Source of the DNA: Alistipes sp. ZOR0009
GTDB taxonomy: Bacteria; Bacteroidota; Bacteroidia; Bacteroidales; ZOR0009
Length of the DNA stretch: 64,000 nucleotides
Assembly (NCBI RefSeq): GCF_000798815.1
Contig: NZ_JTLD01000033.1
Coordinates: 62,001-126,000, forward strand
Direction of reading: 5' to 3'
Below the pieces are notes generated by a model. It did no database searches, was not told the origin of the DNA, and was given only the letters and a program-made list of their open reading frames with translations. Each line of letters starts with the position of its first letter. The stretch's first letter is position 1. The position numbers and the translations under genes were made by a program. Shown here piece by piece: positions 1 through 64,000 of the stretch.

Positions 1-35
1 CCGTGGATACGATAATCAATTTAAGGAGGTAAAAA

Positions 36-815
36 ATGGGAGTACAGGATATATCGTGGGTTGACCTTGGGCTAGGATACCTTTTGCTGGTGATTCCGCT
101 GCTTGCCTTTCGGTACTACCAAACGGGGCTGGTGCGCAGTACGCTTATTGCCATTGCCCGAATGACCGTTCAGCTGCTGCTGGTAGGTGCCTACCTCGGC
201 GTAATATTTCGATGGAATAGCGCATGGGTAAACATCCTGTGGGTAGTAGCTATGGTGGTGGTGGCAGCCTTTACCGTGGTTAGGCGAAGCGAGCTGAGCC
301 GTAAACTATTTCTTGTTCCCGTGCTGATTGCCATTGCAGCCAGCGTTTTGCTGGTAGACGTCTACTTCCTAGGTGTTGTGGTGCGCCTCGACTTTCTTTT
401 TGATGCCCGCTACTTTATTCCGATTACCGGAATGCTAATTGGAAACTGCCTATCCAACAATATTGTTGCGCTAAATACCTTTTACCATAGCCTTAGCAAG
501 GAGCAAACCCTTTACCGATTTGCGCTGGCCAACGGCGCAACCCGTAACGAGGCGCTGGCAGGCTTTATGCGCGAGGCGCTTCGAAAATCGCTAAATCCCA
601 CCATTGCTACCACGGCGGTGGTAGGCCTTATTTCCCTGCCGGGGATGATGACCGGGCAAATACTGGGAGGTTCTAACCCCGAGGTAGCCATAAAGTACCA
701 AATAATGATTATGATTACCATTCTGGTATCTACCCTGCTAACGGTAATTCTTTCTATCCTTATCTGCAACCGCTTTGTTTTCGACGGCTTTGGTCGTTTA
801 AGGACGGGAAAATAG
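36..815 (+). CDS. fetB: FetB-type (UPF0014) ABC transporter permease
   Basis: Integral inner-membrane protein of about seven hydrophobic segments and 259 residues, the usual length for UPF0014. Family hallmarks are RMTVQLLLVGAYLG near residue 42, YFIPITGMLIGN near 127, and the C-terminal run with LPGMMTGQILGG and a YQIMIM stretch. Known members (E. coli FetB/YbbM) pair with the ATPase FetA and are linked to iron export and peroxide resistance. A strong AAGGAGG sits 7 bases before the ATG. The first 35 bases may hold the tail of an upstream gene, perhaps fetA, ending at 15 or 32 depending on frame; too little is visible to say. The family call is secure; the metal specificity is inference. Confidence 0.9.
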   Translation: MGVQDISWVDLGLGYLLLVIPLLAFRYYQTGLVRSTLIAIARMTVQLLLVGAYLGVIFRWNSAWVNILWVVAMVVVAAFTVVRRSELSRKLFLVPVLIAIAASVLLVDVYFLGVVVRLDFLFDARYFIPITGMLIGNCLSNNIVALNTFYHSLSKEQTLYRFALANGATRNEALAGFMREALRKSLNPTIATTAVVGLISLPGMMTGQILGGSNPEVAIKYQIMIMITILVSTLLTVILSILICNRFVFDGFGRLRTGK

Positions 816-870
816 GCAAACCCTGCTTGTAGCGCCCTCTGTGCAGGGGTAGACTCCCTTTTTAGGCTGA
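816..870. other. intergenic DNA before repeat array 1
   Basis: Short stretch between the fetB stop and the first recognisable 21-bp unit. I see no clear terminator hairpin for fetB here. Confidence 0.4.
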
Positions 871-1106
871 TCTAAAGCGTTTCCCTCGCGTGGTTAGGAG
901 TTTTTCTTGCAAGGAAAAGAGTTTTCCTCGCGAGGTTAGGAGTTTTCCTCGCAAGGAAAAGAGTTTTTCCTGTGAGGTTAAGAGTTTTCCTTGCAAGGAA
1001 AAGAGTTTTTGTCGCGAGGTTAGGAGTTTTCCTCGCAAGGAAAAGAGTTTTTCCCGTGAGGTTAAGAGTTTTCCTTGCAAGGTTAGGAGTTTTTGTCGCG
1101 AGGTTA
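871..1106. repeat. repeat array 1: 21-bp tandem units, 42-bp higher order, with hairpins
   Basis: Ten clear units begin at 892, 913, 934, 955, 976, 997, 1018, 1039, 1060 and 1081, exactly 21 bases apart. A degenerate unit (16 of 21 matches) starts at 871 and a partial one ends near 1106. Units alternate between a GGTTAGGAGTTTT type and a GGAAAAGAGTTTT type, giving a 42-bp super-period. Where a GGTTA unit meets a GGAAAA unit they form a palindrome: 985-1002 is a perfect 18-bp palindrome, with imperfect copies at 901, 943 and 1027. Because 21 is divisible by three, several frames on both strands stay open across the array, so heptad-repeat ORFs here are not evidence of coding. It lies between convergent genes (fetB and the minus-strand gene ending at 1417). 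Confidence 0.95.
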
Positions 1107-1360
1107 TCTCTTAGCTCTTCAACATTTTCATTTAGCATTGGATGAATTCAAGGAGCTGTGTTTACCCTCTTTTTTTCGGAAAACAGAATTACACCTGCCT
1201 AAAGGTGGTTACGGGATGGCCAACGAGGCCGATGGTGTAGGCGAGGGCGGATAGCCGATGGCGCGGCTAGGCAAGCAACTTGGGTGGCGATACTAGGCCA
1301 AAAGGGATCTCCGCTGCGAGAAGCAATTCTTTGAGCGGCACTTTGCGATACCCGCAAATG
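1107..1360. other. gene-free interval after repeat array 1
   Basis: About 250 bases without a credible ORF, RNA gene or repeat. The second half (about 1200-1300) is noticeably more G+C-rich than the AT-rich bases before it. I see no motif I can name. Confidence 0.5.
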
Positions 1361-1392
1361 AAAAAATCCCCAAAGCAAGGCTTCGGGGATTT
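1361..1392 (-). terminator. intrinsic terminator of the gene at 1417-2070
   Basis: AAATCCCC at 1364-1371 pairs with GGGGATTT at 1385-1392. Read on the minus strand, the hairpin is followed by a T run (A tract 1361-1366). It sits 25 bases after the stop of the minus-strand gene. Confidence 0.85.
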
Positions 1393-1416
1393 CGTATTTT
1401 AAGGTTTCAGTACTAT

Positions 1417-2070
1417 TTATTTGATAATATAGTCGTAGTGGATGATGTCGGTACCCACGGTATCGACGTTGATGTACTTAATCATGGCGGCGGCAACGTC
1501 GGTGGCCTTTACGGCACGGTACTTACGGAGCTTGCCTACCATCAGCAGGTTTAGCACACCCGATAGCGAGTGTCCAATCGATTCGGCTAGGCGATGCTCC
1601 TTGCGCTTGCCCAGCAGCAGCGAGGGGCGAAGCACTACCGTACGCCTAAAAGCTTCGGCGATGATGGCCTCCTCCATTTTTCCTTTGGTCTTAAGGTAAA
1701 AGTTGTTGGACTTACGCTGCGCCCCCACCGACGAAACGACGGCGATGTTCTTCACGCCGTTTTTGCGGGCGTGCTTGGCAATTTTTTTGGGGATGGTGTA
1801 GTCCACATACTTGAAGTTTTCCTGCGATTTGGCCTTCTTAATGGTGGTGCCGATGCAGATAAACAGATCGTCGCCAAACAGATGCTCGGCGGCGCTCTTG
1901 GGTTTCTCTAGCGTATTTTCGATAAACGTTATTTTTTGGCTCTCAACCGAGGGCTTTCGTCGGCCTATGGCCACAATTTCGGCGTAGCGTTCGTCTGCTA
2001 CAAGCTGCTCTAGAAGGGCGGTTCCAACAAGTCCTGTTCCGCCGATTACGATAGCAATTTTCGTGTTCAT
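1417..2070 (-). CDS. NAD(P)-binding Rossmann oxidoreductase, atypical SDR, HTATIP2/YraR-like
   Basis: Starts with the dinucleotide-binding motif GGTGLVG (residues 9-15) after a hydrophobic strand, typical of atypical short-chain dehydrogenases. Further family features are CIGTTIKKAKSQ near residue 72, VVSSVGA near 113, where the serine stands in for the usual catalytic Ser, and YLKTKGKMEEA at about 125-135, which supplies a Tyr-x3-Lys-like pair. The 217-residue length fits the HTATIP2/NAD(P)H-binding group (PF13460-like). Substrate unknown. It stands alone, with its own terminator at 1361-1392 and a divergent promoter region shared with purM. The start is an ATG at 2070. Confidence 0.75.
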   Translation of the reverse strand: MNTKIAIVIGGTGLVGTALLEQLVADERYAEIVAIGRRKPSVESQKITFIENTLEKPKSAAEHLFGDDLFICIGTTIKKAKSQENFKYVDYTIPKKIAKHARKNGVKNIAVVSSVGAQRKSNNFYLKTKGKMEEAIIAEAFRRTVVLRPSLLLGKRKEHRLAESIGHSLSGVLNLLMVGKLRKYRAVKATDVAAAMIKYINVDTVGTDIIHYDYIIK

Positions 2071-2244
2071 TAGCTGGTGTCGCTTTGTGGTGCTACAAAA
2101 GCAGCGCTGTTGTTTGGTAGTTAAAGATAGGTATCAAATTAGGAAAGCCCATCGGCAAACAAAAAACAGCCGATTAATTAACGTTAAATAGGCTGTTTTG
2201 GAAATTTGGCGGCCATATCAATTTTAGGATTGGCCAGACAGTTG

Positions 2245-2252
2245 TATCTTTG
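2245..2252 (+). promoter_or_regulatory. Bacteroidota -7 promoter element for purM
   Basis: TATCTTTG matches the TAnnTTTG consensus and lies 30 bases before the purM ATG. I see no convincing TTTG at the expected upstream spacing. Confidence 0.5.
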
Positions 2253-2282
2253 CTAAGCTTTTAATAAAAAATCGACAAACCG

Positions 2283-3461
2283 ATGACCAACTCTTCGAGA
2301 TACGACCAACGCGGTGTATCTGCATCAAAGGAAGATGTGCATAGCGCCATCAAGAATCTGGATAAAGGTTTATTCCCAAAGGCATTTTGTAAAGTCGTTC
2401 CCGACATTCTCACCGGCGATCCCGAGTCGTGCGTGGTGATGCATGCCGATGGGGCGGGTACCAAATCGTCGTTGGCCTACATGTACTGGAAGGAGACTGG
2501 CGACCTGTCGGTTTGGCGAGGCATCGCACAGGACGCGATTGTGATGAATATCGACGACCTGCTTTGTGTGGGAATCACCGATAACATCCTGCTTTCGTCT
2601 ACCATTGGGCGTAATAAGCAGCTAATCCCCGGCGAGGTTATCGCGGCCATCATCAACGGCACCGAAGACTTTGTGCAGGAGATACGCAGCCTTGGCGTGG
2701 AGATCCTGCTAACCGGCGGCGAAACGGCAGACGTGGGCGACTTGGTGCGCACCATCATTGTGGATAGCACGGTTACGGCCCGCATTAAGCGCAGCGATAT
2801 TATCAGCAACGATAGGATTCGCCCTGGCGACGTGGTGGTCGGGCTCGAGTCGTACGGACAGGCTACCTACGAGAAGGAGTACAATGGAGGAATGGGAAGC
2901 AACGGGCTAACGTCTGCGCGTCACGATGTGTTTGCGCACGGGTTGGCATCTAAATACCCCGAGAGCTTCGACGCCTCGATTCCTGACAACCTGGTTTACT
3001 CGGGCAAGTATAACCTCACCGATATCGACCCCGAAACGGGCGTTACCATGGGTAAGCTGGTGCTATCGCCAACACGTACCTACGCTCCGGTGGTTAAGGC
3101 GGTGCTGGATAGGATGCGTGCCGAGGTTCATGGGATGGTACACTGCTCGGGTGGCGCACAAACCAAGGTGCTGCACTTTGTAGACGACGTGCACGTGGTA
3201 AAGGATAACCTTTTCCCGATACCTCCGCTGTTCCGCTACATCAAGGAGTGCTCGGGTACCGAGTGGAAGGAGATGTACAAGGTGTACAACATGGGCCATC
3301 GCATGGAGTTTTACGTAGCGCCAGAGCATGCGCAGGCGGTTATCGAAATCAGCGAGTCGTTTGGCATTAAGGCGCAGGTGGTGGGCCGCGTAGAGGCTTC
3401 GAGCAACGGTGCTAAGGTTACCGTTAAGAGCGAACACGGCGAGTTTGTTTACGAAAAGTAG
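2283..3461 (+). CDS. purM: phosphoribosylformylglycinamidine cyclo-ligase (AIR synthase), Bacteroidota long form
   Basis: Catalyses ATP-dependent ring closure of FGAM to 5-aminoimidazole ribotide, the fifth step of purine synthesis, in the cytosol. Visible family features are the N-terminal RYDQRGVSASKEDVH (residues 6-20), the Mg/ATP-binding HADGAGTKSSLAYMYW near 54-69, the MNIDDLLCVG near 88-97 and the GGETADVGD near 145-153. The C-terminal half keeps the PurM-C fold signal (GQATYEKEYNGGMGSNGLTSAR near 193). At 392 residues it is longer than the E. coli enzyme (about 345) but typical for Bacteroidota. It is a monocistronic gene with a promoter element at 2245 and a terminator at 3486. Confidence 0.88.
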   Translation: MTNSSRYDQRGVSASKEDVHSAIKNLDKGLFPKAFCKVVPDILTGDPESCVVMHADGAGTKSSLAYMYWKETGDLSVWRGIAQDAIVMNIDDLLCVGITDNILLSSTIGRNKQLIPGEVIAAIINGTEDFVQEIRSLGVEILLTGGETADVGDLVRTIIVDSTVTARIKRSDIISNDRIRPGDVVVGLESYGQATYEKEYNGGMGSNGLTSARHDVFAHGLASKYPESFDASIPDNLVYSGKYNLTDIDPETGVTMGKLVLSPTRTYAPVVKAVLDRMRAEVHGMVHCSGGAQTKVLHFVDDVHVVKDNLFPIPPLFRYIKECSGTEWKEMYKVYNMGHRMEFYVAPEHAQAVIEISESFGIKAQVVGRVEASSNGAKVTVKSEHGEFVYEK

Positions 3462-3485
3462 AAGCGTACCCTTACGCATAACGAT

Positions 3486-3527
3486 AAAAAGCGATGTAGG
3501 AATCTCCTGCATCGCTTTTCTTTTAGG
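3486..3527 (+). terminator. intrinsic terminator of purM
   Basis: AAAAGCGATG TAGGA pairs with TCCTG CATCGCTTTT around a three-base loop, followed by CTTTT. It begins 25 bases after the purM stop. Confidence 0.9.
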
Positions 3528-3555
3528 TAGCTATGTGATGTTGGACTGTTGGTGG

Positions 3556-4206
3556 TTAGTAGCCAATTGTAAACCGCTCGTAATGGTGCGCCTCTGTTTC
3601 CAGCTCGTCAATCATTGCAAGGGCATAATCTTCTACCGAGATGTGGCTCTCTCCGTTGGCGTCGACAATAAGATCGTCTTTGCCTAAACGAAATACGCCG
3701 GTGCGCTCGCCGGGAGCGAGGTGGCCTGCAGGAGAAAAGAATACCCAGTCGATATCCTTCTCGTTGGCAAGCGTATTTAGGTAAAACTCGCCAAGCGATC
3801 TTACCGCAGGCATAATTTCTTCGGGAATAACGCCAGCATCGACTACACGAAGGTTTGGTGCACAGAATAGGGTGCCTGCTCCTCCAACGCACAGCAGCCG
3901 CTTTGTTCCCGACGCCTTGGCTCCTTTTAGGATGGCGGGATAAACGGTTAGCGTCTCCTGGTAAATGTTGGGGTTGCTCCATCCTGGATTGTAGGCGCTG
4001 ATAATGGCATCGGTGCCTTGGCCAAGCTTCGCAATGGCGTCAGCCGAAGAGGCATCCGCCTTAACAACCTCTAGGTTTGGGTGCTTTACGGTAATTTTAT
4101 CAGGATTGCGCACCGCTGCAACAACCTGATGTCCTCTGCTAAGGGCCTCGTTCAAAATGGCGGCCCCTACAAAACCGCTTGCACCAATAAGTAGTACCTT
4201 TTTCAT
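3556..4206 (-). CDS. NAD(P)H-binding atypical SDR protein (YwnB-like)
   Basis: 216 residues starting with KKVLLIGASGFVGAAI, the GxxGxxG Rossmann motif of the NAD(P)H-binding family. VVAAVRNPDKI near 28-38 is the site that usually reads the 2'-phosphate of NADPH, and the segment VGGAGTLF near 107-114 follows the family pattern. Proteins of this kind (YwnB and related) are often listed as flavin or NAD(P)H reductases but rarely have known substrates. It diverges from the HxlR regulator at 4466. That pairing is a common arrangement in which HxlR controls the reductase gene, so a redox or electrophile response is a fair inference, not a demonstrated one. Confidence 0.75.
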   Translation of the reverse strand: MKKVLLIGASGFVGAAILNEALSRGHQVVAAVRNPDKITVKHPNLEVVKADASSADAIAKLGQGTDAIISAYNPGWSNPNIYQETLTVYPAILKGAKASGTKRLLCVGGAGTLFCAPNLRVVDAGVIPEEIMPAVRSLGEFYLNTLANEKDIDWVFFSPAGHLAPGERTGVFRLGKDDLIVDANGESHISVEDYALAMIDELETEAHHYERFTIGY

Positions 4207-4433
4207 TATTATCTGTTTTTTGTTATCAATTTCGTTGCTAGGGCGAGGTTTGCCACCTTCTTAAAACAAAGGTGAGGCTATTTTGATAATAACGCAATAA
4301 GATACTTGAACGTTAGATAGTTACTTTTTGGTGACGATTGCTACTATTCAGCTATTTGAAATTCTATTTTTTTTGTAATTTTTTTTGAATGGCAAGAATA
4401 GCAGTCGTATAGGACAAAAAGCAGATTGTTTTC

Positions 4434-4441
4434 TAACTTTG
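4434..4441 (+). promoter_or_regulatory. Bacteroidota -7 element for the HxlR regulator
   Basis: TAACTTTG matches TAnnTTTG and ends 24 bases before the ATG at 4466. It argues against an in-frame upstream ATG at 4385, which would lie before the promoter. Confidence 0.55.
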
Positions 4442-4465
4442 CGATCTAATAAAATTGTGCTACCA

Positions 4466-4837
4466 ATGGCAAACCAAGTTGATACAAGCCTTTTCCTTCC
4501 CAACTGCCCCATTCGTAATATCCTTACTCGTATTGGCGACAAGTGGTCGATACTGGTGCTGTACACGTTGGCGCAGAATGGAACCATGCGCTTTAATGCG
4601 TTGCAGAAGGAAATTCCCGACATATCGCAGAAGATGCTTACCGTTACGTTGCGTGTGCTGGAGGAGGATGGTTTGGTTAACCGCCAGGTTTATGCAGAGG
4701 TTCCCCCAAAGGTAGAATATACGCTTACCGAGAGGGCGCATAGCTTTTTACCCCACATGAATGCGCTTATCGCTTGGGCAAAAGAAAATATGAACGATAT
4801 AATGGCTGATAGGGCGAAGAGCTCCGAAGGCCTATAG
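4466..4837 (+). CDS. HxlR-family winged-helix transcriptional regulator
   Basis: DNA-binding protein of 123 residues. The start is set at the ATG opening MANQVDTSLF; an in-frame ATG at 4385 would add 27 unrelated residues and overlap the promoter. HxlR features are the N-terminal CPIRNILTRIGDKWSILVLY (residues 15-34), MRFNALQKEIPDISQKMLT (wing-helix recognition region, about 43-61) and TLRVLEEDGLVNRQVY followed by PPKVEYTLTE. The cysteine at the start of the CPI motif is the conserved redox- or electrophile-sensing position in several HxlR and YodB proteins. It probably regulates the divergent oxidoreductase gene at 3556-4206 and possibly itself. Confidence 0.88.
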   Translation: MANQVDTSLFLPNCPIRNILTRIGDKWSILVLYTLAQNGTMRFNALQKEIPDISQKMLTVTLRVLEEDGLVNRQVYAEVPPKVEYTLTERAHSFLPHMNALIAWAKENMNDIMADRAKSSEGL

Positions 4838-4838
4838 C

Positions 4839-4873
4839 AAAAAGCGATGTGGAAAACACCACATCGCTTTTTG
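4839..4873. terminator. bidirectional terminator between hxlR-type gene and mscS
   Basis: AAAAAGCGATGTGG pairs with CCACATCGCTTTTT, with A and T tracts on the two sides, between convergent stops at 4837 and 4875. Confidence 0.9.
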
Positions 4874-4874
4874 T

Positions 4875-5711
4875 TTAGTTCTTGAGATGAACAACCCGTT
4901 GTGGAAACGGTATCTCCACATTCTCCTCATTAAATCGTCGGTTAATCTCGAAGCGCAAATCGCTGCGGATGGCTCCAATAAAGAAGGAGTTGAGCGACCA
5001 GAACTTCAGCTGGAAATCGAGCGAGCTATCGCCAAAGTTGGTAAAGCGTACAATAATATCATGATCCTTGTCGAACAGAATGTCGGGATGGCTTTTGGCC
5101 ACCTCGGTTAGGATGCGCTTTACCTTCTCGGTGTCGGAACCGTAGGCAACGCCCACCGAAACATCAAAACGGGTGGCCTGCTTGTTATGGCTCCAGTTTA
5201 TCACATTCTCGTTGATAAATCGGTGGTTGGGTACCAGTATTTCAATATCGTCGGGGGTGATAATGGTTGAGGTACGCAGGTTTATTTGGATAACCTTGCC
5301 AACAAGCCCATCTACCTCTACCACGTCGTTTACCTTAATGGTGCGCTCAAATAGGATGATGATGCCAGATACAATATCGTTGAAGGTTTGCTGCAGCCCA
5401 AGTCCCAATCCTACAAATAGCGCCGCCGAACCAGCCAAAAGAATGGAGACGTCGATACCTAGCGCCTTTAGCATGAAGGAGAATGATATAATCCAGACAA
5501 AGTATTTTATCAGGAGGTAGATGGAATGGTACTTTCCCTTATCGAGCGCCTCCTCGTGCCTGCGTGCCCTGCGGTATAGCAGCCGCTTAATAATAAAGAG
5601 CACCAGCTTGGTGATGAGGTAGAGAATGGCCACAATCACCAGCTGATAAACATGGATGGTTAGCTTATCGAACTCGAAGAGGTTGTACATTAAAATTTCT
5701 CGGAGCGTCAT
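4875..5711 (-). CDS. mscS: MscS-family small-conductance mechanosensitive channel
   Basis: Inner-membrane channel that opens under membrane tension during hypo-osmotic shock. Of its 278 residues, three hydrophobic segments come first (about 18-40, 65-85, 88-110). The third is the pore helix with the Gly/Ala-rich pattern GSAALFVGLGLGLQQTFND and the following GIIILFER, the family signature. The cytosolic beta domain carries VNDVVEVDGLVGKVIQINLR and TIITPDDIEILVPN. The C-terminal alpha-beta domain ends near IPFPQRVVHLKN, a classic MscS tail. Either the ATG at 5711 or the one at 5690 (MYNLFEF) could be the start. It is monocistronic and shares the terminator at 4839. Confidence 0.92.
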   Translation of the reverse strand: MTLREILMYNLFEFDKLTIHVYQLVIVAILYLITKLVLFIIKRLLYRRARRHEEALDKGKYHSIYLLIKYFVWIISFSFMLKALGIDVSILLAGSAALFVGLGLGLQQTFNDIVSGIIILFERTIKVNDVVEVDGLVGKVIQINLRTSTIITPDDIEILVPNHRFINENVINWSHNKQATRFDVSVGVAYGSDTEKVKRILTEVAKSHPDILFDKDHDIIVRFTNFGDSSLDFQLKFWSLNSFFIGAIRSDLRFEINRRFNEENVEIPFPQRVVHLKN

Positions 5712-5848
5712 ACGAATATATTTTGTTGGTTGATATCACGAAATTACCATATACTACTAAACATATAATCATTAAAAAAGCATAATTTTCAGAGCGAATT
5801 TCTACGCAGATAACCAAATTTGTAGTAGCACAAACAAAATAGACGCGA

Positions 5849-6502
5849 ATGTTGAACTTTATAGAGCAGTTTTGGGGAGCACGGCTAAAGAGTATTTCCA
5901 AAGCGTTTGAAAAAAATGGCTTCGAGGTGACCCTTTGTAAAACCATAGAGGATGCCCGCAATGCCATCGTGGAGATTGTTAAGCACGAGAAGCCTGCCGC
6001 TGTTTCGTATGGCGACTCCATGTCGTTGAGGAGTACCGGAGCGCTTGAGGTGATTAAGGCAATGAAAGATGTTAGCTTTATCGACGGCTTTAACCATTCG
6101 ATGCCCCGAGAAGAGCGGCTGGCATTGCGTAGGCAGGCGTTAACCTGCGATTTGTTTTTGGCAGGTGTAAATGCTTTTACGGCTAAAGGGCAGCTCGTTT
6201 GGCTCGACATGATTGGCAACCGTATTGCTCCAATTTCGTTTGGTCCTAAAACCGTTGTTCTTGTGGTTGGACGAAATAAGCTAACGGCCAACCTCGAAGA
6301 GGCAATGTCGCGTGTTCGTACCTATGCGGCACCAATCAACGCCATTAAGCACACCGATTTTAAGACACCTTGCCAAACAACCGGGACCTGCCACGATTGT
6401 GCTAGCCCTCATCGAATTTGTAACAGCTGGCTAATTATGGAGAAATCGTTTCCAGTTGGTCGTGTTAAGCTTATTTTAGTTGACGAAGATCTGGGTCTTT
6501 AA
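5849..6502 (+). CDS. LUD-domain (LutC/YkgG-like) protein with C-terminal Cys cluster
   Basis: 217-residue protein of the DUF162/LUD family. Signals are AAVSYGDSMSLRSTGALEVI (about 50-69), LALRRQALTCDLFLAGVNAF and TAKGQLVWLDMIGNRIAPISFGP. LutC with LutA and LutB forms an L-lactate oxidation complex, but neither partner is nearby, so this is a solitary LUD protein of unknown role. The C-terminal segment has a Cys-rich stretch, CQTTGTCHDC then RICN (about 174-190), which could bind a metal or Fe-S centre and is seen in a subset of stand-alone members. It lies 96 bases upstream of the amrA-amrS-amrB operon, on the same strand. Confidence 0.82.
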   Translation: MLNFIEQFWGARLKSISKAFEKNGFEVTLCKTIEDARNAIVEIVKHEKPAAVSYGDSMSLRSTGALEVIKAMKDVSFIDGFNHSMPREERLALRRQALTCDLFLAGVNAFTAKGQLVWLDMIGNRIAPISFGPKTVVLVVGRNKLTANLEEAMSRVRTYAAPINAIKHTDFKTPCQTTGTCHDCASPHRICNSWLIMEKSFPVGRVKLILVDEDLGL

Positions 6503-6598
6503 CAACCATTGTTGTTTTATATCGTATTAATGTAAGGAGATTGCGGGTGTAATTCGGTAATCTCTTTACATTTTGCAGTAAACCATAAAGCATCAGCT

Positions 6599-7111
6599 AT
6601 GACAGAACCTTGTAGTGTACATGTAAAGCTGGCAAAGGAGGCTATCGAAGCTGCTTTTTCGGGGGGAAAAGTATCGCCGCTACAGGCGCACGAGCTAACC
6701 CTTCCTGCGGCCTGCTTCGTCTCCCTTCACATGACCGATGGCGCCTTAAGAGGCTGCATTGGTACGCTTGAGCCTCGGAAGAGTTCGCTCTATGAGGAGA
6801 TAATCGCCAACTCTTTGTCTGCAGCGTTTCATGATCCTCGCTTTGAGCCTCTACGTCAGGAGGAGTTAGGCCATCTTTATATATCGGTTGACGTACTGCA
6901 TGTGCCCGAGCCAATCGCTTCGGCTGAAGAGTTAGACCCGTTGATTTATGGTGTTATTGTGGAACGAGGTAATAGAAGAGGTGTGCTACTACCCAACCTC
7001 CCCTCCATTGCTACCGTAGATAGGCAGCTGGCGATTGCAAAAAGCAAAGCTGGCATTGGAGCCGAGGAGAAGGTTACTCTGTATAGATTTATGGTTGATA
7101 GATATTTTTAG
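6599..7111 (+). CDS. amrA: AmmeMemoRadiSam system protein A (AMMECR1 domain)
   Basis: 170 residues, the full length of a stand-alone AMMECR1 domain. The hallmark LRGCIGTLEP is at about 49-58, followed by ANSLSAAFHDPRFEPL and LYISVDVLHVPEPI, which are typical of the family. The function of AMMECR1 proteins is not firmly established. In bacteria and archaea they are encoded with a Memo-like protein and a radical SAM enzyme, exactly as here: amrS starts 6 bases after this stop. The three genes run in the order A, radical SAM, B on one strand, which strongly suggests one transcript and joint function. No promoter motif is clear, though TACATTTTG near 6565 is close to the consensus. Confidence 0.9.
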   Translation: MTEPCSVHVKLAKEAIEAAFSGGKVSPLQAHELTLPAACFVSLHMTDGALRGCIGTLEPRKSSLYEEIIANSLSAAFHDPRFEPLRQEELGHLYISVDVLHVPEPIASAEELDPLIYGVIVERGNRRGVLLPNLPSIATVDRQLAIAKSKAGIGAEEKVTLYRFMVDRYF

Positions 7112-7117
7112 CAACAT

Positions 7118-8119
7118 ATGGAGGCAAAGTATTACGTATCGGAGAATGGTAAGGTGAGATGCTTGCTCTGTCCGCACAGATGCGCCATTGCCGAGGGGAA
7201 ATCGGGTATTTGTAGGGTGCGTAAAAACATTAATGGGCGGTTAACCGCCATCAGCTACGGGCTGATATCCGCTTTGGCGCTCGATCCCATCGAGAAGAAG
7301 CCGTTATACCACTTCTATCCTGGTTCAAAGATCCTTTCGTTAGGAAATGTTGGGTGTAACTTTGCGTGTCAGTTTTGTCAAAACCATGTTATTGCGCAGG
7401 CGGTAGAGTTTGACTTTGATAGGTATGAGCAAAATATCGCCCCAGACTTTGTGGTTAAGAAAGCAAAGGCTGCAGTGGCCGATGGAAACATTGGCGTTGC
7501 ATATACCTACAACGAGCCAACCGTTGGCTTCGAGTTTATGCTCGATATTGCCAGCCGGGTAAAGGCTAAGGGGCTAAAGAATGTAATGGTATCAAATGGT
7601 TTTATCGAAACTGAGCCATTAAAGGAGCTTCTAGATGTTGTTGATGCCTTTAATATCGATTTGAAGTCGAGCACTAACGAGTTTTATGCGCACTTACTGG
7701 GTGGCAAGCGCGATCCTGTTCTGAATACGCTCCTAGAGATAGATAGAGCTGGCAGACATTTGGAGATAACCTACCTTGTTATTCCTGACGAGAACGATAA
7801 TCGTGGGGAGTTTCGTAAAACTTGCCAATGGATTGCTTCCAATTTGGGGCCATCTACCGTTTTGCATGTTACCCGCTACTTTCCTAACTACCATTTTAAC
7901 CAACCGCCAACGTCGCTTACCTCCATTCTCGATTTGTACGGTATTGCAAGGGAGCATCTGCAGCATGTGTATCTTGGGAATACGGGTATGTCGGAGTATA
8001 GCAACACCTACTGCGACCATTGCGGGAAGCTAATGGTGGAGCGGCGAAGCTATCAGGCCAACCTGCTGGGATTATCGAAGGACGGTAAGTGTTTGGGATG
8101 CGGTAATGTTGCATGGTAA
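7118..8119 (+). CDS. amrS: AmmeMemoRadiSam system radical SAM enzyme
   Basis: 333-residue radical SAM protein. The iron-sulfur motif CxxxCxxC is GCNFACQFCQNH with C80, C84 and C87. Four upstream cysteines (C15, C18, C22, C32) in RCLLCPHRCAIAEGKSGICR give the PflA-like N-terminal zinc or cluster segment usual in this family. A C-terminal segment has CDHCGKL and later CLGCGN, a second likely zinc site. YTYNEPTVGFEFM and NIDLKSSTNEFY are conserved family stretches of the TIM barrel. The substrate is not known to me. It overlaps or abuts amrB and follows amrA by 6 bases, so the three are probably translationally coupled. Confidence 0.93.
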   Translation: MEAKYYVSENGKVRCLLCPHRCAIAEGKSGICRVRKNINGRLTAISYGLISALALDPIEKKPLYHFYPGSKILSLGNVGCNFACQFCQNHVIAQAVEFDFDRYEQNIAPDFVVKKAKAAVADGNIGVAYTYNEPTVGFEFMLDIASRVKAKGLKNVMVSNGFIETEPLKELLDVVDAFNIDLKSSTNEFYAHLLGGKRDPVLNTLLEIDRAGRHLEITYLVIPDENDNRGEFRKTCQWIASNLGPSTVLHVTRYFPNYHFNQPPTSLTSILDLYGIAREHLQHVYLGNTGMSEYSNTYCDHCGKLMVERRSYQANLLGLSKDGKCLGCGNVAW

Positions 8120-8964
8120 AACAAATGAAGATGAGCATCAGGGAGAATTATGCCGAAGGTCGGTTTTATGGTAGCACTGCAAGCGCAATTACTCGCGTTT
8201 TTGACGATGCGGTTGCAGCCGAGCGTCCTTCTATTTGCTATTCGCTAAAAGATAAGGTGATTTGGGGCGGTGTTGTGCCCCATGCTGGCCATGTGTACTG
8301 CGCTCGCGAAGCTGTACATTTCTTCGAGATCGTAAAGGCAAGCGGAGTTTTGTTTGATACGGTCGTTCTTATCAATCCAAACCATACAGGTTACGGCGAT
8401 GCTGTTTCTATTGACAGCCATTCGCACTGGAAAACCCCTTTAGGGGTGGTTGAGGTTGATATGGAGCTTGCCAATTTGATGAATGTTCCTATTAGTGATG
8501 CCGCTCAGCGGTTGGAGCATTCTGCCGAAGTTGTTCTTCCGTTTATACAGCATTTTTTAGGCGATACGATTCGGCTTCTTCCTATCAACATGCGCGATCA
8601 GAGCTACAGAAGTGCCACCAATTTAGCCGCCGAACTTCGTTTAGCCGTTACGTCCTTACAGCGTAAGGTGCTGGTTGTCGCTTCTTCCGATTTTAACCAT
8701 TTTAAAAGGCCGCAGGTGGGCTATGAGCTCGACAGCTACGCCTTGGAGGCTCTTTTGAAGTTCGATCTTCAAGAATTTGAGCGCAGGGTGAAGGATAAGA
8801 AGGTTTCTATTTGCGGCTATGGAGCCATTATGGCGCTGCTGCAGTACGCCATGCTGGTTGACGAGCAGCCTAAGGTGGATGTGCTTCGGCGTGGGCACTC
8901 CGGCGAGGTGTTTCGCTCCGATGAGGTGGTCGATTATGTATCTTTGCTGGTTTACAGCGAATAA
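8113..8964 (+). CDS. amrB: AmmeMemoRadiSam system protein B (Memo-like)
   Basis: 283-residue protein of the Memo family, structurally related to extradiol-type dioxygenases. The putative metal ligands are visible: VPHAGH (H57), NPNHTG (H91), SSDFNHF (H196) and ICGYGAI (C234), matching the His-His-Cys/His pocket of human MEMO1. The ATG at 8113 overlaps the amrS stop by seven bases. ATGs at 8125 and 8131 (MSIRENYAEGRFYG) are equally plausible and fit the family N-terminus better. This is the last gene of the amr operon; no strong terminator is visible before the next gene at 9059. Confidence 0.92.
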   Translation: MVKQMKMSIRENYAEGRFYGSTASAITRVFDDAVAAERPSICYSLKDKVIWGGVVPHAGHVYCAREAVHFFEIVKASGVLFDTVVLINPNHTGYGDAVSIDSHSHWKTPLGVVEVDMELANLMNVPISDAAQRLEHSAEVVLPFIQHFLGDTIRLLPINMRDQSYRSATNLAAELRLAVTSLQRKVLVVASSDFNHFKRPQVGYELDSYALEALLKFDLQEFERRVKDKKVSICGYGAIMALLQYAMLVDEQPKVDVLRRGHSGEVFRSDEVVDYVSLLVYSE

Positions 8965-9058
8965 CATTCAAACTATTTATGGAGATTTCGGGAATGTTGT
9001 AACTTAGTAGCTAATATTTTTTATTTCTTGCAGGTTACTTTTTTTGAAATCGTTGTAG

Positions 9059-10195
9059 ATGGATAGTTTAATGGACAACAATAGGCACTTTAGTGGTTGC
9101 AACCAGCTGGGAAGCTTGTCGTGGTTGGCTGTTCTTACTGATTTTTTGGTAGGTGCTGGGCTGTTTTTGCTGCTGGGGATTTTCTCTGGCGGTTTCTCAT
9201 TTACAAATATTTTTCTTTTTGCTGTTCTTGCGTTTGCTCTTCTTTGGACTTGGAGTAGGCTTAAGTGGTTTGCGATATTCTCGCGCCGAGCAGAAGGATT
9301 TAGATGGATTGCTACCCTTCTTGTGACGTTGTTTGTGCTGGCGCTGATGGCTGTTTTTTCGGTGGCTCCTAAGCTTCCTGCAATTTATCCAACACTTTTA
9401 CTCCTCTCTATACTGACTTTGCTGATGGCGCTTTGGCGTAGCCTCGTTTCTTTTAGACATGTCGCCCTGACGCTGTACAAAAGCCACTTTATAAGCTTCC
9501 TTACTGCCTTTATCCTGCTGTTTTTCTCTATTTGGGTTGACTCTATGGGGCAGCGGCTGCTTTGGGCTGGCGCCATTATGTCCGTTGTGGGCATCCCTTC
9601 CATAACTTGGCTGCTGGGACGATATCCTTTGCCCCGAAGGGGAACCGAACTGGTAAGTAGGCATCTACTTTTGGTGACGGCTATCTCGGGATTGGCCATT
9701 TTGGAGGTTGCTGCAGGGATAAGGCCCGCAGATATTCCCCGCTTGCTGCTCTTTTTGGAGGTGGCTGCCGTGGTGATGCTGCAGTGGAGAACTGTTGTTT
9801 GCTTGCTACGAGCCAATAGCGGCGACGAGGCTAACCATATTCGGATGGAGTATGGCTTTTACGTGGCCTACATCCCCCTAATCCTTTTTGTAGTGGGGGT
9901 GAAGTTTGGTGTTGGGAGGCTGGCCATACATGCTGGGGTTCAACCGATGTTTGTGCTGGCTATGGCTGCTGGTGTCGCCGGTTTGCTGCTAACGACTGGC
10001 GTTTTGGCATTTCTTTTTGGCAGCCTGCAGCAGCTGCTGGGCGTTTGGGCACGATTGGTTGGCGGGGTGCTGCTGCTGGCACTTGTCCCTTTCGTACTGT
10101 TTATCGGATTTGCGAGCATGGTGCATCTGCTGCTGTTGGTGCTGGCGCTGGTTGCCGTTGCCGACTGGCTTTTGTCCCGACGTGTGCGCCACTAG
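9059..10195 (+). CDS. polytopic membrane protein of unknown function
   Basis: 378 residues made almost entirely of about 11-12 hydrophobic segments separated by short loops with Arg/Lys (for example SRRAEGFRW near 81 and RYPLPRRGTEL near 190). No ATP-binding, transporter or enzyme motif is obvious. The segment RLAIHAGVQPMFVLAMAAG near 285 faintly recalls the histidine-bearing helix of NnrS-type haem-copper membrane proteins, and the length also fits that family, but the resemblance is too weak to name it. ATGs at 9059 and 9071 are both possible. It follows amrB by 94 bases and may be a separate unit. Confidence 0.7.
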   Translation: MDSLMDNNRHFSGCNQLGSLSWLAVLTDFLVGAGLFLLLGIFSGGFSFTNIFLFAVLAFALLWTWSRLKWFAIFSRRAEGFRWIATLLVTLFVLALMAVFSVAPKLPAIYPTLLLLSILTLLMALWRSLVSFRHVALTLYKSHFISFLTAFILLFFSIWVDSMGQRLLWAGAIMSVVGIPSITWLLGRYPLPRRGTELVSRHLLLVTAISGLAILEVAAGIRPADIPRLLLFLEVAAVVMLQWRTVVCLLRANSGDEANHIRMEYGFYVAYIPLILFVVGVKFGVGRLAIHAGVQPMFVLAMAAGVAGLLLTTGVLAFLFGSLQQLLGVWARLVGGVLLLALVPFVLFIGFASMVHLLLLVLALVAVADWLLSRRVRH

Positions 10196-10386
10196 CCGTC
10201 TTCTTTTTCCATCTTTCCCTTTTTTGGTAAGGTAAGCCTCGCGGTAAGGCTATGATTAGCCGATACGATGGCACTATTTATCCTTTTGGCAAGGTATCTG
10301 GCAATCCTGCTGACGGATGTATGCGCTTATTGAGGGTTAATTTACTTAAGAAATGCATTTTGCTACTCAACTTTCGGCTAAAGCGC
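10196..10386. other. intergenic interval, no gene seen
   Basis: About 190 bases with no ORF or terminator I can support. AGCCTCGCGGTAAGGCT near 10237 could form a small hairpin but lacks a T tract. Confidence 0.4.
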
Positions 10387-10394
10387 TACCTTTG
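10387..10394 (+). promoter_or_regulatory. Bacteroidota -7 element for the DUF3109 gene
   Basis: TACCTTTG matches TAnnTTTG, 17 bases before the ATG at 10412. A TTTG at 10359 is 24 bases upstream, wider than usual. Confidence 0.55.
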
Positions 10395-10411
10395 CGGAAA
10401 TTATTTTCCTT

Positions 10412-10996
10412 ATGATACAAATTGACAACGTCATACTCAGCTTAAACGTGTTTGAGAAGCAGTTTTGCTGCGATTTAACCAAGTGTCTCGGCGAATGCTG
10501 CGTTGATGGGGAGTCGGGGGCGCCTGTTGAGGAGGCCGAGATTGCCGAAATGGAGCGCGAGTACGAGAATTGGAAGCCTTACATGACTGCTGAGGGGATT
10601 GCGGCCGTTGAGGCGCAGGCTGTTGTTGTAAAAGATATTGAAGGGGAATGGACTACACCGCTTATCGAAGGCTGTGAGTGCGCCTACACCTACGAGGAGA
10701 ACGGAATAACCCTTTGCGCGATAGAAAAGGCGCATGCCGAAGGCAAAACAACCTTCCGTAAACCCGTTTCGTGCCACCTTTATCCAATTAGGGTGAAGAA
10801 TTTTTCGGGCGGATTGGTTGGTGTGAACTACGACCGTTGGCAAATTTGCGGTCCGGCTCGCATTTTAGGCGAAAAGCTTGGCCTTCCTGTTTACAAGTTC
10901 CTCAAGGAGCCCATTATCCGCAAGTTTGGTGAAGAGTTTTACCAAAAGATTGAGGAGGCGGCAGATATGCTTGCCCTGGAGGACGGCAATGAGTAG
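10412..10996 (+). CDS. DUF3109 family cysteine-rich protein
   Basis: 194-residue cytosolic protein with eight conserved-looking cysteines: FCCDLTKCLGECC (residues 18-30), EGCECAYTYEENGITLCAIE near 87-106, SCHLYPIRV near 119 and QICGP near 143. This pattern, with CHLYPIR, is that of DUF3109, a Bacteroidota family related to the YkgJ-type CxxxCxxC metal or Fe-S cluster proteins. Function unknown; bound metal is a family inference. Acidic and soluble, with no signal peptide. It has its own promoter element and is followed by a terminator at 11045. Confidence 0.82.
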   Translation: MIQIDNVILSLNVFEKQFCCDLTKCLGECCVDGESGAPVEEAEIAEMEREYENWKPYMTAEGIAAVEAQAVVVKDIEGEWTTPLIEGCECAYTYEENGITLCAIEKAHAEGKTTFRKPVSCHLYPIRVKNFSGGLVGVNYDRWQICGPARILGEKLGLPVYKFLKEPIIRKFGEEFYQKIEEAADMLALEDGNE

Positions 10997-11044
10997 CTTT
11001 CTTTCAATTTAAAGCTGATTTCAACATATTTCATTATAATTATT

Positions 11045-11080
11045 AAAACAATCCTCGAATTCTCGGGGATTGTTTATTTT
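11045..11080 (+). terminator. intrinsic terminator after the DUF3109 gene
   Basis: AAACAATCC TCGA pairs with TCGG GGATTGTTT, followed by ATTTT. Confidence 0.85.
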
Positions 11081-11104
11081 AGGGCAACCATAAACTAATA
11101 GAAA

Positions 11105-12478
11105 ATGAGTAATATTAAATCTTATATTGACGAGAATAAGGAGCGCATTCTTGACGAACTTTTCGGACTAATTCGCATTCCTTCGATTTCTTCGCAGACC
11201 GACCACAAGGCAGACATGCTTAAAGCTGCCGACTACATTAAGGAAGCCATCCTTAAAGCGGGAGCTGATAGGGCAGAGGTTATCCCTTCTGACGGTAACC
11301 CTGTTGTATTTGGCGAAAAGATTGTTGATCCTGCCGCTCCAACCGTGCTTATTTACGCGCACTACGACGTTATGCCGGTTGATCCTATTGAGTTGTGGAC
11401 TTCAAATCCGTTTGAACCCGTAATCCGCGATGGTAAGATTTACGCCCGTGGCGCTAACGACGATAAGGGGCAGATGTTTATCCAGCTAAAGGCTTTTGAA
11501 TACCTTGTAAAGACTGGACAGCTGAAGACCAACGTTAAGTTTATGATTGAGGGTGAGGAGGAGATCGGCTCGCCTAGCCTTGAGGCTTGGGCAAAGAAGC
11601 ATAAGGAGCTTGTTGCTGCCGATGTTATCCTAGTGTCTGACACTGGTATGATTGCCGAAGACGTTCCTACCATTACCCAAGGGCTCCGCGGCTTGGCCTA
11701 CATGGAGGTTGAGGTAACAGGTCCTAACCGCGACCTACACTCTGGCCTTTTTGGAGGTGCAGTTGCCAATCCTATCAACGTGCTTGCAAAGATGATTGCT
11801 TCGTGCATCGATGATAACGGCCATATCACCATTCCTGGCTTCTACGACGACGTTCTTGAGGTATCGGCCGAAGATCGCGCCATGCTAGCTAAGGCTCCTT
11901 TCGATTTGGAGACCTACAAGAAGGCGTTGGATATCGAGGAGGTAGAGGGCGAGGCTGGTTTTTCGACCAACGAGCGCACCGGTATCCGTCCATCGCTTGA
12001 TGTTAACGGAATATGGGGCGGTTATACCGGCGAGGGATCTAAAACGGTTACTCCAAGCAAGGCTTTTGCCAAGATATCGATGCGCTTGGTGCCCGATCAG
12101 GATTACCACAAGATTTCGGATCTATTTAAGGCGCACTTCGAGGCCATTGCTCCAAAGAGCGTGAAGGTTAAGGTTACCGCGCATCACGGTGGTTACCCTT
12201 ACGTTGCTCCAAGTAACCATCCGGGCTACATTGCGGCATCGAAGGCATACGTTGATTCGTACGGCGAGCTACCTATTCCTGTACGTAGCGGCGGTAGTAT
12301 TCCAATCATCACCACCTTCGAAAAGGTGCTGGGCCTTAAGTCTATTTTAATGGGCTTTGGCTTGGAGTCGGATGCCATCCACTCGCCAAACGAAAACTTC
12401 TCTGTTAGCCGCCTATTTAAGGGTATTGAAACGGTTAGCTACTTTTACTCGCACTTTAACGAGGAGATGAAGAAGTAG
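11105..12478 (+). CDS. M20-family metallopeptidase (dipeptidase)
   Basis: 457-residue zinc dipeptidase of the M20A/PepV-CNDP-like group. Metal and catalytic signatures are YAHYDVMPVD (H86, D88), ARGANDDKGQ (bridging Asp 119/120) and EGEEEIGSPS (catalytic and metal glutamates around 149-154). Another metal residue lies in VSDTGM near 178, and the last His in SDAIHSPNE near 432. The lid or dimerisation domain sits between, with DLHSGLFGG near 216. It likely cleaves dipeptides in the cytosol; no signal peptide is present. The same family is annotated as dipeptidase or carnosinase-like across Bacteroidota. Terminator at 12506. Confidence 0.92.
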   Translation: MSNIKSYIDENKERILDELFGLIRIPSISSQTDHKADMLKAADYIKEAILKAGADRAEVIPSDGNPVVFGEKIVDPAAPTVLIYAHYDVMPVDPIELWTSNPFEPVIRDGKIYARGANDDKGQMFIQLKAFEYLVKTGQLKTNVKFMIEGEEEIGSPSLEAWAKKHKELVAADVILVSDTGMIAEDVPTITQGLRGLAYMEVEVTGPNRDLHSGLFGGAVANPINVLAKMIASCIDDNGHITIPGFYDDVLEVSAEDRAMLAKAPFDLETYKKALDIEEVEGEAGFSTNERTGIRPSLDVNGIWGGYTGEGSKTVTPSKAFAKISMRLVPDQDYHKISDLFKAHFEAIAPKSVKVKVTAHHGGYPYVAPSNHPGYIAASKAYVDSYGELPIPVRSGGSIPIITTFEKVLGLKSILMGFGLESDAIHSPNENFSVSRLFKGIETVSYFYSHFNEEMKK

Positions 12479-12505
12479 AATAAAATACTTGTAATATTCG
12501 CAGAT

Positions 12506-12544
12506 AAGGCCGTTCTCCCTACGAGGACGGCCTTGTTTGTTTTC
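12506..12544 (+). terminator. intrinsic terminator of the M20 peptidase gene
   Basis: AAGGCCGT pairs with ACGGCCTT across a 13-base loop, followed by GTTTGTTTT. Confidence 0.9.
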
Positions 12545-12647
12545 GGTTGGATATCCTACTATGGCGATACTTGCATTGTAGAGCGCGTTACTACCGCTAT
12601 AAAGGTTGCTTGATGTTGCACAAAGGTGACTTGCGGCTTTACGGACG
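12545..12647. other. intergenic DNA before repeat array 2
   Basis: About 100 bases without a gene. Fragments such as AAAGGTTGCTTG and AAAGGTGACTTG, 22 bases apart, may be decayed outer units of the array that follows. Confidence 0.35.
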
Positions 12648-12993
12648 CCAATAATTGGTAAACAAGAGGCATTAATCGCTTTATTGAGGCCATTAATTGT
12701 TGTATTGAAGCCAATAATTTGGAAACTGATGGCATTAATTGCGTTATTGACGCCAATAATTGTTGTATTGACGGCATTAATTGCTTTATTGAAGCCATTA
12801 ATTGGAAATCAGATGGCATTAATTGCTTTACGGACGGCAATAATTGGAAATCAAACGGCATTAATTACGTTACGGATGGCATTAATTGGAAATCAAATGG
12901 CATTAATTACCGTTACGGACGCAATTAATTGCCTATCAAGTGGCATTAATTGCTGTATAGACGCCGTTAATTGGTAGTCGAGCCGCATTAATT
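12648..12993. repeat. repeat array 2: 17 units of 21 bp with an ATTAAT dyad core
   Basis: The core ATTAAT (or AATAAT, GTTAAT) recurs at 12650, 12671, 12692, 12713, 12734, 12755, 12776, 12797, 12818, 12839, 12860, 12881, 12902, 12924, 12945, 12966 and 12987. Every step is 21 bases except one of 22. The common unit is GGCATTAATTGC, a near-palindrome, followed by one of three tails: CTTTATTGA, TTGTATTGA or GAAATCARA. Reading frames on both strands are open through most of it because the period is a multiple of three, so ORFs giving heptads such as QLMPSIQ are expected by chance. It lies between convergent genes, the M20 peptidase and the YgbA-like gene. It has the same period as array 1 but an unrelated sequence. 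Confidence 0.95.
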
Positions 12994-13071
12994 ACTATCA
13001 AGAAGGTACTTGTATTAGGGTAAGCATCTTCCGATTGATGGCGAAGGACGCTTGTTGAGGGCGGAGATGTA

Positions 13072-13386
13072 TTACTGGCTGTTGGATGATCGTAGTGAGT
13101 CGATCAAATGGCGTATGGCGGCGATTGGATGGCTAAAAAGCATTCGTGGTCCGGCATAGCGCATCACGTTTCTTATTTCTTGGCGCATGGACGGCTTGTA
13201 GCAGTGAATGGGGCATTTTGCGCACACGGGCTTTGCCTCCCCAAACTTGCAGCGTGCTACCCTTTCGAGCGCGTACTGCCTTAACGCGCTACAGCTTTGG
13301 CAAAGTTCCCCGTTGGGCTCGTGCTTTGCCTTGCAGTACATGGCTATCATCTTTACGATTGTTCTTTTTTCGCGTTCTATCCTCAT
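13072..13386 (-). CDS. YgbA-like (nitrous oxide-stimulated promoter family) protein
   Basis: 104-residue protein with the YgbA_NO (PF11756-like) layout: MIAMYCKAKH near 13-22, LCQSCSALRQYALERVARCKFG near 28-49, KPVCAKCPIHCYKP near 52-65, then RQEIRNVMRYAGPRMLFSHP near 68-87. Seven cysteines suggest metal or Fe-S binding. E. coli ygbA is induced by nitric oxide through NsrR and has been linked to nitrosative stress recovery. The family call rests on the cysteine pattern and the RYAGPRML motif. It lies downstream of pyrF on the same strand but a terminator at 13395 separates them. Confidence 0.85.
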   Translation of the reverse strand: MRIEREKRTIVKMIAMYCKAKHEPNGELCQSCSALRQYALERVARCKFGEAKPVCAKCPIHCYKPSMRQEIRNVMRYAGPRMLFSHPIAAIRHLIDSLRSSNSQ

Positions 13387-13394
13387 TTGTAAGG

Positions 13395-13426
13395 GTAAAA
13401 TAAAAGGTGCGATACATTCGCACCTT
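13395..13426 (-). terminator. intrinsic terminator of pyrF
   Basis: AAGGTGCGA pairs with TCGCACCTT (13404-13426); on the minus strand it is followed by TTTTATTTTA. Confidence 0.88.
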
Positions 13427-13459
13427 AATTATAGTGATTTGCTGGATACTTTTTAAAAC

Positions 13460-14290
13460 TTATAGTCCCCTATTTTTTAGGAGTACGTCCATTTCGTCTC
13501 TAACCTCCTTGGCTGCGAGTGCGGCGGCCTCGGCAAATCGGGTGGAGCTGTCGGCATAGATGATGGCTCGCGAGCTATTTACGAGAAGTCCGCAGGTATC
13601 GTTCATTCCATACTTGGCAACCTCGCTAAGGCTTCCACCTTGTGCGCCGACACCGGGCACTAGCAGGAAGTGGTTGGGAACAATTTTGCGGACGTCGGTA
13701 AGCATTTCGGCCTTGGTGGCGCCAACCACGTACATGATGTTGTTTACGGAGCCTGTTTGGGCTGTTTTTAGCAGCACCTCCTCGTATAGCTTGCGTCCGG
13801 TGGCGGCATTTACCATCATTTGGTAGTCGAATGCCGAGGGGTTGGAGGTTAGCGCAAGGATGATGCTCCATTTGTCGTTATACTTGAGGAATGGCGTCAT
13901 GGTATCGTCGCCCATATAGGGAGAAAGCGTTACTGCATCGAATCCAAAACCTTCAAAGAATGCCTTAGCGTACATTTCGGAGGTATTGCCGATATCACCA
14001 CGCTTGGCATCGGCGATAATAAACATCTCGGGGTAGCTTTCGCGGATGTAGCTAACGATTTTTTCTAAGCTTCTCCATCCTGAAATACCCATCGACTCGT
14101 AAAATGCCAAGTTGGGCTTGTAGCTTACCGCGTATTGGGCGGTAGCATCAACAATGGCCTTGTTAAATTCGAAGATGGGGAACTCCGTGTTGAGGAGGTG
14201 TTGAGGAATTTTGGATATGTCGCTGTCTAGGCCAACGCAAAGAAAGCTTCGCTTTTTTTGAATCTGCTCAAAGAGCTGCTGTGCATTCAT
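13460..14290 (-). CDS. pyrF: orotidine 5'-phosphate decarboxylase, type 2
   Basis: Decarboxylates OMP to UMP, the last step of pyrimidine synthesis. At 276 residues it belongs to the longer type 2 (PyrF2) group. Motifs are [13 protein letters not shown] near 17-29, [10 protein letters not shown] near 56-65 and [20 protein letters not shown] at about 90-109, the last carrying the catalytic Asp-x-Lys-x-x-Asp cluster. [12 protein letters not shown] and [11 protein letters not shown] complete the phosphate-binding loops. It follows prfA on the minus strand, but a hairpin with a T tract at 14314-14345 lies between, so it may be partly uncoupled. Confidence 0.93.
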
Positions 14291-14313
14291 ATTTGGATGA
14301 TGTTGGGTTTTTA

Positions 14314-14345
14314 CAATAAAAGAGCGGACATAAAAATATCCGCTC
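14314..14345 (-). terminator. terminator between prfA and pyrF
   Basis: GAGCGGA (14322) pairs with TCCGCTC (14339), followed on the minus strand by TTTTATTGT. Confidence 0.8.
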
Positions 14346-14356
14346 CAATTATTATA

Positions 14357-15445
14357 CTAGCTGAGTTCGCTTTCTTTAAGTCTTTCAGAATTTTCGGTAA
14401 ACTGTAGCTTATCGATAAGATCCTGAATTTCGCCATCCATAAACGCCGGTAGGTTGTACACGGTGTAGTTGATGCGGTGATCGGTGATACGACCTTGAGG
14501 GTAGTTGTAGGTGCGAATCTTTGCAGAGCGGTCGCCCGTAGATACAAGGGTTTTACGTTGCTTTGCAATTTCGTCCATGTGCTTTTGGTACTCCATATTG
14601 TAGATACGGGTACGGAGCTCGTTAAGGGCCTTCTCAAAGTTCTTGATTTGCGACTTTTCGTCCTGACATTGAACAACGATGCCAGTAGGTGCGTGGGTAA
14701 GGCGTACCGCCGAGTAGGTGGTATTTACCGATTGCCCTCCAGGACCTGAAGAGCAGTAGGTGTCCTTACGAATATCGTTCATGTTGATTTGAACATCAAC
14801 CTCGTCGGCTTCGGGAAGAACGGCAACGGTGGCCGCAGAGGTGTGGACACGTCCCTGTGTTTCGGTTTGTGGTACGCGTTGTACGCGGTGAACGCCCGAT
14901 TCGTACTTTAGGGTTCCGTATACCTTATCGCCAGAAACCTTTAGCACGATTTCCTTGTAGCCACCAGCAGTTCCTTCGGAGTAGCTGGTAACTTCGGTGC
15001 GCCAACCCTTTTTTTCGAAGTACTTGCTGTACATGCGGTAGAGGTCTCCTGCAAAGATTGCGGCCTCATCACCACCAGTACCGCCACGAATTTCGAGGAT
15101 GGCGTCCTTTGCATCTTGAGGGTCGGATGGAATAAGCATGAACTTGATGCTATCTTCGAGTTCGGTTTGCTCAGCCTCTAGCCCGTCGATTTCCATCTTT
15201 GCCATTTCGCGCATCTCATCATCCTTTTCGGTGGCAAGCACCTCTCTGTTGAATGAAAGATTGCTGATTACATTTTTATATCGTTCGTATGCGGCAACAA
15301 CTGGTTCAAGATCGCGGTATTCCTTGTTGAGGGCAATAAATTTCTTCATGTCGGAAATTACATCCGGGTCGGTAATTTGTTGTCCAATCTCTTCGAACTT
15401 AATCTTGATAAACTCCAGTCGGCTCAGGAAAGAATTCTCTGACAT
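14357..15445 (-). CDS. prfA: peptide chain release factor 1
   Basis: Class I release factor that reads UAA and UAG and triggers peptide release. The 362-residue length fits RF1. The catalytic GGQ is at 236-238 in SSGPGGQSVNTTYSAVRLTH. The codon-recognition tripeptide position, in RVPQTETQGRVHTSAAT, reads PQT (192-194), which fits the RF1 PxT pattern and not the SPF of RF2. HRVQRVP and REIRGGTGGDEA-like segments (EIRGGTGGDEAAIF near 118-131) are standard. The start is an ATG at 15445 with a TAAATTTG element just upstream on the minus strand. Followed by its own terminator and then pyrF. Confidence 0.95.
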   Translation of the reverse strand: MSENSFLSRLEFIKIKFEEIGQQITDPDVISDMKKFIALNKEYRDLEPVVAAYERYKNVISNLSFNREVLATEKDDEMREMAKMEIDGLEAEQTELEDSIKFMLIPSDPQDAKDAILEIRGGTGGDEAAIFAGDLYRMYSKYFEKKGWRTEVTSYSEGTAGGYKEIVLKVSGDKVYGTLKYESGVHRVQRVPQTETQGRVHTSAATVAVLPEADEVDVQINMNDIRKDTYCSSGPGGQSVNTTYSAVRLTHAPTGIVVQCQDEKSQIKNFEKALNELRTRIYNMEYQKHMDEIAKQRKTLVSTGDRSAKIRTYNYPQGRITDHRINYTVYNLPAFMDGEIQDLIDKLQFTENSERLKESELS

Positions 15446-15473
15446 AGTATTATCTTCTTCGTATAATTGGGTG

Positions 15474-15481
15474 CAAATTTA
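15474..15481 (-). promoter_or_regulatory. Bacteroidota -7 element for prfA
   Basis: On the minus strand this reads TAAATTTG, matching TAnnTTTG, 28 bases before the prfA ATG. Confidence 0.5.
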
Positions 15482-15581
15482 CAACTTTCCCCCAAATTGC
15501 CGAATATATGGCAGAAATCTCTACTAATTAGAACTTAATGTTTCAGAAAAGGCAATGTAGGGGCGGAGGGTTGATGGAAAT

Positions 15582-15615
15582 AAAAATCCCCAACCGGTTT
15601 ATGGTTGGGGATTTT
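15582..15615 (-). terminator. terminator of the alkaline phosphatase gene
   Basis: AAAATCCCCAACC pairs with GGTTGGGGATTTT, 12 bases after the stop at 15627 on the minus strand. Confidence 0.9.
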
Positions 15616-15626
15616 GCTATGTGGTG

Positions 15627-16700
15627 CTATTTTTTCCAGCCTTTAAGCTTTAAAATTTTGTGGAAGATCTCGTAGTTTTCGTAGATTCCTTGGAAGGTTT
15701 CGGCTCCAGGACCGTAGGCAAATACGGGAATTAGGGTTCCGCTGTGCGCGCCAGTAGAGTACTTAACGGTGTAGTCGCCGTATTCCTCGCTTAGGCTGTT
15801 CGTTTCGACAGGAGGAAGGGTAACTCCGCCTGTTTCGTGGTCGGCAAAAACGAGCACAAGGGTGTTTTTATCCTTTTTTGCAAAATCTAGAGCAACTCCA
15901 ATGGTTTTGTCGAAATCGGCCATTTCGGCTCTAAGCATTTCAGTGTCGTTACCATGGCAAGCCCAGTCTATTTGCGAGCCTTCAACCATCATTACAAAGC
16001 CCTTTTTGTTTTCGTTTAAAAGGTTGATGGTTTTTTCTACTGCACGGGGCAGGTAGTTTCCTCTGTCCTTATTGGCAGCCTTCATGTGGTCGTCGGCAAG
16101 AATAACCATCGACTTTTTGTTTTGAGAGGCGAAGTAGGAGCTGGTATCGGTGTATACGGAGTATCCTCTGTCTTTTACTTTTTGGATAAGATCCTTGCCG
16201 TCTTTTCTTTTTGCGAAGTACTTCATGCCTCCACCAACAAGCAAGTCGATATTGGCGTTGGCAATATCGTTGGCAATCTCTTCGCCCATGCTACGATTGG
16301 GCTGATGTGCCGAGAAGGCCGCAGGAGTGGCGTGCGTTAGAGCGCAGGTTACTACGATACCTGTCGCTGCGTTGTTTTTCTGGGCAACCTCCATGAGGTT
16401 TGGCTTGATGGTTTTGTTCACATCAACGCCAACGGCTCCATTGTAGGTTTTCTCTCCAATGCCAAATGCGCTACCGCCAGCTGCCGAGTCGGTGATTTTT
16501 CCATCGGCACAGTAGGTTTTGATAGAGCCTATGCTGTTAAAGCGCTCGAAGTTGGATGCTCCCTTGGTGTCTAGAATTCTAAGGGCGACGGTGTTGTATC
16601 CCATTCCATCGCCTATCATGATGATAACGTTTTTAGGCGCTTTTTGAGCTTGAGCTGCAATTGCTCCTAATGCGAGGATGGCAACGAGTATTCTTCTCAT
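15627..16700 (-). CDS. secreted alkaline phosphatase (PhoA family)
   Basis: Hydrolyses phosphomonoesters in the periplasm. The ATG at 16700 opens a signal peptide, MRRILVAILALGAIAAQAQ; an upstream TTG at 16721 is less likely because it would bury the signal. Motifs are IMIGDGMGYN (metal-binding Asp, residues about 27-36), TDSAAGGSAFGIG with the phosphorylated Ser, THATPAAFSAH, VMMVEGSQIDWACHGND and VFADHETGG. About 357 residues, a compact Bacteroidota type. The last His lies in STGAHSGTLIPVFAYGPGA. It is a single-gene unit with a terminator at 15582. No pho-box was recognised. Confidence 0.93.
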   Translation of the reverse strand: MRRILVAILALGAIAAQAQKAPKNVIIMIGDGMGYNTVALRILDTKGASNFERFNSIGSIKTYCADGKITDSAAGGSAFGIGEKTYNGAVGVDVNKTIKPNLMEVAQKNNAATGIVVTCALTHATPAAFSAHQPNRSMGEEIANDIANANIDLLVGGGMKYFAKRKDGKDLIQKVKDRGYSVYTDTSSYFASQNKKSMVILADDHMKAANKDRGNYLPRAVEKTINLLNENKKGFVMMVEGSQIDWACHGNDTEMLRAEMADFDKTIGVALDFAKKDKNTLVLVFADHETGGVTLPPVETNSLSEEYGDYTVKYSTGAHSGTLIPVFAYGPGAETFQGIYENYEIFHKILKLKGWKK

Positions 16701-16960
16701 AAATATTTTAGTTTTTGACAAAACGTCTTTAGGCGTGCTAAGTTCTCCTTTTTTCTTTAAAAAGGGAGTGTTTAACGAAAAATTAATACCATGATAGCTA
16801 TTGTGTGTCTCGCGTTGTTGAAGTATGTATGGTCATATCTTAACGGGGGAAATTGGCAGTTCGTCCAAAAAAGGATGTAATTAGTCGATTTCCTATTGAG
16901 GTATTGCAATTATAGGTTTAGTTTTGAACTATCAAATTTGTTGAACTTAATCGCCGTTAT

Positions 16961-17731
16961 ATGAAACATTCATGCTGTTCCCATTCCAATACGATGAAGA
17001 AGATTGTACTGGGCCTTACTCTTATTGCTGCAGGTATAATATTTATGCTCGATAAGATGAATCTTATTACGCCAGAAGTTAAAGATTGGCTTTTTACTTG
17101 GCCCATGCTTCTGATGGCTATAGGTGTTGTGAATTTATTTAGTAAGGACAGCTTTGTGGCCGGGCTAATTTTGATAATGGTAGGAGGCTTTTTCTTAATC
17201 CCCAAAATTATATTCTTCCCTTTCAACTTCTTTAGCATGTTTTGGCCTTTGCTGCTCATTGGTGCTGGTGTTTTGGTGATACTAAAGCATTCTTTTGGAA
17301 GAGCGCCAAGGGAACGTTATGACTACTTTAGGCATAGCAGAATGGGTGAAGATGGTGCTACAAATACTACGACTGCAACTCCGAATGTGGATGGATATGT
17401 TGAGGATTTCAACCTTTTTGGAGGGTCGAAGCGCAAAATGAATTCGAAGTTTAGAGGTGGTAAGTTTGTGAATATTTTTGGCGGGGCCGAGGTTGATTTG
17501 TCTCAGGCAATCATAGATGGCGACACAGCAATGATCGAGACCATTTGCGTGTTTGGCGGTGTCACCCTTTTTGTGCCTTCTGACTGGGAAGTTCATGTTG
17601 AGGTTGTTTCTATTCTTGGAGGATTTAGCGATAAGCGTAGCTACGTAAGAACAAGCGTTGGCGAAAACAAAAAAGTTCTTGTAGTTAAAGGTGTTTGCGT
17701 GTTTGGTGGTGGCGAAATAAAAAGTGTTTAA
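16961..17731 (+). CDS. LiaF-like membrane protein (LiaI/LiaF TM region plus C-terminal stress domain)
   Basis: 256 residues: a short Cys/His-rich start (CCSHSN), four hydrophobic helices between about 13 and 108 in a LiaI/DUF5668-like arrangement, a linker with ATNTTTATPN, and a C-terminal beta-rich domain. That domain repeats a Phe-Gly-Gly pattern (NLFGGSK, NIFGGAEVDLS, CVFGGVTLFVPSDWEVH, SILGGFSDKR, CVFGGGEIK), which is the fold of the cell-wall-active antibiotic response (LiaF C-terminal, DUF2154) family. LiaF represses a two-component kinase in Firmicutes. Here the next two genes, 10 and then -4 bases apart, encode a LytS-type kinase and LytTR regulator, so an analogous sensing role is inferred. 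The start could also be the internal ATG at 16994. Confidence 0.82.
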   Translation: MKHSCCSHSNTMKKIVLGLTLIAAGIIFMLDKMNLITPEVKDWLFTWPMLLMAIGVVNLFSKDSFVAGLILIMVGGFFLIPKIIFFPFNFFSMFWPLLLIGAGVLVILKHSFGRAPRERYDYFRHSRMGEDGATNTTTATPNVDGYVEDFNLFGGSKRKMNSKFRGGKFVNIFGGAEVDLSQAIIDGDTAMIETICVFGGVTLFVPSDWEVHVEVVSILGGFSDKRSYVRTSVGENKKVLVVKGVCVFGGGEIKSV

Positions 17732-17741
17732 ACCTTGCTAG

Positions 17742-18806
17742 ATGATTAGCCATCCACTTACAAACAATAAAGTTCTTGCATACGGGTATGTCATTATTTG
17801 GGCATTCATATTTACCTTGAATAGCTTTTTAGGGTATTTCTATGGCAATGCTCCTATTGCAGAGCTGCTAGGCGGAAATTTGATTTTCTGCTTAGTTTTT
17901 GCAATCCTTTCGCTTCCGTTATGGTATACCGTTAGCAGCTGCCGCGAGCAGCGTTCGTGGAGTGCTTTTATGCTGAACCATTTGGCAACTGCTGCTATAT
18001 TTATTGTGGTTTGGTTTAGCATAAGCTATAATGTTGATGTCTTTTTCTTCCCTAATGGAAAAACGGCGTCGATCCCTGTCGAAGATCATTTACCTTTTGT
18101 TGTTTTGCAGGGCGTTATGGGCTATACAATAGTTGTTATGGCCTACTATCTTCATATGTATGCCAACGATTTACGAAGTAAGCACGAAAAGGAAATGCAG
18201 CTACAGCGCTCTTTGAAGGAGGTTGAAATAAGTATGCTTCGTTCTCAAATCAATCCTCATTTCCTTTTTAATAGCCTAAACTCCATAAGTTCGCTAACAA
18301 TGGTTGATGCCGAGCGGGCACAAGAAATGGTTATAAAGTTGTCAGATTACATGCGCTATACCGTATCGCAAGAGAAATCGGTAATGGCAACACTCGGGAG
18401 AGAAATCGATAATATTCACCGTTATCTCGATATCGAGAAAACGAGGTTTGGTTCTAAGCTTCAGTACAAATTTGATATCGATGATGATTCTGTAGAGGCT
18501 GCCATTCCAGGGATGATTCTTCAGCCTCTCTACGAGAACGCCATCAAGCATGGAGTGTACGAAAGTACAGAGCCAATTTTGATCGAAACAAGGGCATTTA
18601 TGGATGACGATGTTTTAATTGTTTCCATAAAAAATAACTATCAGATTGGCGCACCAATGGTTGCAGGCGCCGGAATTGGACTCCGAAATATAGCAGAGCG
18701 GCTTAAACTTATTTACCAGAACGAAACGCTACTGCGCATAAAGAACGAAAATCAGCAATTTGAGGTTACGCTTATTATACCACCTGTAAAAAGTAGAGGC
18801 AAATGA
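17742..18806 (+). CDS. LytS/YehU-type sensor histidine kinase
   Basis: 354-residue membrane kinase. Four hydrophobic segments span roughly 12-32, 44-62, 80-97 and 117-138. A short coiled linker follows, then the His_kinase (PF06580) box LRSQINPHFLFNSLNSISS with the likely phospho-accepting H173. The ATPase part has YENAIKHGV (N-box) near 265 and the GIGLRNIAERL G-box near 312. No extracellular sensor domain is visible, so sensing probably occurs within the membrane or through the LiaF-like neighbour. The stop overlaps the regulator start by four bases (ATGA), showing coupling. Confidence 0.92.
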   Translation: MISHPLTNNKVLAYGYVIIWAFIFTLNSFLGYFYGNAPIAELLGGNLIFCLVFAILSLPLWYTVSSCREQRSWSAFMLNHLATAAIFIVVWFSISYNVDVFFFPNGKTASIPVEDHLPFVVLQGVMGYTIVVMAYYLHMYANDLRSKHEKEMQLQRSLKEVEISMLRSQINPHFLFNSLNSISSLTMVDAERAQEMVIKLSDYMRYTVSQEKSVMATLGREIDNIHRYLDIEKTRFGSKLQYKFDIDDDSVEAAIPGMILQPLYENAIKHGVYESTEPILIETRAFMDDDVLIVSIKNNYQIGAPMVAGAGIGLRNIAERLKLIYQNETLLRIKNENQQFEVTLIIPPVKSRGK

Positions 18807-19543
18807 TACGGGCGTTAATAGTAGATGATGAGGAGCCAGCAAGGTTACTGGTTCGTAAGTTTCTTTCCGATTTTACGGATGTTGAAATTGTAGGAGAGTG
18901 CGAAGATGGCCTTTCTGCCGCAAAGTGTATTAACGAGCACAGGCCTGAGATGATTTTCTTGGACGTTCAGATGCCGAAGATATCGGGATTTGAGTTGCTC
19001 GAAATTATAGAGCATAAACCGCATGTAATTTTTACAACAGCATACGATAGCTACGCGATCAAGGCATTCGACGAAAATGCTGTAGATTACCTTTTGAAGC
19101 CGTTCTCTCGCGAGCGATTCGCCGAAGCGGTTCGTAAGGTAATGGCTCGTATTTCCAACCAGATTGATCAGAACTATAGCGAGGTGATTGCCTTGGCTGA
19201 GGGGAAAACGGAAATTTTACAGCGTATTGCGGTAAAATCGGGCAGCCGTATAGAGGTTATACCTGTTAGTGGGGTTATATTTTTGGAATCGGAAGGCGAT
19301 TACGTGGTAATCCACACGAAGGAGGGGCGATTCTTAAAGGAAAAGACGATGAAGTATTTCGAGCAGCATCTGGATCCTAATACATTTATTCGTATCCATC
19401 GTTCGTATATCATAAACGTAAATGAAATTAGCCGAATAGAGCTGTTTGAAAAGGAAAGCTACCTTATTAAGCTCAAAAATGGCGCACAGGTTAAGGCAAG
19501 CAATGCGGGATATAAGGCCCTGAAGGAGATGCTTAATATATAG
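18803..19543 (+). CDS. LytTR-family response regulator
   Basis: 246 residues. The receiver domain has VDDEEPAR (acidic pocket at 8-10), the phospho-acceptor D54 in IFLDVQMP, T79 in FTTA and K99 in YLLKPF. The LytTR DNA-binding domain covers about 140-243, with IFLESEGDYVVIHTKEG and the typical FIRIHRSYIINVNEI stretch. It is the partner of the kinase at 17742. LytTR proteins usually bind pairs of short direct repeats; I did not find a convincing pair here. Followed by a terminator at 19551. Confidence 0.94.
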   Translation: MIRALIVDDEEPARLLVRKFLSDFTDVEIVGECEDGLSAAKCINEHRPEMIFLDVQMPKISGFELLEIIEHKPHVIFTTAYDSYAIKAFDENAVDYLLKPFSRERFAEAVRKVMARISNQIDQNYSEVIALAEGKTEILQRIAVKSGSRIEVIPVSGVIFLESEGDYVVIHTKEGRFLKEKTMKYFEQHLDPNTFIRIHRSYIINVNEISRIELFEKESYLIKLKNGAQVKASNAGYKALKEMLNI

Positions 19544-19550
19544 AAAGAAA

Positions 19551-19579
19551 TGCGGAGCTTGTCTCCGCTTTTCTTTTAT
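19551..19579 (+). terminator. terminator of the LiaF-kinase-regulator operon
   Basis: GCGGAG pairs with CTCCGC around CTTGT, followed by TTTTCTTTTATT. Confidence 0.88.
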
Positions 19580-19582
19580 TCC

Positions 19583-20014
19583 TTAAAATTTAGGGAGAAA
19601 TGACAGGTAAGCTCCGACTAATATTATGGGATAAACTATAAGAATAATAATAGAGAGAAGTCCAAATGAAATAAACATTCGCTTTAGATGCCTAAAAGCC
19701 TTTTCTGCTCGCTCTGTGGATTCTTGAGCAATCGCTTTTTTTGTATGTGCCGAAAATCGAGCTAAATGGTAAACTGGGATAAGGTACAGAACACCAACTA
19801 TTAGGTAAAAGCCTAAGATTAGCTCTCCTGGAACAGAATAGTATGGTGACATTAGGCTAAACGAGCTGCCTACAAAGGCTCCAATAGCCAGTATTACCAC
19901 GATAACTAAAAATCCAACAGCTGATAGAAAAAGAGTCCACCTACGAGTTACCTCTAGGTGCTGTAGAGTTTGACGATTAAGCCATACTCCCTGTTTTTTC
20001 TGGGTGTCTTCCAT
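19583..20014 (-). CDS. small membrane protein, possibly DUF5362 family
   Basis: 143 residues with about three hydrophobic helices (near 27-50, 62-85 and 113-136). The segment LARFSAHTKKAIAQES near 84-99 between helices resembles the Bacteroidota family DUF5362, but that match is from memory. No enzymatic motif or signal peptide. It is convergent with the LytTR operon and sits downstream of the NCS2 permease terminator, so it is probably its own unit. Function unknown. Confidence 0.65.
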   Translation of the reverse strand: MEDTQKKQGVWLNRQTLQHLEVTRRWTLFLSAVGFLVIVVILAIGAFVGSSFSLMSPYYSVPGELILGFYLIVGVLYLIPVYHLARFSAHTKKAIAQESTERAEKAFRHLKRMFISFGLLSIIILIVYPIILVGAYLSFLPKF

Positions 20015-20092
20015 ATTTATACCTGTTACTAGTAGGGTAATGCTGGCTGCTAATTTATAAGATTTTTAGATGTATGGTTCGTTTTTAAACGC

Positions 20093-20121
20093 AAAAAGGC
20101 TACCCGTTTAGGTAGCCTTTT
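20093..20121 (-). terminator. terminator of the NCS2 permease gene
   Basis: AAAAGGCTACC pairs with GGTAGCCTTTT around CGTTTA, with the A tract giving a T run on the minus strand. Confidence 0.9.
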
Positions 20122-20140
20122 GATATATTCTTGTATAATT

Positions 20141-21517
20141 CTAATGTTCGGCCAAGAAAATGTAGCGGACAACGACTAGCACAAAAAGGATGTACATCAT
20201 CCAGTGTACCTGTTTCCATTTACCGGTGCAAACTTTTAATGCAGTGTAGAAAACGATACCTGCTGCAATACCGTTGGCGATATTGTAGGTGAAAGGCATC
20301 ATAATAAAGGTAATGAAGGCAGGAAATCCTTCGGTAAAGTCGTTAAAGTCGATTTCTTTAATGCTCGATACCATAAGCAAACCAACAATGATAAGTGCTG
20401 GTGCGGTTGCGGCGCTAGGAATAAGTAGCGCAAGAGGGGCTAGCACTAGGGCTAAAAGAAAAAGAACCCCAGTTGTTACGGCGGTAAGCCCCGTTCTTCC
20501 TCCTTCGCCAATACCTGCAGCGCTTTCTACGTAAGCAGTAATGGTTGATGTTCCTAAGAATGCACCAAACGATACCCCAAAAGCATCAACGAGCATTGCC
20601 TTGCCAATTTTGGGCGAGTTACCCTTCTCGTCTATCAGGTTGGCCTTGCGGGCTGTACCTACAAGCGTTCCGAAGGTGTCGAATAGCTCCACAAAGGTGA
20701 AGGTAAATACGACGGTCCAAATACCCATGTTGAGGGCAGCCTTAATATCGAGCGCACCTACTGCTAGGTTCGAGAAGTCGGGTAGCGCAAATGGGGTAAA
20801 GTTTTCAGGAATTTGAGTTACGCCCATTGGAATTCCGATGAGGGTAGTGGCTATAATTCCGATAAGCAGCGATCCCTTTACGCGAAGCGCCATAAGCAGC
20901 ACCGAGATAAACAGCCCGATGATGGCTAGCGACATGGCTGGATTGCTGAAGTTGCCCAACCCGATGTTCCACTCGAAGAACTTAAGCGTGGCGGGCATGT
21001 TCGGAGCAGCCGTAATTTGTTGTATGGTTGGAGGGATAAGCGACGCTTTTACCACCATAATTTCGGAAAGCTTAATTCCGATTACAGTAATAAATAGACC
21101 AATACCCACGGTAATGGCCACCTTTAGCGAGTTGGGAACGGCCACCACCAGCAGCTGGCGAACTTTGGTAACCGTAAGGATGATGAAAATAATCCCCGAA
21201 ATGAATACGGCACCAAGGGCAGCTTGCCAAGGCATTCCTACGCCCTGTACGGCGATAGCTGCAAAAAAGGCGTTAAGTCCCATACCAGGAGCAAGGGCAA
21301 TAGGGAAGTTGGCTACAAGTCCCATTGCGATGGATACGACTCCTGCCGCTACAGCGGTTGCAAAGAAAATGGCGTTGGGGTGCATCCCAGTTCCCGAAAG
21401 GATGTTCGGATTAAGAAAAAGGATGTAAGCCATGGTAACAAACGTGGTGATCCCCGCAACGATTTCGGTTTTCACGTTTGTGTTTTGCGCCTTAAGCTTA
21501 AATAATTTCTCCAACAT
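20141..21517 (-). CDS. NCS2-family purine (adenine/guanine/hypoxanthine) permease
   Basis: 458-residue inner-membrane transporter of about 14 segments. The N-terminal half has ETEIVAGITTFVTMAYILFLNP-like sequence (VAGITTFVTMAYILFLNPNI, about 20-39). Other AzgA/PbuG hallmarks are ALAPGMGLNAFFAA near 74-87, FTFVELFDTFGTLVGTA near 271-287 and GTSTITAYVESAAGIGEGGRTG-like residues (about 320-341), the substrate-binding helix 10 region. It imports purine bases by proton symport. It starts 12 bases after the DEAD-box helicase stop, so the two are probably co-transcribed; there is no room for a purine riboswitch between them. Confidence 0.92.
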   Translation of the reverse strand: MLEKLFKLKAQNTNVKTEIVAGITTFVTMAYILFLNPNILSGTGMHPNAIFFATAVAAGVVSIAMGLVANFPIALAPGMGLNAFFAAIAVQGVGMPWQAALGAVFISGIIFIILTVTKVRQLLVVAVPNSLKVAITVGIGLFITVIGIKLSEIMVVKASLIPPTIQQITAAPNMPATLKFFEWNIGLGNFSNPAMSLAIIGLFISVLLMALRVKGSLLIGIIATTLIGIPMGVTQIPENFTPFALPDFSNLAVGALDIKAALNMGIWTVVFTFTFVELFDTFGTLVGTARKANLIDEKGNSPKIGKAMLVDAFGVSFGAFLGTSTITAYVESAAGIGEGGRTGLTAVTTGVLFLLALVLAPLALLIPSAATAPALIIVGLLMVSSIKEIDFNDFTEGFPAFITFIMMPFTYNIANGIAAGIVFYTALKVCTGKWKQVHWMMYILFVLVVVRYIFLAEH

Positions 21518-21529
21518 AAGTGTTAGGGT

Positions 21530-22654
21530 TTATAAGTGATAACGGTATTGATAAATCTTGGTTCCAAGAAACTTCTCTATCAGGTCCAGCTGGCGCCTTT
21601 CCTTTTTGCTGACAAAGGTCATGGCCACGCCGTCGGCTTGGGCGCGGGCGGTACGGCCTACACGGTGCACGTAGTCTTCCGGATCGTGGGGCACATCGAA
21701 GTTTACCACTAGGTCGATATTCTCCACGTCAATACCGCGGGCGATGATGTCGGTGGCCACCAGCAGCTGCAGCTCGCGCGAGCGGAAGCGAAGCATTACC
21801 GCCTCGCGCTCCTTCTGCTCGAGGTCGGAGTGGATGGCACCAACGTTCATGTGTGCCGCCTTAAGCGTCTTTTCGATCTGCTTTACTTTTGACTTGGTGG
21901 AGGAGAAGATGACTACGCTTTTGATGTCGGTTTTACCTTGTAGCAGCTTGAGGAGGATGCTGTACTTTTCGGGGTCTTCGGCCATGCATACGGCCTGTAG
22001 AATATTTTCGGCGGGTTTGGAGGTCGACAGGTTGATCTCGACGGGGTTGTTTAAGATCTTCTTGGCCAGCTTGCGAATCTTGTCGGGCATGGTGGCCGAA
22101 AACATGACGGTTTGCCTTTTGGCCGGCAGCTTGGCGGCGATGGCGGTGATGTCTTCCTGAAATCCCATGTCGAGCATTCGGTCGGCCTCGTCGAGGATGA
22201 AGTGCTCAATCCCATCCAGCTTAAAGTAGTCGAAGTTGAGGTGGGTGATCAGCCGGCCCGGGGTGGCGATGATGATGTCGGCGCCGTTAATCAGGGCGGC
22301 CTTCTGGGTCTCCCACAGCATCGAGTCGTTTCCGCCGTACACGGCCACCGAGGTGGCGGGGGTGAAGTAGCTGAAGCCCATTATCTGCTGGTCTATCTGT
22401 ATGGCCAGCTCGCGGGTGGGGACTAAGATGAGCGTGGTGGCCTTGTTGTGGCTCTGCCTGTTGGCGAGCTTATGTATGACGGGGAGTACGAAGGCGGCCG
22501 TTTTTCCTGTTCCTGTTTGCGCGCAGGCTATAAGGTCTTTGTCGTCGAGTATTACCGGTATAGCTAGCTCTTGAACGGGGGTAGGCTTCGTAATGTTCAT
22601 GGCATCTAGCCCCTCTAAAACGCCGCTACTTAAATTTAGTTCGTTAAACTCCAA
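21530..22654 (-). CDS. DEAD-box RNA helicase (RhlE-like, short C-terminus)
   Basis: 374-residue ATP-dependent RNA helicase core. Motifs in order: Q motif PTPVQELAIP (about 23-32), I AQTGTGKT, Ia PTRELAIQ, Ib TPGRL, II DEAD, III SAT, V ATDIIARGID and VI HRVGRTARA. The protein stops just after motif VI, with only a short YRYHL tail, so there is no basic C-terminal extension. The start is a TTG at 22654; the upstream conserved Phe (EFNELNLS) expected about 17 residues before the Q motif supports it over the internal ATG at 22600. The gene is unusually GC-rich at third positions compared with the 30-46 kb genes. Leads the helicase-permease pair. Confidence 0.93.
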   Translation of the reverse strand: MEFNELNLSSGVLEGLDAMNITKPTPVQELAIPVILDDKDLIACAQTGTGKTAAFVLPVIHKLANRQSHNKATTLILVPTRELAIQIDQQIMGFSYFTPATSVAVYGGNDSMLWETQKAALINGADIIIATPGRLITHLNFDYFKLDGIEHFILDEADRMLDMGFQEDITAIAAKLPAKRQTVMFSATMPDKIRKLAKKILNNPVEINLSTSKPAENILQAVCMAEDPEKYSILLKLLQGKTDIKSVVIFSSTKSKVKQIEKTLKAAHMNVGAIHSDLEQKEREAVMLRFRSRELQLLVATDIIARGIDVENIDLVVNFDVPHDPEDYVHRVGRTARAQADGVAMTFVSKKERRQLDLIEKFLGTKIYQYRYHL

Positions 22655-22857
22655 GTTCTGTAGTATTTAGTTATCCGCAAAAATAGGAATAAATGTAGTA
22701 CGTACGACATCACACGTGAGCTATTGTTTTACCATGTTGCTCATATCCCCCCTTAAAATGCGGAGGTTGGCGTTTGCGGGCGCCATTTTTTTGTGGCAGG
22801 GGCGGCTGGGACAGGGGGCAACGGCCGATTTGCGGCGCACGGGGTGCTGGCTGGGAT
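22655..22857. other. gene-free part of the helicase upstream region
   Basis: About 200 bases holding the helicase promoter on the minus strand. I see no exact TAnnTTTG here. The right half is GC-rich and low in structure except for the terminator that follows. Confidence 0.4.
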
Positions 22858-22898
22858 AAAAAAAGGGGGAGGATACGCCCTTGCGCGCCATCCTCCCA
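22858..22898 (-). terminator. terminator of the DUF6261-like gene
   Basis: GGGGAGGAT (22866) pairs with ATCCTCCC (22890); minus-strand reading ends in a run of Ts (A tract 22858-22864). A second dyad, AGCCCAC with GTGGGCT (22906-22937), lies closer to the stop. Confidence 0.85.
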
Positions 22899-22969
22899 AA
22901 AGATCAGCCCACCGCTTTCGTCCGGAAGGAGTGGGCTGTGGCTGTTGGAATATAAAGGAATATTGAGTT

Positions 22970-23677
22970 CTACTGCTTGTCGGCGGGGTTACCGTCCTGG
23001 TACTTTTGCCTGATGGTTAGGAACCGGCTGAAGATTTGCTGCTGCAGCGAGCGCCACTCGGGCTTGCCGCTAAACTCGGCGTTGTATAGCACGAAGTCGT
23101 AGTAGCGGTTGATCGATTTTTCCATCTTACGGCGCAGCGTGGAGGCCGATAGGCTGTTGCGGAAGTCGGCAACGTCGGCCTCGCGCTGGTTCCACTCCTG
23201 CGTAAACTCGGCCTCGGCGGCCTTGAGCTCCGCCACGTACGGCTCCAGGCCGAGGTCCTTCGCCAGGGCGGCGTTGTCCGGCTCGTCGAGCAGGGCGGTT
23301 AGCATTCTAATTTCGGTTGACTCCTGGGTGTTGGGTAGCGGCTGGATGCCCGTAAACTTGTCCAAGCGCAGGCTCAGCGTTTCGGCCTTGCGGGCGATAT
23401 CGGGGTTGGGCGAGTAGGTTAGCCCGTCTACCACCCGGAATATTCCCGACGCGGCCCTGTCCCTACGCTTGTCGGCCAGCACCACCTTGGGCGAGCTTTC
23501 GCTGCTCTTATCGCGCGTTAGGCTACCCTGATATTCGGTGTGGTTGGCCGCAAAGGTGGTGTAGGTTTCGTGGCTTTTTGCCTCGGGGATAGTACACTTT
23601 CCTGCTTCCTCTACAATAACGCGGCATACGCTGCTAATGTCGGCTACCGCAAAATGTGTCATGTTGAGCTTTCCCAT
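22970..23677 (-). CDS. DUF6261-like protein of unknown function
   Basis: 235-residue soluble protein, mostly helical in appearance, with many charged residues and no signal peptide. Segments LADKRRDRAASGIFRVVDGL (about 67-86) and MEKSINRYYDFVLYNAE (about 185-201) recall the Bacteroidota DUF6261 family, which I recognise only loosely. G+C is high, about that of the helicase and nucleotidase genes around it. Immediately upstream (23735-24002), in its 5' region, lies repeat array 3, whose hairpins would precede this gene on the minus strand. Role unknown; the closeness to the array is the notable point. Confidence 0.65.
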   Translation of the reverse strand: MGKLNMTHFAVADISSVCRVIVEEAGKCTIPEAKSHETYTTFAANHTEYQGSLTRDKSSESSPKVVLADKRRDRAASGIFRVVDGLTYSPNPDIARKAETLSLRLDKFTGIQPLPNTQESTEIRMLTALLDEPDNAALAKDLGLEPYVAELKAAEAEFTQEWNQREADVADFRNSLSASTLRRKMEKSINRYYDFVLYNAEFSGKPEWRSLQQQIFSRFLTIRQKYQDGNPADKQ

Positions 23678-23734
23678 GGCGAGTCGTTTTTAGTTCGTTC
23701 TATTCTTTTTGCTATTTCATTAGAGAGGCCTAAC

Positions 23735-24002
23735 CCCGACGCTGCCGTCGGATACCCCGTTCGTGCTGCTGCTCGCTTCCGACCGCAGTCGGAGGCTCTT
23801 CGTGATGCCTTTTTCTACCTCCGACCGCAGTCGGAAGCGCTTTGGGGTGCCTTGAGCTACCTCCGACTACGGTCGGACGTGCTTTTCGATCCAAAGGGTA
23901 CTTCCGGTCGTAGTCGGAAGCACAATGGGGCATCGGTTGGTACCTCCGACTGCTGTCGGAAGCACTTTATGGGTGCCGTTGGTACGTCCGACTGTAATCG
24001 GA
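23735..24002. repeat. repeat array 3: seven palindromes at 42-bp spacing
   Basis: A dyad of the form TCCGAC-NNNN-GTCGGA occurs at 23778, 23820, 23862, 23903, 23945 and 23987, with a weaker first copy at 23735. Steps are 43, 42, 42, 41, 42, 42. The four-base centres differ (CGCA, CGCA, TACG, CGTA, TGCT, TGTA) while the stem is kept; the copy at 23903 changes stem bases to TCCGGT but retains G-T wobble pairing. The 26 bases between dyads are also related (GC, CTTT, GGG, GCC and TACC blocks), so the whole 42-bp unit is the repeat. It lies between divergent genes: the DUF6261-like gene and the YjjG-type gene. Confidence 0.95.
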
Positions 24003-24408
24003 CGGCCTACATCGGCCTCCTTGCTCAAATGTTTTTAGGGAGGAGTACTGCTCTACCATCACAGCACCACGGTTGTTGTTGGGAACGCCTTCACTTTACA
24101 TATTCTCACGGATGTTGGGCAACATCGCTTTCCTGGTTCCTCTACTGGTGCTATCCTTACTGCACGTTGCGATACTCTTCGCATGGCGTATACTTCGCCG
24201 GTCCTTTTACTTCGCGGTAATCTTCTTGGTGTTAGCGGACTTTAACGGTGTGAATATAGCTAATTAAAATTAACAAACAAATTTTTACGGATAAATATTT
24301 GGCGCAAGGCGGCCGGAGGCCTCGTGTTGAGGATGTATTGGGGGTGGGGGATGGCGGATGCTGGCCGCAAAAAGGGGCGGTTGGATGATGAAAATTCGGC
24401 AAATAGCC
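24003..24408. other. gene-poor interval between array 3 and the YjjG-type gene
   Basis: About 400 bases without a secure gene. A short hydrophobic frame (ATG 24112 to stop 24267, about 51 residues, two possible helices) is open on the plus strand but has no ribosome site or recognisable family. CTTCGC recurs at 24177, 24193 and 24210. I do not call a gene. Confidence 0.45.
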
Positions 24409-24416
24409 TAAATTTG
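24409..24416 (+). promoter_or_regulatory. Bacteroidota -7 element for the YjjG-type gene
   Basis: TAAATTTG fits TAnnTTTG and ends only 6 bases before the ATG at 24423, so the transcript is probably nearly leaderless or translation begins at the ATG at 24447. Confidence 0.5.
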
Positions 24417-24422
24417 CGCCCT

Positions 24423-25151
24423 ATGAAATGGAAATCTATCATCAGAATGCTTGGAGCCAAACCCTATACCCACCTATTTTTCGATCTCGACCGCACGCTT
24501 TGGGATTTTGAATCGAACGCCGAGCGCACGCTTTCGGACCTGTTTTTCGAGTTTCACCTCGACCAGCACTTCCCCTCGTTCGAGGTCTTTCATGCCACCT
24601 ACCGGCAGCACAACGAGCGCCTGTGGGCCGAGTACCGCAACGGGCGCATCGAAAAGGCGATGCTGCGCAGCCTCCGCTTTAGGCTAACGCTAAAGTCGGT
24701 AAAGGTGAAGGACGATGCGCTGGCCTCGACGCTCGATGCGCGCTACATTGCCGATAGCCCCACCAAAACGGCGCTGATGCCCAACGCCATCGAGGTGATG
24801 GACTACCTGCAGCAGCGCGGCTACCGCATGAGCATCATCACCAACGGCTTTAACGAGGTGCAGTGGGTAAAGCTTAAGGCCTGCGGGCTCGAAAAGTACT
24901 TCGATACGATGCTAACCTCCGAGAATGTTGGCTTCCAGAAGCCCGATGTCCGCGTGTTTGAGCACGCGCTGCAGGTGGCCCGCTGCAAGCCCTCGCAGGT
25001 GCTCATGGTGGGCGACGATTTTGGGGTCGACATCGTTGGGGCGCGCAACGCGGGCATCGACCAGGTGTTCTACAACCCCATCAACGCGGGTAAGAAGTTC
25101 GATCCGACGCACGAAATACGGGATTTGGCCGAGCTAAAATCCATCCTATAA
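24423..25151 (+). CDS. HAD-superfamily hydrolase, YjjG-type noncanonical pyrimidine nucleotidase
   Basis: About 242 residues. HAD motif I is FFDLDRTLWDFESNAERTL, where the WDFE and N-x-x-x-x-L pattern is characteristic of the YjjG group. Motif II is the Thr/Ser in SIITNGFNEVQ, motif III is the Lys in FQKPD, and motif IV is MVGDDFGVDIVGARNAGID. YjjG dephosphorylates nucleotide monophosphates, including damaged pyrimidines such as 5-halo-dUMP, and may sanitise the pool. An in-frame codon at 24324 is too far upstream and would span the TAAATTTG element. ATG 24447 is an alternative start. GC-rich like its left neighbours. Terminator at 25161. Confidence 0.87.
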   Translation: MKWKSIIRMLGAKPYTHLFFDLDRTLWDFESNAERTLSDLFFEFHLDQHFPSFEVFHATYRQHNERLWAEYRNGRIEKAMLRSLRFRLTLKSVKVKDDALASTLDARYIADSPTKTALMPNAIEVMDYLQQRGYRMSIITNGFNEVQWVKLKACGLEKYFDTMLTSENVGFQKPDVRVFEHALQVARCKPSQVLMVGDDFGVDIVGARNAGIDQVFYNPINAGKKFDPTHEIRDLAELKSIL

Positions 25152-25160
25152 GATACAGCA

Positions 25161-25193
25161 AGTCCCGGTAGCGTTTGCCATCGGGACTTTTTT
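25161..25193 (+). terminator. terminator of the YjjG-type gene
   Basis: AGTCCCG pairs with CGGGACT, followed by TTTTT. The minus-strand regulator stop at 25199 lies just beyond. Confidence 0.85.
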
Positions 25194-25198
25194 ATTCG

Positions 25199-25897
25199 CT
25201 AGCCGTGTAGGCAAATCAGCTTCAAAATATCCTTATCCACAATTTCTATCTCCTTACCGTTAATTTTGATGATGTGCTCGCGCCGGAACTCCGAAAGAAT
25301 GCGGATGACGTTTTCGGTGGACATGCCAATGAGCTCGGCAATCTCCTTGCGCGATATCGGGAGCTCGTATATGGGGCTTTGGTAGATGTCGTCGGCAAAG
25401 AGCAGCAGGATGTAGGCAATCCGGCCTCGCAGGTTTTTTATGTTGATGTCGTTGTACTTTCGGATAATTTTGTCGGTGGTGCGGCTGATGCGCGCAAGCA
25501 TGTCTAGGGCAAACTCTCCGTTGGTGCGCACCAAATTCTTAATCTTTTCCAGGTCGAACTCGCAAACTACCGAATTCTCGATGGCGGTAATCGAGAGGTT
25601 GTACTTGGTATCGGAAAACACCGAAAGAATGCTTATCAGGTCGAAGGGCTTGGCAATGGAGATTATCTGATCGTACGATGGATCGGCCGTGTGCCGATGC
25701 AGCTTTAGCAGGCCGCTCTTAATGTATAGGAACGAGGATATCGGGTCGCCTTCGCTCACAATCTTTTCCCCCTTTCGGACGGTTCGCTCCGTTTTTGAGG
25801 AGCAGTAGTCTGCCAGCTCGTCTACGCTAACGTGCTCAAAGATTAGGTTCCTAACAACGCACTCTTTGCAGCTACAAAAATGGCCGTTTTCTCCCAT
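25199..25897 (-). CDS. Crp/Fnr-family transcriptional regulator
   Basis: 232 residues: an N-terminal cysteine group FCSCKECVVRN (C8, C10, C13), a cyclic-nucleotide-like sensor barrel (about 25-145, with VRKGEKIVSEGDPISSFLYI and GLLKLHRH), then a winged-helix domain with ISRKEIAELIGMSTENVIRI as recognition helix (about 180-199). The N-terminal cysteines might hold an Fe-S cluster or sense redox, but the spacing is not that of E. coli FNR. It diverges from the SQR-like operon, with three dyads in the 203-bp gap, so it very likely controls that operon and itself. Confidence 0.9.
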   Translation of the reverse strand: MGENGHFCSCKECVVRNLIFEHVSVDELADYCSSKTERTVRKGEKIVSEGDPISSFLYIKSGLLKLHRHTADPSYDQIISIAKPFDLISILSVFSDTKYNLSITAIENSVVCEFDLEKIKNLVRTNGEFALDMLARISRTTDKIIRKYNDINIKNLRGRIAYILLLFADDIYQSPIYELPISRKEIAELIGMSTENVIRILSEFRREHIIKINGKEIEIVDKDILKLICLHG

Positions 25898-25933
25898 GTT
25901 AACTCTGTAGGTATAAGGTTTGACTCGTCCTGT

Positions 25934-25947
25934 ATGATAAATATCAT
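25934..25947. promoter_or_regulatory. operator-like dyad 1 (ATGATA-AA-TATCAT)
   Basis: Perfect six-base arms with a two-base centre, 37 bases upstream of the regulator start. Size and layout suit a Crp/Fnr dimer site. Confidence 0.6.
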
Positions 25948-25949
25948 GC

Positions 25950-25965
25950 TATGATTTTAATCATA
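25950..25965. promoter_or_regulatory. operator-like dyad 2 (TATGATT-TT-AATCATA)
   Basis: Seven-base perfect arms around TT; its centre is 17 bases from that of dyad 1 and both share ATGAT half-sites, suggesting tandem binding by one regulator. Confidence 0.62.
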
Positions 25966-25978
25966 CTCTTTTAGGGGG

Positions 25979-26003
25979 ATGTAGAATAACAATAATTCTA
26001 CAT
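25979..26003. promoter_or_regulatory. inverted repeat ATGTAGAAT-N7-ATTCTACAT
   Basis: Nine-base perfect arms with a seven-base loop, between the tandem dyads and the SQR-like gene. No T tract follows, so it is more likely an operator or RNA hairpin than a terminator. Confidence 0.6.
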
Positions 26004-26100
26004 TCGCTGTTGTACAGGTGAGTAACTTCTCGAAAGGTAACGAAAATTTTATCTTGGAAGAAGCGGTTTCTACATCCGGACATTCAAAAAAATTAAGAGG

Positions 26101-27330
26101 ATGAAAAGATTCGTAATTCTTGGTGCTGGCACCGCAGGCACCATGATGGCAAATAAGATGGATAAGTACTTGGATAAATCGGAATGGGAGATTGTAGTCC
26201 TAGATAGGAACAATACCCACTACTACCAGCCCGGTTTCCTGTTTATTCCTTTTGGCATGTATAAGGCCAAGGATGTGGTTAAAAAGAAGAGTGCCTACCT
26301 GCCTAAGCGCGTCAATTTTATAGTTGCCGATATTGGCAAGATAGACGCTGACCGAAATACCATTATCTATGGAGATGGCAAGGAGCTGGTTTACGACATT
26401 CTTATTGTGGCAACGGGTACAGTCCCTTCTCCGTCCGAAACGCCAGGGTACTTAGGCGATCGTTGGTACAAGAATATCTTCGATTTTTACACCTTCGAGG
26501 GGGCTGTGGCGCTTTCGGAGCACTTCGAAAGTTTTAAAGGAGGTAAGTTGGTGGTAACTATCACGGAGCTTCCTTACAAATGTCCCATTGCACCGCTCGA
26601 GTTTGTTTTTCTTGCGGATGCCTTTTTTACCAAAAAGGGAATAAGGGATAAGGTCGAACTTTTCTTTACAACCCCTATGTCTGGAGCCTTTACAAAGCCA
26701 ATAGCGACTAAAATGCTAGGTGCTTTGCTGGAAGAGAAGCGAATTAATGTGGTGACAGACTTCTACGTGGAAGGTGTTGACGAGGCAAAAAACGTTATTC
26801 GTTCGTACGATGGACGTGAGGTGGAGTTTGATACGTTGGTGGTCGTTCCGGTAAACCTTGGGGACGAGCTAATCGCCTCTTCGGGCTTGGGCGATGATAT
26901 GAACTATGTGGTAGTCGATAAGGAAACGCTGCAATCGACCATAAAGCCCAACGTATTTGCAATTGGCGATGCGGCCAACCTTCCAACTTCTAAGGCAGGT
27001 TCGGTAGCCCACTTTGCATCGGAGGTGCTTTTCGAAAATCTTAAGGCATACATTGCAGGGCAACCGTTGGCTCATAAATTCGATGGGCATGCCAACTGCT
27101 TTATTGAAACAGGTTTTGGTAAGGCAACGCTGATCGATTTTGACTATACCCACGAGCCTTATCCTGGCGAATATCCCGTGGCAGGCATTGGTCCTATGAC
27201 GCTTCTGGGAGTAACCCGCATAAATCACTGGGGGAAACTGGCATTTAAGCCTATTTACTGGGAGTTTCTTTTGAAGGATCGAAAAATGCCCGTATCCAAC
27301 CGCTTTAGCATGACCGGTAAGCGAGTTTAA
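26101..27330 (+). CDS. SQR-like FAD-dependent pyridine nucleotide-disulfide oxidoreductase
   Basis: 409-residue flavoprotein. The FAD-binding GAGTAGTMMAN is at 8-18, the second strand ends VVLDRN, and IVATGTVPSPS and NVFAIGDAANLPTSKAG (about 284-300) complete the FAD site. Two cysteines sit where sulfide:quinone oxidoreductases keep their redox pair: C161 in ELPYKCPIAPLEF and C333 in HANCFIETGFG. The C-terminal region includes an amphipathic stretch (KPIYWEFLLKDRKMP) that may contact membrane. Sulfide oxidation to polysulfide with quinone is the likely role, supported by the sulfur-carrier genes downstream. It could instead be a persulfide or other disulfide reductase. Control by the divergent Crp/Fnr protein is inferred. 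Confidence 0.82.
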   Translation: MKRFVILGAGTAGTMMANKMDKYLDKSEWEIVVLDRNNTHYYQPGFLFIPFGMYKAKDVVKKKSAYLPKRVNFIVADIGKIDADRNTIIYGDGKELVYDILIVATGTVPSPSETPGYLGDRWYKNIFDFYTFEGAVALSEHFESFKGGKLVVTITELPYKCPIAPLEFVFLADAFFTKKGIRDKVELFFTTPMSGAFTKPIATKMLGALLEEKRINVVTDFYVEGVDEAKNVIRSYDGREVEFDTLVVVPVNLGDELIASSGLGDDMNYVVVDKETLQSTIKPNVFAIGDAANLPTSKAGSVAHFASEVLFENLKAYIAGQPLAHKFDGHANCFIETGFGKATLIDFDYTHEPYPGEYPVAGIGPMTLLGVTRINHWGKLAFKPIYWEFLLKDRKMPVSNRFSMTGKRV

Positions 27331-27360
27331 CTAGAAAAACAATAATAAAAACAAACGAAG

Positions 27361-27672
27361 ATGGCACAAAAAGAGTATGCAGGAGTAATGGTAGAGGTAA
27401 ACAATGAAGGGTACTTCGAAAATAGCAACCAGTGGAACAAGGAGGTTGCCGCAGCCATTGCAAAAGAAAATAATTTGGAGCTAACTGATAAGCATTATCA
27501 GGTTATGGACTTTCTTCGCGAGCGGGTGGCAAAGGGCGAGGCGCTTACCATTCGTAGTATCGGAAAGTCGGGCATTGTTGATATAAAAGGATTTTACGAG
27601 CTGTTTCCGGGTGCCCCCCTTAAGTTGGCCACCAAGTTGGCTGGGCTAAAAAAACCACTAAGCTGTGTATAG
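27361..27672 (+). CDS. DsrC/TusE-family sulfur carrier protein, single-cysteine form
   Basis: 103 residues. The DsrC/TusE fold signature is GYFENSNQWNKEVAAAIAKE (about 17-36), LTDKHYQVMDFLRE and a C-terminal arm ending KPLSCV, with the conserved penultimate Cys (C102) that carries the persulfide. The second Cys of true DsrC, found about 11 residues earlier, is replaced by Thr (LATKLAG). This makes it TusE-like or a related carrier, not the DsrC trisulfide partner of sulfite reductase, and no dsrAB is present. Gap to the SQR-like gene is 30 bases; the DsrE2 gene follows within 21. Confidence 0.88.
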   Translation: MAQKEYAGVMVEVNNEGYFENSNQWNKEVAAAIAKENNLELTDKHYQVMDFLRERVAKGEALTIRSIGKSGIVDIKGFYELFPGAPLKLATKLAGLKKPLSCV

Positions 27673-27693
27673 TTGCTTATAAAAATTACGTCA

Positions 27694-28197
27694 ATGACAA
27701 CAACCGAAGAATATCCATTAAAAAAGGTATGCATCATCTGTGCTAAAGGTTCGCTAGAGGATGTGTACGCAGCACTTGTTATGGCAAATGGAGCCGTAAT
27801 GGAAGGAATCGAAACCAAGGTGTTTTTTACTTTTTTTGGTCTTGATGGCATTACAAAAAAGCAAATGAGTAATCTTCATACGGCATCGGTGGGTAATCCG
27901 GCGATGCGTATGCCTGGAGGACTACCTTTTCCAACCCTTTTAGGGGCGATTCCAGGTGTCGAGGCAGGTGTCTCGAAGATGATGAGGCAGGAAATGGAGA
28001 AGTTGGATATTCCAACAGTTCCTGAATTTATCGAAATGATTACTGCAGGAGGAGGTGAAATATTTGCCTGTAAATTGGCGGTCGATATGTTTAAGCTTCG
28101 TCGCGAGGATTTGTGTGATGATGTTAAGGATATAATCACCGTAGGGCAGTTCTACGAACTTTGTGGAGGACAGGGAACTCAGATTATTTTTACGTAG
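27694..28197 (+). CDS. DsrE2-family sulfurtransferase-like protein
   Basis: 167 residues. The start is set at the ATG 27694 (MTTTEEYPLKKV); a TTG at 27673 is possible but abuts the previous stop. DsrE2 features: VCIICAKGSLEDVYAALVMA near 13-32, KVFFTFFGLDGITKKQ, LDIPTVPEFIEMITAGG, and the conserved Cys in EIFACKLAVDMF, the likely persulfide site. DsrE2 proteins mobilise sulfur with rhodanese, TusA or DsrC-type partners in thiosulfate and sulfide users. Third gene of the SQR-TusE-DsrE2 set, ending at the terminator at 28218. Confidence 0.88.
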   Translation: MTTTEEYPLKKVCIICAKGSLEDVYAALVMANGAVMEGIETKVFFTFFGLDGITKKQMSNLHTASVGNPAMRMPGGLPFPTLLGAIPGVEAGVSKMMRQEMEKLDIPTVPEFIEMITAGGGEIFACKLAVDMFKLRREDLCDDVKDIITVGQFYELCGGQGTQIIFT

Positions 28198-28217
28198 AGC
28201 TTTGCAAACTGTAATAG

Positions 28218-28252
28218 AAAATGGGCGCATGTTAGAAGTGCGCCCATTTTTA
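28218..28252. terminator. bidirectional terminator after the DsrE2 gene
   Basis: AAAATGGGCGCA pairs with TGCGCCCATTTTT between convergent stops at 28197 and 28258. Confidence 0.9.
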
Positions 28253-28257
28253 TGCTG

Positions 28258-29043
28258 CTATTTTTTCTTCTTTTGCTTGTACAGCCACTCCATAAAATCG
28301 GGCTGGTTAAATGCTGGTGTCCAGCTGTTGTGCTCTATTCCTGGAAACTCTACATACTCAACTTTTGCTCCAAACTTTTTTAGTGCGGTGTAGGCATCGC
28401 GCGACCCTTTGCAGGCTACAACCTGATCGGCATCGCCGTGGTATATTCGAAAGGCAACCGATTTTGCGGCATTGCTAAGTCTGGGAGGATAAACGCCTCC
28501 GCAAATAGGAATGGCTGCAGCAAATAGCTCCGGATTGCGGGCAACAAGGTCAAAGGTGCCCATGCCTCCCATCGATAGGCCAACAATGTAAACACGTTTT
28601 GTATCTACCTTTTCGTTGGCAATGTAGCTTTGGATAAGCTCTTTTACGGCTTGTAAAGGTTGCGAAATGCTGTCGTTGGTGCTCTTGTTCCAGTCCATCT
28701 CGCCACGATCGTTGCGGCTAGGGAAGGTTTTAATCCAATTTCCGTTGGTTGGACACTGGGGGAAAAGTACAATGGAGGGGTATTTTTCGAGGTTTACGGG
28801 GTTGGTAAACATTGCCGATCCATGTTTTAGCTGCAGGTTGTTGTCCATGGCTCTTTCTCCCGATCCATGTAGGAATATCACCAAGGGGTACTTTTTTCCT
28901 TGATCATATCCTTCGGGAAGTAATACTTGATACTTTAATGTGTCGCCTTTTGCTGCAACAAACTCTTTTTTGTTGAACGATTGTGCGCTTGCACCTGCAA
29001 TTAAAGCTGCCGACAACATGAGTGTTCCTAATACTCTCTTCAT
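28258..29043 (-). CDS. secreted alpha/beta-hydrolase (esterase/dienelactone hydrolase-like)
   Basis: 261 residues from the ATG at 29043, which opens a signal peptide (KRVLGTLMLSAALIAGASAQ). An upstream in-frame start at 29154 would place the terminator of the preceding gene inside the coding region and hide the signal peptide. The fold shows in YPLVIFLHGSGERAMDN (oxyanion loop), the nucleophile elbow VGLSMGGMGT (Ser about residue 148), the Asp in IYHGDADQVV and the His in GIEHNSWTPAF. The group includes PHB-depolymerase-like and feruloyl-type esterases; substrate unknown. Confidence 0.85.
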   Translation of the reverse strand: MKRVLGTLMLSAALIAGASAQSFNKKEFVAAKGDTLKYQVLLPEGYDQGKKYPLVIFLHGSGERAMDNNLQLKHGSAMFTNPVNLEKYPSIVLFPQCPTNGNWIKTFPSRNDRGEMDWNKSTNDSISQPLQAVKELIQSYIANEKVDTKRVYIVGLSMGGMGTFDLVARNPELFAAAIPICGGVYPPRLSNAAKSVAFRIYHGDADQVVACKGSRDAYTALKKFGAKVEYVEFPGIEHNSWTPAFNQPDFMEWLYKQKKKK

Positions 29044-29118
29044 GGTGTTCTGTTTCTGATTTGTCCGAAAGATACGCATAGCAGAAGGCTTTGCAAAGCG
29101 CTTAATCGGGTGTAAATG

Positions 29119-29148
29119 CAAAAAGGGAGGCAAACCCTCCCTCTTTTT
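29119..29148 (-). terminator. terminator of the outer-membrane barrel gene
   Basis: AGGGAGG pairs with CCTCCCT around CAAAC, with a T run on the minus strand. It falls upstream of the esterase ATG at 29043. Confidence 0.85.
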
Positions 29149-29165
29149 GTGCAATTAAGATGCAT

Positions 29166-29648
29166 TTACAGCTTGAATGACACGCCAAACTTGCCTCCCG
29201 AAAAAGCATTTCCTCCACCTATTTCAAGATTGATGGCGAAGTTTGGTGTTATGTAGTAACGTCCTCCGATTTGAAGGCCTAGGCCAACAGAAGACATGTC
29301 ATTGTCGTGGTACGAATCGTAATAGTTGTACAGGTACGCTCCTACGTTTAGCCCCGCGTATACATCGAAGGTGCTAGGAATGTTTAGTACACGATTGAAG
29401 TGGTAGTTGAAGTTTCCTGAAAATCCCCAAACGTTGTAGTAGTCCTTTTTGTCTCGGTAGGACGTTTCTAGGCCAAGTGAGAAGTCGTTCCCAATTCCAT
29501 GATCGAGCCCTACGTATACAGGAATCGATTTTTCGGCCAAGCCAACACCTGCGTTAATCTGAGTTCTTCCCTTTGGTAGAGGGTTTTGTGCTGACGCCAA
29601 ACCTGCAGCTAGCAGAATGGCGAACAAAGTTGCTGTGATCTTTTTCAT
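29166..29648 (-). CDS. small outer-membrane beta-barrel protein
   Basis: 160 residues with a signal peptide (KKITATLFAILLAAGLASAQ) and then alternating hydrophobic beta strands rich in Tyr, Gly and Asn: INAGVGLAEKSIPVYVGLD, FSLGLETSYR, FSGNFNYHFN, FDVYAGLNVGAYLY, GLGLQIGGRYYI, FAINLEIGGG. It ends in GKFGVSFKL, with a terminal hydrophobic residue as needed for BamA-mediated insertion. Probably an eight-strand barrel of the OmpW/OmpX-like or DUF-type class common in Bacteroidota. Function unknown. Confidence 0.82.
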   Translation of the reverse strand: MKKITATLFAILLAAGLASAQNPLPKGRTQINAGVGLAEKSIPVYVGLDHGIGNDFSLGLETSYRDKKDYYNVWGFSGNFNYHFNRVLNIPSTFDVYAGLNVGAYLYNYYDSYHDNDMSSVGLGLQIGGRYYITPNFAINLEIGGGNAFSGGKFGVSFKL

Positions 29649-29852
29649 ATATATCTTACGTTTCTATAGGCAAGGGTAGGTCAAAGCAAAGGCCAAAAAG
29701 GTGGCTGTGGCGGCATATTTTTTTAGATGCGGTACAATCAGCTGTAAATAAAACGCCTTAAAAGATCTTTACTCTGGATGCTTCTTTATTTAGATTGTGG
29801 AACTATTCCAAAAAGTCGTCAGGTTGTGGAGGTGTTTCTACAAAAAGGGTAA
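29649..29852. other. intergenic interval, no gene seen
   Basis: About 200 bases between two minus-strand units; holds the barrel gene's promoter but no exact consensus motif. Confidence 0.35.
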
Positions 29853-29879
29853 TAAAAAAGCGGGTGCTAAGCCCGCTTT
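29853..29879 (-). terminator. terminator of dnaB
   Basis: AAAGCGGG pairs with CCCGCTTT around TGCTAAG, 13 bases after the dnaB stop on the minus strand, with a T run from A tract 29853-29859. Confidence 0.88.
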
Positions 29880-29891
29880 GACTATTTTATG

Positions 29892-31472
29892 CTAGAATGG
29901 AACATCAGAAGGGAAACCTCCTTTGAAGCCGAGGTCAAATTCTCCACCTCCAGCAGCGGGGAAGTCGCTGTTCATTTTCGAACCAAAGGTTACTGCAGCA
30001 CCTCCACCTGCATCAGCGCCACCCATACCCGGCGAAGCTTGCGGTATAAGGTTGGCGTAGTTGCTGATGTCTCCGTCTTCGAGGTCGAGGAACTTTGCAC
30101 CCTCCTTTTGGAAGCGGAGTCGAACGTCGTCAACCGAACCGTTACGGTGCTTAGCAACGATGATTTCGGCAATACCAATCAGGGAGTTTCCCTCCTCATC
30201 TTCGGTATGACCATAGTATTCTGGGCGGTGGATGAATGAAACGATATCGGCATCCTGCTCAATCGCACCCGATTCACGAAGGTCCGAAAGTTGGGGGCGT
30301 TTGTTTCCTCCACGTGTTTCTACCGAACGGTTAAGCTGCGATAGGGCTATTATAGGGATATTTAACTCCTTGGCAATTGCCTTTAGTGAGCGCGAGATTA
30401 CCGAAACCTCCTGCTCACGGTTACCTCTTGTTTCGGGAGGTCCCACCATTAGCTGAAGGTAGTCAATTATAATAATGGCAATATCGTGTTGGGTTTTTAG
30501 GCGGCGTACCTTGCTTCGAAATTCGAAAATTGACAGCGCAGGCGTATCGTCGATAAAAAGAGGTGCCTCGTTGAGGTCTTTAATGCGCATCTCGAGCTGG
30601 GTCCATTCGTGGGGCTCAAGCCTACCATTTTTTACTTTGTCCGATGCAATTCCAGTTTCTCCAATGATAAGACGCATGACTAGCTGAACGGCACCCATTT
30701 CTAGAGAGAAAAATGCTACCGGTTTCTTGTGGTCAACCGCCATATTACGAGCCATTGATAAGGTAAATGCGGTTTTACCCATAGAAGGACGTGCCGCCAC
30801 AATGATAAGGTCGGATGGTTGCCAACCAGATGTGAGCCTATCCAAAGCAACAAAACCTGTAGGAACCCCGCTTAAACCGTCGGTACGCTTTGAGGCCTCT
30901 TCAATCTGGGCAATTGCATCTTTTACGATGGCATCCATCTTTAAGGCTTCCTTTTTTACGTTGCCCTCAGCGAGGTTGAAGATGTCCATCTGAGCGGTAT
31001 CTAACAACTCCTCCACGTCTATGGTCTCGTCGAAAGAGCGGCGTTGAATGTCGCTAGATATGCGGATTAGCTCGCGCTGGATAAACTTTTGAGCTATGAT
31101 TTTAGCGTGGAAGCTGACGTGGGCCGCCGATCCAACCTTTAAGGTTAGCTGAGTTAGGTAGTATGGACCACCCACCTCGTCGAGCTCGTTATTTCTCTTT
31201 AGCTCCTGCGAAACGGTATATATATCAATAGGCTCCATTCGCGTAGAAAGGCGAATGATAGCGGCATAAATCTTCTGGTGTGCCTCTTTGTAGAAAGCCT
31301 CTGTTTTAATGATGTCCAGAACGTTGATAACAGCGTCCTTCTCCAGCATCATTGCCCCAAGTACTGCTTCTTCTAAATCAAGAGCTTGGGGTGGTATTTT
31401 TCCCATTTCCAAGCCAACAGTAGCAACGTTAGTTGTAGGAGGTGTTTTTTTACTATAGTTTCCTTTTGCCAT
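29892..31472 (-). CDS. dnaB: replicative DNA helicase DnaB
   Basis: 526 residues from the ATG at 31472 (MAKGNYSKK); a TTG at 31493 overlaps the promoter element and is rejected. N-terminal domain: PPQALDLEEAVLGAMMLEKD (about 27-46). RecA core: Walker A in ARPSMGKTAF, AFFSLEMGAVQLVMR, Walker B in IIIDYLQLM, and LSQLNRSVETRGGNKRPQLS with SGAIEQDADI as arginine-finger and loop region. The C-terminal tail (after LIPQASPGMG) is Gly/Ala-rich and ends DVPF, likely disordered. It unwinds DNA at the fork with DnaG. The gene stands alone. Confidence 0.96.
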   Translation of the reverse strand: MAKGNYSKKTPPTTNVATVGLEMGKIPPQALDLEEAVLGAMMLEKDAVINVLDIIKTEAFYKEAHQKIYAAIIRLSTRMEPIDIYTVSQELKRNNELDEVGGPYYLTQLTLKVGSAAHVSFHAKIIAQKFIQRELIRISSDIQRRSFDETIDVEELLDTAQMDIFNLAEGNVKKEALKMDAIVKDAIAQIEEASKRTDGLSGVPTGFVALDRLTSGWQPSDLIIVAARPSMGKTAFTLSMARNMAVDHKKPVAFFSLEMGAVQLVMRLIIGETGIASDKVKNGRLEPHEWTQLEMRIKDLNEAPLFIDDTPALSIFEFRSKVRRLKTQHDIAIIIIDYLQLMVGPPETRGNREQEVSVISRSLKAIAKELNIPIIALSQLNRSVETRGGNKRPQLSDLRESGAIEQDADIVSFIHRPEYYGHTEDEEGNSLIGIAEIIVAKHRNGSVDDVRLRFQKEGAKFLDLEDGDISNYANLIPQASPGMGGADAGGGAAVTFGSKMNSDFPAAGGGEFDLGFKGGFPSDVPF

Positions 31473-31490
31473 CGAATTACGGATAGATTG

Positions 31491-31498
31491 CAAAGGTA
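31491..31498 (-). promoter_or_regulatory. Bacteroidota -7 element for dnaB
   Basis: On the minus strand TACCTTTG matches TAnnTTTG, 18 bases before the ATG at 31472, which fixes the start codon choice. Confidence 0.6.
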
Positions 31499-31780
31499 GC
31501 TACAAAATCGGATGGCTTTTGCGGGGCCCAGCCTTCTTTATGATTAATTACTCACAATTTACTAACAGGGATTTAGGCTTTAGGCTGTAGTGAAGTGTGC
31601 TATTAATTGATGGCTAGTGTTAAATGCTGGCTGAAATTCAACTTTTTTTACGAAGCGTACGTTTATTTTCCATTAACGGTGATGAAGATCTTATTTAGGT
31701 GGATTGTAGTTTCTCTAATTTTAATCTGATCGTTACTGTTATGCATTATTAAATAAATGTTTAACTAAAAAAAGTTATAA
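31499..31780. other. AT-rich intergenic interval, no gene seen
   Basis: About 280 bases between dnaB and the cystatin-like gene. AT-rich, with no ORF, RNA-like fold or terminator I can support; it holds both divergent promoters. Confidence 0.4.
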
Positions 31781-32056
31781 ATGGAAACAAACGTAATGGT
31801 TGGTACATTTACGGCTTATACCAACAAAATGACAACAGAACAGCTGAATGTTTTTTCTCAAGCAACTAAAGGCTTGGAGGGTGTTGATTATACACCTTTG
31901 GCTGTTTCTACACAGCTTGTAAGTGGAACAAACTATCGATTTTTCTGTAATTCAAAGGGGGTATATCCTAATTCATTAAATGAAGGAGCTATTGTGACAA
32001 TATACCAGCCTCTTCAGGGACAACCTCATGTTACCTCAATTCACAGGTGTCAGTAG
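31781..32056 (+). CDS. small cystatin-like protein
   Basis: 91 residues, no signal peptide. The layout is that of a cystatin domain: a Gly near the N-terminus (G8), a helix (TTEQLNVFSQATKGL), then QLVSGTNYRFFC, whose Q45-L-V-S-G49 fits the QxVxG papain-binding loop, and a later strand VTIYQPL with a QP dipeptide followed by HVTSI. Cystatins inhibit C1 cysteine peptidases; bacterial copies are uncommon. Without a signal it would act inside the cell, or it may only share the fold. The call rests on motif order alone. It is single-copy and AT-rich, and is transcribed toward the dcp gene at 32121. Confidence 0.6.
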   Translation: METNVMVGTFTAYTNKMTTEQLNVFSQATKGLEGVDYTPLAVSTQLVSGTNYRFFCNSKGVYPNSLNEGAIVTIYQPLQGQPHVTSIHRCQ

Positions 32057-32075
32057 ATCCAAATTTTAGAAAATA

Positions 32076-32105
32076 GAAAGAGCGGCACATTTGTACCGCT
32101 CTTTC
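32076..32105. terminator. bidirectional terminator between the cystatin-like gene and dcp
   Basis: GAAAGAGCGG pairs with CCGCTCTTTC between convergent stops. Confidence 0.88.
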
Positions 32106-32120
32106 ATTATTTAGAACTAT

Positions 32121-34211
32121 CTATTTGAGTCCTCTATTTTTTAGTAAAGGTTCGATGCTGGGCTCAGCACCACGGAAGCGCTTATACATTGTCATTGCGT
32201 CGTCTGCGGCACCCATCGAAAGCACATTCTCACGGAATGACTTAGCGGTGGCTGGATCGAAAATTCCTTTTTCTTTGAATAGTTCGAATCCATCAGCATC
32301 AAGTACTTCAGCCCAAATGTAGCTGTAGTAGCCAGCAGAGTAGCCACCACCCCAGATATGAGAGAAGTAGGTTGTTCTGTAGCGAGGTGCAATTTGAGGA
32401 ATCAACCCAAGTTTTCCAAGTGTTTCTTTTTCGAACTTGTTGATGTCAAGGTTTGCAACATTTGCAAGGTTGTAGTAGGCTTGGTCAAGAAGCGAAGCTG
32501 ATAGATATTCTGTTGTAGCAAACCCTTGGTTGAATTTACTACTCTTATCCATTTTAGCAACTAGGTCGGCAGGAATAACCTCTCCAGTTTTATAATGCTT
32601 TGCATATACTTTTAGAACTTCAGGTTCGAAGGCCCAGTGTTCATTTATTTGAGAGGGAAGCTCAACGAAATCAGTTGGGATTGCACCTCCTGTTTTGTTG
32701 TAATGTGTATTTGCTAGCAGCGCGTTAAGAGCATGTCCGAATTCGTGGAAAAGGGTGCTCGTTTCATCCATAGATAAAAGTGCGGGCTTATCTCCGGTTG
32801 GCTTGCTGAAGTTGCAGGCAATAGAAACAACTGGCGTAACAAACTTGCCATTGATGTTTGTTTGTGGACGGAACGAAGTACACCAAGCTCCGCCTTTCTT
32901 GTTGTCGCGAGGGAAGAACTCCATGTATAGAATCCCTACGTGCTTTCCTTTTTCGGAAACTTCGTAGGTTGTTACATCTTTGTGGTAAACAGGAAGATTG
33001 TCTACTTTCTTAAATTCTAGCCCGTATAACTTATTAGCGCAGTAGAAGATTCCGTTTACAGCATTTTCTAAACTGAAGTAAGGACGGATTTGCTCCTCGT
33101 CAAGATCATATTTTGCCTTGCGTACTTTTTCTGCATAGTAATGCCAATCCCAAGATTGGAAATCTTTTATACCATCTTTAGCTGCAAGAACTTGCATGTC
33201 TGTCAGCTCCTTTTTAGCCATGTTTAGGGCTGGAGTCCAAAGGCTTTTTAGTAGCTTATCTACATTTGCCGGATTTTTTGCCATGTTCATATCCAAAATG
33301 TAGTCTGCCGTAGTTTTGTATCCAAGTAAGTTCGAGCGCTCTAAGCTATACTTAAGAATGTCTTTAATGACAGCCTTATTATCGTTGGCGTTATTGTTGT
33401 TGCCTCTGTTTAAGTAGGCGGTGTAGAGTTTTTCTCTTAGGTCACGACGGCTAGAGTATTGAAGGAAAGGAGTGAAGCTAGAGCGGTCGAGAGTAAATAC
33501 CCATTTGCCGTCCATTTTCATTTCTTTTGCGGTTGTAGCGGCACCATCAATAACACCTTGAGGGAGGCCTGCTAGATCTTCTTTTTTATCGAGAATCAGC
33601 TTAAAGGCGCTATTTTCTGCAAGCCAGTTTTCAGAGAATTTTACGCTTAATTTAGACAGCTCTTCGTTGATTTTGCGTAGTTGAGCCTGTTTTTGGTCGT
33701 CTAATCCTCCGCCAGCTCTGTCAAAATCCTTGTAAAATAGCTCTACAAGACGCTTTTGCTCGACGTCTAATTTTAGCGAATCGCGCTTGTCGTATACGGC
33801 TTTAACACGCTTGTAAAGATCTTTGTTAAAGGTGATGTCATCAGTGTGCTTGGAAAGCATTGGGGCAACCTTTGCCGCCACATTTTGCATTGCAGTATCT
33901 GATATAACCTCTTTAAGGTTAAAGAATACCATTGCGACTCTAGAAAGCATAGCACCGCTTGTGTCAAGAGCAACAATGGTGTTTTCGAAAGTAGGCGCAT
34001 CTTTGCTTTCTGCAATGGCCTTAATTTCGGAGTCATGCTGTTTGATGGCTTCTTCGAAAGCAGGGAGGTAGTGTTCCGTCTTAATCTTATCGAAAGGAGG
34101 AACTTCAAATGGGGTGGTAAAAGCCCCTAGTAAGGGGTTATCTGCTTGCTTTTTAGTACAAGATCCTAAAATAACCATAGCTGATAGTGCTAAAATTGTT
34201 AGTTTTTTCAC
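32121..34211 (-). CDS. dcp: Dcp-type M3 peptidyl-dipeptidase, lipoprotein (copy 1)
   Basis: 696-residue zinc peptidase of family M3 that releases C-terminal dipeptides. The zinc site is FHEFGHALNALLANTHY with HExxH and a downstream glutamate. Further M3 features are GGAWCTSFRPQ, MDFYPR-like MEFFPRDNKKGG, and AYYNLANVANLDIN then RYRTTYFSHIWGGGYSAGYY near the C-terminus. The N-terminus is a lipoprotein signal, LSAMVILGSC with C18 lipidated, so it is anchored in the envelope. Start codon is GTG at 34211. A paralogue (36385-38487) with a non-lipo signal peptide lies two genes away. Confidence 0.93.
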   Translation of the reverse strand: MKKLTILALSAMVILGSCTKKQADNPLLGAFTTPFEVPPFDKIKTEHYLPAFEEAIKQHDSEIKAIAESKDAPTFENTIVALDTSGAMLSRVAMVFFNLKEVISDTAMQNVAAKVAPMLSKHTDDITFNKDLYKRVKAVYDKRDSLKLDVEQKRLVELFYKDFDRAGGGLDDQKQAQLRKINEELSKLSVKFSENWLAENSAFKLILDKKEDLAGLPQGVIDGAATTAKEMKMDGKWVFTLDRSSFTPFLQYSSRRDLREKLYTAYLNRGNNNNANDNKAVIKDILKYSLERSNLLGYKTTADYILDMNMAKNPANVDKLLKSLWTPALNMAKKELTDMQVLAAKDGIKDFQSWDWHYYAEKVRKAKYDLDEEQIRPYFSLENAVNGIFYCANKLYGLEFKKVDNLPVYHKDVTTYEVSEKGKHVGILYMEFFPRDNKKGGAWCTSFRPQTNINGKFVTPVVSIACNFSKPTGDKPALLSMDETSTLFHEFGHALNALLANTHYNKTGGAIPTDFVELPSQINEHWAFEPEVLKVYAKHYKTGEVIPADLVAKMDKSSKFNQGFATTEYLSASLLDQAYYNLANVANLDINKFEKETLGKLGLIPQIAPRYRTTYFSHIWGGGYSAGYYSYIWAEVLDADGFELFKEKGIFDPATAKSFRENVLSMGAADDAMTMYKRFRGAEPSIEPLLKNRGLK

Positions 34212-34417
34212 GTGAAATCAGTATTAATGAGTAGCTTGTGTTTGTTTACGTCTGTTGTAAACGGAATAGGTAAACTTATGAAAAAAAATGTTTTTATAGT
34301 ATATTGTAGCTATAAAACAGTATTTTAATTCCAAGTAATCATATTATTTTTATTGATCGTGAAATATTGAAAGGATAAAGAGCCTTTGGGGTGAAAATTT
34401 TAATTAAAATATACAAA

Positions 34418-35389
34418 ATGAATAAGGTAGGTTTAGTGCTTTTCTGCTCTATCTTTATTGTGTCGTGCGCAACACAGAAGGATATGAAAAAGAAAAAATT
34501 GGAGGCAAGAGAGGTTGTTCTGGTGGCTGATTCAACAGGGTTTCCTTTTAATTATTCTGAACCAATTTATAAAGTTGGTATAGCATTGAGCGGAGGTGGA
34601 GGACGCGGTTTTGCGCACGCAGGTGTTCTTCGTGCTATGGATGAGCTAGGTATTAAGCCTCAGATAATTGCCGGAACAAGTGCAGGCTCTATTGCTGGTG
34701 CATTATATGCTTCTGGAGTTGCTCCTAACCAAATGCTAGATGCATTTCGTCGTATTCGCTTTATACAGGTGCCTAGATTCCGAATTTTTGGATCTAAGGA
34801 TACTGTCGAAGATTCTCCAAATAAGCAAGATCGATATATCTTTCTGAAAATTCACAACTTGGCTAGAATTTTGGAGGCCAATATTCCTGTTAGGACATTC
34901 GAAGAGCTGAAAATTCCGTTGGTTGTGAATGCTACGAAGATGGCGAGCGGTCAAAATATTTATTTTACGAAAGGGGAGTTGATACGTCCTGTGGTGGCTT
35001 CAAGTGCCGTTCCTATGCTTTTTCGTCCTGTTAATATTGATGGGTATGACTTTGTGGATGGAGGGGTTATGCAAAATCTTCCAGTTTTACCAATTCGCAA
35101 GGCCTGTAAGTACGTTATTGCTGTCGATGTGAATCCTATCGAGGATTTTTCGGCGCAGAATAAGATAGTTGGGAGTGAATGGGAGCGCGTGTTTAAGCTG
35201 ATGATACGGGCAAATACGCTGAGAGATAAGGACGCGGCAGACTTATTCATCCAGCCTCTCGAATTAATTAACTTCAATATTTTTGACACTAAACATGGAG
35301 AAGAAATGTATTGGATTGGTTATAATGCTGCGAAGCATGCTCTCGAAAAATTTGTAAAGGAACATCCTGATATTTTGGAGGGGAACTAA
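34418..35389 (+). CDS. patatin-like phospholipase lipoprotein (RssA/NTE type)
   Basis: About 323 residues. The start is set at ATG 34418 (MNKVGLVLFCSIFIVSC), which gives a lipobox with the lipidated Cys in IVSC; the ATG at 34391 adds nine residues before the signal. Patatin features: oxyanion GGGGRGFAHAGVLRAM (about 60-75), nucleophile GTSAGSIAGAL (Ser about 89), and catalytic Asp in DGGVMQNLPV. Likely an envelope acyl hydrolase acting on phospholipid or lysophospholipid. It lies between the two Dcp genes; the EamA transporter starts 26 bases downstream and may be co-transcribed. Confidence 0.9.
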   Translation: MNKVGLVLFCSIFIVSCATQKDMKKKKLEAREVVLVADSTGFPFNYSEPIYKVGIALSGGGGRGFAHAGVLRAMDELGIKPQIIAGTSAGSIAGALYASGVAPNQMLDAFRRIRFIQVPRFRIFGSKDTVEDSPNKQDRYIFLKIHNLARILEANIPVRTFEELKIPLVVNATKMASGQNIYFTKGELIRPVVASSAVPMLFRPVNIDGYDFVDGGVMQNLPVLPIRKACKYVIAVDVNPIEDFSAQNKIVGSEWERVFKLMIRANTLRDKDAADLFIQPLELINFNIFDTKHGEEMYWIGYNAAKHALEKFVKEHPDILEGN

Positions 35390-35402
35390 GTGATTAATGG
35401 GC

Positions 35403-35410
35403 TATCTTTG
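35403..35410 (+). promoter_or_regulatory. possible -7 promoter element for the EamA gene
   Basis: TATCTTTG fits TAnnTTTG and sits 4 bases before the ATG at 35415. If real, it would give a nearly leaderless message; the closeness makes it uncertain. Confidence 0.35.
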
Positions 35411-35414
35411 CTAC

Positions 35415-36317
35415 ATGCAAAGAAAGAGTTGGTTTGAGGGTTTCTTTTTAGGGGTTGTTTCTTCGGCAGCGTTTGGGTTAATACCCTTGTTTACGCTTCC
35501 CTTAATGCGGGTGGGGCTAAATTTTGATAGTATTCTTTTCTATCGGTTCTCCATTTCTGCAATGTTACTTGGGGGATTAATGGTTTGTCGAAAGGAAAAT
35601 TTTAAAATTTGTTTTTCAGAGCTGTTTCCTTTAATTTTTCTGGCAATACTCTACTCTGGAACTGCTCTATTCCTATTCTGGAGTTATCTTTATATATCTA
35701 GCGGAGTAGCAACTACGATTCACTACTTATATCCTATCCTTGTAACTATTTTAATGCTGGTTTTTTTTAACGAAAAAGGCTCTTTGCGGACTGCTTCTGC
35801 TATTGTATTGGCGTTTTTGGGAGTTGCGTTGCTTAGTTGGGGAGAGGATGGTTTAGCTATGAGTATTAAAGGTCTAGTCATAGTGCTTGTATCTGTAGTT
35901 ACCTATGCTTTTTATATTGTTGGGGTTAATAAGATGGGGGGTAAAGATATGAGCGGAAATAAGCTTACTTTTTATATACTGCTCATTGGATCTTTTTTGT
36001 TTTTATGCAATTCATTAGTTAGAGGTAATTTGCAATTGGTAGAAGGTGGTGTTTCTTATTTTAACATATTTATGCTCTCTTTAGTTCCCACGGTAGTCTC
36101 CAACTTATCCTTAGTTTACTCCATAAAAAACATAGGTTCGACAATGACGTCGATATTGGGTGCAATGGAGCCATTAACTGCAGTGCTTGTTGGTGTTGTT
36201 GTTTTTGGGGAGGCTTTTACTTTTAATGTGTTTTCGGGGATGTTGCTGATTTTGATGGCGGTGACATTGATTATTGTTGCTAAGGATTTGGAGCAAAGAT
36301 TAGGTAGAAGAAAATGA
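35415..36317 (+). CDS. EamA/DMT-family inner-membrane transporter
   Basis: About 300 residues with ten hydrophobic segments in two EamA repeats. Repeat one ends with VATTIHYLYPILVTILMLVFF, repeat two with PTVVSNLSLVYSIKNIGSTM and SILGAMEPLTAVLVGVVVFGEAFT, the usual EamA helix nine signature. Start at ATG 35415 (MQRKSWFEGFFLG) is preferred to ATG 35397 because it gives a typical short cytosolic lead. Substrate unknown; related proteins export metabolites or amino acids. Confidence 0.87.
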   Translation: MQRKSWFEGFFLGVVSSAAFGLIPLFTLPLMRVGLNFDSILFYRFSISAMLLGGLMVCRKENFKICFSELFPLIFLAILYSGTALFLFWSYLYISSGVATTIHYLYPILVTILMLVFFNEKGSLRTASAIVLAFLGVALLSWGEDGLAMSIKGLVIVLVSVVTYAFYIVGVNKMGGKDMSGNKLTFYILLIGSFLFLCNSLVRGNLQLVEGGVSYFNIFMLSLVPTVVSNLSLVYSIKNIGSTMTSILGAMEPLTAVLVGVVVFGEAFTFNVFSGMLLILMAVTLIIVAKDLEQRLGRRK

Positions 36318-36328
36318 GTCTCGTTTAT

Positions 36329-36370
36329 AAAAAGAGGCCTGTTAAAACTAGTTTAACAGGCCTCTTTATC
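36329..36370. terminator. bidirectional terminator between EamA and dcp copy 2
   Basis: AAAGAGGCCTGTTAAA pairs with TTTAACAGGCCTCTTT around CTAG; a very strong 16-bp stem. Confidence 0.95.
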
Positions 36371-36384
36371 TTATAATTTACAGG

Positions 36385-38487
36385 CTAATTTAGGCCTCTA
36401 TTTTTCAGAAGTGGTTGGATACTAGGTTCAGCACCGCGGAATCGCTTGTACATGATCATTGCATCGTCAGAACCTCCTTTTGATAGAACATTGTCGCGGA
36501 ACGACTTTGCCGTTGCAGGATCAAAAATCCCTTTTTGGGCAAATGCGTCAAATGCATCAGCGTCTAAAACTTCAGCCCACATGTAGCTGTAATAGCCTGC
36601 AGAATAGCCACCTCCCCAAATGTGAGAGAAGTAGGTGGTTCTATAGCGTGGAGCTATTTGCGGAATAATACCCATAGAGTTAAGCGATTTTTTTTCAAAA
36701 CTGTTGATGTCTAATTCACTGAAATCTTTTTGGGTATAGTAGTCAAGATCAAGGCGTGCTGCTGCTGTATATTCAACTGTTGCAAATCCTTGGTTAAACT
36801 TGCCGCTCTTTTCAAGTTTTTCAACAAGTTCTGTTGGAATAACTTCGCCTGTTTTGTAGTGCTTTGCATAAACTTTAAGAACTTCAGGTTGAAATGCCCA
36901 GTGTTCGTTAATTTGTGAAGGTAGCTCTACAAAATCTCGTGGAACTTGGGTTGCTGCAATGCCTTTGTAGTGTACGTTCGATAGTAGGTTGTGTAGGGCA
37001 TGTCCAAACTCGTGGAAGAAGGTTTCAACTTCATCTGCATTAAGTAGGGCTGGTGCTTCTGCGGTTGGTGCCGAGAAGTTGGTAACAATAGAAACAACGG
37101 GCGTTACAAACTTGCCATCAACATTAGATTGGCGACGGAAGCTGGTACACCAAGCTCCAACTCGTTTGGTAGCACGAGGATGGTAGTCCATATAAAGAAT
37201 TCCAATGTGCTTGCCTTTTTCTGTTACTTCGAAGGCATCTGTTAACTCTTTGTTGGGTACTGGAATATTGTTGATTTTTTTGAATTCAAGTCCGTAGAGC
37301 TTGTTGGCAACATAGAAGATTCCTTCACGTACATTCTCCAATTTAAAGTATGGACGAAGTTGCTCTTCATCGAGATCGTATTTTGCTTTGCGAACTTTTT
37401 CGGCATAGTACCACCAGTCCCATGATTGTAATGGTTCATTCATCCCTTCAGATTTTGCTAGTTCTTGCATGTCTGCAAGTTCCTTTTTGGCAACTTTGAG
37501 GGCAGGTGTTAGCACTTGATCTAGAAGTTTATAAACATTCGAAGCATTTTTAGCCATTCTATCGTCAAGAATATAGTCGGCAGTGGTTTCAAAGCCAAGA
37601 ATGTTAGAGCGCTCCTTCGAGAGCGATAGAATTTGTTTGATAACCTCTTTGTTGTCGTTTTCGTTGTAGTTATTCCCACGGTTTAGGTATCCGTTGTATA
37701 AGCGTTCACGAAGTTCGCGCTTTTGCGAATATTGAAGGAAAGGAATCATGCTTGGCTTTTGAAGGGTGAAGATCCATTTTCCTTCTTGTCCAGCTTTTTT
37801 AGCCTCAACTGCAGCTGCATTTACAACACTTTGAGGTAGTCCTGCTAAATCATTCTTGTTTTCAAGAATTAATCTAAAGTTGTTGGTTTCAGCAAGGTTG
37901 TTATCTCCAAACTTGAGCGATAGCATCGAAAGTTCTCCGTTGATTTGGCGAAGTCTTTCAATTTTGTCGGCAGGTAGCCCAGCTCCAGATCGAACAAAAC
38001 CTTTGAAGGTCTTGTCTAAGAGCATTTTTTGCTCTGTAGTCAGCTTCTTTGTAATTGATTTATTGTTGTAAACTTCTTTTACTCGAGCAAATAGCTTTTC
38101 GTTGAAGTTTACGTCGTCGTAGTGCTTGGATGTAAGAGGTGTGATTTGTTTTGCAAGATCGCGCATGGCTTTATCGCCATCAGTGCCAAGAATATTTCCA
38201 AATACAGAAGAAACTCTGCCCAGCATTTCTCCGCTATTGTCTAAAGCCACAATTGTGTTTTCGAATGTCGGACGAGCCTTGTTGTTTGCAATTGCTGCAA
38301 TTTCGGCATCATGCTGTTTGATCGCTTCCAGGTATGCGGGTAGGTAATGGTCCAACTTTATGTTTTGAAAGTCGGGGACCTGGTGGGGAGTTTTAAACTC
38401 GCTGAAAAAAGGATTGTTTTGGGCACTGCCCTCAAATCCAGCTAGAAGCATTGCGGTGCTTGCAGCCATAAAGATCAGTCTTTTCAC
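36385..38487 (-). CDS. dcp: Dcp-type M3 peptidyl-dipeptidase, secreted (copy 2)
   Basis: About 700 residues from the GTG at 38487 (VKRLIFMAASTAMLL), which opens a signal peptide ending FEGSAQ; an upstream TTG at 38517 would hide it. The zinc site reads FFHEFGHALHNLLSNVHY. Like copy 1 it keeps GAWCTSFRRQ, MDYHPRATK and RYRTTYFSHIWGGGYSAGYYSYMWAE-type sequence near the C-terminus. The two copies align over their whole length with clear but incomplete identity, so the duplication is not recent. Copy 1 is a lipoprotein and copy 2 is exported without lipidation, so they probably work in different places. Confidence 0.93.
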   Translation of the reverse strand: MKRLIFMAASTAMLLAGFEGSAQNNPFFSEFKTPHQVPDFQNIKLDHYLPAYLEAIKQHDAEIAAIANNKARPTFENTIVALDNSGEMLGRVSSVFGNILGTDGDKAMRDLAKQITPLTSKHYDDVNFNEKLFARVKEVYNNKSITKKLTTEQKMLLDKTFKGFVRSGAGLPADKIERLRQINGELSMLSLKFGDNNLAETNNFRLILENKNDLAGLPQSVVNAAAVEAKKAGQEGKWIFTLQKPSMIPFLQYSQKRELRERLYNGYLNRGNNYNENDNKEVIKQILSLSKERSNILGFETTADYILDDRMAKNASNVYKLLDQVLTPALKVAKKELADMQELAKSEGMNEPLQSWDWWYYAEKVRKAKYDLDEEQLRPYFKLENVREGIFYVANKLYGLEFKKINNIPVPNKELTDAFEVTEKGKHIGILYMDYHPRATKRVGAWCTSFRRQSNVDGKFVTPVVSIVTNFSAPTAEAPALLNADEVETFFHEFGHALHNLLSNVHYKGIAATQVPRDFVELPSQINEHWAFQPEVLKVYAKHYKTGEVIPTELVEKLEKSGKFNQGFATVEYTAAARLDLDYYTQKDFSELDINSFEKKSLNSMGIIPQIAPRYRTTYFSHIWGGGYSAGYYSYMWAEVLDADAFDAFAQKGIFDPATAKSFRDNVLSKGGSDDAMIMYKRFRGAEPSIQPLLKNRGLN

Positions 38488-38718
38488 GGTGTGTTCAGTT
38501 AAAATTCGTTTAGTCAACCATGTACGAGTCTGGACTCGCAGTCTCTGTAAAAAAAGTAAAAAGTGGCCGATAATGCAATAAAGCCAACAGTTCTTAAGCG
38601 AACTGCATGCTCATTCTTATAGTTTGATAGTTTTTGCCTTAAAAACTTGTGGTTTTCTTTTCAAAAAGAACGATTTTGATAGTTTTTGCTTCGGAAAGAA
38701 GAAAAAAACAGCAGAAAA
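38488..38718. other. intergenic interval with a 15-bp direct repeat
   Basis: Holds no gene. TTTGATAGTTTTTGC occurs at 38623-38637 and again at 38675-38689, 52 bases apart. These lie between the dcp copy 2 start and the ABC operon promoter. Confidence 0.6.
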
Positions 38719-38751
38719 TTTGCTTTTTCACAAAAAGGTGTTTTATATTTG
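38719..38751 (+). promoter_or_regulatory. Bacteroidota promoter of the ABC/GntR operon
   Basis: TTTG at 38719-38722, a 21-base spacer, then TATATTTG at 38744-38751 gives both consensus elements. Confidence 0.75.
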
Positions 38752-38752
38752 C

Positions 38753-38776
38753 AGTGTACTAGTAATGTAGAACACT
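38753..38776. promoter_or_regulatory. operator-like dyad AGTGTA-N12-AACACT (YtrA-type)
   Basis: The arms match in 5 of 6 bases as an inverted repeat and begin right after the -7 element, where a bound repressor would block transcription. The pattern resembles the AGTGTA/TACACT sites of YtrA-subfamily GntR regulators. One such regulator is encoded in the operon (40388). Confidence 0.6.
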
Positions 38777-38789
38777 AAAACATTAACTA

Positions 38790-39626
38790 ATGATTGATAT
38801 TTCAAATTTGCAATTTAGATACAGCAAGAAAAGGTTGCTTTTTAAGGATCTTTGCTTGAATTTAGAAGCTGGGCATATATATGGCTTGCTAGGAAAGAAT
38901 GGTGCCGGCAAAACAACCTTGCTTAAGCTGATTGGGGGAATGCTGTTTCCTTTAAAGGGGGATTGCAAGATTGTCGGGTTTACACCCCAGAAACGTGAAC
39001 CTAACTTCTTAGATGATATTTTTTATATTCCTGAGGATATTTATGTTAGCGATCTTAAAGTTCGTGATTTTGTAAGGTCAAATTCACCCTTTTATCCCCA
39101 TTTCGATTTAGGTAATTTTTTGAGCTACATAAAGGAATTCGAAATTGGGTTTGATGAGAAGTTGACTAGCCTTTCTTTTGGCCAAAAAAAGAAGGCAATT
39201 ATAGCTTTTGGTTTAGCAACCAACTGTTCGATTCTTATTCTAGATGAACCAACTAACGGGCTCGATATTCCTTCCAAAAGCCAGTTTCGAAAGATTGTGG
39301 CTTCTGTGGCAACAGAAGATCGCTGTGTTATAATCTCAACGCATCAGGTTCGCGATTTGGATAACTTGATTGATTCTGTAATTATTTTGGATGACGGAGA
39401 AATTGCCTTAAGCCAGCCAGTTGATGCGATTACGGATAAGCTAGTATTTAAAACCGTTCCTTTAGAATTGGCTCCTAAGGCAATTTATGGCGAGCCTTCG
39501 CTTAAAGGGTTTACAGGCGTTTTCTATAATGAAAATGGCGAATCAAGTAAGCTGGATATGGAAATTTTATTTAACTCAGTTCTTGCACAGAAGAGTCTAA
39601 TTCAAAAAGTATTCACTAACAAATAG
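38790..39626 (+). CDS. ABC transporter ATP-binding protein
   Basis: 278 residues. Walker A is GKNGAGKTTLL (about 35-45), the signature is LSFGQKKK, and Walker B is LILDEPTNGLD, followed by an H-loop STHQ. A C-terminal part of about 70 residues (from ITDKLVFKTVPLEL) follows the ATPase and is typical of ABC-2-type exporters. It is the first gene of an operon with a membrane partner 7 bases downstream and a GntR regulator after that, the layout of YtrA-type systems that handle antimicrobial or cell-envelope stress. Substrate unknown. Confidence 0.92.
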   Translation: MIDISNLQFRYSKKRLLFKDLCLNLEAGHIYGLLGKNGAGKTTLLKLIGGMLFPLKGDCKIVGFTPQKREPNFLDDIFYIPEDIYVSDLKVRDFVRSNSPFYPHFDLGNFLSYIKEFEIGFDEKLTSLSFGQKKKAIIAFGLATNCSILILDEPTNGLDIPSKSQFRKIVASVATEDRCVIISTHQVRDLDNLIDSVIILDDGEIALSQPVDAITDKLVFKTVPLELAPKAIYGEPSLKGFTGVFYNENGESSKLDMEILFNSVLAQKSLIQKVFTNK

Positions 39627-39633
39627 CGCTACA

Positions 39634-40377
39634 ATGAAAAATAATTTTTTTGATATAAATAGATTTGGCCTATTGCTTCGCAAGAGGTTGATTGATAGTC
39701 AATCTTCTATCATATTTGAGCTATTGGGATTGGCTGCCGTATTTACAATATTCTTAGGTTTAGCAGCTACCTCTGGGAGTATTTCAGGCAAGTCCCAGAT
39801 CATGATATTCTCTATAGGGCTTGCTATTTTGGGTGTTATTTACGCAGATAGGGCGTTTAGTGAAATGAAAAGCAGAGTGAAAGGTTTGTTTTATTTATCG
39901 ACACCAGCATCTCAGTTCGAAAAGTTGCTTGTTGCCATACTGTTTACCTCAGTCCTATTTCCTTTAGTCTACGTTGTCGTTTTTTTAATGGTTGATGGCT
40001 TGTTTTATATTGTTCTGAACGGAACTGGATTGGTGGCAATGGAGTCTGTAATGCGGATAGAAAGCGCAGAAATTACAGGTTTTGTTCGTCCAATGTTGGT
40101 TGTTCAGTCGGTGTTTATGCTTGGTTCTATATGGTTTCGTAAGCGTAGCCTATTAAAGACAGTTATTGTTGTTGTTGGCTTTTATGCTCTTCTTGGATTG
40201 GTTGGCGTTTTAATGTTGAGTCCTCAGATTAAGATGTTAAATGGAGGTGTAAACGTCAATATGGGAGCTGGTCCAATTGATGTTATAGGGGGGGCTTATG
40301 GCAATGTCATATTCTGGCTTCTACCTCTGTTTTTCTGGACTGTTGCGTATTTCCGATTGACCGAAAAGCAACTTTAA
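39634..40377 (+). CDS. ABC-2-type transporter membrane subunit
   Basis: 247 residues with about six hydrophobic segments (near 29-47, 56-70, 100-122, 150-163, 172-193 and 222-238) and no conserved enzyme motif. Position directly after the ATPase and before the YtrA-type regulator supports the role of permease. Sequence alone would not identify a family with confidence. Confidence 0.78.
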   Translation: MKNNFFDINRFGLLLRKRLIDSQSSIIFELLGLAAVFTIFLGLAATSGSISGKSQIMIFSIGLAILGVIYADRAFSEMKSRVKGLFYLSTPASQFEKLLVAILFTSVLFPLVYVVVFLMVDGLFYIVLNGTGLVAMESVMRIESAEITGFVRPMLVVQSVFMLGSIWFRKRSLLKTVIVVVGFYALLGLVGVLMLSPQIKMLNGGVNVNMGAGPIDVIGGAYGNVIFWLLPLFFWTVAYFRLTEKQL

Positions 40378-40387
40378 AATTAAAGAC

Positions 40388-40774
40388 ATGGAATTTAACG
40401 ATAAAAGCGCGATATACCTTCAAATTGCCGATTACATGTGCGACAATATCCTGATGGAAACATGGAAGGCTAACGAAAAGATTCTCTCCATTAGGGAGTT
40501 GGCGGTTAATTTGGAGGTTAATCCCAATACAGCAATGAGGGCGTATGAATTTCTCCAAACTAGGGGGATTATTTATAATAAACGGGGAATCGGCTATTTT
40601 GTATCTGAAGATGCAGTTCTGAAGGTTCGAAATTACATGAAGGAGGAATTCATAAACCAGTCGCTTCCTGTATTTTTTAAAAGCATATTTCAGCTCGACA
40701 TCAACTTTGGAGAGCTGGAGGCTATGTACAATGATTATAAGTTAACCTTAATAAATGCATCAAATGAAAACTAG
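40388..40774 (+). CDS. GntR-family regulator, YtrA subfamily
   Basis: 128 residues, the short YtrA type with a winged-helix domain (IYLQIADYMCDNIL at about 9-22, KILSIRELAVNLEVNPNTAMRAYEFLQTRGI at about 35-65 with LEVNPNTAMRAYE as recognition helix) and only a small helical tail instead of an effector-binding domain. Such proteins bind the AGTGTA-type inverted repeat near their operon promoter; a matching dyad is at 38753. It overlaps the next gene by 11-20 bases. It probably represses its own operon and responds to a cell-envelope signal by an unknown route. Confidence 0.9.
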   Translation: MEFNDKSAIYLQIADYMCDNILMETWKANEKILSIRELAVNLEVNPNTAMRAYEFLQTRGIIYNKRGIGYFVSEDAVLKVRNYMKEEFINQSLPVFFKSIFQLDINFGELEAMYNDYKLTLINASNEN

Positions 40775-41405
40775 CAGCATATTAATTGGATTTTTTGTTA
40801 TCATATCTTTGGTAGTGACAATTATCTCTGCACATAATATTTCTAAGCGTTTTGACGTTTACAAGGAACGAGGAGAAATGATAAAAGGAGACCATTCGCA
40901 GATGTACGCGTATAATCTTCCGTGGTGCAATAAAATGGAGGTGAAAGGTGAGAATTCTTTAAATGTGCATATTCGGCAATCATCCAATTCTTCAACAAAA
41001 GTTTGGGTAGAAAGAACTTATAAAGATTCTGTTGTCGTGAATGTGAACGATAGCTCTTTAACGATATCATCTATGATGAAGAATAGTAATGCATTAGTGA
41101 TAGTTTATATGCCTAAGTTAACCGAGGTTGAAGCCAATAGTGCAGAGTGCTATTTGTCTGATTTTGCTTCGGATTTTCTTAGAATTAAAGCATTGGGGAA
41201 TGCGAATATCTCGCTTGATAAAAGTAATATAAAAGAAATGGACTTCTTGGCAGACGATAACGCGTCGATGGATGTTAAAGATAATGTAAAAGTTGCTGCA
41301 TGGAGTATTCATATGAATGGTAATGCTAGATTGTATGGCATTTCTCCAAACAGCAAGCTGAACATGTCCGTGAAAGGAAATGCAAATGTCTCTTTGGCTG
41401 ATTAA
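40764..41405 (+). CDS. membrane-anchored DUF2807-like (head GIN domain) protein
   Basis: 213 residues from the ATG at 40764 (MKTSSILIG); ATG 40755 is possible. A hydrophobic helix (about 4-22) acts as signal anchor or uncleaved signal. The rest is beta-rich with repeated short strands: MEVKGENSLNVHIRQSSN, LIVYMPKLTEVEANSAEC, RIKALGNANISLD, MDFLADDNASMDV, IHMNGNARLYG, MSVKGNANVSL. The GNANxS repeats suit the right-handed beta-helix of the head-GIN (DUF2807) family, seen in Bacteroidota exported proteins. Function unknown. It overlaps the GntR gene, so it belongs to the same operon and may be its stress output. Confidence 0.72.
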   Translation: MKTSSILIGFFVIISLVVTIISAHNISKRFDVYKERGEMIKGDHSQMYAYNLPWCNKMEVKGENSLNVHIRQSSNSSTKVWVERTYKDSVVVNVNDSSLTISSMMKNSNALVIVYMPKLTEVEANSAECYLSDFASDFLRIKALGNANISLDKSNIKEMDFLADDNASMDVKDNVKVAAWSIHMNGNARLYGISPNSKLNMSVKGNANVSLAD

Positions 41406-41418
41406 ATAACCAAGGCTT

Positions 41419-41748
41419 ATGAAAGTGATTGCAACTACCCTACAGGATAAAATTATACTGGTAGGAACCGTATTTAGTGGTCTAATGTTTGTTGTTTGTG
41501 CTAGTTTGATGCTTACTAATTATCGGCCTTTATTCGGAGATGCCGCAGGTACACAAGATGTAAACGGAGCATTTATTAGTGAGATGAAAAGCGGGTATGT
41601 TTCAGTGAAAACTCAAATTATGTCATTACCAGAAATAGTCGCAAATTCAGCTGCGTTTGATGAAATTGCTCTTCCTACTTCTGATTTATCAGCGGCTGTA
41701 CACTATTTGGTGGAAATTGGCGGAGATTTATTGGTTTTGGACAAGTAG
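41419..41748 (+). CDS. small membrane protein of unknown function
   Basis: 109 residues with one N-terminal hydrophobic helix (about 11-33) and a soluble C-terminal part of unrecognised fold (SEMKSGYVSVKTQIMSLPEI and similar). No family recognised. It is the last gene of the ABC/GntR operon: 13 bases after the previous stop and followed by a terminator at 41769. Confidence 0.65.
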   Translation: MKVIATTLQDKIILVGTVFSGLMFVVCASLMLTNYRPLFGDAAGTQDVNGAFISEMKSGYVSVKTQIMSLPEIVANSAAFDEIALPTSDLSAAVHYLVEIGGDLLVLDK

Positions 41749-41768
41749 TAATTGAAAAAATAAGTGTT

Positions 41769-41802
41769 AGCGGGTTTTCAAGATAGAGAAACCCGCTTTT
41801 TT
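41769..41802 (+). terminator. terminator of the ABC/GntR operon
   Basis: AGCGGGTTT pairs with AAACCCGCT around TCAAGATAGAG, followed by a T run. Confidence 0.88.
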
Positions 41803-41929
41803 ATATCAGCATATTTGCTAGTTCCGTAATTAAACTTGCCTTTTAACTTTTAAAAATGAACTTATTTTTAAATTAATCGTACTTAATATACATAAAGACA
41901 TTTTCTAAACCATCAAAAATCTGCCAGTT

Positions 41930-42409
41930 ATGATGACCCTTAAGATGAAGAGAGTGCTAATTAGCATTGATTACGATTCTACAGCTCAAAAGGTTGCGGA
42001 GGTGGGATATGCTTTTGCCAAAGAAATGAAAGCAGAAGTATTTCTAGTTCATGTTGTTTCTACCTATGAATACTATAGTTCTACTGGAAATTCTCCAATT
42101 TTAGGATTTGGAGATATGGGAGGGGGAACTATAACTCCAACTATTACTAGAGATGAGTTAATGAGCGAGACTCAAAAATATCTTGATAAGACAAAGGCTC
42201 TGCTTGGAGATGAGTCAATTCAAGTTGTTGTTGCTGACGGAGAAACGGCAGATACTATTCTTTCAATTGCAGGTGAAATTCATGCCGACATCATCATCAT
42301 GGGGTCGCATAGCCGCAGGTGGCTTGATAAAATTTTGATGGGTAGCGTTACTGAAAAGGTTATGAGAAAGACCAAACTGCCGCTGTTTATAGTTCCAACA
42401 AAAGGATAA
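41930..42409 (+). CDS. universal stress protein (UspA family)
   Basis: 159 residues (or 154 from the ATG at 41945). It starts RVLISIDYDSTAQKVAEVGYAFA, the UspA strand-helix start, and ends with the nucleotide-loop motif MGSHSRRWLDKILMGSVTEKV then LPLFIVP. The G-2x-G-9x-G-S/T ATP motif is altered: the second Gly is Ser (GSHS), so ATP binding is uncertain. Single-gene unit; no regulatory motif seen. Confidence 0.88.
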   Translation: MMTLKMKRVLISIDYDSTAQKVAEVGYAFAKEMKAEVFLVHVVSTYEYYSSTGNSPILGFGDMGGGTITPTITRDELMSETQKYLDKTKALLGDESIQVVVADGETADTILSIAGEIHADIIIMGSHSRRWLDKILMGSVTEKVMRKTKLPLFIVPTKG

Positions 42410-42440
42410 AAAAAGGTCACCATTGGGTGACCTTTCTATT
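42410..42440. terminator. bidirectional terminator after the UspA gene
   Basis: AAAGGTCACC pairs with GGTGACCTTT around ATTG, between convergent stops. Confidence 0.9.
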
Positions 42441-42457
42441 ATGGCAAATTTTAAATG

Positions 42458-43843
42458 CTATTTTTTAAAGTAGGTGACTGTATTTACCTTCTTCCAAGCT
42501 CCACGAGTAAAGTCTGGTATTTTTACAGCCGAACTCCCATTTTTGATAGAAAGTTTAGTTAAAGGAACGAGGCACGACCATTCTGCAGCATCGTATACGT
42601 CTTGATCTAGAGGTAGCCCATTATTTAGGCAGTAGATTAAGCGGTAGTCCATAATGAAATCCATTCCGCCATGGCCTCCCACTTGCTTTGCTTTCTCTCC
42701 AATTTCGGTAACGATGGGGTGCTCGTACTCTTTTAGCATTTTTGCTCGATCTGAATCGCTTAATGCAGTGTGCGCATTAGGTTCAAATGCTAGAATTTGA
42801 GATGGATACTTTTGCGCAAATCCCTTAGTTCCGCTTAGCAAATGGTGACGGCTGTATGGGCGAGGACTTGTAACGTCATGTTGAATCATCATCGTTTTTC
42901 CTTTGGCCGTTTTGATGATGGTGGTGTTCATATCTCCATGCTTATATACTGCTTTGGCTTCTGGGGAATTTGCTCCGAATTTTTCTTTTGCATATTCGGT
43001 CATTCCAAACTGATCGGTAGACATACACACTAAAGACTCCATTCTATCTCCACGGTGAATATTCATTGCATGAGCAATTGGGCCAAGTCCGTGAGTTGGA
43101 TAAAGATTTCCGATCTCTTCTGCATTATGCTTTAGCCTCCAGTGATTCCAGTAGTACTTGTCGTCAAAATTCAGAGAACGAAGATCGTGGATGTAGGCTC
43201 CTTCTGCGTGAATAATCTCGCCAAATAATCCTTTTTGAGCCATATTAAGAGTGGCCATTTCAAAAAAGTCGTAGTTGCAATTTTCGAGCATCATGCAGTG
43301 GCGGCGAGTTTTTTCGGCTGTATTAACAAGTTTCCAGCAATCTTCCATTGTTAATGCTGCAGGAACTTCGATGGCGGCATGCTTCCCTTTTTCCATTGCG
43401 TAAATGGCAATAGGGGCGTGTAAATCCCAGTGTGTGCAAACATAAACAAGATCAATGTCATTGCGCTCACAAATTTTTCTCCAATCGGTTGCACCTGTAT
43501 AGGATTCAGCTGCAGGTTTACCCATTTTTTTAAGTTCGTCTTGAGCCCTTGTTACATACTCTGGGTTAACGTCGCAAAGAGCTACAATAGTTGCTGTATT
43601 AATGAAGGATAATCGTTCCACAGCTCCAATGCCTCTGTTTCCTAAGCCAATTATTGCTATGCGGACATTGGCAATAGGCGGACATCGCAATTCTATAACA
43701 TCTTGTTGTCCCGCTGGACGTGGAGGGGTTGGTACTGCGAGAGGGATCTTTGGTGTAGCCTGTTTTTGAGCGCCAGCGTTTATTCCTAGCGTTAGTACAA
43801 GCAATCCTACTAAAAACGGTTTTAAGTATTTAAACATGACCAT
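42458..43843 (-). CDS. GH109-like exported oxidoreductase/glycosidase (Gfo/Idh/MocA fold)
   Basis: 461 residues with an N-terminal hydrophobic signal (FLVGLLVLTLGINAGA, residues about 10-25). The Rossmann domain has IAIIGLGNRGIGAVERL and VYVCTHWDLHAPIAIYAMEKGKHA. The GH109 pattern appears as EGAYIHDLR, GNLYPTHGLGPIAHAMNIHRGD, then DFIMDYRL. GH109 alpha-N-acetylgalactosaminidases use NAD+ transiently and cleave terminal GalNAc. The specific activity is family inference; related proteins may act on other sugars. The signal suggests periplasmic action. A secretion start at ATG 43837 is equally possible. Confidence 0.85.
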   Translation of the reverse strand: MVMFKYLKPFLVGLLVLTLGINAGAQKQATPKIPLAVPTPPRPAGQQDVIELRCPPIANVRIAIIGLGNRGIGAVERLSFINTATIVALCDVNPEYVTRAQDELKKMGKPAAESYTGATDWRKICERNDIDLVYVCTHWDLHAPIAIYAMEKGKHAAIEVPAALTMEDCWKLVNTAEKTRRHCMMLENCNYDFFEMATLNMAQKGLFGEIIHAEGAYIHDLRSLNFDDKYYWNHWRLKHNAEEIGNLYPTHGLGPIAHAMNIHRGDRMESLVCMSTDQFGMTEYAKEKFGANSPEAKAVYKHGDMNTTIIKTAKGKTMMIQHDVTSPRPYSRHHLLSGTKGFAQKYPSQILAFEPNAHTALSDSDRAKMLKEYEHPIVTEIGEKAKQVGGHGGMDFIMDYRLIYCLNNGLPLDQDVYDAAEWSCLVPLTKLSIKNGSSAVKIPDFTRGAWKKVNTVTYFKK

Positions 43844-44030
43844 AGTGATTTAAGTAGATTGATAAATAGTCAATGTAAAAATAGGTTTTCACAAATGGTT
43901 ATCAACTGGTATTTTACACAAAATGCCCTTAATTGTAACGATGATGCCTAAGTTGTGCAATGCGTTGCATTTTGCAATCCAACTGGTAGTTAAAGAGGCT
44001 GGCTTGTGTTTCTTTAATTGAACTGTAATA
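43844..44030. other. intergenic interval, no gene seen
   Basis: About 190 bases, AT-rich. TTGTGCAATGCGTTGCATTT (about 43955-43974) is a partial dyad of unknown meaning. Confidence 0.3.
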
Positions 44031-44065
44031 AAAAAAGGCCGTTTCTTAGAAACGGCCTTTTTTTA
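44031..44065 (-). terminator. terminator of mdh
   Basis: AAAGGCCGTTTC pairs with GAAACGGCCTTT around TTA, with a T run on the minus strand from the A tract. Confidence 0.92.
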
Positions 44066-44077
44066 TTTATTGTATTA

Positions 44078-45016
44078 CTAGAACATTTTCATGTCATCAA
44101 GAACGGTCATCACGTTTTTTACGGCCTTCGCGCTGGTTTCAAGAAGAACTTGCTCTTCTTCAGTCAGCTTTAGGTCGATAATCTTCTCAATTCCGTTCTT
44201 ACCAAGAACAACAGGTACTCCAAGAGCGATGTCCTTCATCCCGTATTCGCCGTTTAGCATAGCGCATACAGGGTAAACTGATTTTGTATCGCGAACGATG
44301 GCTTCTACCATTTGAGCAGCAGCAGTTCCTGGAGCATACCAAGCAGAGGTTCCTTGAAGAGCTACAATTTCGCCTCCTCCATTTTGAGTGCGCTTAATGA
44401 TTGCCTGAAGGCGATCTTCTGCAATTAGTTGACGTACAGGGATACCGCTAACAGATGTATAGCTAGGTAGTGGAACCATTGTATCGCCGTGTCCTCCAAG
44501 TAAAAGAGCTTCAATACCGATTGGAGATACTCCTAACTCATCAGCAATGAATGCTTTGTATCTGGCAGTGTCTAGAATTCCTGCCATCCCAAATACTCGG
44601 TTTGAAGGAATCTTTGCAGCAAGAAAAGCTGCATAAGTCATCACATCAAGGGGATTTGATACAACGATAATTTTTGCGTCAGGAGAGTATTTGATAATAT
44701 TCTCAGTAACTTCCTTAACGATCTTAGCATTAGTTGAAATAAGATCGTCACGGCTCATGCCTGGTTTGCGAGGAAGTCCAGCTGTAATAACAACAACCTC
44801 TGAGCCTGCTGTTTTATCATATCCGTCAGGACCTACACCAACAACCCTTGTGCTGAAGCCTTGGATTGGAGCTGTTTGCCACATATCTAGTGCTTTTCCT
44901 TGAGCAACACCTTCGCGTACATCCACAAGCACAACTTCGTTGCAAAGATCCTTGCGTGCAATTTCGTGAGCACAAGTTGCGCCCACATTTCCTGCACCTA
45001 CAACTGTAATTTTCAT
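44078..45016 (-). CDS. mdh: malate dehydrogenase
   Basis: 312-residue NAD-dependent enzyme interconverting malate and oxaloacetate. GAGNVGATCAHEIA is the NAD-binding start (residues 7-20). Substrate specificity follows the MDH pattern: the loop ITAGLPRKPGMSRDDL holds the Arg pair for malate, ISTNAKIVKEV follows, and VVSNPLDVMTY and LLGGHGDTMVPL carry the catalytic Asp/His pair. It is the lactate-dehydrogenase-like type of MDH common in Bacteroidota. Single gene with a terminator at 44031 and a promoter element at 45087. Confidence 0.95.
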   Translation of the reverse strand: MKITVVGAGNVGATCAHEIARKDLCNEVVLVDVREGVAQGKALDMWQTAPIQGFSTRVVGVGPDGYDKTAGSEVVVITAGLPRKPGMSRDDLISTNAKIVKEVTENIIKYSPDAKIIVVSNPLDVMTYAAFLAAKIPSNRVFGMAGILDTARYKAFIADELGVSPIGIEALLLGGHGDTMVPLPSYTSVSGIPVRQLIAEDRLQAIIKRTQNGGGEIVALQGTSAWYAPGTAAAQMVEAIVRDTKSVYPVCAMLNGEYGMKDIALGVPVVLGKNGIEKIIDLKLTEEEQVLLETSAKAVKNVMTVLDDMKMF

Positions 45017-45086
45017 GATATTGATATTATTAATTAAAACCCTTTTTTTCTTTGGAGTCGCAATTCTACGCCAAGTTAACGACGAT

Positions 45087-45094
45087 CAAATATA
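45087..45094 (-). promoter_or_regulatory. Bacteroidota -7 element for mdh
   Basis: On the minus strand this reads TATATTTG, matching TAnnTTTG, about 70 bases before the mdh ATG. Confidence 0.45.
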
Positions 45095-45144
45095 TAACTC
45101 TATTGCTTATGTTATTCGCTAATTTTGTTGTTCCACAGCATGTT

Positions 45145-46626
45145 TTAACGTATTAAGCTGTCGTAGTCTGTTTCTAGCTTTGAGCCTTTCTCAAAGTCGT
45201 ATAGGGCTACTCTTCGGAGTTCGTAGTAGAACCACCAGAAGTCTTTCATTGTGTATACGAAGTTGCTGTTGGCGTTGTCCTTTTCATTCAGAGCAGTATT
45301 TAAATCTAGCACTGAGATCTTTCCTGCAATAAACCTATTCATTGTAACCTTGTAGCGCATTTGGGCAATTGTATCCGCTTTAGATGCAATTTGGTATTTC
45401 TGTCCCATCATGTTGAAGCGCATTACCCGGAAGTAGATGTTTTGCTCAAAATCTATTTCACTTTGCTCTACCTGCCCTTTTACTAGATCTAGGTTACTTT
45501 CTGCCATTTTAATTTTTCCTCTACGGTTTCCCCAATCTAGAATTGGCATAGATATCGTGATGGAGGCCGTTTGGGAAGGTTTAAGTCCTTTGTAGGAATC
45601 GACAAATTCAAAGGAGTTCTGGTTAAATCCTATTTTAGCATTAAGAGAGGCAGAAAAGCCTGTTTGTTTTTTATTTTCTTCTAACCATCGTTCTGCTTCT
45701 AATATCTGGCGATTGAATCTTACTATGTCTGGATTGTTCAGCCTAGCTTGTTCTAGCACCTTGTCATACGACAGCACCATGTTGGGAATCTTGGATGGCA
45801 CTATAAGTTTTATGTCTTTTTTTTCATTGATTCCCAAGTAGGATCGAAACTTGTTTTGCCTATCTTCTAGATCTAAAAGTCGTTGACTAAGTGCTGATTC
45901 GGCATTGAGTTTGGTTAACTCCATTTGCATTAGATCGCTTTCGGAAATAGACCCTAAACGATATCTTCCCTGCGAGATTTTGTAAAGCGTATCTGCATTG
46001 TTTAGATTTGTTTTGGCTATCTGAAGGTTCTGTTGTGCAATTGCAAGGTCAAAGAAGTAGCTGATTGCTGAAAGAATTACACTCTCTTTTTGAAACAAAT
46101 AATTTCTACGTGCTTCTTCGTACCTGATAGGGTCTATTTGTTTTTGCCATTTAAGCCAATTTATGCCAAATAAATTTTGAGAGTAAGCGACTGCAATTGG
46201 TAATGATTTATAGGTTGTTGTTTTGGCAAGGAAGTCATCTCTTCGTTGAATGTTGGATTCAAGTGAAAATTTTCCTCCTGTAAAACCTACCTGTTGGTCT
46301 ATCGACAGCGTTAGGTTTTCTGTAATATAGTTTGTTGGGCTGTATTTAACACTTCCTCCATCTTGATAGGGGTCGATGGTATTTTTGAATTCAGGTAAAG
46401 TAGCCCTAAGATTTAACGATGGCAGAAAACTTGCCTTATAACTTCTGTAATCCCAATAAGCTGATAAATAGCGACTTTTGGCATTTTTGATTTCATTAGA
46501 ACGCTCTAAAGCTGCCGTAATATAACCATCCAGATCATAGACAAATGCCCCATCAACGACATTTTGTCCTATCACATTCCCTGTGCACGCAATAAATAGC
46601 AGCGCTGCTACCACCTTTTTTCTCAT
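45145..46626 (-). CDS. TolC-family outer-membrane efflux protein
   Basis: 493 residues with a signal peptide (KKVVAALLFIACTGNVIG). The remainder is long amphipathic helices with OEP-family repeats: ITAALERSNEIKNAKSRYLSA at about 32-52, YRLGSISESDLMQMELTKLNAE near 235-256, and the second repeat TMNRFIAGKISVLDLNTALNE near 430. It would form a trimeric channel for efflux or secretion. It is 3 bases after the HlyD-type gene, so they form one transcript. No inner-membrane pump gene is visible beside them. Confidence 0.88.
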   Translation of the reverse strand: MRKKVVAALLFIACTGNVIGQNVVDGAFVYDLDGYITAALERSNEIKNAKSRYLSAYWDYRSYKASFLPSLNLRATLPEFKNTIDPYQDGGSVKYSPTNYITENLTLSIDQQVGFTGGKFSLESNIQRRDDFLAKTTTYKSLPIAVAYSQNLFGINWLKWQKQIDPIRYEEARRNYLFQKESVILSAISYFFDLAIAQQNLQIAKTNLNNADTLYKISQGRYRLGSISESDLMQMELTKLNAESALSQRLLDLEDRQNKFRSYLGINEKKDIKLIVPSKIPNMVLSYDKVLEQARLNNPDIVRFNRQILEAERWLEENKKQTGFSASLNAKIGFNQNSFEFVDSYKGLKPSQTASITISMPILDWGNRRGKIKMAESNLDLVKGQVEQSEIDFEQNIYFRVMRFNMMGQKYQIASKADTIAQMRYKVTMNRFIAGKISVLDLNTALNEKDNANSNFVYTMKDFWWFYYELRRVALYDFEKGSKLETDYDSLIR

Positions 46627-46629
46627 TTG

Positions 46630-47868
46630 CTATAGGTTGATCTGTTTGAATTTACTTTTGTTAGAAGGAATGCTTGCGTAAACAATTTCATCGATTGCCA
46701 AACCTTTTAAAATGGATATGGATTCGCTGTTGGAGCCTCCCACCAAAACTTCTTGCTTTTTCAGATCTTTTGTGTACACGAAATGTTTTCCATTCTGTTC
46801 TATTACAGCTGTTTTAGGGATGAAAAGGACATTTTTTGCGTTACTTATTTTGATGTCATTTAGGGTTGTCATCAGAGGTTTTAACTCTGCAGCATACGGT
46901 ATTAGTTTTATGTTTAGTGAGTAGTACTTAATTCCGTTTACCATTGATGGGATTGAAGAAATCTCGGATACTTTACCTTCAAATGATTTGCCATCCAATA
47001 TTTTGACACGAACTTTTGCTTCCTGATTTGGTCTTACTTTGGCTAAGTCATCTTCGCTTAAACGGCATTGTGATACAAGTGTAGACATGTCAGGCATTAC
47101 AGCAACGGTTAAGTCTTGAGGAGATAGTAGCGCACCTTCAGCTCTTTTATTTCCTGATAAATCGGTGTAGTGAGAGATAATACCAGATTTAGGAGCCCTT
47201 ACAGTTGTGGCATTAAGTAATTTATGTATTTCTGCTTGTTTTTTTAAGGCCGCTTCTGCTCGTTGCTGTAGCGAAACTATGTTTGCGTCAGCTTGCGTTT
47301 TGCGCTGAAGATAGTTTTGGTATGCTTGTTCGTAGGCTATTTTAGATTTTTCGTACTCTAATTTTGTTTTGCGTTGTGCTGCGGGTGGATCGTAAAGAGA
47401 TTGCTCCATGTTAATTTGGCTAATCTCCATATTGATTTTTAGTGTTGATAATCCGTATCTGACATCTCGGAGCAGAGTTGCTGTGTCTGCTGTGGCCTTA
47501 ATCGCTTGGTCTTTTAATGATTGTGCTTCTAAGGTGGCAGCCTGAACAGCTTGCACTATAGCATCTTGGTCGAGCTGGGCTATTTCTTGACCTGCTCGAA
47601 CAATAGTTCCTTCTGGGACTATTGATTTTATTTTGATTTGAGCTAATAGGTTGGCTTTAGTTCTAAATATTGGGGATGCGTTTATCCTTATCACTCCTTT
47701 AGGAATAATTTCTCCTTCTGCCGTAACAGCGACGTCCAAATCTCCTCGTTCAACTTTTACGAATTCCGAATGCGCTTTCCCTAAAATAGCGGGATTAAGG
47801 ATTGCTAAAAGGGCAGCCGAAATTATCAGTAATATAATAGATCCTACAATTATGTTGCTCTTCTTCAC
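46630..47868 (-). CDS. HlyD/MFP-type periplasmic adaptor protein
   Basis: 412 residues. An N-terminal signal anchor (IIVGSIILLIISAALLAIL, about 5-23) leads to a barrel and lipoyl domains (VKRGDLDV-like VERGDLDVAVTAEGEII, VPEGTIVRAGQEIAQLD, TTVRAPKSGIISHYTDLSG) and a long coiled coil of about residues 120-215 (AKSIAYEQAYQNYLQRKTQAD-like). The start is GTG at 47868. It bridges an inner-membrane pump and TolC; here only the TolC-like partner follows, 3 bases downstream. The upstream neighbour is glmM, 62 bases away with a weak hairpin between. Confidence 0.88.
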   Translation of the reverse strand: MKKSNIIVGSIILLIISAALLAILNPAILGKAHSEFVKVERGDLDVAVTAEGEIIPKGVIRINASPIFRTKANLLAQIKIKSIVPEGTIVRAGQEIAQLDQDAIVQAVQAATLEAQSLKDQAIKATADTATLLRDVRYGLSTLKINMEISQINMEQSLYDPPAAQRKTKLEYEKSKIAYEQAYQNYLQRKTQADANIVSLQQRAEAALKKQAEIHKLLNATTVRAPKSGIISHYTDLSGNKRAEGALLSPQDLTVAVMPDMSTLVSQCRLSEDDLAKVRPNQEAKVRVKILDGKSFEGKVSEISSIPSMVNGIKYYSLNIKLIPYAAELKPLMTTLNDIKISNAKNVLFIPKTAVIEQNGKHFVYTKDLKKQEVLVGGSNSESISILKGLAIDEIVYASIPSNKSKFKQINL

Positions 47869-47899
47869 TACAAGTTGGGTTTAGTTGGTTGCGGTTGAA

Positions 47900-47926
47900 A
47901 TGGGGAGGCGTATTGGTGCCTCCCTT
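47900..47926. terminator. weak hairpin between glmM and the HlyD-type gene
   Basis: GGGAGGC pairs with GCCTCCC around GTATTGGT. The minus-strand side lacks a good T run, so termination after glmM would be partial at most. Confidence 0.45.
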
Positions 47927-47930
47927 TATT

Positions 47931-49319
47931 CTAAAGATTACAAATAGATCGAATGTCAGCGATAATTTGACCTGCAAAAGCTTCTGCTTCTGCAGATGTA
48001 GGTGCTTCGGAGTAAATTCTTATAATAGGTTCGGTGTTTGATTTTCGTAAATGCACCCATTTGTTTTCAATATCGATACGAACACCGTCAATATCGTTGA
48101 TCTGGTTGTCTGCATATTTTGCTTTAACCTTTTCCAATACCTGATCTACATTAATTGCGGGTGTGAGTTCTATCTTATTTTTAGAAATGAAGTAGTTCGG
48201 ATATGAATTACGCATTTCTAGGCATGTTTTTTTGCTATGGGCTAGGTGGGTTAGAAAGATGGCAACACCGACTAACGCATCGCGACCGTAGTGGATTTCA
48301 GGGTAAATAACGCCCCCGTTACCTTCTCCTCCAATTACAGCACCAACCTCTTTCATCTTTGCAACAACGTTAACTTCACCTACGGCAGATGCATAATATT
48401 CAACACCATGTTTAATTGCAATATCCTTCAGGGCACGAGACGATGATAGGTTTGAAACAACGTTGCCTTTTGATTGCGAGAGCAGGTAGTCTGCAACAGC
48501 AACAAGCGTGTATTCCTCTCCGAACATTGAACCATCTTCGCAAACAAAAGCAAGACGGTCTACGTCGGGGTCTACAACAATCCCTAGATGCGCCTTTTCT
48601 TGAACAACAAGATTTGCAATATCTACCAGATGTTCAGGTAGAGGTTCGGGATTATGAGGGAAAAGACCATTTGGTTCGCAGTAGAGCTTTACAACTTCAA
48701 CGCCCATTTGTTCTAGTAAGTCTGGGATTACAACGCCTCCAACAGAGTTGACTGCATCTACAACCACCTTGAGTTTTGCATCTTTTACGGCTTTTACATC
48801 AACGCTTTTCAGCGATAATACCATATCGATATGCTTTTGGTTGTATGATGCTTCTCCGACAACCTTGCCTAAGTCGTCAACATTTACAAAAGAATATGCA
48901 TCTGTTTCTGCAATGGTAAGAATACGCTTCCCGTCTGCATCAGAGAGAAATTCGCCCTTGCTATTTAATAATTTTAGTGCATTCCATTGTTTAGGATTAT
49001 GGCTTGCTGTAAGGATAATGCCTCCATCAGCATTTTCCATGGTTACAGCAACTTCTACAGTTGGAGTTGTTGCGAGCCCCGCATCAATAACATTAACGCC
49101 ATATCCCATAAGGGTGCCGACTACTAATTTTTGTACCATTTCTCCCGAGATACGGGCATCTCGTCCAACAACTACCTTGTGCTTTAAGCTGCTGTTTGTT
49201 TCTTTTAACCACTGGGCGTAGGCTGCGGTGAATTTTACGATATCTATAGGGCTTAAGCCTTCACCTGCAGACCCTCCAATGGTTCCTCTTATTCCTGAAA
49301 TAGACTTGATTAATGCCAT
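47931..49319 (-). CDS. glmM: phosphoglucosamine mutase
   Basis: 462 residues. Converts glucosamine-6-phosphate to glucosamine-1-phosphate for peptidoglycan and LPS. ISGIRGTIGG is at the N-terminus, the active-site phosphoserine loop is LTASHNPKQWNALKLL (Ser about 107), the metal loop is VDPDVDRLAF (the DxDxDR motif) and the sugar loop is GGEGNGGVI. The C-terminal phosphate loop is RKSNTEPIIRIY. Of the alpha-phosphohexomutase family members the GlmM-like type in Bacteroidota is the best fit; a phosphomannomutase role cannot be excluded from motifs alone. Confidence 0.86.
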   Translation of the reverse strand: MALIKSISGIRGTIGGSAGEGLSPIDIVKFTAAYAQWLKETNSSLKHKVVVGRDARISGEMVQKLVVGTLMGYGVNVIDAGLATTPTVEVAVTMENADGGIILTASHNPKQWNALKLLNSKGEFLSDADGKRILTIAETDAYSFVNVDDLGKVVGEASYNQKHIDMVLSLKSVDVKAVKDAKLKVVVDAVNSVGGVVIPDLLEQMGVEVVKLYCEPNGLFPHNPEPLPEHLVDIANLVVQEKAHLGIVVDPDVDRLAFVCEDGSMFGEEYTLVAVADYLLSQSKGNVVSNLSSSRALKDIAIKHGVEYYASAVGEVNVVAKMKEVGAVIGGEGNGGVIYPEIHYGRDALVGVAIFLTHLAHSKKTCLEMRNSYPNYFISKNKIELTPAINVDQVLEKVKAKYADNQINDIDGVRIDIENKWVHLRKSNTEPIIRIYSEAPTSAEAEAFAGQIIADIRSICNL

Positions 49320-49474
49320 TTTATTCCTTCTTTTTTTATGAGATAGCGGTTAAGGTGTTTCAAGTCGTAAATATAACAAACTCGGCACGAAGCACTAAAG
49401 AACATTCGCACCTTAACGTTTCTTAATATTAAAGATTTTGGCATTAAATATGTGCTTTCCCATTTAAAAAATCA

Positions 49475-49482
49475 TATTTTTG
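49475..49482 (+). promoter_or_regulatory. Bacteroidota -7 element for the pseudouridine synthase gene
   Basis: TATTTTTG fits TAnnTTTG, 56 bases before the ATG at 49539. No clear upstream TTTG. Confidence 0.45.
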
Positions 49483-49538
49483 TTTCAATGAATTCGCAGA
49501 GAATGCGAGTACGCAAAAACTAATAATTCGCTACCAAC

Positions 49539-51128
49539 ATGGAAAACGATTTTTTCAACGAAAATCCCGAACAGTCTACGCGAAGAAGCTTCGACAACGA
49601 ATCGGGTGAGTCTTCAGGACGACCAGAAAGACCCAAAAGAACCATATCCGACCCCAATAGAGGGGAGTTTATAAGGGGCGGTGATTTTAGCGGCAACAGC
49701 GAGAGGAGTAACAACCGCGACGATCGAGGTGGTTATAATCGCGAGCGCAACTTTAACAGAGATGATCGTGGTGGCTTTAACCGCGAGCGTAGCTTTAACC
49801 GTGACGATAGAGGCGGAGACCGAGGTGGTTTTAACCGCGAGCGCAGCTTCAACCGCGACGATCGAGGTGGAGACAGAGGTGGCTTCAACCGCGAGCGTAA
49901 CTTTAACCGTGACGACAGAGGCGGAGATCGTGGTGGCTTTAACCGTGAGCGCAGCTTCAATCGAGACGAAAGAGGTGGAGATAGAGGAGGTTTTAACCGT
50001 GATGATAGAGGCAGCGACCGTGGCGGTTTTAACCGTGAGCGCAGTTTTAATCGTGACGATAGAGGTGGAGATCGTGGCGGTTTCAACCGTGAGCGCAGCT
50101 TTAATCGTGACGATAGAGGCGGAGACCGAGGTGGTTTTAACCGTGAACGCAGCTTCAACCGTGACGATAGAGGAGGCGATCGTGGAGGTTTCAATCGCGA
50201 GCGCAGCTTCAATCGTGATGATAGAGGTGGAGATAGAGGAAATTTTTACTCTCCTTTCGATAAGAGAAAGAGTTTTGGGAGTCGTGATGATCGTAATGAT
50301 GGAAGCAGAACACTTCGTCCTCGAAAAAATAGAGGAGATGAAATGCGACCTAAAGTTGGTGCGGGCTTAGGTCCAAAACCTCAATATGTGGAGGAACCTT
50401 TCGATCCAGAACAAGAAATTCGCTTAAATAAATATGTAGCAAACTCTGGCGTTTGCTCACGTCGTGAAGCTGACAACCATATCCTCGCGGGAGAAATTAC
50501 CGTGAATGGAGAGATCATAACCACTCTTGGTACTAAAATTAAGATGGGGGATGAGGTTCGCTTTAACGGAGAAGTAATTAAAGGGGAGAAGAAGGTTTAC
50601 CTGTTGCTGAACAAGCCTAAGGGCTATGTTACCTCTGTAGATGATCCTCATGCCGAAAAAACGGTAATGGAGCTTATCAAGGGGGCTTGTAGCGAGCGCG
50701 TATATCCAGTAGGACGTTTAGACAAGTCGACTACAGGAGTTCTTTTACTTACTAATGATGGTGAGTTGACTAAAATGTTAACCCATCCAACCTATAGCAA
50801 AAAGAAAATTTACCATGTTTTCCTAGATAAGAGGATTACAGAAGATGATATGGAAAGAATTGCGACGGGTATCGACCTAGATGATGGTGTATCTTATGCA
50901 GATGCAATAAGCTATGTTGACGGTAGCGATAAATCTCAAGTCGGTGTTGAAATCCATTCCGGTAAAAATAGAATCATTCGACGCATGTTTGATGCGATTG
51001 GCTATAAGGTGATTAAACTTGATAGAGTTTATTTTGCTGGGTTAACCAAAAAGAGTGTTCCTCGTGGTAAGTGGCGTTTCCTAACCCAACGTGAGGTTGG
51101 TATGCTTAAGATGGGATCTTACGAATAG
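49539..51128 (+). CDS. rluB: RluB/RsuA-type 23S/16S rRNA pseudouridine synthase with long RGG-like repeat N-terminus
   Basis: 529 residues, about twice the usual length because of an N-terminal low-complexity region. Residues about 59-236 consist of near-identical repeats of the 18-residue unit RGGDRGGFNRERSFNRDD, encoded by 54-bp DNA repeats (49713-50247), rich in Arg, Asp, Gly, Phe and Asn and surely disordered. Then comes an S4 RNA-binding domain (IRLNKYVANSGVCSRREAD, about 294-312) and the catalytic domain with the Asp in VGRLDKSTTGVLLLTNDG (D395). The C-terminal stretch NRIIRRMFDAIGYKVIKLDR is typical of RsuA/RluB/RluE/RluF. The target base cannot be fixed by sequence; RluB is the commonest assignment. 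Confidence 0.88.
   Translation: MENDFFNENPEQSTRRSFDNESGESSGRPERPKRTISDPNRGEFIRGGDFSGNSERSNNRDDRGGYNRERNFNRDDRGGFNRERSFNRDDRGGDRGGFNRERSFNRDDRGGDRGGFNRERNFNRDDRGGDRGGFNRERSFNRDERGGDRGGFNRDDRGSDRGGFNRERSFNRDDRGGDRGGFNRERSFNRDDRGGDRGGFNRERSFNRDDRGGDRGGFNRERSFNRDDRGGDRGNFYSPFDKRKSFGSRDDRNDGSRTLRPRKNRGDEMRPKVGAGLGPKPQYVEEPFDPEQEIRLNKYVANSGVCSRREADNHILAGEITVNGEIITTLGTKIKMGDEVRFNGEVIKGEKKVYLLLNKPKGYVTSVDDPHAEKTVMELIKGACSERVYPVGRLDKSTTGVLLLTNDGELTKMLTHPTYSKKKIYHVFLDKRITEDDMERIATGIDLDDGVSYADAISYVDGSDKSQVGVEIHSGKNRIIRRMFDAIGYKVIKLDRVYFAGLTKKSVPRGKWRFLTQREVGMLKMGSYE
49713..50247 (+). repeat. 54-bp in-frame repeats coding the RGG-like tail
   Basis: Around nine 54-bp units, some shortened to 30-42 bp by internal loss, all in one reading frame inside rluB. 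Synonymous differences between units show selection on the protein sequence and not on the DNA. Confidence 0.9.
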
Positions 51129-51151
51129 TAGGAGATACGATAAAAACTAAA

Positions 51152-51187
51152 AAGAGAGGATGGTTCCCACCATTCTCTCTTCTTTTT
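51152..51187. terminator. terminator between rluB and the hydrolase gene
   Basis: AGAGAGGATGG pairs with CCATTCTCTCT (one G-T pair), followed by CTTTTT, between convergent stops. Confidence 0.82.
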
Positions 51188-51190
51188 GGG

Positions 51191-52363
51191 TTATGCCAGA
51201 AAGTTTGCAGCCCGTTTGAAGACATGATTGAAGCCTCCATCAACTGCTGCACTCAGTGCTGGTTTCCCATTAATTGGAAACGGTTGTTCGTGCGAGTAGG
51301 GATATGCAAAATCCACCATCTCAATATTTTTACTACTAATGCTTCTAAAAAAGGATGAGATACCAGTTGGTGGTATTACAGAATCTTTTAACGGAGCAAT
51401 CGCATATATTTGATCTTTAAGCATTGCTAGCATATCGTTTCTAAAATCTTTGAGACGATCAATGTTCAGCATTGACCTGAAGGCCATGGCTAGCGAGTTT
51501 TCTTGCAGGAATTTCCCTAAAATGGTGTCTCTCTGCGCCTCCTTTTCGAAATCATCGTTGTAGTATCTGAATATTTTTGTGAATGCTTGTTCATCCATTA
51601 TCAATTTAGATACGCCGTTCATCGAGTTAAAAAAGGCACCTCCTCCAAACATGAAAAGGCGAGAGTTGGATATTACTCCACTAGGATTGGCAATGAATAA
51701 AATCTGAGATAAAAATGCACCTATCGAATAGGCAAAAAAGTCGATTAGAGGAGTTTCTCTTACAAAAGGTATTTTACCTTGATTGAGTAATCGAATTAGC
51801 ATCGTTAAGTCATCGGCACTTTGGTATCCTGAACTAAAAAATCTTAAGGGTTCATACTTTAACCTTTCACTTAGTGCCACATTAGCAAATGATGAATTCT
51901 TTAAGCCTTCGCATTGGCTTTTGCTATCTCTTAAGAGTGGCAGCATTTCTCGTGGATCACCCCACTGTTTGGGAGCTCTATTCATGTGGTATGATATTGG
52001 GAAGAGGATTACAGCACTTTGGGTAGATTGCGCCAATTCTGCTGCCCAAGTCATATATTTTTGCCAGCTGCGTTCATTAAGTCCATGAAGTAGTACAATT
52101 ACCCGATTGTATTTTTTTTCTCCATATGGGAGAAAAATTGGATAGGTAAAGTTGCTGTTTATTTCCTCCTTGTCTGCTAATGCTGCTTCTTCATTTGAAG
52201 ATGTTGGAATAATTGATGGGTGATAAGGAGGCTTAAAGTCCATCACTTTGTTTGATTGAAAATTTAGGGTGCGAATTTTCAAAAAAGACTCCTCTAAGTC
52301 GATATGTCTATCAACAAACAGATCGTATTTTTTGAATTTTTCGAAAGCACCTGTGTATCCCAT
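51191..52363 (-). CDS. alpha/beta-hydrolase-like protein of unknown function
   Basis: 390 residues from the ATG at 52363 (MGYTGAFEKF); an upstream TTG at 52420 is judged unlikely. VIVLLHGLNERSW (about 87-99) has the HG oxyanion motif and FFAYSIGAFLSQ (about 210) the nucleophile elbow with Ser, so an alpha/beta-hydrolase fold is likely. The acid residue may be in LKDSVIPP and the His in GGFNHVFKRA at the C-terminus. Related Bacteroidota proteins carry only DUF labels (possibly DUF6051, from memory). Substrate unknown. Confidence 0.7.
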   Translation of the reverse strand: MGYTGAFEKFKKYDLFVDRHIDLEESFLKIRTLNFQSNKVMDFKPPYHPSIIPTSSNEEAALADKEEINSNFTYPIFLPYGEKKYNRVIVLLHGLNERSWQKYMTWAAELAQSTQSAVILFPISYHMNRAPKQWGDPREMLPLLRDSKSQCEGLKNSSFANVALSERLKYEPLRFFSSGYQSADDLTMLIRLLNQGKIPFVRETPLIDFFAYSIGAFLSQILFIANPSGVISNSRLFMFGGGAFFNSMNGVSKLIMDEQAFTKIFRYYNDDFEKEAQRDTILGKFLQENSLAMAFRSMLNIDRLKDFRNDMLAMLKDQIYAIAPLKDSVIPPTGISSFFRSISSKNIEMVDFAYPYSHEQPFPINGKPALSAAVDGGFNHVFKRAANFLA

Positions 52364-52527
52364 GATTCTGCCTTGTAGTTTGTTGCTTGCAAATAAACAT
52401 TGAAATGAGATGCTTGCCAATTTTAAGGGTTATTCTAAGGCTTAGTGGGGTTAAAAGTCTGCTTTAGGGGTGAAAAATGAATATGTGGGGTGAAAAATGG
52501 AGGTGAAAAAGGAAACCTCTACCGCAT

Positions 52528-52559
52528 TTTGTAAATATTCCATATAAGAATTACATTTG
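52528..52559 (+). promoter_or_regulatory. Bacteroidota promoter of the membrane LytTR gene
   Basis: TTTG at 52528-52531, a 20-base spacer and TACATTTG at 52552-52559: both elements at consensus spacing, 25 bases before the ATG. Confidence 0.8.
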
Positions 52560-52584
52560 TTAAATCAGAAAAAGAGCGACTAGT

Positions 52585-53433
52585 ATGCTAGACCTTCAGA
52601 GCCCGATTCCAAAGTATATCACTAATAAGGGAAATATTGTAAGGCTTATTTTCTTTACAGCCGGATTTGCCCTTGTTTTTATAAATATCTACTCTCCATT
52701 TGGTGTCGAGACATGGTATAATGTAACCAGATGGCAGCTGTTTTTTTACTCCAGCCTAATTATTCTAACGGGAGTTATGGTAGTTGTAATTAGCCGGGTG
52801 GTTATGTATCAAATAAGTAAGTTTAAAATACTTCTGTTGTGGCAGTATTTAATTTGGATACTAGCAGAAATTCTGTCGATGGCCATTTTCTATACTTTGT
52901 ACGAAATGCTAATTCTCCATGATAAGAGAGAATTGCTTCATGTACTTAAAATATCAGTACAGAATACTGCCTTGATCATTCTTTTACCTTATTCAGTTCT
53001 TTGGCTATATTTTTCGTGGAAAGAGAAAAATGACAAACTGAATGCTCTAACTCAAGGGGAGCCTATTTTTGATCCATCCAAGATGGTTGCCTTTTATGAT
53101 GAAAAAGGCATCTTGCGTTTATCTCTTAAGATTGATAATCTTATTTTTATTGAGGCTGCAGACAACTATGTGAATATTCATTACTACAACAAGGAGAAAA
53201 TTTCAAAGTTCATGCTTCGTAATTCGCTAAAAAAACTCGAAGAAACATTTGTTAATAGCGAAATTCTTCGCTGTCATCGTTCGTATATGGTCAATTTCGA
53301 AAAGGTTAAGATTATAAGGAAAGATAAGGATGGTTTAAAGTTGGAGTTGGATTTGCCTTCAACGCTAGATATTCCTGTAAGCAAAAGTTACGTGGATAGT
53401 GTTATGCAAACTTTTTCAAAATACTGCCAGTAA
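52585..53433 (+). CDS. membrane-bound LytTR-family transcription regulator
   Basis: 282 residues: four hydrophobic helices (about 20-36, 50-68, 83-104 and 125-146) with no receiver domain, then a LytTR DNA-binding domain (about 175-275) with LIFIEAADNYVNIHYYNKEK and ILRCHRSYMVNFEKV. This is a one-component form in which the membrane part probably senses a signal and directly places the DNA-binding domain at the membrane. No kinase is next to it. It ends 2 bases from the convergent methyltransferase stop, with no terminator between. Confidence 0.9.
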   Translation: MLDLQSPIPKYITNKGNIVRLIFFTAGFALVFINIYSPFGVETWYNVTRWQLFFYSSLIILTGVMVVVISRVVMYQISKFKILLLWQYLIWILAEILSMAIFYTLYEMLILHDKRELLHVLKISVQNTALIILLPYSVLWLYFSWKEKNDKLNALTQGEPIFDPSKMVAFYDEKGILRLSLKIDNLIFIEAADNYVNIHYYNKEKISKFMLRNSLKKLEETFVNSEILRCHRSYMVNFEKVKIIRKDKDGLKLELDLPSTLDIPVSKSYVDSVMQTFSKYCQ

Positions 53434-53435
53434 CT

Positions 53436-54032
53436 TTAATACTTTTGAGCAACTAGCATAAATAGCGGGTAGCTACGATCGTTCTTCTTTATTTTTAAAA
53501 TAGTGTTCGTGTTGCTTACATTAAGTTGCGCTTTCTGGCATAGGGAGGATAGTTTCTCAACATTAAAACCGTTATGTCCGTCAAAGCAATTTCCGTGAAA
53601 CGAACCATCTTCCTCTTCTAAATCAACAATAATAAGCTTCCCGTTAGGATTTAACAATTTTGAAAATCTGGAGAGGATGGCAAGTGTGTCTGAAATATGA
53701 TGTAACGCCATTGACGTGACTATCGCGTCGAATTTCTGATCATAGTTTAAGTCTTTTGACAAGTCTATATTTAACACATTTGCTTCTATTGAGTAGTCTT
53801 TTATTTTATCTGATAATACGTTAAGCATTCCTTCTGAGGTGTCCATGAAAGTTAAGTGTTCTACCTTATCGGCAAAATGCAGTCCCACCAACCCTGTTCC
53901 TGCTCCATAATCTAAGAGAGTTTTGATTTGGGTAAAGTCGATTTCTAAAGCAATGGCATTGGCAATGCGAGTGGCCATTTTTTGTTTTTCAGGAGAATCC
54001 CATCCTTGAGCTTTGCTGTCGAAAGAGTTCAT
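53436..54032 (-). CDS. SAM-dependent class I methyltransferase
   Basis: 198 residues. Motif I is TLLDYGAGTGLVGLHFA (about 38-54), with the acidic residue at strand 2 in LTFMDTSEGMLNVL, motif II-like KFDAIVTSMALHHI and LLNPNGKLIIVDLEEEDG. The mix resembles ubiquinone/menaquinone-type or arsenite-like class I enzymes, but the substrate is unknown. Start ATG at 54032. The stop is 2 bases from that of the LytTR gene. Confidence 0.85.
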   Translation of the reverse strand: MNSFDSKAQGWDSPEKQKMATRIANAIALEIDFTQIKTLLDYGAGTGLVGLHFADKVEHLTFMDTSEGMLNVLSDKIKDYSIEANVLNIDLSKDLNYDQKFDAIVTSMALHHISDTLAILSRFSKLLNPNGKLIIVDLEEEDGSFHGNCFDGHNGFNVEKLSSLCQKAQLNVSNTNTILKIKKNDRSYPLFMLVAQKY

Positions 54033-54177
54033 AGGTTTAATTTATTGTGATTTTCGGTGCAAAATAGTCGTTCCTTTCTTAAAAAGGAGGGATTAAAGAA
54101 CTTATTGATAAAAACCATTGTTAAATAGTGTAAGAGAAAGAAGTAAACGCTTTTTGTTTTATTTAAAATCCCATGTT

Positions 54178-54777
54178 ATGAGAATTTTACCTAAAAAACA
54201 GCTGACCAAAGCAATTAGATATTGGTGGGTTCAACTCTTAAATGGACTGCTACTTATTGGTGTTGGTATTGGAATTATTCAAATTCCCGATGAAAGTTTT
54301 TTTTCGTTAACAATGCTTATTTCTATCATCTGCCTTATTGTTGGGTTTAGCCAGCTATTCTATACGGTTACGAACAGAAAGGAGCTGCATGGATGGGGAT
54401 GGTATCTTTCGAGTGCTTTTATTGATATATTTTTCGGTTCGATACTTATTTGGAACCCTTTATTCTCCGTAGAGCAGCTTCCTTTTTTTGTGGGACTTTG
54501 GCTTATTCTTAAATCGTCAAATGGGATGAGTCTGGCGATTGATTTAAAGGAATATGGTGTAAAATTGTGGTGGTGGATGCTTTTGATATCATCATTAATA
54601 GGGGTTATCGCTTTGCAGGTAATAGTCTATCCTGCCGTTGGGATGTTTGGATTGGCTATTTTGACATCGTGGGCGTATATTTTATTTGGGCTCATACAAA
54701 TTGGTGGGGCTCTTCACCTTCGTAAGCTGCATGAACTTCCACAAAAACTGGTAAATAAGGTTACTAATGCGTTGTAG
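54178..54777 (+). CDS. HdeD-like (DUF308) membrane protein
   Basis: 199 residues from the ATG at 54178 (MRILPKKQLTKAIRYWW); the ORF extends upstream to a TTG at 54118 that lacks support. Six hydrophobic segments in three pairs (LLNGLLLIGVGIGIIQIP, LTMLISIICLIVGFSQLF, WYLSSAFIDIFFGSILIW, LPFFVGLWLILKSSNGM and two more) follow the HdeD/DUF308 pattern. HdeD in E. coli is linked to acid stress at high density; the role here is unknown. Confidence 0.78.
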   Translation: MRILPKKQLTKAIRYWWVQLLNGLLLIGVGIGIIQIPDESFFSLTMLISIICLIVGFSQLFYTVTNRKELHGWGWYLSSAFIDIFFGSILIWNPLFSVEQLPFFVGLWLILKSSNGMSLAIDLKEYGVKLWWWMLLISSLIGVIALQVIVYPAVGMFGLAILTSWAYILFGLIQIGGALHLRKLHELPQKLVNKVTNAL

Positions 54778-54875
54778 GGTATGATGTTAAATACTTTGCT
54801 AATCAGCTAAAATAAAAAGTCAGCAAACATTTCTCTTAGATCTGCGTTTATCCGCCAGAAAAAAGACGGAGAAGT

Positions 54876-55697
54876 ATGGGAAAATGTGCCTGCAAATCGA
54901 ATTCGTCATCTAAAGCTGGAGAAAATTCAGGATGCGGATGTAAATCGAAGAAGAAAGGGAAAAACAATTATTTACTTTTTAGTACGCAGATATCAGCGAT
55001 GGAAGTTAGCCAGCAAATACCCCTAATTGAGAAAATTAAGATGGAAGAGATTGAACAGCTTCATGCGGTTGTTAGTGTTGATGAGCTACCTAATGCAACT
55101 TATATTCTTAGGTTGGAAAAAAAGGGTAGGACATTTAGAAGTGGACAGTATGTAGCCTTAAATGTTCCAGGAGATATTCAGTCGAGGCATTATTCGATTT
55201 ATAGTGGAGAGCAAAGCAATACTATTGATTTTTTGATAAAAGAGGTAGATAACGGAATGGTTTCAACAGCTTTGCATCGATTAAAACCTGGTGATAAAGT
55301 ATTGGTCGAAGGTCCTTGGGGACATTTTAGAATTAAGCCAGCTGATGTTGCAGCTAAGAAATTCTTATTTATAGCATCCGGAACTGGAATATCTCCATTT
55401 CATAGCTTTATAAAAAGTTATCCAGAATTAGATTACGTATTGCTTCATGGCATTAGGAACGGAGAAGATCAGTACGAAAAAGAGGAATATCCTTCAGATC
55501 GGTATGTCAGCTGTACTTCGCGTGATAAGAAAGGTGTTTTTCATGGGCGGGTGACCGACTATCTAAAGGCTAATCCGGTAGAACGAGGTACGCTTTGTTA
55601 TCTTTGCGGAAATAACCTTATGATTGATGATGTACATGCGATTCTTCGTTCTCAAGGAATTGGGAACAATGATATTTATGCCGAAATATTTTTTTAG
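54876..55697 (+). CDS. ferredoxin/flavodoxin-NAD(P)H reductase-type flavoprotein with Cys-rich N-terminus
   Basis: 273 residues. The FAD domain has GQYVALNVP and RHYSIYSGE (RxYS), the NAD(P) domain has IASGTGISPFHSF and LCGNNLMIDDVHAIL, and it ends EIFF. Unusually, the first 40 residues carry two CxC pairs (C4, C6 and C20, C22) in a Lys/Ser/Gly-rich stretch, ahead of the reductase domain that begins near EQLHAVVSVDEL (about residue 59). A GGAGAAG close upstream of the ATG at 54876 supports that start, but the ATG encoding M42 could also be used. Electron-transfer partner unknown. Confidence 0.82.
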   Translation: MGKCACKSNSSSKAGENSGCGCKSKKKGKNNYLLFSTQISAMEVSQQIPLIEKIKMEEIEQLHAVVSVDELPNATYILRLEKKGRTFRSGQYVALNVPGDIQSRHYSIYSGEQSNTIDFLIKEVDNGMVSTALHRLKPGDKVLVEGPWGHFRIKPADVAAKKFLFIASGTGISPFHSFIKSYPELDYVLLHGIRNGEDQYEKEEYPSDRYVSCTSRDKKGVFHGRVTDYLKANPVERGTLCYLCGNNLMIDDVHAILRSQGIGNNDIYAEIFF

Positions 55698-55708
55698 TTT
55701 TTAGCAAA

Positions 55709-55745
55709 TAAAAATAGGCTAACCATATGGTTAGCCTATTTTTAT
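55709..55745. terminator. bidirectional terminator between the reductase gene and aroC
   Basis: AAAAATAGGCTAACC pairs with GGTTAGCCTATTTTT around ATAT; ends both the plus-strand gene and the aro operon. Confidence 0.93.
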
Positions 55746-55756
55746 TTGTAATTGCA

Positions 55757-56734
55757 CTACGAATTCTTATTAATCAATGAAAAATCGGCAAGGGCAATTG
55801 CTGTAGCTGCTTCAACAACTACCGGTACACGTAAAGCGATGCACGCGTCATGCCTTCCATTTATAACTAACTCTTCAACACTTCCACTTTCTCTATTGAG
55901 CGTTTGTTGAGGAACACCAATACTGGAGGTGGGCTTGATCGCAACTCGAAATACTAATTCATTTCCATTGCTAATGCCTCCATTTATACCTCCTGCATGA
56001 TTTGAATTTGTTTTGCCATCAGCGGCAATGATGGTGTCGTTGTGCTCACTACCTCGCATGGCGGAGGAGCTAAAGCCAGAACCAAATTCAATTCCTTTAG
56101 TGGCAGGAATGGCAAAAACAATATGGGCAATGCAGGACTCTATTGAATCAAAAAATGGTTCACCCCACCCAATGGGTATTCCTGTTGCACGGCATTCTAC
56201 AATGCCACCTATTGAATCTTTTGTGGCAACGGCTTCGTCTATGGCGCGATCAATATCAGTTCGTCCTTCCACAGAAGTGAGCTGCGCGTTGATTTTTACC
56301 TGGTCAATTATCTTTTTGGCAACGGAACCTGCAGCGACGATGCCCAAAGTTAGCCTTCCGGAGAAGTGTCCTCCACCTCGGTAATCCTGATAGCCCTTAA
56401 ACTTTTCTTGTGCTACAAAATCAGCATGACCAGGCCGAGGTGATGTTACAAGGTTTTGGTAATCTTTTGATATAGTGTTCTTATTTCGGAAAATGATTGT
56501 TATGGGAGCCCCTGTTGTATGTCCATTAAAAATGCCAGATATTATTTCGGGAAGGTCTTCTTCGTTGCGAGGGGTTGTTCCTTTTGCGCCGCTTTTTCGA
56601 CGGGCAAGATCGGGAATTAAATCACTTTCGGAAAGCAATAAACCAGCAGGACATCCGTCAATGTTAATTCCGACCGATGCTCCATGGGATTCCCCAAATA
56701 TGGTAACTCTAAATAGACGGCCAAACGAGTTCAT
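55757..56734 (-). CDS. aroC: chorismate synthase
   Basis: 325 residues. Converts EPSP to chorismate with FMN. Signatures are FGESHGASVGINIDGCPAG (about 12-30), SPRPGHADFVA, YRGGGHFSGRLT and GRHDACIALRVPVVVEA near the C-terminus. It is somewhat shorter than the usual 350-360 residues. Last gene of the aromatic operon, 5 bases after aroA, ending at the terminator at 55709. Confidence 0.95.
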   Translation of the reverse strand: MNSFGRLFRVTIFGESHGASVGINIDGCPAGLLLSESDLIPDLARRKSGAKGTTPRNEEDLPEIISGIFNGHTTGAPITIIFRNKNTISKDYQNLVTSPRPGHADFVAQEKFKGYQDYRGGGHFSGRLTLGIVAAGSVAKKIIDQVKINAQLTSVEGRTDIDRAIDEAVATKDSIGGIVECRATGIPIGWGEPFFDSIESCIAHIVFAIPATKGIEFGSGFSSSAMRGSEHNDTIIAADGKTNSNHAGGINGGISNGNELVFRVAIKPTSSIGVPQQTLNRESGSVEELVINGRHDACIALRVPVVVEAATAIALADFSLINKNS

Positions 56735-56739
56735 TCTGT

Positions 56740-57996
56740 TTAGATTTTATGATTTTCAGATTGAATATTTTCCAAATGCATCCAAAATTCGGGATACGAT
56801 TTTGTGACGCATTCTGGGTTGTTAATTTGAATGGGGCTTGCAGCAATGAGAGCAAGTGTTGCTGCTGCCATTGCCATTCTATGGTCGTTGTGTGAATCCA
56901 TTTCACAACCTTTTGGCTTTCCTCCAGTTATGTACATTTCGTTACCCTCTATTTCAACTCTAATGCCTGCTTTTTTAAACTCTTTTTGGATTGCGTAGGC
57001 TCGGTTACTCTCCTTGTGTTTTAGCCTACTAACTCCTTTTATTAAGGAGGTTCCTTTACAGGCGGCGGCAAGTACTGCTAGAGGAGGGAAGAGGTCTGGA
57101 CAATTCGTCGCATCAAAGGAAAATGCCTTTAACTGCGATTTTTCAACGGTATAGCAGCCATTTTCTTCGAGTATTTTCCCGTTTGCTTGCTGTATTGCTG
57201 AGACGATTTCTTTATCTGCCTGCTGTGATTTTGAGGAAATATTTTCAACCCTTAAGTTGCCAGAAATGACTCCTGCTACAAGAAAGAATGCAGCACCGCT
57301 CCAATCGCCTTCTGATTTTATTTCTGTTGCCTTGTAAGATTGGTTCGAGGCAATAAAAAATTCTTCATAGCCATTATGGTTTACATTGATTCCGAACTGC
57401 TTCATTATCTCAATCGTCATATTGATATATGGGACGCTTTTAAGATTTTTGACTTTAATATTTACCTCTTTCAGAGCAAGCGGAGCAGCCATCAGTAGGC
57501 CTGTCAGTATTTGTGAACTTAAGGAGCCATCTATAGTTGCGTTACCTCCAACCATAGGCCCTTGCACGGTTACCGGAAGGAATCCGTTGGATGTACTACA
57601 GCTAGCCCCAAGCTGATTGATTGCGTCCTCCAATCCGGTCATTGGGCGGGTAATAAGCGAACCATGTCCGGAGAGGGTTTGTCGTACGTTTAGCGTTGCT
57701 GCTATTGGGGTAAACATCCTTATGCCCAAACCAGCCTCTCCGCACGAAAGTTCATTATTGCTGGGTCTGAAATTTCCTGAAATTGTCCATCGATTTAATT
57801 CCTCTGTAACAGTGGCTCCCATTTGTTTGGCGATGTTGAGTGCTGCCAAGCAGTCGTCACAGGTACTCGGATTATGAATCACGGATGTGCCATTTGATAG
57901 CATTGCCGCTGCTATTGCCCGTTGTACTATGCTTTTAGAAGCAGGAATGCGAACAATTCCGTTAACGTTCAAGGGCTTTATTTCTTTCATAAGCAT
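56740..57996 (-). CDS. aroA: 3-phosphoshikimate 1-carboxyvinyltransferase (EPSP synthase)
   Basis: About 418 residues. Joins PEP and shikimate-3-phosphate. Signatures are VRIPASKSIVQRAIAAAML (about 15-33), GEAGLGIRMFTPIAATL, SSQILTGLLMAAPLAL and HNDHRMAMAAATLAL. Start at the ATG 57996; the ATG at 57990 and a TTG at 58008 are alternatives. Overlaps the 3' end of aroE by 29-47 bases depending on the start, so translation is probably coupled. Confidence 0.94.
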   Translation of the reverse strand: MLMKEIKPLNVNGIVRIPASKSIVQRAIAAAMLSNGTSVIHNPSTCDDCLAALNIAKQMGATVTEELNRWTISGNFRPSNNELSCGEAGLGIRMFTPIAATLNVRQTLSGHGSLITRPMTGLEDAINQLGASCSTSNGFLPVTVQGPMVGGNATIDGSLSSQILTGLLMAAPLALKEVNIKVKNLKSVPYINMTIEIMKQFGINVNHNGYEEFFIASNQSYKATEIKSEGDWSGAAFFLVAGVISGNLRVENISSKSQQADKEIVSAIQQANGKILEENGCYTVEKSQLKAFSFDATNCPDLFPPLAVLAAACKGTSLIKGVSRLKHKESNRAYAIQKEFKKAGIRVEIEGNEMYITGGKPKGCEMDSHNDHRMAMAAATLALIAASPIQINNPECVTKSYPEFWMHLENIQSENHKI

Positions 57997-58933
57997 AAAT
58001 TTCTTCAACTTCTTTAATGCCCAAATTTGGGGTGTAAATAACCAAATCAGGTTTATTTGCTCGAATGTAATTGGAGGCCTCGTTTTGGGGGATGAGTATT
58101 AGCTCGCTGTTTATTTCTATTTTATCAGGTTCGTTACACACCCCTACCACATTGATTTTTGCTGTAGTGCAAGATTCTAATGCTTTCTCCATTTTTTGAA
58201 TATTTGGGAAAGCATCGAATATGTGCTCGTATGATTTTATAGCTTGGTGTAGTAGCCATTTTTTTGCATCAATAGTTGGATTACCGCCTGCTATAGCCAT
58301 TTGAGTAATTGACGAACCGTGGTAGTTGGCATCGAATACCCAAATGTTTTTAGGAATACATTGCAAATTATCCAATTTTGAATCTGGTAGAATCGCAGAG
58401 ACAAAAAGCTCGGCGTGATTTAAAAGCGTCGGGAGATTCTCGATTGTTTGATATTGGCATCCTAGCTTATTGGCAATTGTTTTTGCTTTCGATGCGGTTC
58501 TGTTTACCAAGGTCACATCAGCACCTTCTTTTAAAAGGCCATAGGCAACAGCTTTTCCTGCTCCACCAAGGCCTAGAAGTACGACTTTTAAACCTTTAAT
58601 CGAAAGTCCCGAAAGTTTTATTGCTTCAGTTGCACCGTACCAATCCGTATTATAGGCAATTAACTTACCCTCTTTGTTACAAATCGTATTTGCACCACCA
58701 ATAAACTGAACTTCTTCCGAGAGTTGATCTAAGAGCGGTATTATCTCCTCCTTGAAAGGAGCAGTAACATTTGCTCCTTTTAGATTTAGGGTTTTAATGG
58801 CATCAACCAAGTCGGACGAGGAGTTTACCCTAATTCTAGTGTACAAACCCTCACCTCCCAATAATGAATTAAACATCAGGGGGCTTTTGCTGTGTAATAT
58901 TGGACATCCAAAAACGGCAAGTAGGTTATGCAT
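57962..58933 (-). CDS. aroE: shikimate 5-dehydrogenase with C-terminal extension
   Basis: About 323 residues against the usual 270-285. Reduces 3-dehydroshikimate with NADPH. FGCPILHSKSPLMFNSLL (shikimate site with Ser-x-Ser), GANVTAPFKEEI (Lys, Thr), TDWYGA (Asp) and LLGLGGAGKAVAYGL (NADP loop) are standard, as is the NRT stretch. After about residue 265 comes an additional domain of about 60 residues (TTAKINVVGVCNEPDKIEIN and on) with no counterpart in the E. coli enzyme; it resembles a short ligand-binding or Rossmann-like fragment. Start ATG 58933 (GTG 58936 possible); the start overlaps aroD by 8 bases. Confidence 0.93.
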   Translation of the reverse strand: MHNLLAVFGCPILHSKSPLMFNSLLGGEGLYTRIRVNSSSDLVDAIKTLNLKGANVTAPFKEEIIPLLDQLSEEVQFIGGANTICNKEGKLIAYNTDWYGATEAIKLSGLSIKGLKVVLLGLGGAGKAVAYGLLKEGADVTLVNRTASKAKTIANKLGCQYQTIENLPTLLNHAELFVSAILPDSKLDNLQCIPKNIWVFDANYHGSSITQMAIAGGNPTIDAKKWLLHQAIKSYEHIFDAFPNIQKMEKALESCTTAKINVVGVCNEPDKIEINSELILIPQNEASNYIRANKPDLVIYTPNLGIKEVEEIYAYERNKALER

Positions 58934-59564
58934 CACCCTCGATTATTTTGTAGATGGTACTCATTTCCACGTCGGTCATTTGTCCTGGTGCTGTTTTTGA
59001 GGTGTTTGGTGCAGCAAAGGTAAATGGGGCACCGAGCAGGGGCGAGGCTATTCTGGTTATCTTTCCTTCATCTCCCATTCCTAAAGCAACTAGAGATTGA
59101 TAATGCTCATATAGACTTAGAATTCTGGCTGCATCTGCTTTGTTTTGTACCGTTGTTGCTATTTTTACGATATCAGCACCTTCCTTAATAATCAAATTTA
59201 TGATTGCATGTAGCTCGTTAGTGCTTGGTGTACATTCGTAGTTGTGGTACGAGATAATAACCCTACAACCATGTTGACAAGCAAGTCCCATCATTTCTAT
59301 TTTTAGAGATATAGGCGATTCGACTTCTAAATCAACGAAAGCTGCTCCATTTTTAATGGCCATTTGTAGCAATCTTTTTTGCTCATCAGATCCCATTGCT
59401 TGTGGGCGGCAGGTGGCAATAAGGTTTGGATGCGAACGAAAGATTTCGGCAACCTCATTATCGCTTAACTTCATTAAATCAAGACGGATTTCTGCCATTT
59501 CACAAGCAGAAAGTTTGCTCATAAGAGGTTGGAAATCGATATTCCCAAAGCTGGTGCAGATCAT
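58926..59564 (-). CDS. aroD: 3-dehydroquinate dehydratase, type I
   Basis: 212 residues. Dehydrates 3-dehydroquinate via a Schiff base. EIRLDLMKLSDNEV is near 25-38, the His is in VIISYHNYECTPS, the Schiff-base Lys is in GADIVKIATTVQNKADA, and ALGMGDEGKITRIASPLLG, with the Arg, is near the C-terminus. It overlaps aroE (8 bases) and aroB (4 bases). Confidence 0.94.
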   Translation of the reverse strand: MICTSFGNIDFQPLMSKLSACEMAEIRLDLMKLSDNEVAEIFRSHPNLIATCRPQAMGSDEQKRLLQMAIKNGAAFVDLEVESPISLKIEMMGLACQHGCRVIISYHNYECTPSTNELHAIINLIIKEGADIVKIATTVQNKADAARILSLYEHYQSLVALGMGDEGKITRIASPLLGAPFTFAAPNTSKTAPGQMTDVEMSTIYKIIEGDA

Positions 59565-60601
59565 AGGGATGCCTCCATTTCGTTAAAGTGATCGTGAAGC
59601 TGCTTGGTGCTTAATAGTTCAACTTTGGCAGACCCAATTCCTTCCATCAGAATAAAGTGGATGGATGACATTTCTTTCTTTTTATCTTTTAGCATGTAGC
59701 TATATGCCTTCTGTTTATCTAACGAAACGGAAGTTGGTAGCCCGAGCTTATTAAGCAAGTTAAGGAGGCGCTGGACTTCATTTTCATTCATTAGGCCGTA
59801 CCGATTCGAAAGTTTTGCAGCGAATGCGAGTCCAATACTTACCGATTCTCCATGAGGTAGTTGGGTTGTTTTTTCAACAGCATGTCCCCATGTATGTCCA
59901 AGATTTAACTTCCGACGCTCGCCTGTTTCTCTTTCATCCATAGAAACGATTCTTGCCTTAATATTCACAGAATTTTCTACCACCCTACTTACAGTATTGG
60001 CGTCGCGTGCAAGTAGCTTTTCAGAGTTTTCTTCGATGAAAGAGAACATTTCGGCATCAGCAATGAGGGTGTGCTTTACAGCCTCGGCGAGGCCACTTCT
60101 GTAGTCGCGCTCATCGAGGGTTGTTAGCATATTGGGATCACAAATAACGAACTTAGGCTGATTAAAAGTTCCTATGATATTTTTAAAGCCATCCAGATTT
60201 ACCCCATTTTTGCCGCCCACGCTAGCATCAATCTGAGAAAGAAGGGTGGAGGATACAAAGCCAAACTTAATTCCTCTCATGAAAGTTGAGGCAACATACC
60301 CAGCAACATCACAAACAAGTCCTCCGCCAACTGCCAAAATGAAAGAGCTGCGATCGGCGTTGTTTTCTAGCAGCCAACGGTAGATGGTTTCAACTGTTTG
60401 CAGGGTTTTGTGCTCTTCTCCCTGCCCAATGGTAAAAGAGGGATACGCTGCAAAGTGTTGGCCATAAAGATGCTCTACCTTTTTGTCGGTGAGAACGTAA
60501 ACGCCAGTCGAAGGCAAATATTTACCAATATTGGCGATCGTTTCTCCTATCAAGATGGACGATTCTGCATCTGTCCCTTTTACTTTTACCTCTACCATCA
60601 T
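59561..60601 (-). CDS. aroB: 3-dehydroquinate synthase
   Basis: 346 residues. Cyclises DAHP to 3-dehydroquinate using NAD+ and a metal. Signatures: GQGEEHKTLQTVETIYRWLL (about 59-78), AVGGGLVCDVAGYVASTFMRGI (about 91-112), SQIDASVGGKNGVN and the metal ligands in GLAEAVKHTLIAD, NLGHTWGHAVE and MKDKKK-like MLKDKKKEMSS. Start ATG at 60601 (a second ATG follows at 60598). Stop overlaps the aroD start. Confidence 0.96.
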   Translation of the reverse strand: MMVEVKVKGTDAESSILIGETIANIGKYLPSTGVYVLTDKKVEHLYGQHFAAYPSFTIGQGEEHKTLQTVETIYRWLLENNADRSSFILAVGGGLVCDVAGYVASTFMRGIKFGFVSSTLLSQIDASVGGKNGVNLDGFKNIIGTFNQPKFVICDPNMLTTLDERDYRSGLAEAVKHTLIADAEMFSFIEENSEKLLARDANTVSRVVENSVNIKARIVSMDERETGERRKLNLGHTWGHAVEKTTQLPHGESVSIGLAFAAKLSNRYGLMNENEVQRLLNLLNKLGLPTSVSLDKQKAYSYMLKDKKKEMSSIHFILMEGIGSAKVELLSTKQLHDHFNEMEASL

Positions 60602-60603
60602 TT

Positions 60604-61710
60604 TTATTCCTTTTTTTTCGTAATGTTAATTTGATGGTTTATTGACTCCTCATGAATAGACTGAAATATTTCAGATATAAATTTGTCACTCAATCCTTTG
60701 TTCGCCCCTTTGTTTATCATCTTAATGATAATGTCGCTCCATCGGGTAGATTGCAATATACTGATATTGTTTTCCTTTTTGTACATCCCAATCTTTTCTG
60801 CAATTTTCATTCTATTTTCTAGGATGCTTAAAAGTTGATCGTCAAAAGAGTCTATTTGCAGGCGAAGCTCCTCCAGGGTACGGTTAAATTGAGGGTTGTC
60901 GGTGGTTTCTGCCTTCATTTTTAGATTGCCGAGAATTTCGCCAAGGCGGAGTGGAGTTACCTGTTGCTTTGCGTCGCTCCATGCTGCGTCTGGATTGCAG
61001 TGCGATTCGATCATTAATCCATCTAGGCTGAAATCCATTGCACGTTGCGCAATCTCCTCGATCATAGTTCTATTTCCACAAATATGGCTAGGATCTCCGA
61101 TTATAGGGAGGTTTGGATGTAGGCGCTTTAGCTCGATAGGAATTTGCCAGTGAGGCGTATTTCTAAGTTCTGTTTTTCCCCAACTCGAAAAACCGCGATG
61201 GATGGCACCTAACTTACGGATCCCTGCAGCGTAAATACGGTTGATCCCTCCATCCCAGAGTTCTAAATCGGGGCTCAATGGATTTTTGACAAGAACAGGA
61301 ATGTTTACACCCTTAAGAGCATCTGCAATTTCCTGCATGGCAAATGGATTGGCTGTGGTACGTGCCCCAATCCAAATTAAATCAACGCCATACTTAATTG
61401 CTTCGTACACATGCTGTACAGATCCAACTTCAGTTGCAACAGGAAGACCGGTTTTCTGTTTAACTTCGCGTAGCCATGAGAGCCCAATGCTTCCCACTCC
61501 TTCGAAGTTGTTAGGGAAGGTTCTAGGCTTCCATACGCCTGCACGGAATATATCAACCTTGTTTAAGGCTTTAATCTCCTTTGCTGTTTGCATTACTTGT
61601 TCTGCACTTTCTGCGCTGCATGGTCCTCCAATGATTAGCGGGCGTTCAAGTGTAATTCCAGGAAGCCATTCAGACATTGGAATTAAGTCGTTTAGTTCAT
61701 TTGCTGCCAT
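60604..61710 (-). CDS. aroG: bifunctional DAHP synthase / chorismate mutase
   Basis: 368 residues. N-terminal DAHP synthase of the KDO8P-synthase-like type: IIGGPCSAESAEQVMQTAKE (about 26-45), AGVWKPRTFPNNFEGVG, WIGARTTANPFAMQE, LVKNPLSPD, IIGDPSHICG. Then a type II (AroQ) chorismate mutase of about 90 residues: LEELRLQIDSFDDQLLSILENRMKIAEKIGMYK-like sequence from about 278. Sets entry to the pathway; fusion with chorismate mutase is usual in Bacteroidota and gives feedback control by chorismate or prephenate. Neighbours: 20 bases after tyrA, 2 bases before aroB. Confidence 0.94.
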   Translation of the reverse strand: MAANELNDLIPMSEWLPGITLERPLIIGGPCSAESAEQVMQTAKEIKALNKVDIFRAGVWKPRTFPNNFEGVGSIGLSWLREVKQKTGLPVATEVGSVQHVYEAIKYGVDLIWIGARTTANPFAMQEIADALKGVNIPVLVKNPLSPDLELWDGGINRIYAAGIRKLGAIHRGFSSWGKTELRNTPHWQIPIELKRLHPNLPIIGDPSHICGNRTMIEEIAQRAMDFSLDGLMIESHCNPDAAWSDAKQQVTPLRLGEILGNLKMKAETTDNPQFNRTLEELRLQIDSFDDQLLSILENRMKIAEKIGMYKKENNISILQSTRWSDIIIKMINKGANKGLSDKFISEIFQSIHEESINHQINITKKKE

Positions 61711-61730
61711 TGCTCTTTATTTTTTTCTTT

Positions 61731-62576
61731 CTAATTTTTTCGTTCTAGTACAGTTCTGATTCGGTTGGCATCTTTTATCATTTCCTTAAGGCCTTCTTCG
61801 TCGTTGTTGAGAATCTTCTTTTTGAATTGATTTAGAATCTCAATATAGCTATCTAAGGCTTCAAGCAGATGCTTTGAGTTTTCCACCATTATAGGTGCCC
61901 ACATCTCGGGAGAACTCTTAGCCAGCCGGACGGTAGATGCAAAACCACTGCCAGCCATATCAAAAATTGAACTTTCATCTTTTTCAATGTCTAGCACGGT
62001 AAGACCTAACGTGAAGGAAGAAAGGTGCGAAATGTGTGAGACATAGGCTAGGTGCTTGTCATGCTCTTCCGAACCAATTCTTTTTAATTCCATCCCAATT
62101 TGAACAAAAAGGTCCTCCACCTTATTTACTGCATCTGGAGCGCTTTGTTCCACATCGCAGATTATGCCCAACTTGCTAAAGAATAGTCCTGAATGGGCTG
62201 CTGAAGGGCCGCTATATTCCGTTCCTGCAATAGGATGTGCCGCTACGAATCTATTCCGTCGAGGGTGCCCCTCTAGCTCTTTGCAAATCTGCTGTTTGGT
62301 AGAACCAACATCAAAGATAACACCCTCTTGAGGTAAATGTTTTAGCGCTTCTTTGATGATTGCTGGCATTGAGCCTACAGGAACAGCGACAACCACAATG
62401 TCCGATGCAGAGACAGCTTGTTCCAGCGGTAGGCACTGATCTACCAGCCCAAGATCAAGCGCTTCACGCTGGTGAAATGGGTTGTTGTCAACTCCAACAA
62501 CTCGATGCCCCAGCATTTTTAAATCTAGAGCCATGGAGCCTCCTATTAGCCCAAGGCCGATTATGCTTATATTCAT
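61731..62576 (-). CDS. tyrA: prephenate dehydrogenase
   Basis: About 281 residues. ISIIGLGLIGGSMALDLK is the NAD(P) motif, VVVAVPVGSMPAIIKE and FDVGSTKQQICKEL follow, and the catalytic His is in FVAAHPIAGTEYSG. It converts prephenate to 4-hydroxyphenylpyruvate; a few members use arogenate instead, and the motifs cannot decide. Lacks a regulatory ACT or chorismate mutase domain. The start is set at the ATG at 62576, just beyond the stop of the aminotransferase; a TTG at 62591 would overlap it more. Confidence 0.93.
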   Translation of the reverse strand: MNISIIGLGLIGGSMALDLKMLGHRVVGVDNNPFHQREALDLGLVDQCLPLEQAVSASDIVVVAVPVGSMPAIIKEALKHLPQEGVIFDVGSTKQQICKELEGHPRRNRFVAAHPIAGTEYSGPSAAHSGLFFSKLGIICDVEQSAPDAVNKVEDLFVQIGMELKRIGSEEHDKHLAYVSHISHLSSFTLGLTVLDIEKDESSIFDMAGSGFASTVRLAKSSPEMWAPIMVENSKHLLEALDSYIEILNQFKKKILNNDEEGLKEMIKDANRIRTVLERKN

Positions 62577-62577
62577 T

Positions 62578-63744
62578 TTAGTCGAGTTCAAAAGTACTTA
62601 AAATGTTGGCAGCCTCTTTCAGTGTTGGTTCATCAGCACAAAGAGAAATGCGTAAAAAGCGATTACCATTGCTGCCAAAAACAGATCCTGGTGTTATGAA
62701 TACTCCTTTTTGGTACAGAATTTTATCTGCCATAATTTCTGCGTTTTCGATGTTGTCTGGTATTTTTATCCAGAGAAACATGCCCGAATGTTGTCGGGGA
62801 AGCTGGCATTCAATGTTGCTGGCAATTTCTTTTGCAATGGTAAGCCTTTTGGAGTATTCCGTATTTAGGAGGTCAAACCACTCCTGTTTTGCAGTTAGCG
62901 CAGCCGAGGCGGCCATCTGAATTGGTTGTGCCATTCCCGAGTCCATATTACTTTTAAAGGTAAGCACTGCGCCAATGTGTTCTGATTTCCCCGCAAGCAT
63001 ACCAATACGCCATCCTGCCATATTATGGGATTTACTCAAGGAGTTTAGCTCTAGCACCACATCCTTAGCCCCGTCAACTGATAGCATGCTTATCGGTTTC
63101 GAGTTAAGAATGAAGCTGTACGGGTTGTCGTGGCAGATCAGAATTTTATGCTTTTTCCCGAATTGCACGAGCTTTTCAAAAAGATATTGTGATGCTTGAG
63201 CGCCTGTTGGCATATGCGGGTAGTTTACCCACATCAGCTTAACCTTGCTCAGGTCCTGCTTTTCAATCTCTTCGAAATTGGGATGAAAATCATTTTCCTC
63301 CAGCAGGTTGTATTCTACGGGTATTCCACCTGCAAGCTTGGTTGCGGCAGAGTAGGTAGGATAACCGGGGTTTGGAATAAGGACCTCATCACCTTCGTCT
63401 AAAAAAGCCATCGAGATGTGCATGATGCCCTCTTTAGATCCTGTAAGTGGAAGAATTTCATTTGCAGGGTCTAAATCGACACCATAGTAGCGCTGGTAAA
63501 AATCGGCAAATGACTGTCGAAGCGTTGTGGTTCCTATGTAGCTTTGGTACCCATGTACGCCGCTCTTTTGGCTGGTTTCGCAAAGCTTCTCTATCATCTC
63601 CGATGCTGGTTGGAGATCAGGATTGCCGATGCCTAGGTTGATGATCTTGACGCCATTTGCTCTCATTTGATCAATTTCCTTAAGCTTCTTTGAAAAGTAG
63701 TATTCGCTAACTTTTTCGATTCGACTCGATGGTTTTACGTGCAT
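62578..63744 (-). CDS. class I/II aminotransferase of the aromatic operon
   Basis: 388 residues, PLP-dependent. INLGIGNPDLQPASEMIEKL at the N-terminus, PLTGSKEGIMHISMAFLDEGDEVLIPNPGYPTY-type sequence (about 99-131), and the PLP lysine in LNSLSKSHNMAGWRIG. The position between pheA and tyrA suggests it makes tyrosine or phenylalanine from the 2-oxo acids, or transaminates prephenate to arogenate. LL-diaminopimelate aminotransferase-like members look similar, so specificity is inferred from context only. Confidence 0.85.
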   Translation of the reverse strand: MHVKPSSRIEKVSEYYFSKKLKEIDQMRANGVKIINLGIGNPDLQPASEMIEKLCETSQKSGVHGYQSYIGTTTLRQSFADFYQRYYGVDLDPANEILPLTGSKEGIMHISMAFLDEGDEVLIPNPGYPTYSAATKLAGGIPVEYNLLEENDFHPNFEEIEKQDLSKVKLMWVNYPHMPTGAQASQYLFEKLVQFGKKHKILICHDNPYSFILNSKPISMLSVDGAKDVVLELNSLSKSHNMAGWRIGMLAGKSEHIGAVLTFKSNMDSGMAQPIQMAASAALTAKQEWFDLLNTEYSKRLTIAKEIASNIECQLPRQHSGMFLWIKIPDNIENAEIMADKILYQKGVFITPGSVFGSNGNRFLRISLCADEPTLKEAANILSTFELD

Positions 63745-63762
63745 TTTTTGCTGTTTAATTCG

Positions 63763-64000
63763 TTAGAATATCTCAGAACCTGCTTGGTATTCGCCTAATA
63801 TTTTGAAGTAGGTGACGCTTTCGCTTAGCATTTTAACGGTGGCCAAATACTGCATGTAGTTGTTGTAACTCAGGTCGGCATGGAATACGTACTCCCATTT
63901 GGAACCCACTTTAGGTAGTGAGTGAAGCATTGTGAGGTTTACTCCGCACTCCGCAATGTCGTTTAGAATCCGAGCTAGTGCGCCAGGTTCGTGCTTGGCA
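63763..64000 (-). CDS. pheA: prephenate dehydratase, C-terminal ACT domain (partial)
   Basis: Minus-strand gene cut by the window end; about 79 C-terminal codons are visible. The translation begins HEPGALARILNDIAECG and continues with MLHSLPKVGSKWEYVFHAD, then ends YQAGSEIF and a stop at 63763. This is the regulatory ACT domain that binds phenylalanine; the usual ESRP motif is replaced by HSLP. Only the tail is present, so the catalytic domain is not seen. First gene of the operon within view; its start lies outside. Confidence 0.8.
   Translation of the reverse strand, partial: AKHEPGALARILNDIAECGVNLTMLHSLPKVGSKWEYVFHADLSYNNYMQYLATVKMLSESVTYFKILGEYQAGSEIF

Follow-up and report, generated by a model that had tools for sequence, protein, structure and literature searches.

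The window analysed here, a stretch of 64,000 nucleotides of DNA from Alistipes sp. ZOR0009, carries three adjacent plus-strand genes of the AmmeMemoRadiSam system. The first, amrA (6599..7111; 170 aa), encodes AmmeMemoRadiSam protein A with its AMMECR1 domain; it scores 136.1 bits against TIGR04335 (cut-off 99), also exceeds the cut-off for PF01871 (148 bits), and has the structures 1zq7, 1vaj and 1wsc as relatives in the PDB. It is followed by amrS (7118..8119; 333 aa), the radical SAM enzyme of the system, with 311.6 bits against TIGR04337 (cut-off 220) and a match to PF04055 above the cut-off, and by amrB (8113..8964; 283 aa) for protein B (Memo), with 219.1 bits against TIGR04336 (cut-off 26) and 150.6 bits against PF01875 (cut-off 27). 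A gap of 6 nt (7112-7117) separates amrA from amrS, and amrS overlaps amrB by 7 nt (8113-8119), exactly as given in a preliminary description of this DNA made from the letters alone. That description had named the trio a complete AmmeMemoRadiSam operon, and the identification holds, with all three open reading frames above the curated NCBIfam and the Pfam cut-offs; the family-model scores exclude chance as an explanation of trio identity. The source genome contains one match for A, one for B and one S above the cut-off, a second S-type match reaching 29.7 bits, far under the TIGR04337 cut-off. We are thus nearly certain that the amrA-amrS-amrB operon of the window is complete and intact, present in one copy, cytosolic and of the split A-S-B type.

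All residues that had been highlighted as important are present in the translations. The LRGCIG motif of A (residues 50-55; 6746..6763, plus strand), read from the sequence, is well conserved among 33 aligned A proteins preselected by score and length (L50 in 32, R51 in 31, G52 in 29, C53 in 31, I54 in 29 and G55 in 33). In S, the translation contains the radical SAM CxxxCxxC motif (C80, C84, C87; 7355..7378, plus strand), kept in 107/107 S proteins. B has H57, H91 and C234 at metal-ligand positions, with H196 nearby. Two further Cys groups flank the radical SAM core of S on the same strand, an N-terminal Cys4 (C15, C18, C22, C32; 7160..7213) and a C-terminal Cys4 (C299, C302, C325, C328; 8012..8101), the latter likely a zinc ribbon. 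These extra groups had been pointed out in the preliminary description. They do occur at both ends, but they are the norm of the family: among 107 S proteins from open reading frames longer than 300 aa, the N-terminal Cys4 is found in all, C299 and C325 in 105, and C302 and C328 in 104. An earlier S set that included shorter frames gave 58/59 for the N-terminal and 54/59 for the C-terminal group.

The tight packing of the genes turned out not to be conserved. The 6-nt spacing differs even within the genus, where A and S are 175 nt apart in L063 and 114 nt apart in L064, and S and B 41 and 21 nt, respectively. A survey of gene neighbours, proposed as a check in the preliminary description, thus upheld the order of the genes but not their spacing: A-S-B recurs in both same-genus genomes and several further members of the order, while many genomes have S at a distance from A and B.

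Association of the three families was then evaluated across genomes. Among 247 genomes of the order, A was found in 113, S (above the cut-off) in 119 and both in 107; among 198 genomes of the phylum, the corresponding numbers were 34, 51 and 34, the 51 S being counted at E under 1e-50 (50 of them above the cut-off). Co-occurrence of A and S in genome lists copied by hand gave p = 1e-47 (Fisher test, phylogeny ignored). The dependence is one-sided, since S occurs without A in 12/119 S-bearing genomes of the order and 17/51 of the phylum; A without S is seen in 6/113 and 0/34, and part of the phylum sample, e.g. G010 and G020, has S and B with no A. About 88 of 126 A matches in the order lie in open frames of at least 440 aa, and those inspected are B-A fusions, which replace or accompany the split form in many genomes. 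A search with an S profile retrieved 80 named loci from bacteria and archaea, and both A and B exceed the cut-off in archaeal control genomes, in line with the bacterial and archaeal spread claimed beforehand. Methanosarcina acetivorans and Thermotoga maritima each have A and B above the cut-off and a match to S. An A or B match lies in at least 22 of these 80 stretches, a lower bound because the local A and B HMMs, being narrow, were built from this order; short contigs also limit detection. Natural B-A fusions and A-S co-occurrence support a functional link between the three proteins. Chance neighbourhood of genes with separate functions might be suspected from the variable spacing within the genus and from the many genomes with S apart from A and B. 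We give it almost no weight, as it is contradicted by the fusions, by the co-occurrence (with the reservation on phylogeny made above) and by the A-S-B order kept in the genus and beyond.

The gene upstream of amrA (5849-6502) encodes a LUD-domain protein, and the gene downstream of amrB a protein with an LtrA match under the Pfam cut-off. The LUD gene was considered as a fourth member of the system and rejected; it adjoins A in the window and in L064, and it is probably a mere neighbour, because a tblastn search of the L063 stretch returned no such gene. A regulatory hairpin upstream of amrA (6532-6569) was likewise rejected, no conserved element having been found in pattern scans or in the same-genus upstream sequences. 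A separate scan for promoters and terminators gave 1 promoter-like match vs 5.4 expected and 5 terminator-like matches vs 4.6 expected. NusB and GMP-synthase-like genes beside a lone A, both identified by eye, were treated as housekeeping neighbours. In a few cases an acylphosphatase-like gene, recognised by eye and with a local HMM, adjoins S (L094-L096 and L138) or lies near it (L077).

Analysis of gene neighbours revealed a gene for a SpeE-like multi-pass membrane protein next to B-A fusions (BA). This protein matches PF01564 in L102, with aminopropyltransferase models far under their cut-offs; none of the ten window proteins scanned matches Spermine_synth. In a quick tree of S, all 12 SpeE-linked rows cluster within a single 22-row group to which the window S does not belong (branch support 89, unstarred). 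Members of this sister lineage occur in Bacteroidales, the order of the window to judge from its nearest named S relatives, and also in named records from Omnitrophota, Elusimicrobia, Desulfobacterales and elsewhere. Its proteins carry N-termini that are Tat-like or hydrophobic on S and lipobox-like or signal-like on BA. In a subset of the fusion matches comprising 67 BA loci, 56 of them from 60 additional stretches of the order, BA was signal-like in 57, and a SpeE-like neighbour was present in 37 of these 57 vs 0 of the 10 others. At least 31 BA loci have no S within the stretch covered, often at contig ends. For the 36 S proteins (at least 250 aa) encoded beside BA, signal and SpeE-like neighbour are both present in 26 and both missing in 7, with 3 discordant cases. 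Two of the latter are the signal-less second copy of a tandem S pair whose other member bears a signal (L205, L207), and three of the seven S with neither feature adjoin a signal-like BA (L166, L215, L226).

A strict Tat motif within the first 30 residues was found in 30/107 S proteins vs 3/1090 other open reading frames (at least 200 aa) of the same loci. This is the fair comparison, because the 42 S proteins flagged as signal-bearing were picked partly by their Tat pattern; the corresponding split is 30/42 flagged and 0/65 unflagged. The motif reads KR in 25 of the 30 proteins and RR in 5, KR not being the classical twin arginine. Pfam TAT_signal matches 4/40; the TIGR01409 model scores above its cut-off in L135, whose S passes both TIGR01409 and TIGR04337, and under it in L102. 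Two flagged S look like products of misplaced starts (L112, L148), and one unflagged S has an RR motif further in (L167). The hydrophobicity test alone is loose, being passed by 404/1090 control frames, and the Sec-type and BA signal calls are therefore weaker than the Tat-type calls. All 42 flagged S proteins keep C80/C84/C87 and the N-terminal Cys4 and thus resemble catalytically active radical SAM enzymes. A crude topology estimate, counting hydropathy and positive-inside residues, places the enzyme domain of the SpeE-like protein outside in 32/42 cases and inside in 10/42. The L223 locus has tatC immediately upstream of BA; after two small open reading frames come the SpeE-like gene and S. 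In a hand-compiled list, TatC was detected in 25/26 genomes with a Tat-like S vs 205/247 (p = 0.04), the single miss being a genome of 78% completeness (G351). No TatC match was obtained in the source genome or in the two same-genus genomes, all of which have the split form, and the window S, whose first Cys is preceded by just 14 residues, has no N-terminal extension for a signal.

These patterns suggest, with slightly better than even odds, that AmmeMemoRadiSam operates in two compartments. The form in the window would be cytosolic, while the sister lineage would perform radical SAM chemistry outside the cytoplasm, with a predicted Tat-exported or membrane-anchored AmrS, a predicted secreted or lipoprotein B-A fusion, and a SpeE-like multi-pass membrane protein whose enzyme domain is in most cases predicted to face outwards. 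We know of no extracytoplasmic radical SAM enzyme. Full-text literature searches yielded no exported example among the matches listed, and such chemistry, if true, would be very surprising. SAM or an analogue would have to reach the periplasm, the substrate would probably be a membrane lipid, a quinone or a protein rather than nucleic acid, and a dedicated reductant and a route of SAM supply would become candidate genes to look for.

Some loci offer candidates for the electron supply. In L132 and L141, a gene for a membrane protein that combines DsbD_2, FMN_bind and Fer4_5 domains directly precedes a signal-bearing S, and smaller relatives of its DsbD_2 part adjoin S in L117, L149, L150 and L156. 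Judged by its domains, this protein is a plausible electron conduit and could feed electrons to S. A second redox-type context consists of genes of the ApbE, NusG_II and heptaprenyl-diphosphate-synthase-I (HprI) families, which are linked to quinone and flavin electron transfer. In L115 and L118, members of all three families lie after S. L139 has NusG_II and HprI before S, and L146 has NusG_II after it. Same-strand NusG_II thus lies near S in four loci, three of which also have HprI and two ApbE. All four fall into the larger clade to which the window S belongs, and the context is rare (4/76 S-bearing genome-contig loci). PMC7074142 associates ApbE genes with those for heptaprenyl diphosphate synthase. 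Neither an export signal nor a redox-module neighbour is present in the window trio; both lines of evidence stem from its relatives.

The AF2 model of the window S (pLDDT 96.0, pTM 0.93) is closest to the pyruvate formate-lyase activating enzyme, PFL-AE (3cb8: Z 24.8, rmsd 2.3, 227 residues aligned), the next family following at Z 18.4; Foldseek returned PFL-AE as well, with E = 1.6e-13. The alignments run from residue 43-47 of S to residue 286 and include neither of the two Cys segments. This likeness raises the question of whether AmrS is itself an activase, with A or B as the substrate that would receive a glycyl radical or a cross-link, for instance in the LRGCIG loop. Structure 3cb8 was solved with a peptide substrate, A is seldom found without S, and in the sister lineage the signals on S and BA mostly appear together, all of which would fit. 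Yet the window S scores only 62.9 bits against the PFLA model TIGR02493, far under the cut-off of 231.75, S and B occur without A in part of the phylum sample, and eukaryotes, which are not known to have S, possess both A and B, so at least some roles of these two do without it. We regard an activase role as unlikely, at perhaps the upper end of what that word covers. None of the ten window proteins scanned is a glycyl radical enzyme.

A profile of B identified human MEMO1 (7kq8) with E = 1.6e-34, which bears out the claimed human homologue of B; as a single sequence, the window B gave no PDB match at 0.001. Its H57, H91, C234 and H196 align with H49, H81, C244 and H192 of MEMO1, numbered by counting from the alignment with a chain offset of 3. 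According to an excerpt of PMC11081632, iron in MEMO1 is coordinated by H49, H81 and C244 with H192 non-ligating, MEMO1 affects iron homeostasis, dioxygenase activity was not detected with the substrates tried, and the primary molecular function was called unknown in that 2024 paper. With the MEMO1 ligands conserved in the window, B could mainly be a handler of iron or copper that S and A maintain or protect. This would leave unexplained why a radical SAM enzyme accompanies A in 107/113 genomes of the order and 34/34 of the phylum, and we consider it improbable. The L166 B-A fusion model matches MEMO1 and archaeal AMMECR1 structures; its domain arrangement was left unused in view of a pTM of 0.69.

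The trio might instead modify a nucleotide or an RNA base, reportedly one of two contexts proposed for it by Burroughs et al. 2019. Beyond this prediction, the radical SAM RNA enzymes RlmN and TYW1 are among the structural matches of S, a weak argument. Nucleic acids are not expected beyond the cytoplasmic membrane, and signal-like N-termini on S and BA in a lineage that keeps the catalytic Cys of S, by which both are predicted to be exported, argue against a nucleic-acid substrate; we rate the proposal a shade lower still than metal handling. The main comparative study of the system, Burroughs et al. 2019, is mentioned in PMC7159879 and PMC7694686. In agreement with the preliminary description, full-text searches, with most subscription journals and preprints outside their range, yielded no assigned reaction or published function of the trio among the matches listed and in passages of PMC7159879, PMC11081632, PMC7694686, PMC7074142, PMC10924467, PMC9861516 and PMC9062700.

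In the simplest account, S carries out a radical SAM step on a substrate that A and B hold or process. AmrS would bind SAM at a [4Fe-4S] cluster coordinated by C80/C84/C87 and generate a 5'-deoxyadenosyl radical, which would abstract a hydrogen from a substrate held or further processed by A and B; A would contribute its conserved LRGCIG cleft, and B, binding iron or possibly copper via H57/H91/C234, would perform an oxygen-independent redox step. We propose this division of labour tentatively. For the substrate we favour a membrane-associated molecule (isoprenoid or quinone-like) or a protein over tRNA or nucleotides. Two observations point this way: S and a B-A fusion are apparently exported together in the sister lineage, and in a few lineages S adjoins ApbE, NusG_II and heptaprenyl-diphosphate-synthase-I genes. 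Counting against the account are the S-bearing genomes that lack A, the small share of the 80 S loci with an A or B match, the rarity of the isoprenoid-type context, and the eukaryotic occurrence of A and B. Taken as a whole, with identity, mechanism and substrate class, we assign this explanation a probability of roughly 40%.

AmmeMemoRadiSam is an already named family, with the gene names amrA, amrB and amrS used in an excerpt of PMC9062700, and the trio described here is an ordinary complete copy. It shares with the family the scores above curated cut-offs and the adjacency on one strand, and no distinguishing feature was found in it. By itself this copy adds little; it is the comparison with relatives that makes the question testable. 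With PFL-AE, S shares its core (residues 44-286) at 19% identity, and it differs by the N- and C-terminal Cys4 segments, which are extra in S. B belongs to the same superfamily as the LigB-type class III extradiol dioxygenases, and clostridial relatives have a LigB-like B domain fused to A. The two differ at the third iron ligand: the Glu or Asp of LigB is missing in the window B, which reads I-C-G vs E-C-G in 5/6 LigB-A fusions and Q-C-G in the remaining one (L168), and C234 takes the position of MEMO1 C244. Human MEMO1 is homologous to the window B and shares the H-H-C metal ligands of its predicted site, the difference being that the window B is bacterial and stands in an operon with S, an enzyme that human cells, to our knowledge, do not have. 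The human homologue of A we take to be AMMECR1, and the conservation of B in humans as MEMO1 lends the reaction of the system its wider interest.

N-termini resembling Tat or Sec signals were read from the sequence of 42 of the 107 AmrS proteins longer than 300 aa, including those of the relatives' loci L098, L101, L102, L117, L135 and L172, and many of the genes for these signal-bearing enzymes adjoin a signal-like fusion of the Memo protein to the AMMECR1-domain protein A (B-A fusion), together with a SpeE-like multi-pass membrane protein. As judged from these sequences, the loci apparently represent an exported AmmeMemoRadiSam lineage. At two loci, a membrane protein combining DsbD_2, FMN_bind and Fer4_5 domains is encoded directly before a signal-bearing AmrS (L132:5585-7249 and L141:7997-9739) and is a possible electron conduit. 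L205 and L207 each hold tandem AmrS copies, only one of which has a Tat-like N-terminus, next to a SpeE-like gene and a B-A fusion.

Other AmrS genes have same-strand neighbours encoding NusG_II and a heptaprenyl diphosphate synthase of type I (L115:10933-12710, L118:10948-12843 and L139:9104-10001); L115 and L118 additionally carry ApbE. An acylphosphatase-like gene is located between the genes for A and AmrS at L095:9512-9781 and L096:9512-9790, and directly after AmrS at L138:11035-11313. The AmrS open reading frames of L067, L068 and L074 comprise only 291-292 aa, compared with the usual 330 or more; they are shorter at the C-terminal end, where the four cysteines lie, which may reflect real loss or truncation.

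Repetitive ORF translations revealed short-unit repeats at 872-1138 and 12559-12977 of the window, and similar simple repeats fill the A-AmrS spacer of L064 (9818-9931), from the same genus.

In the Bacillota relatives L113, L119, L128, L164, L168 and L182, protein A is fused to a LigB-like domain rather than to a typical Memo domain, with the motif ECG in five of the six fusions and QCG in that of L168.
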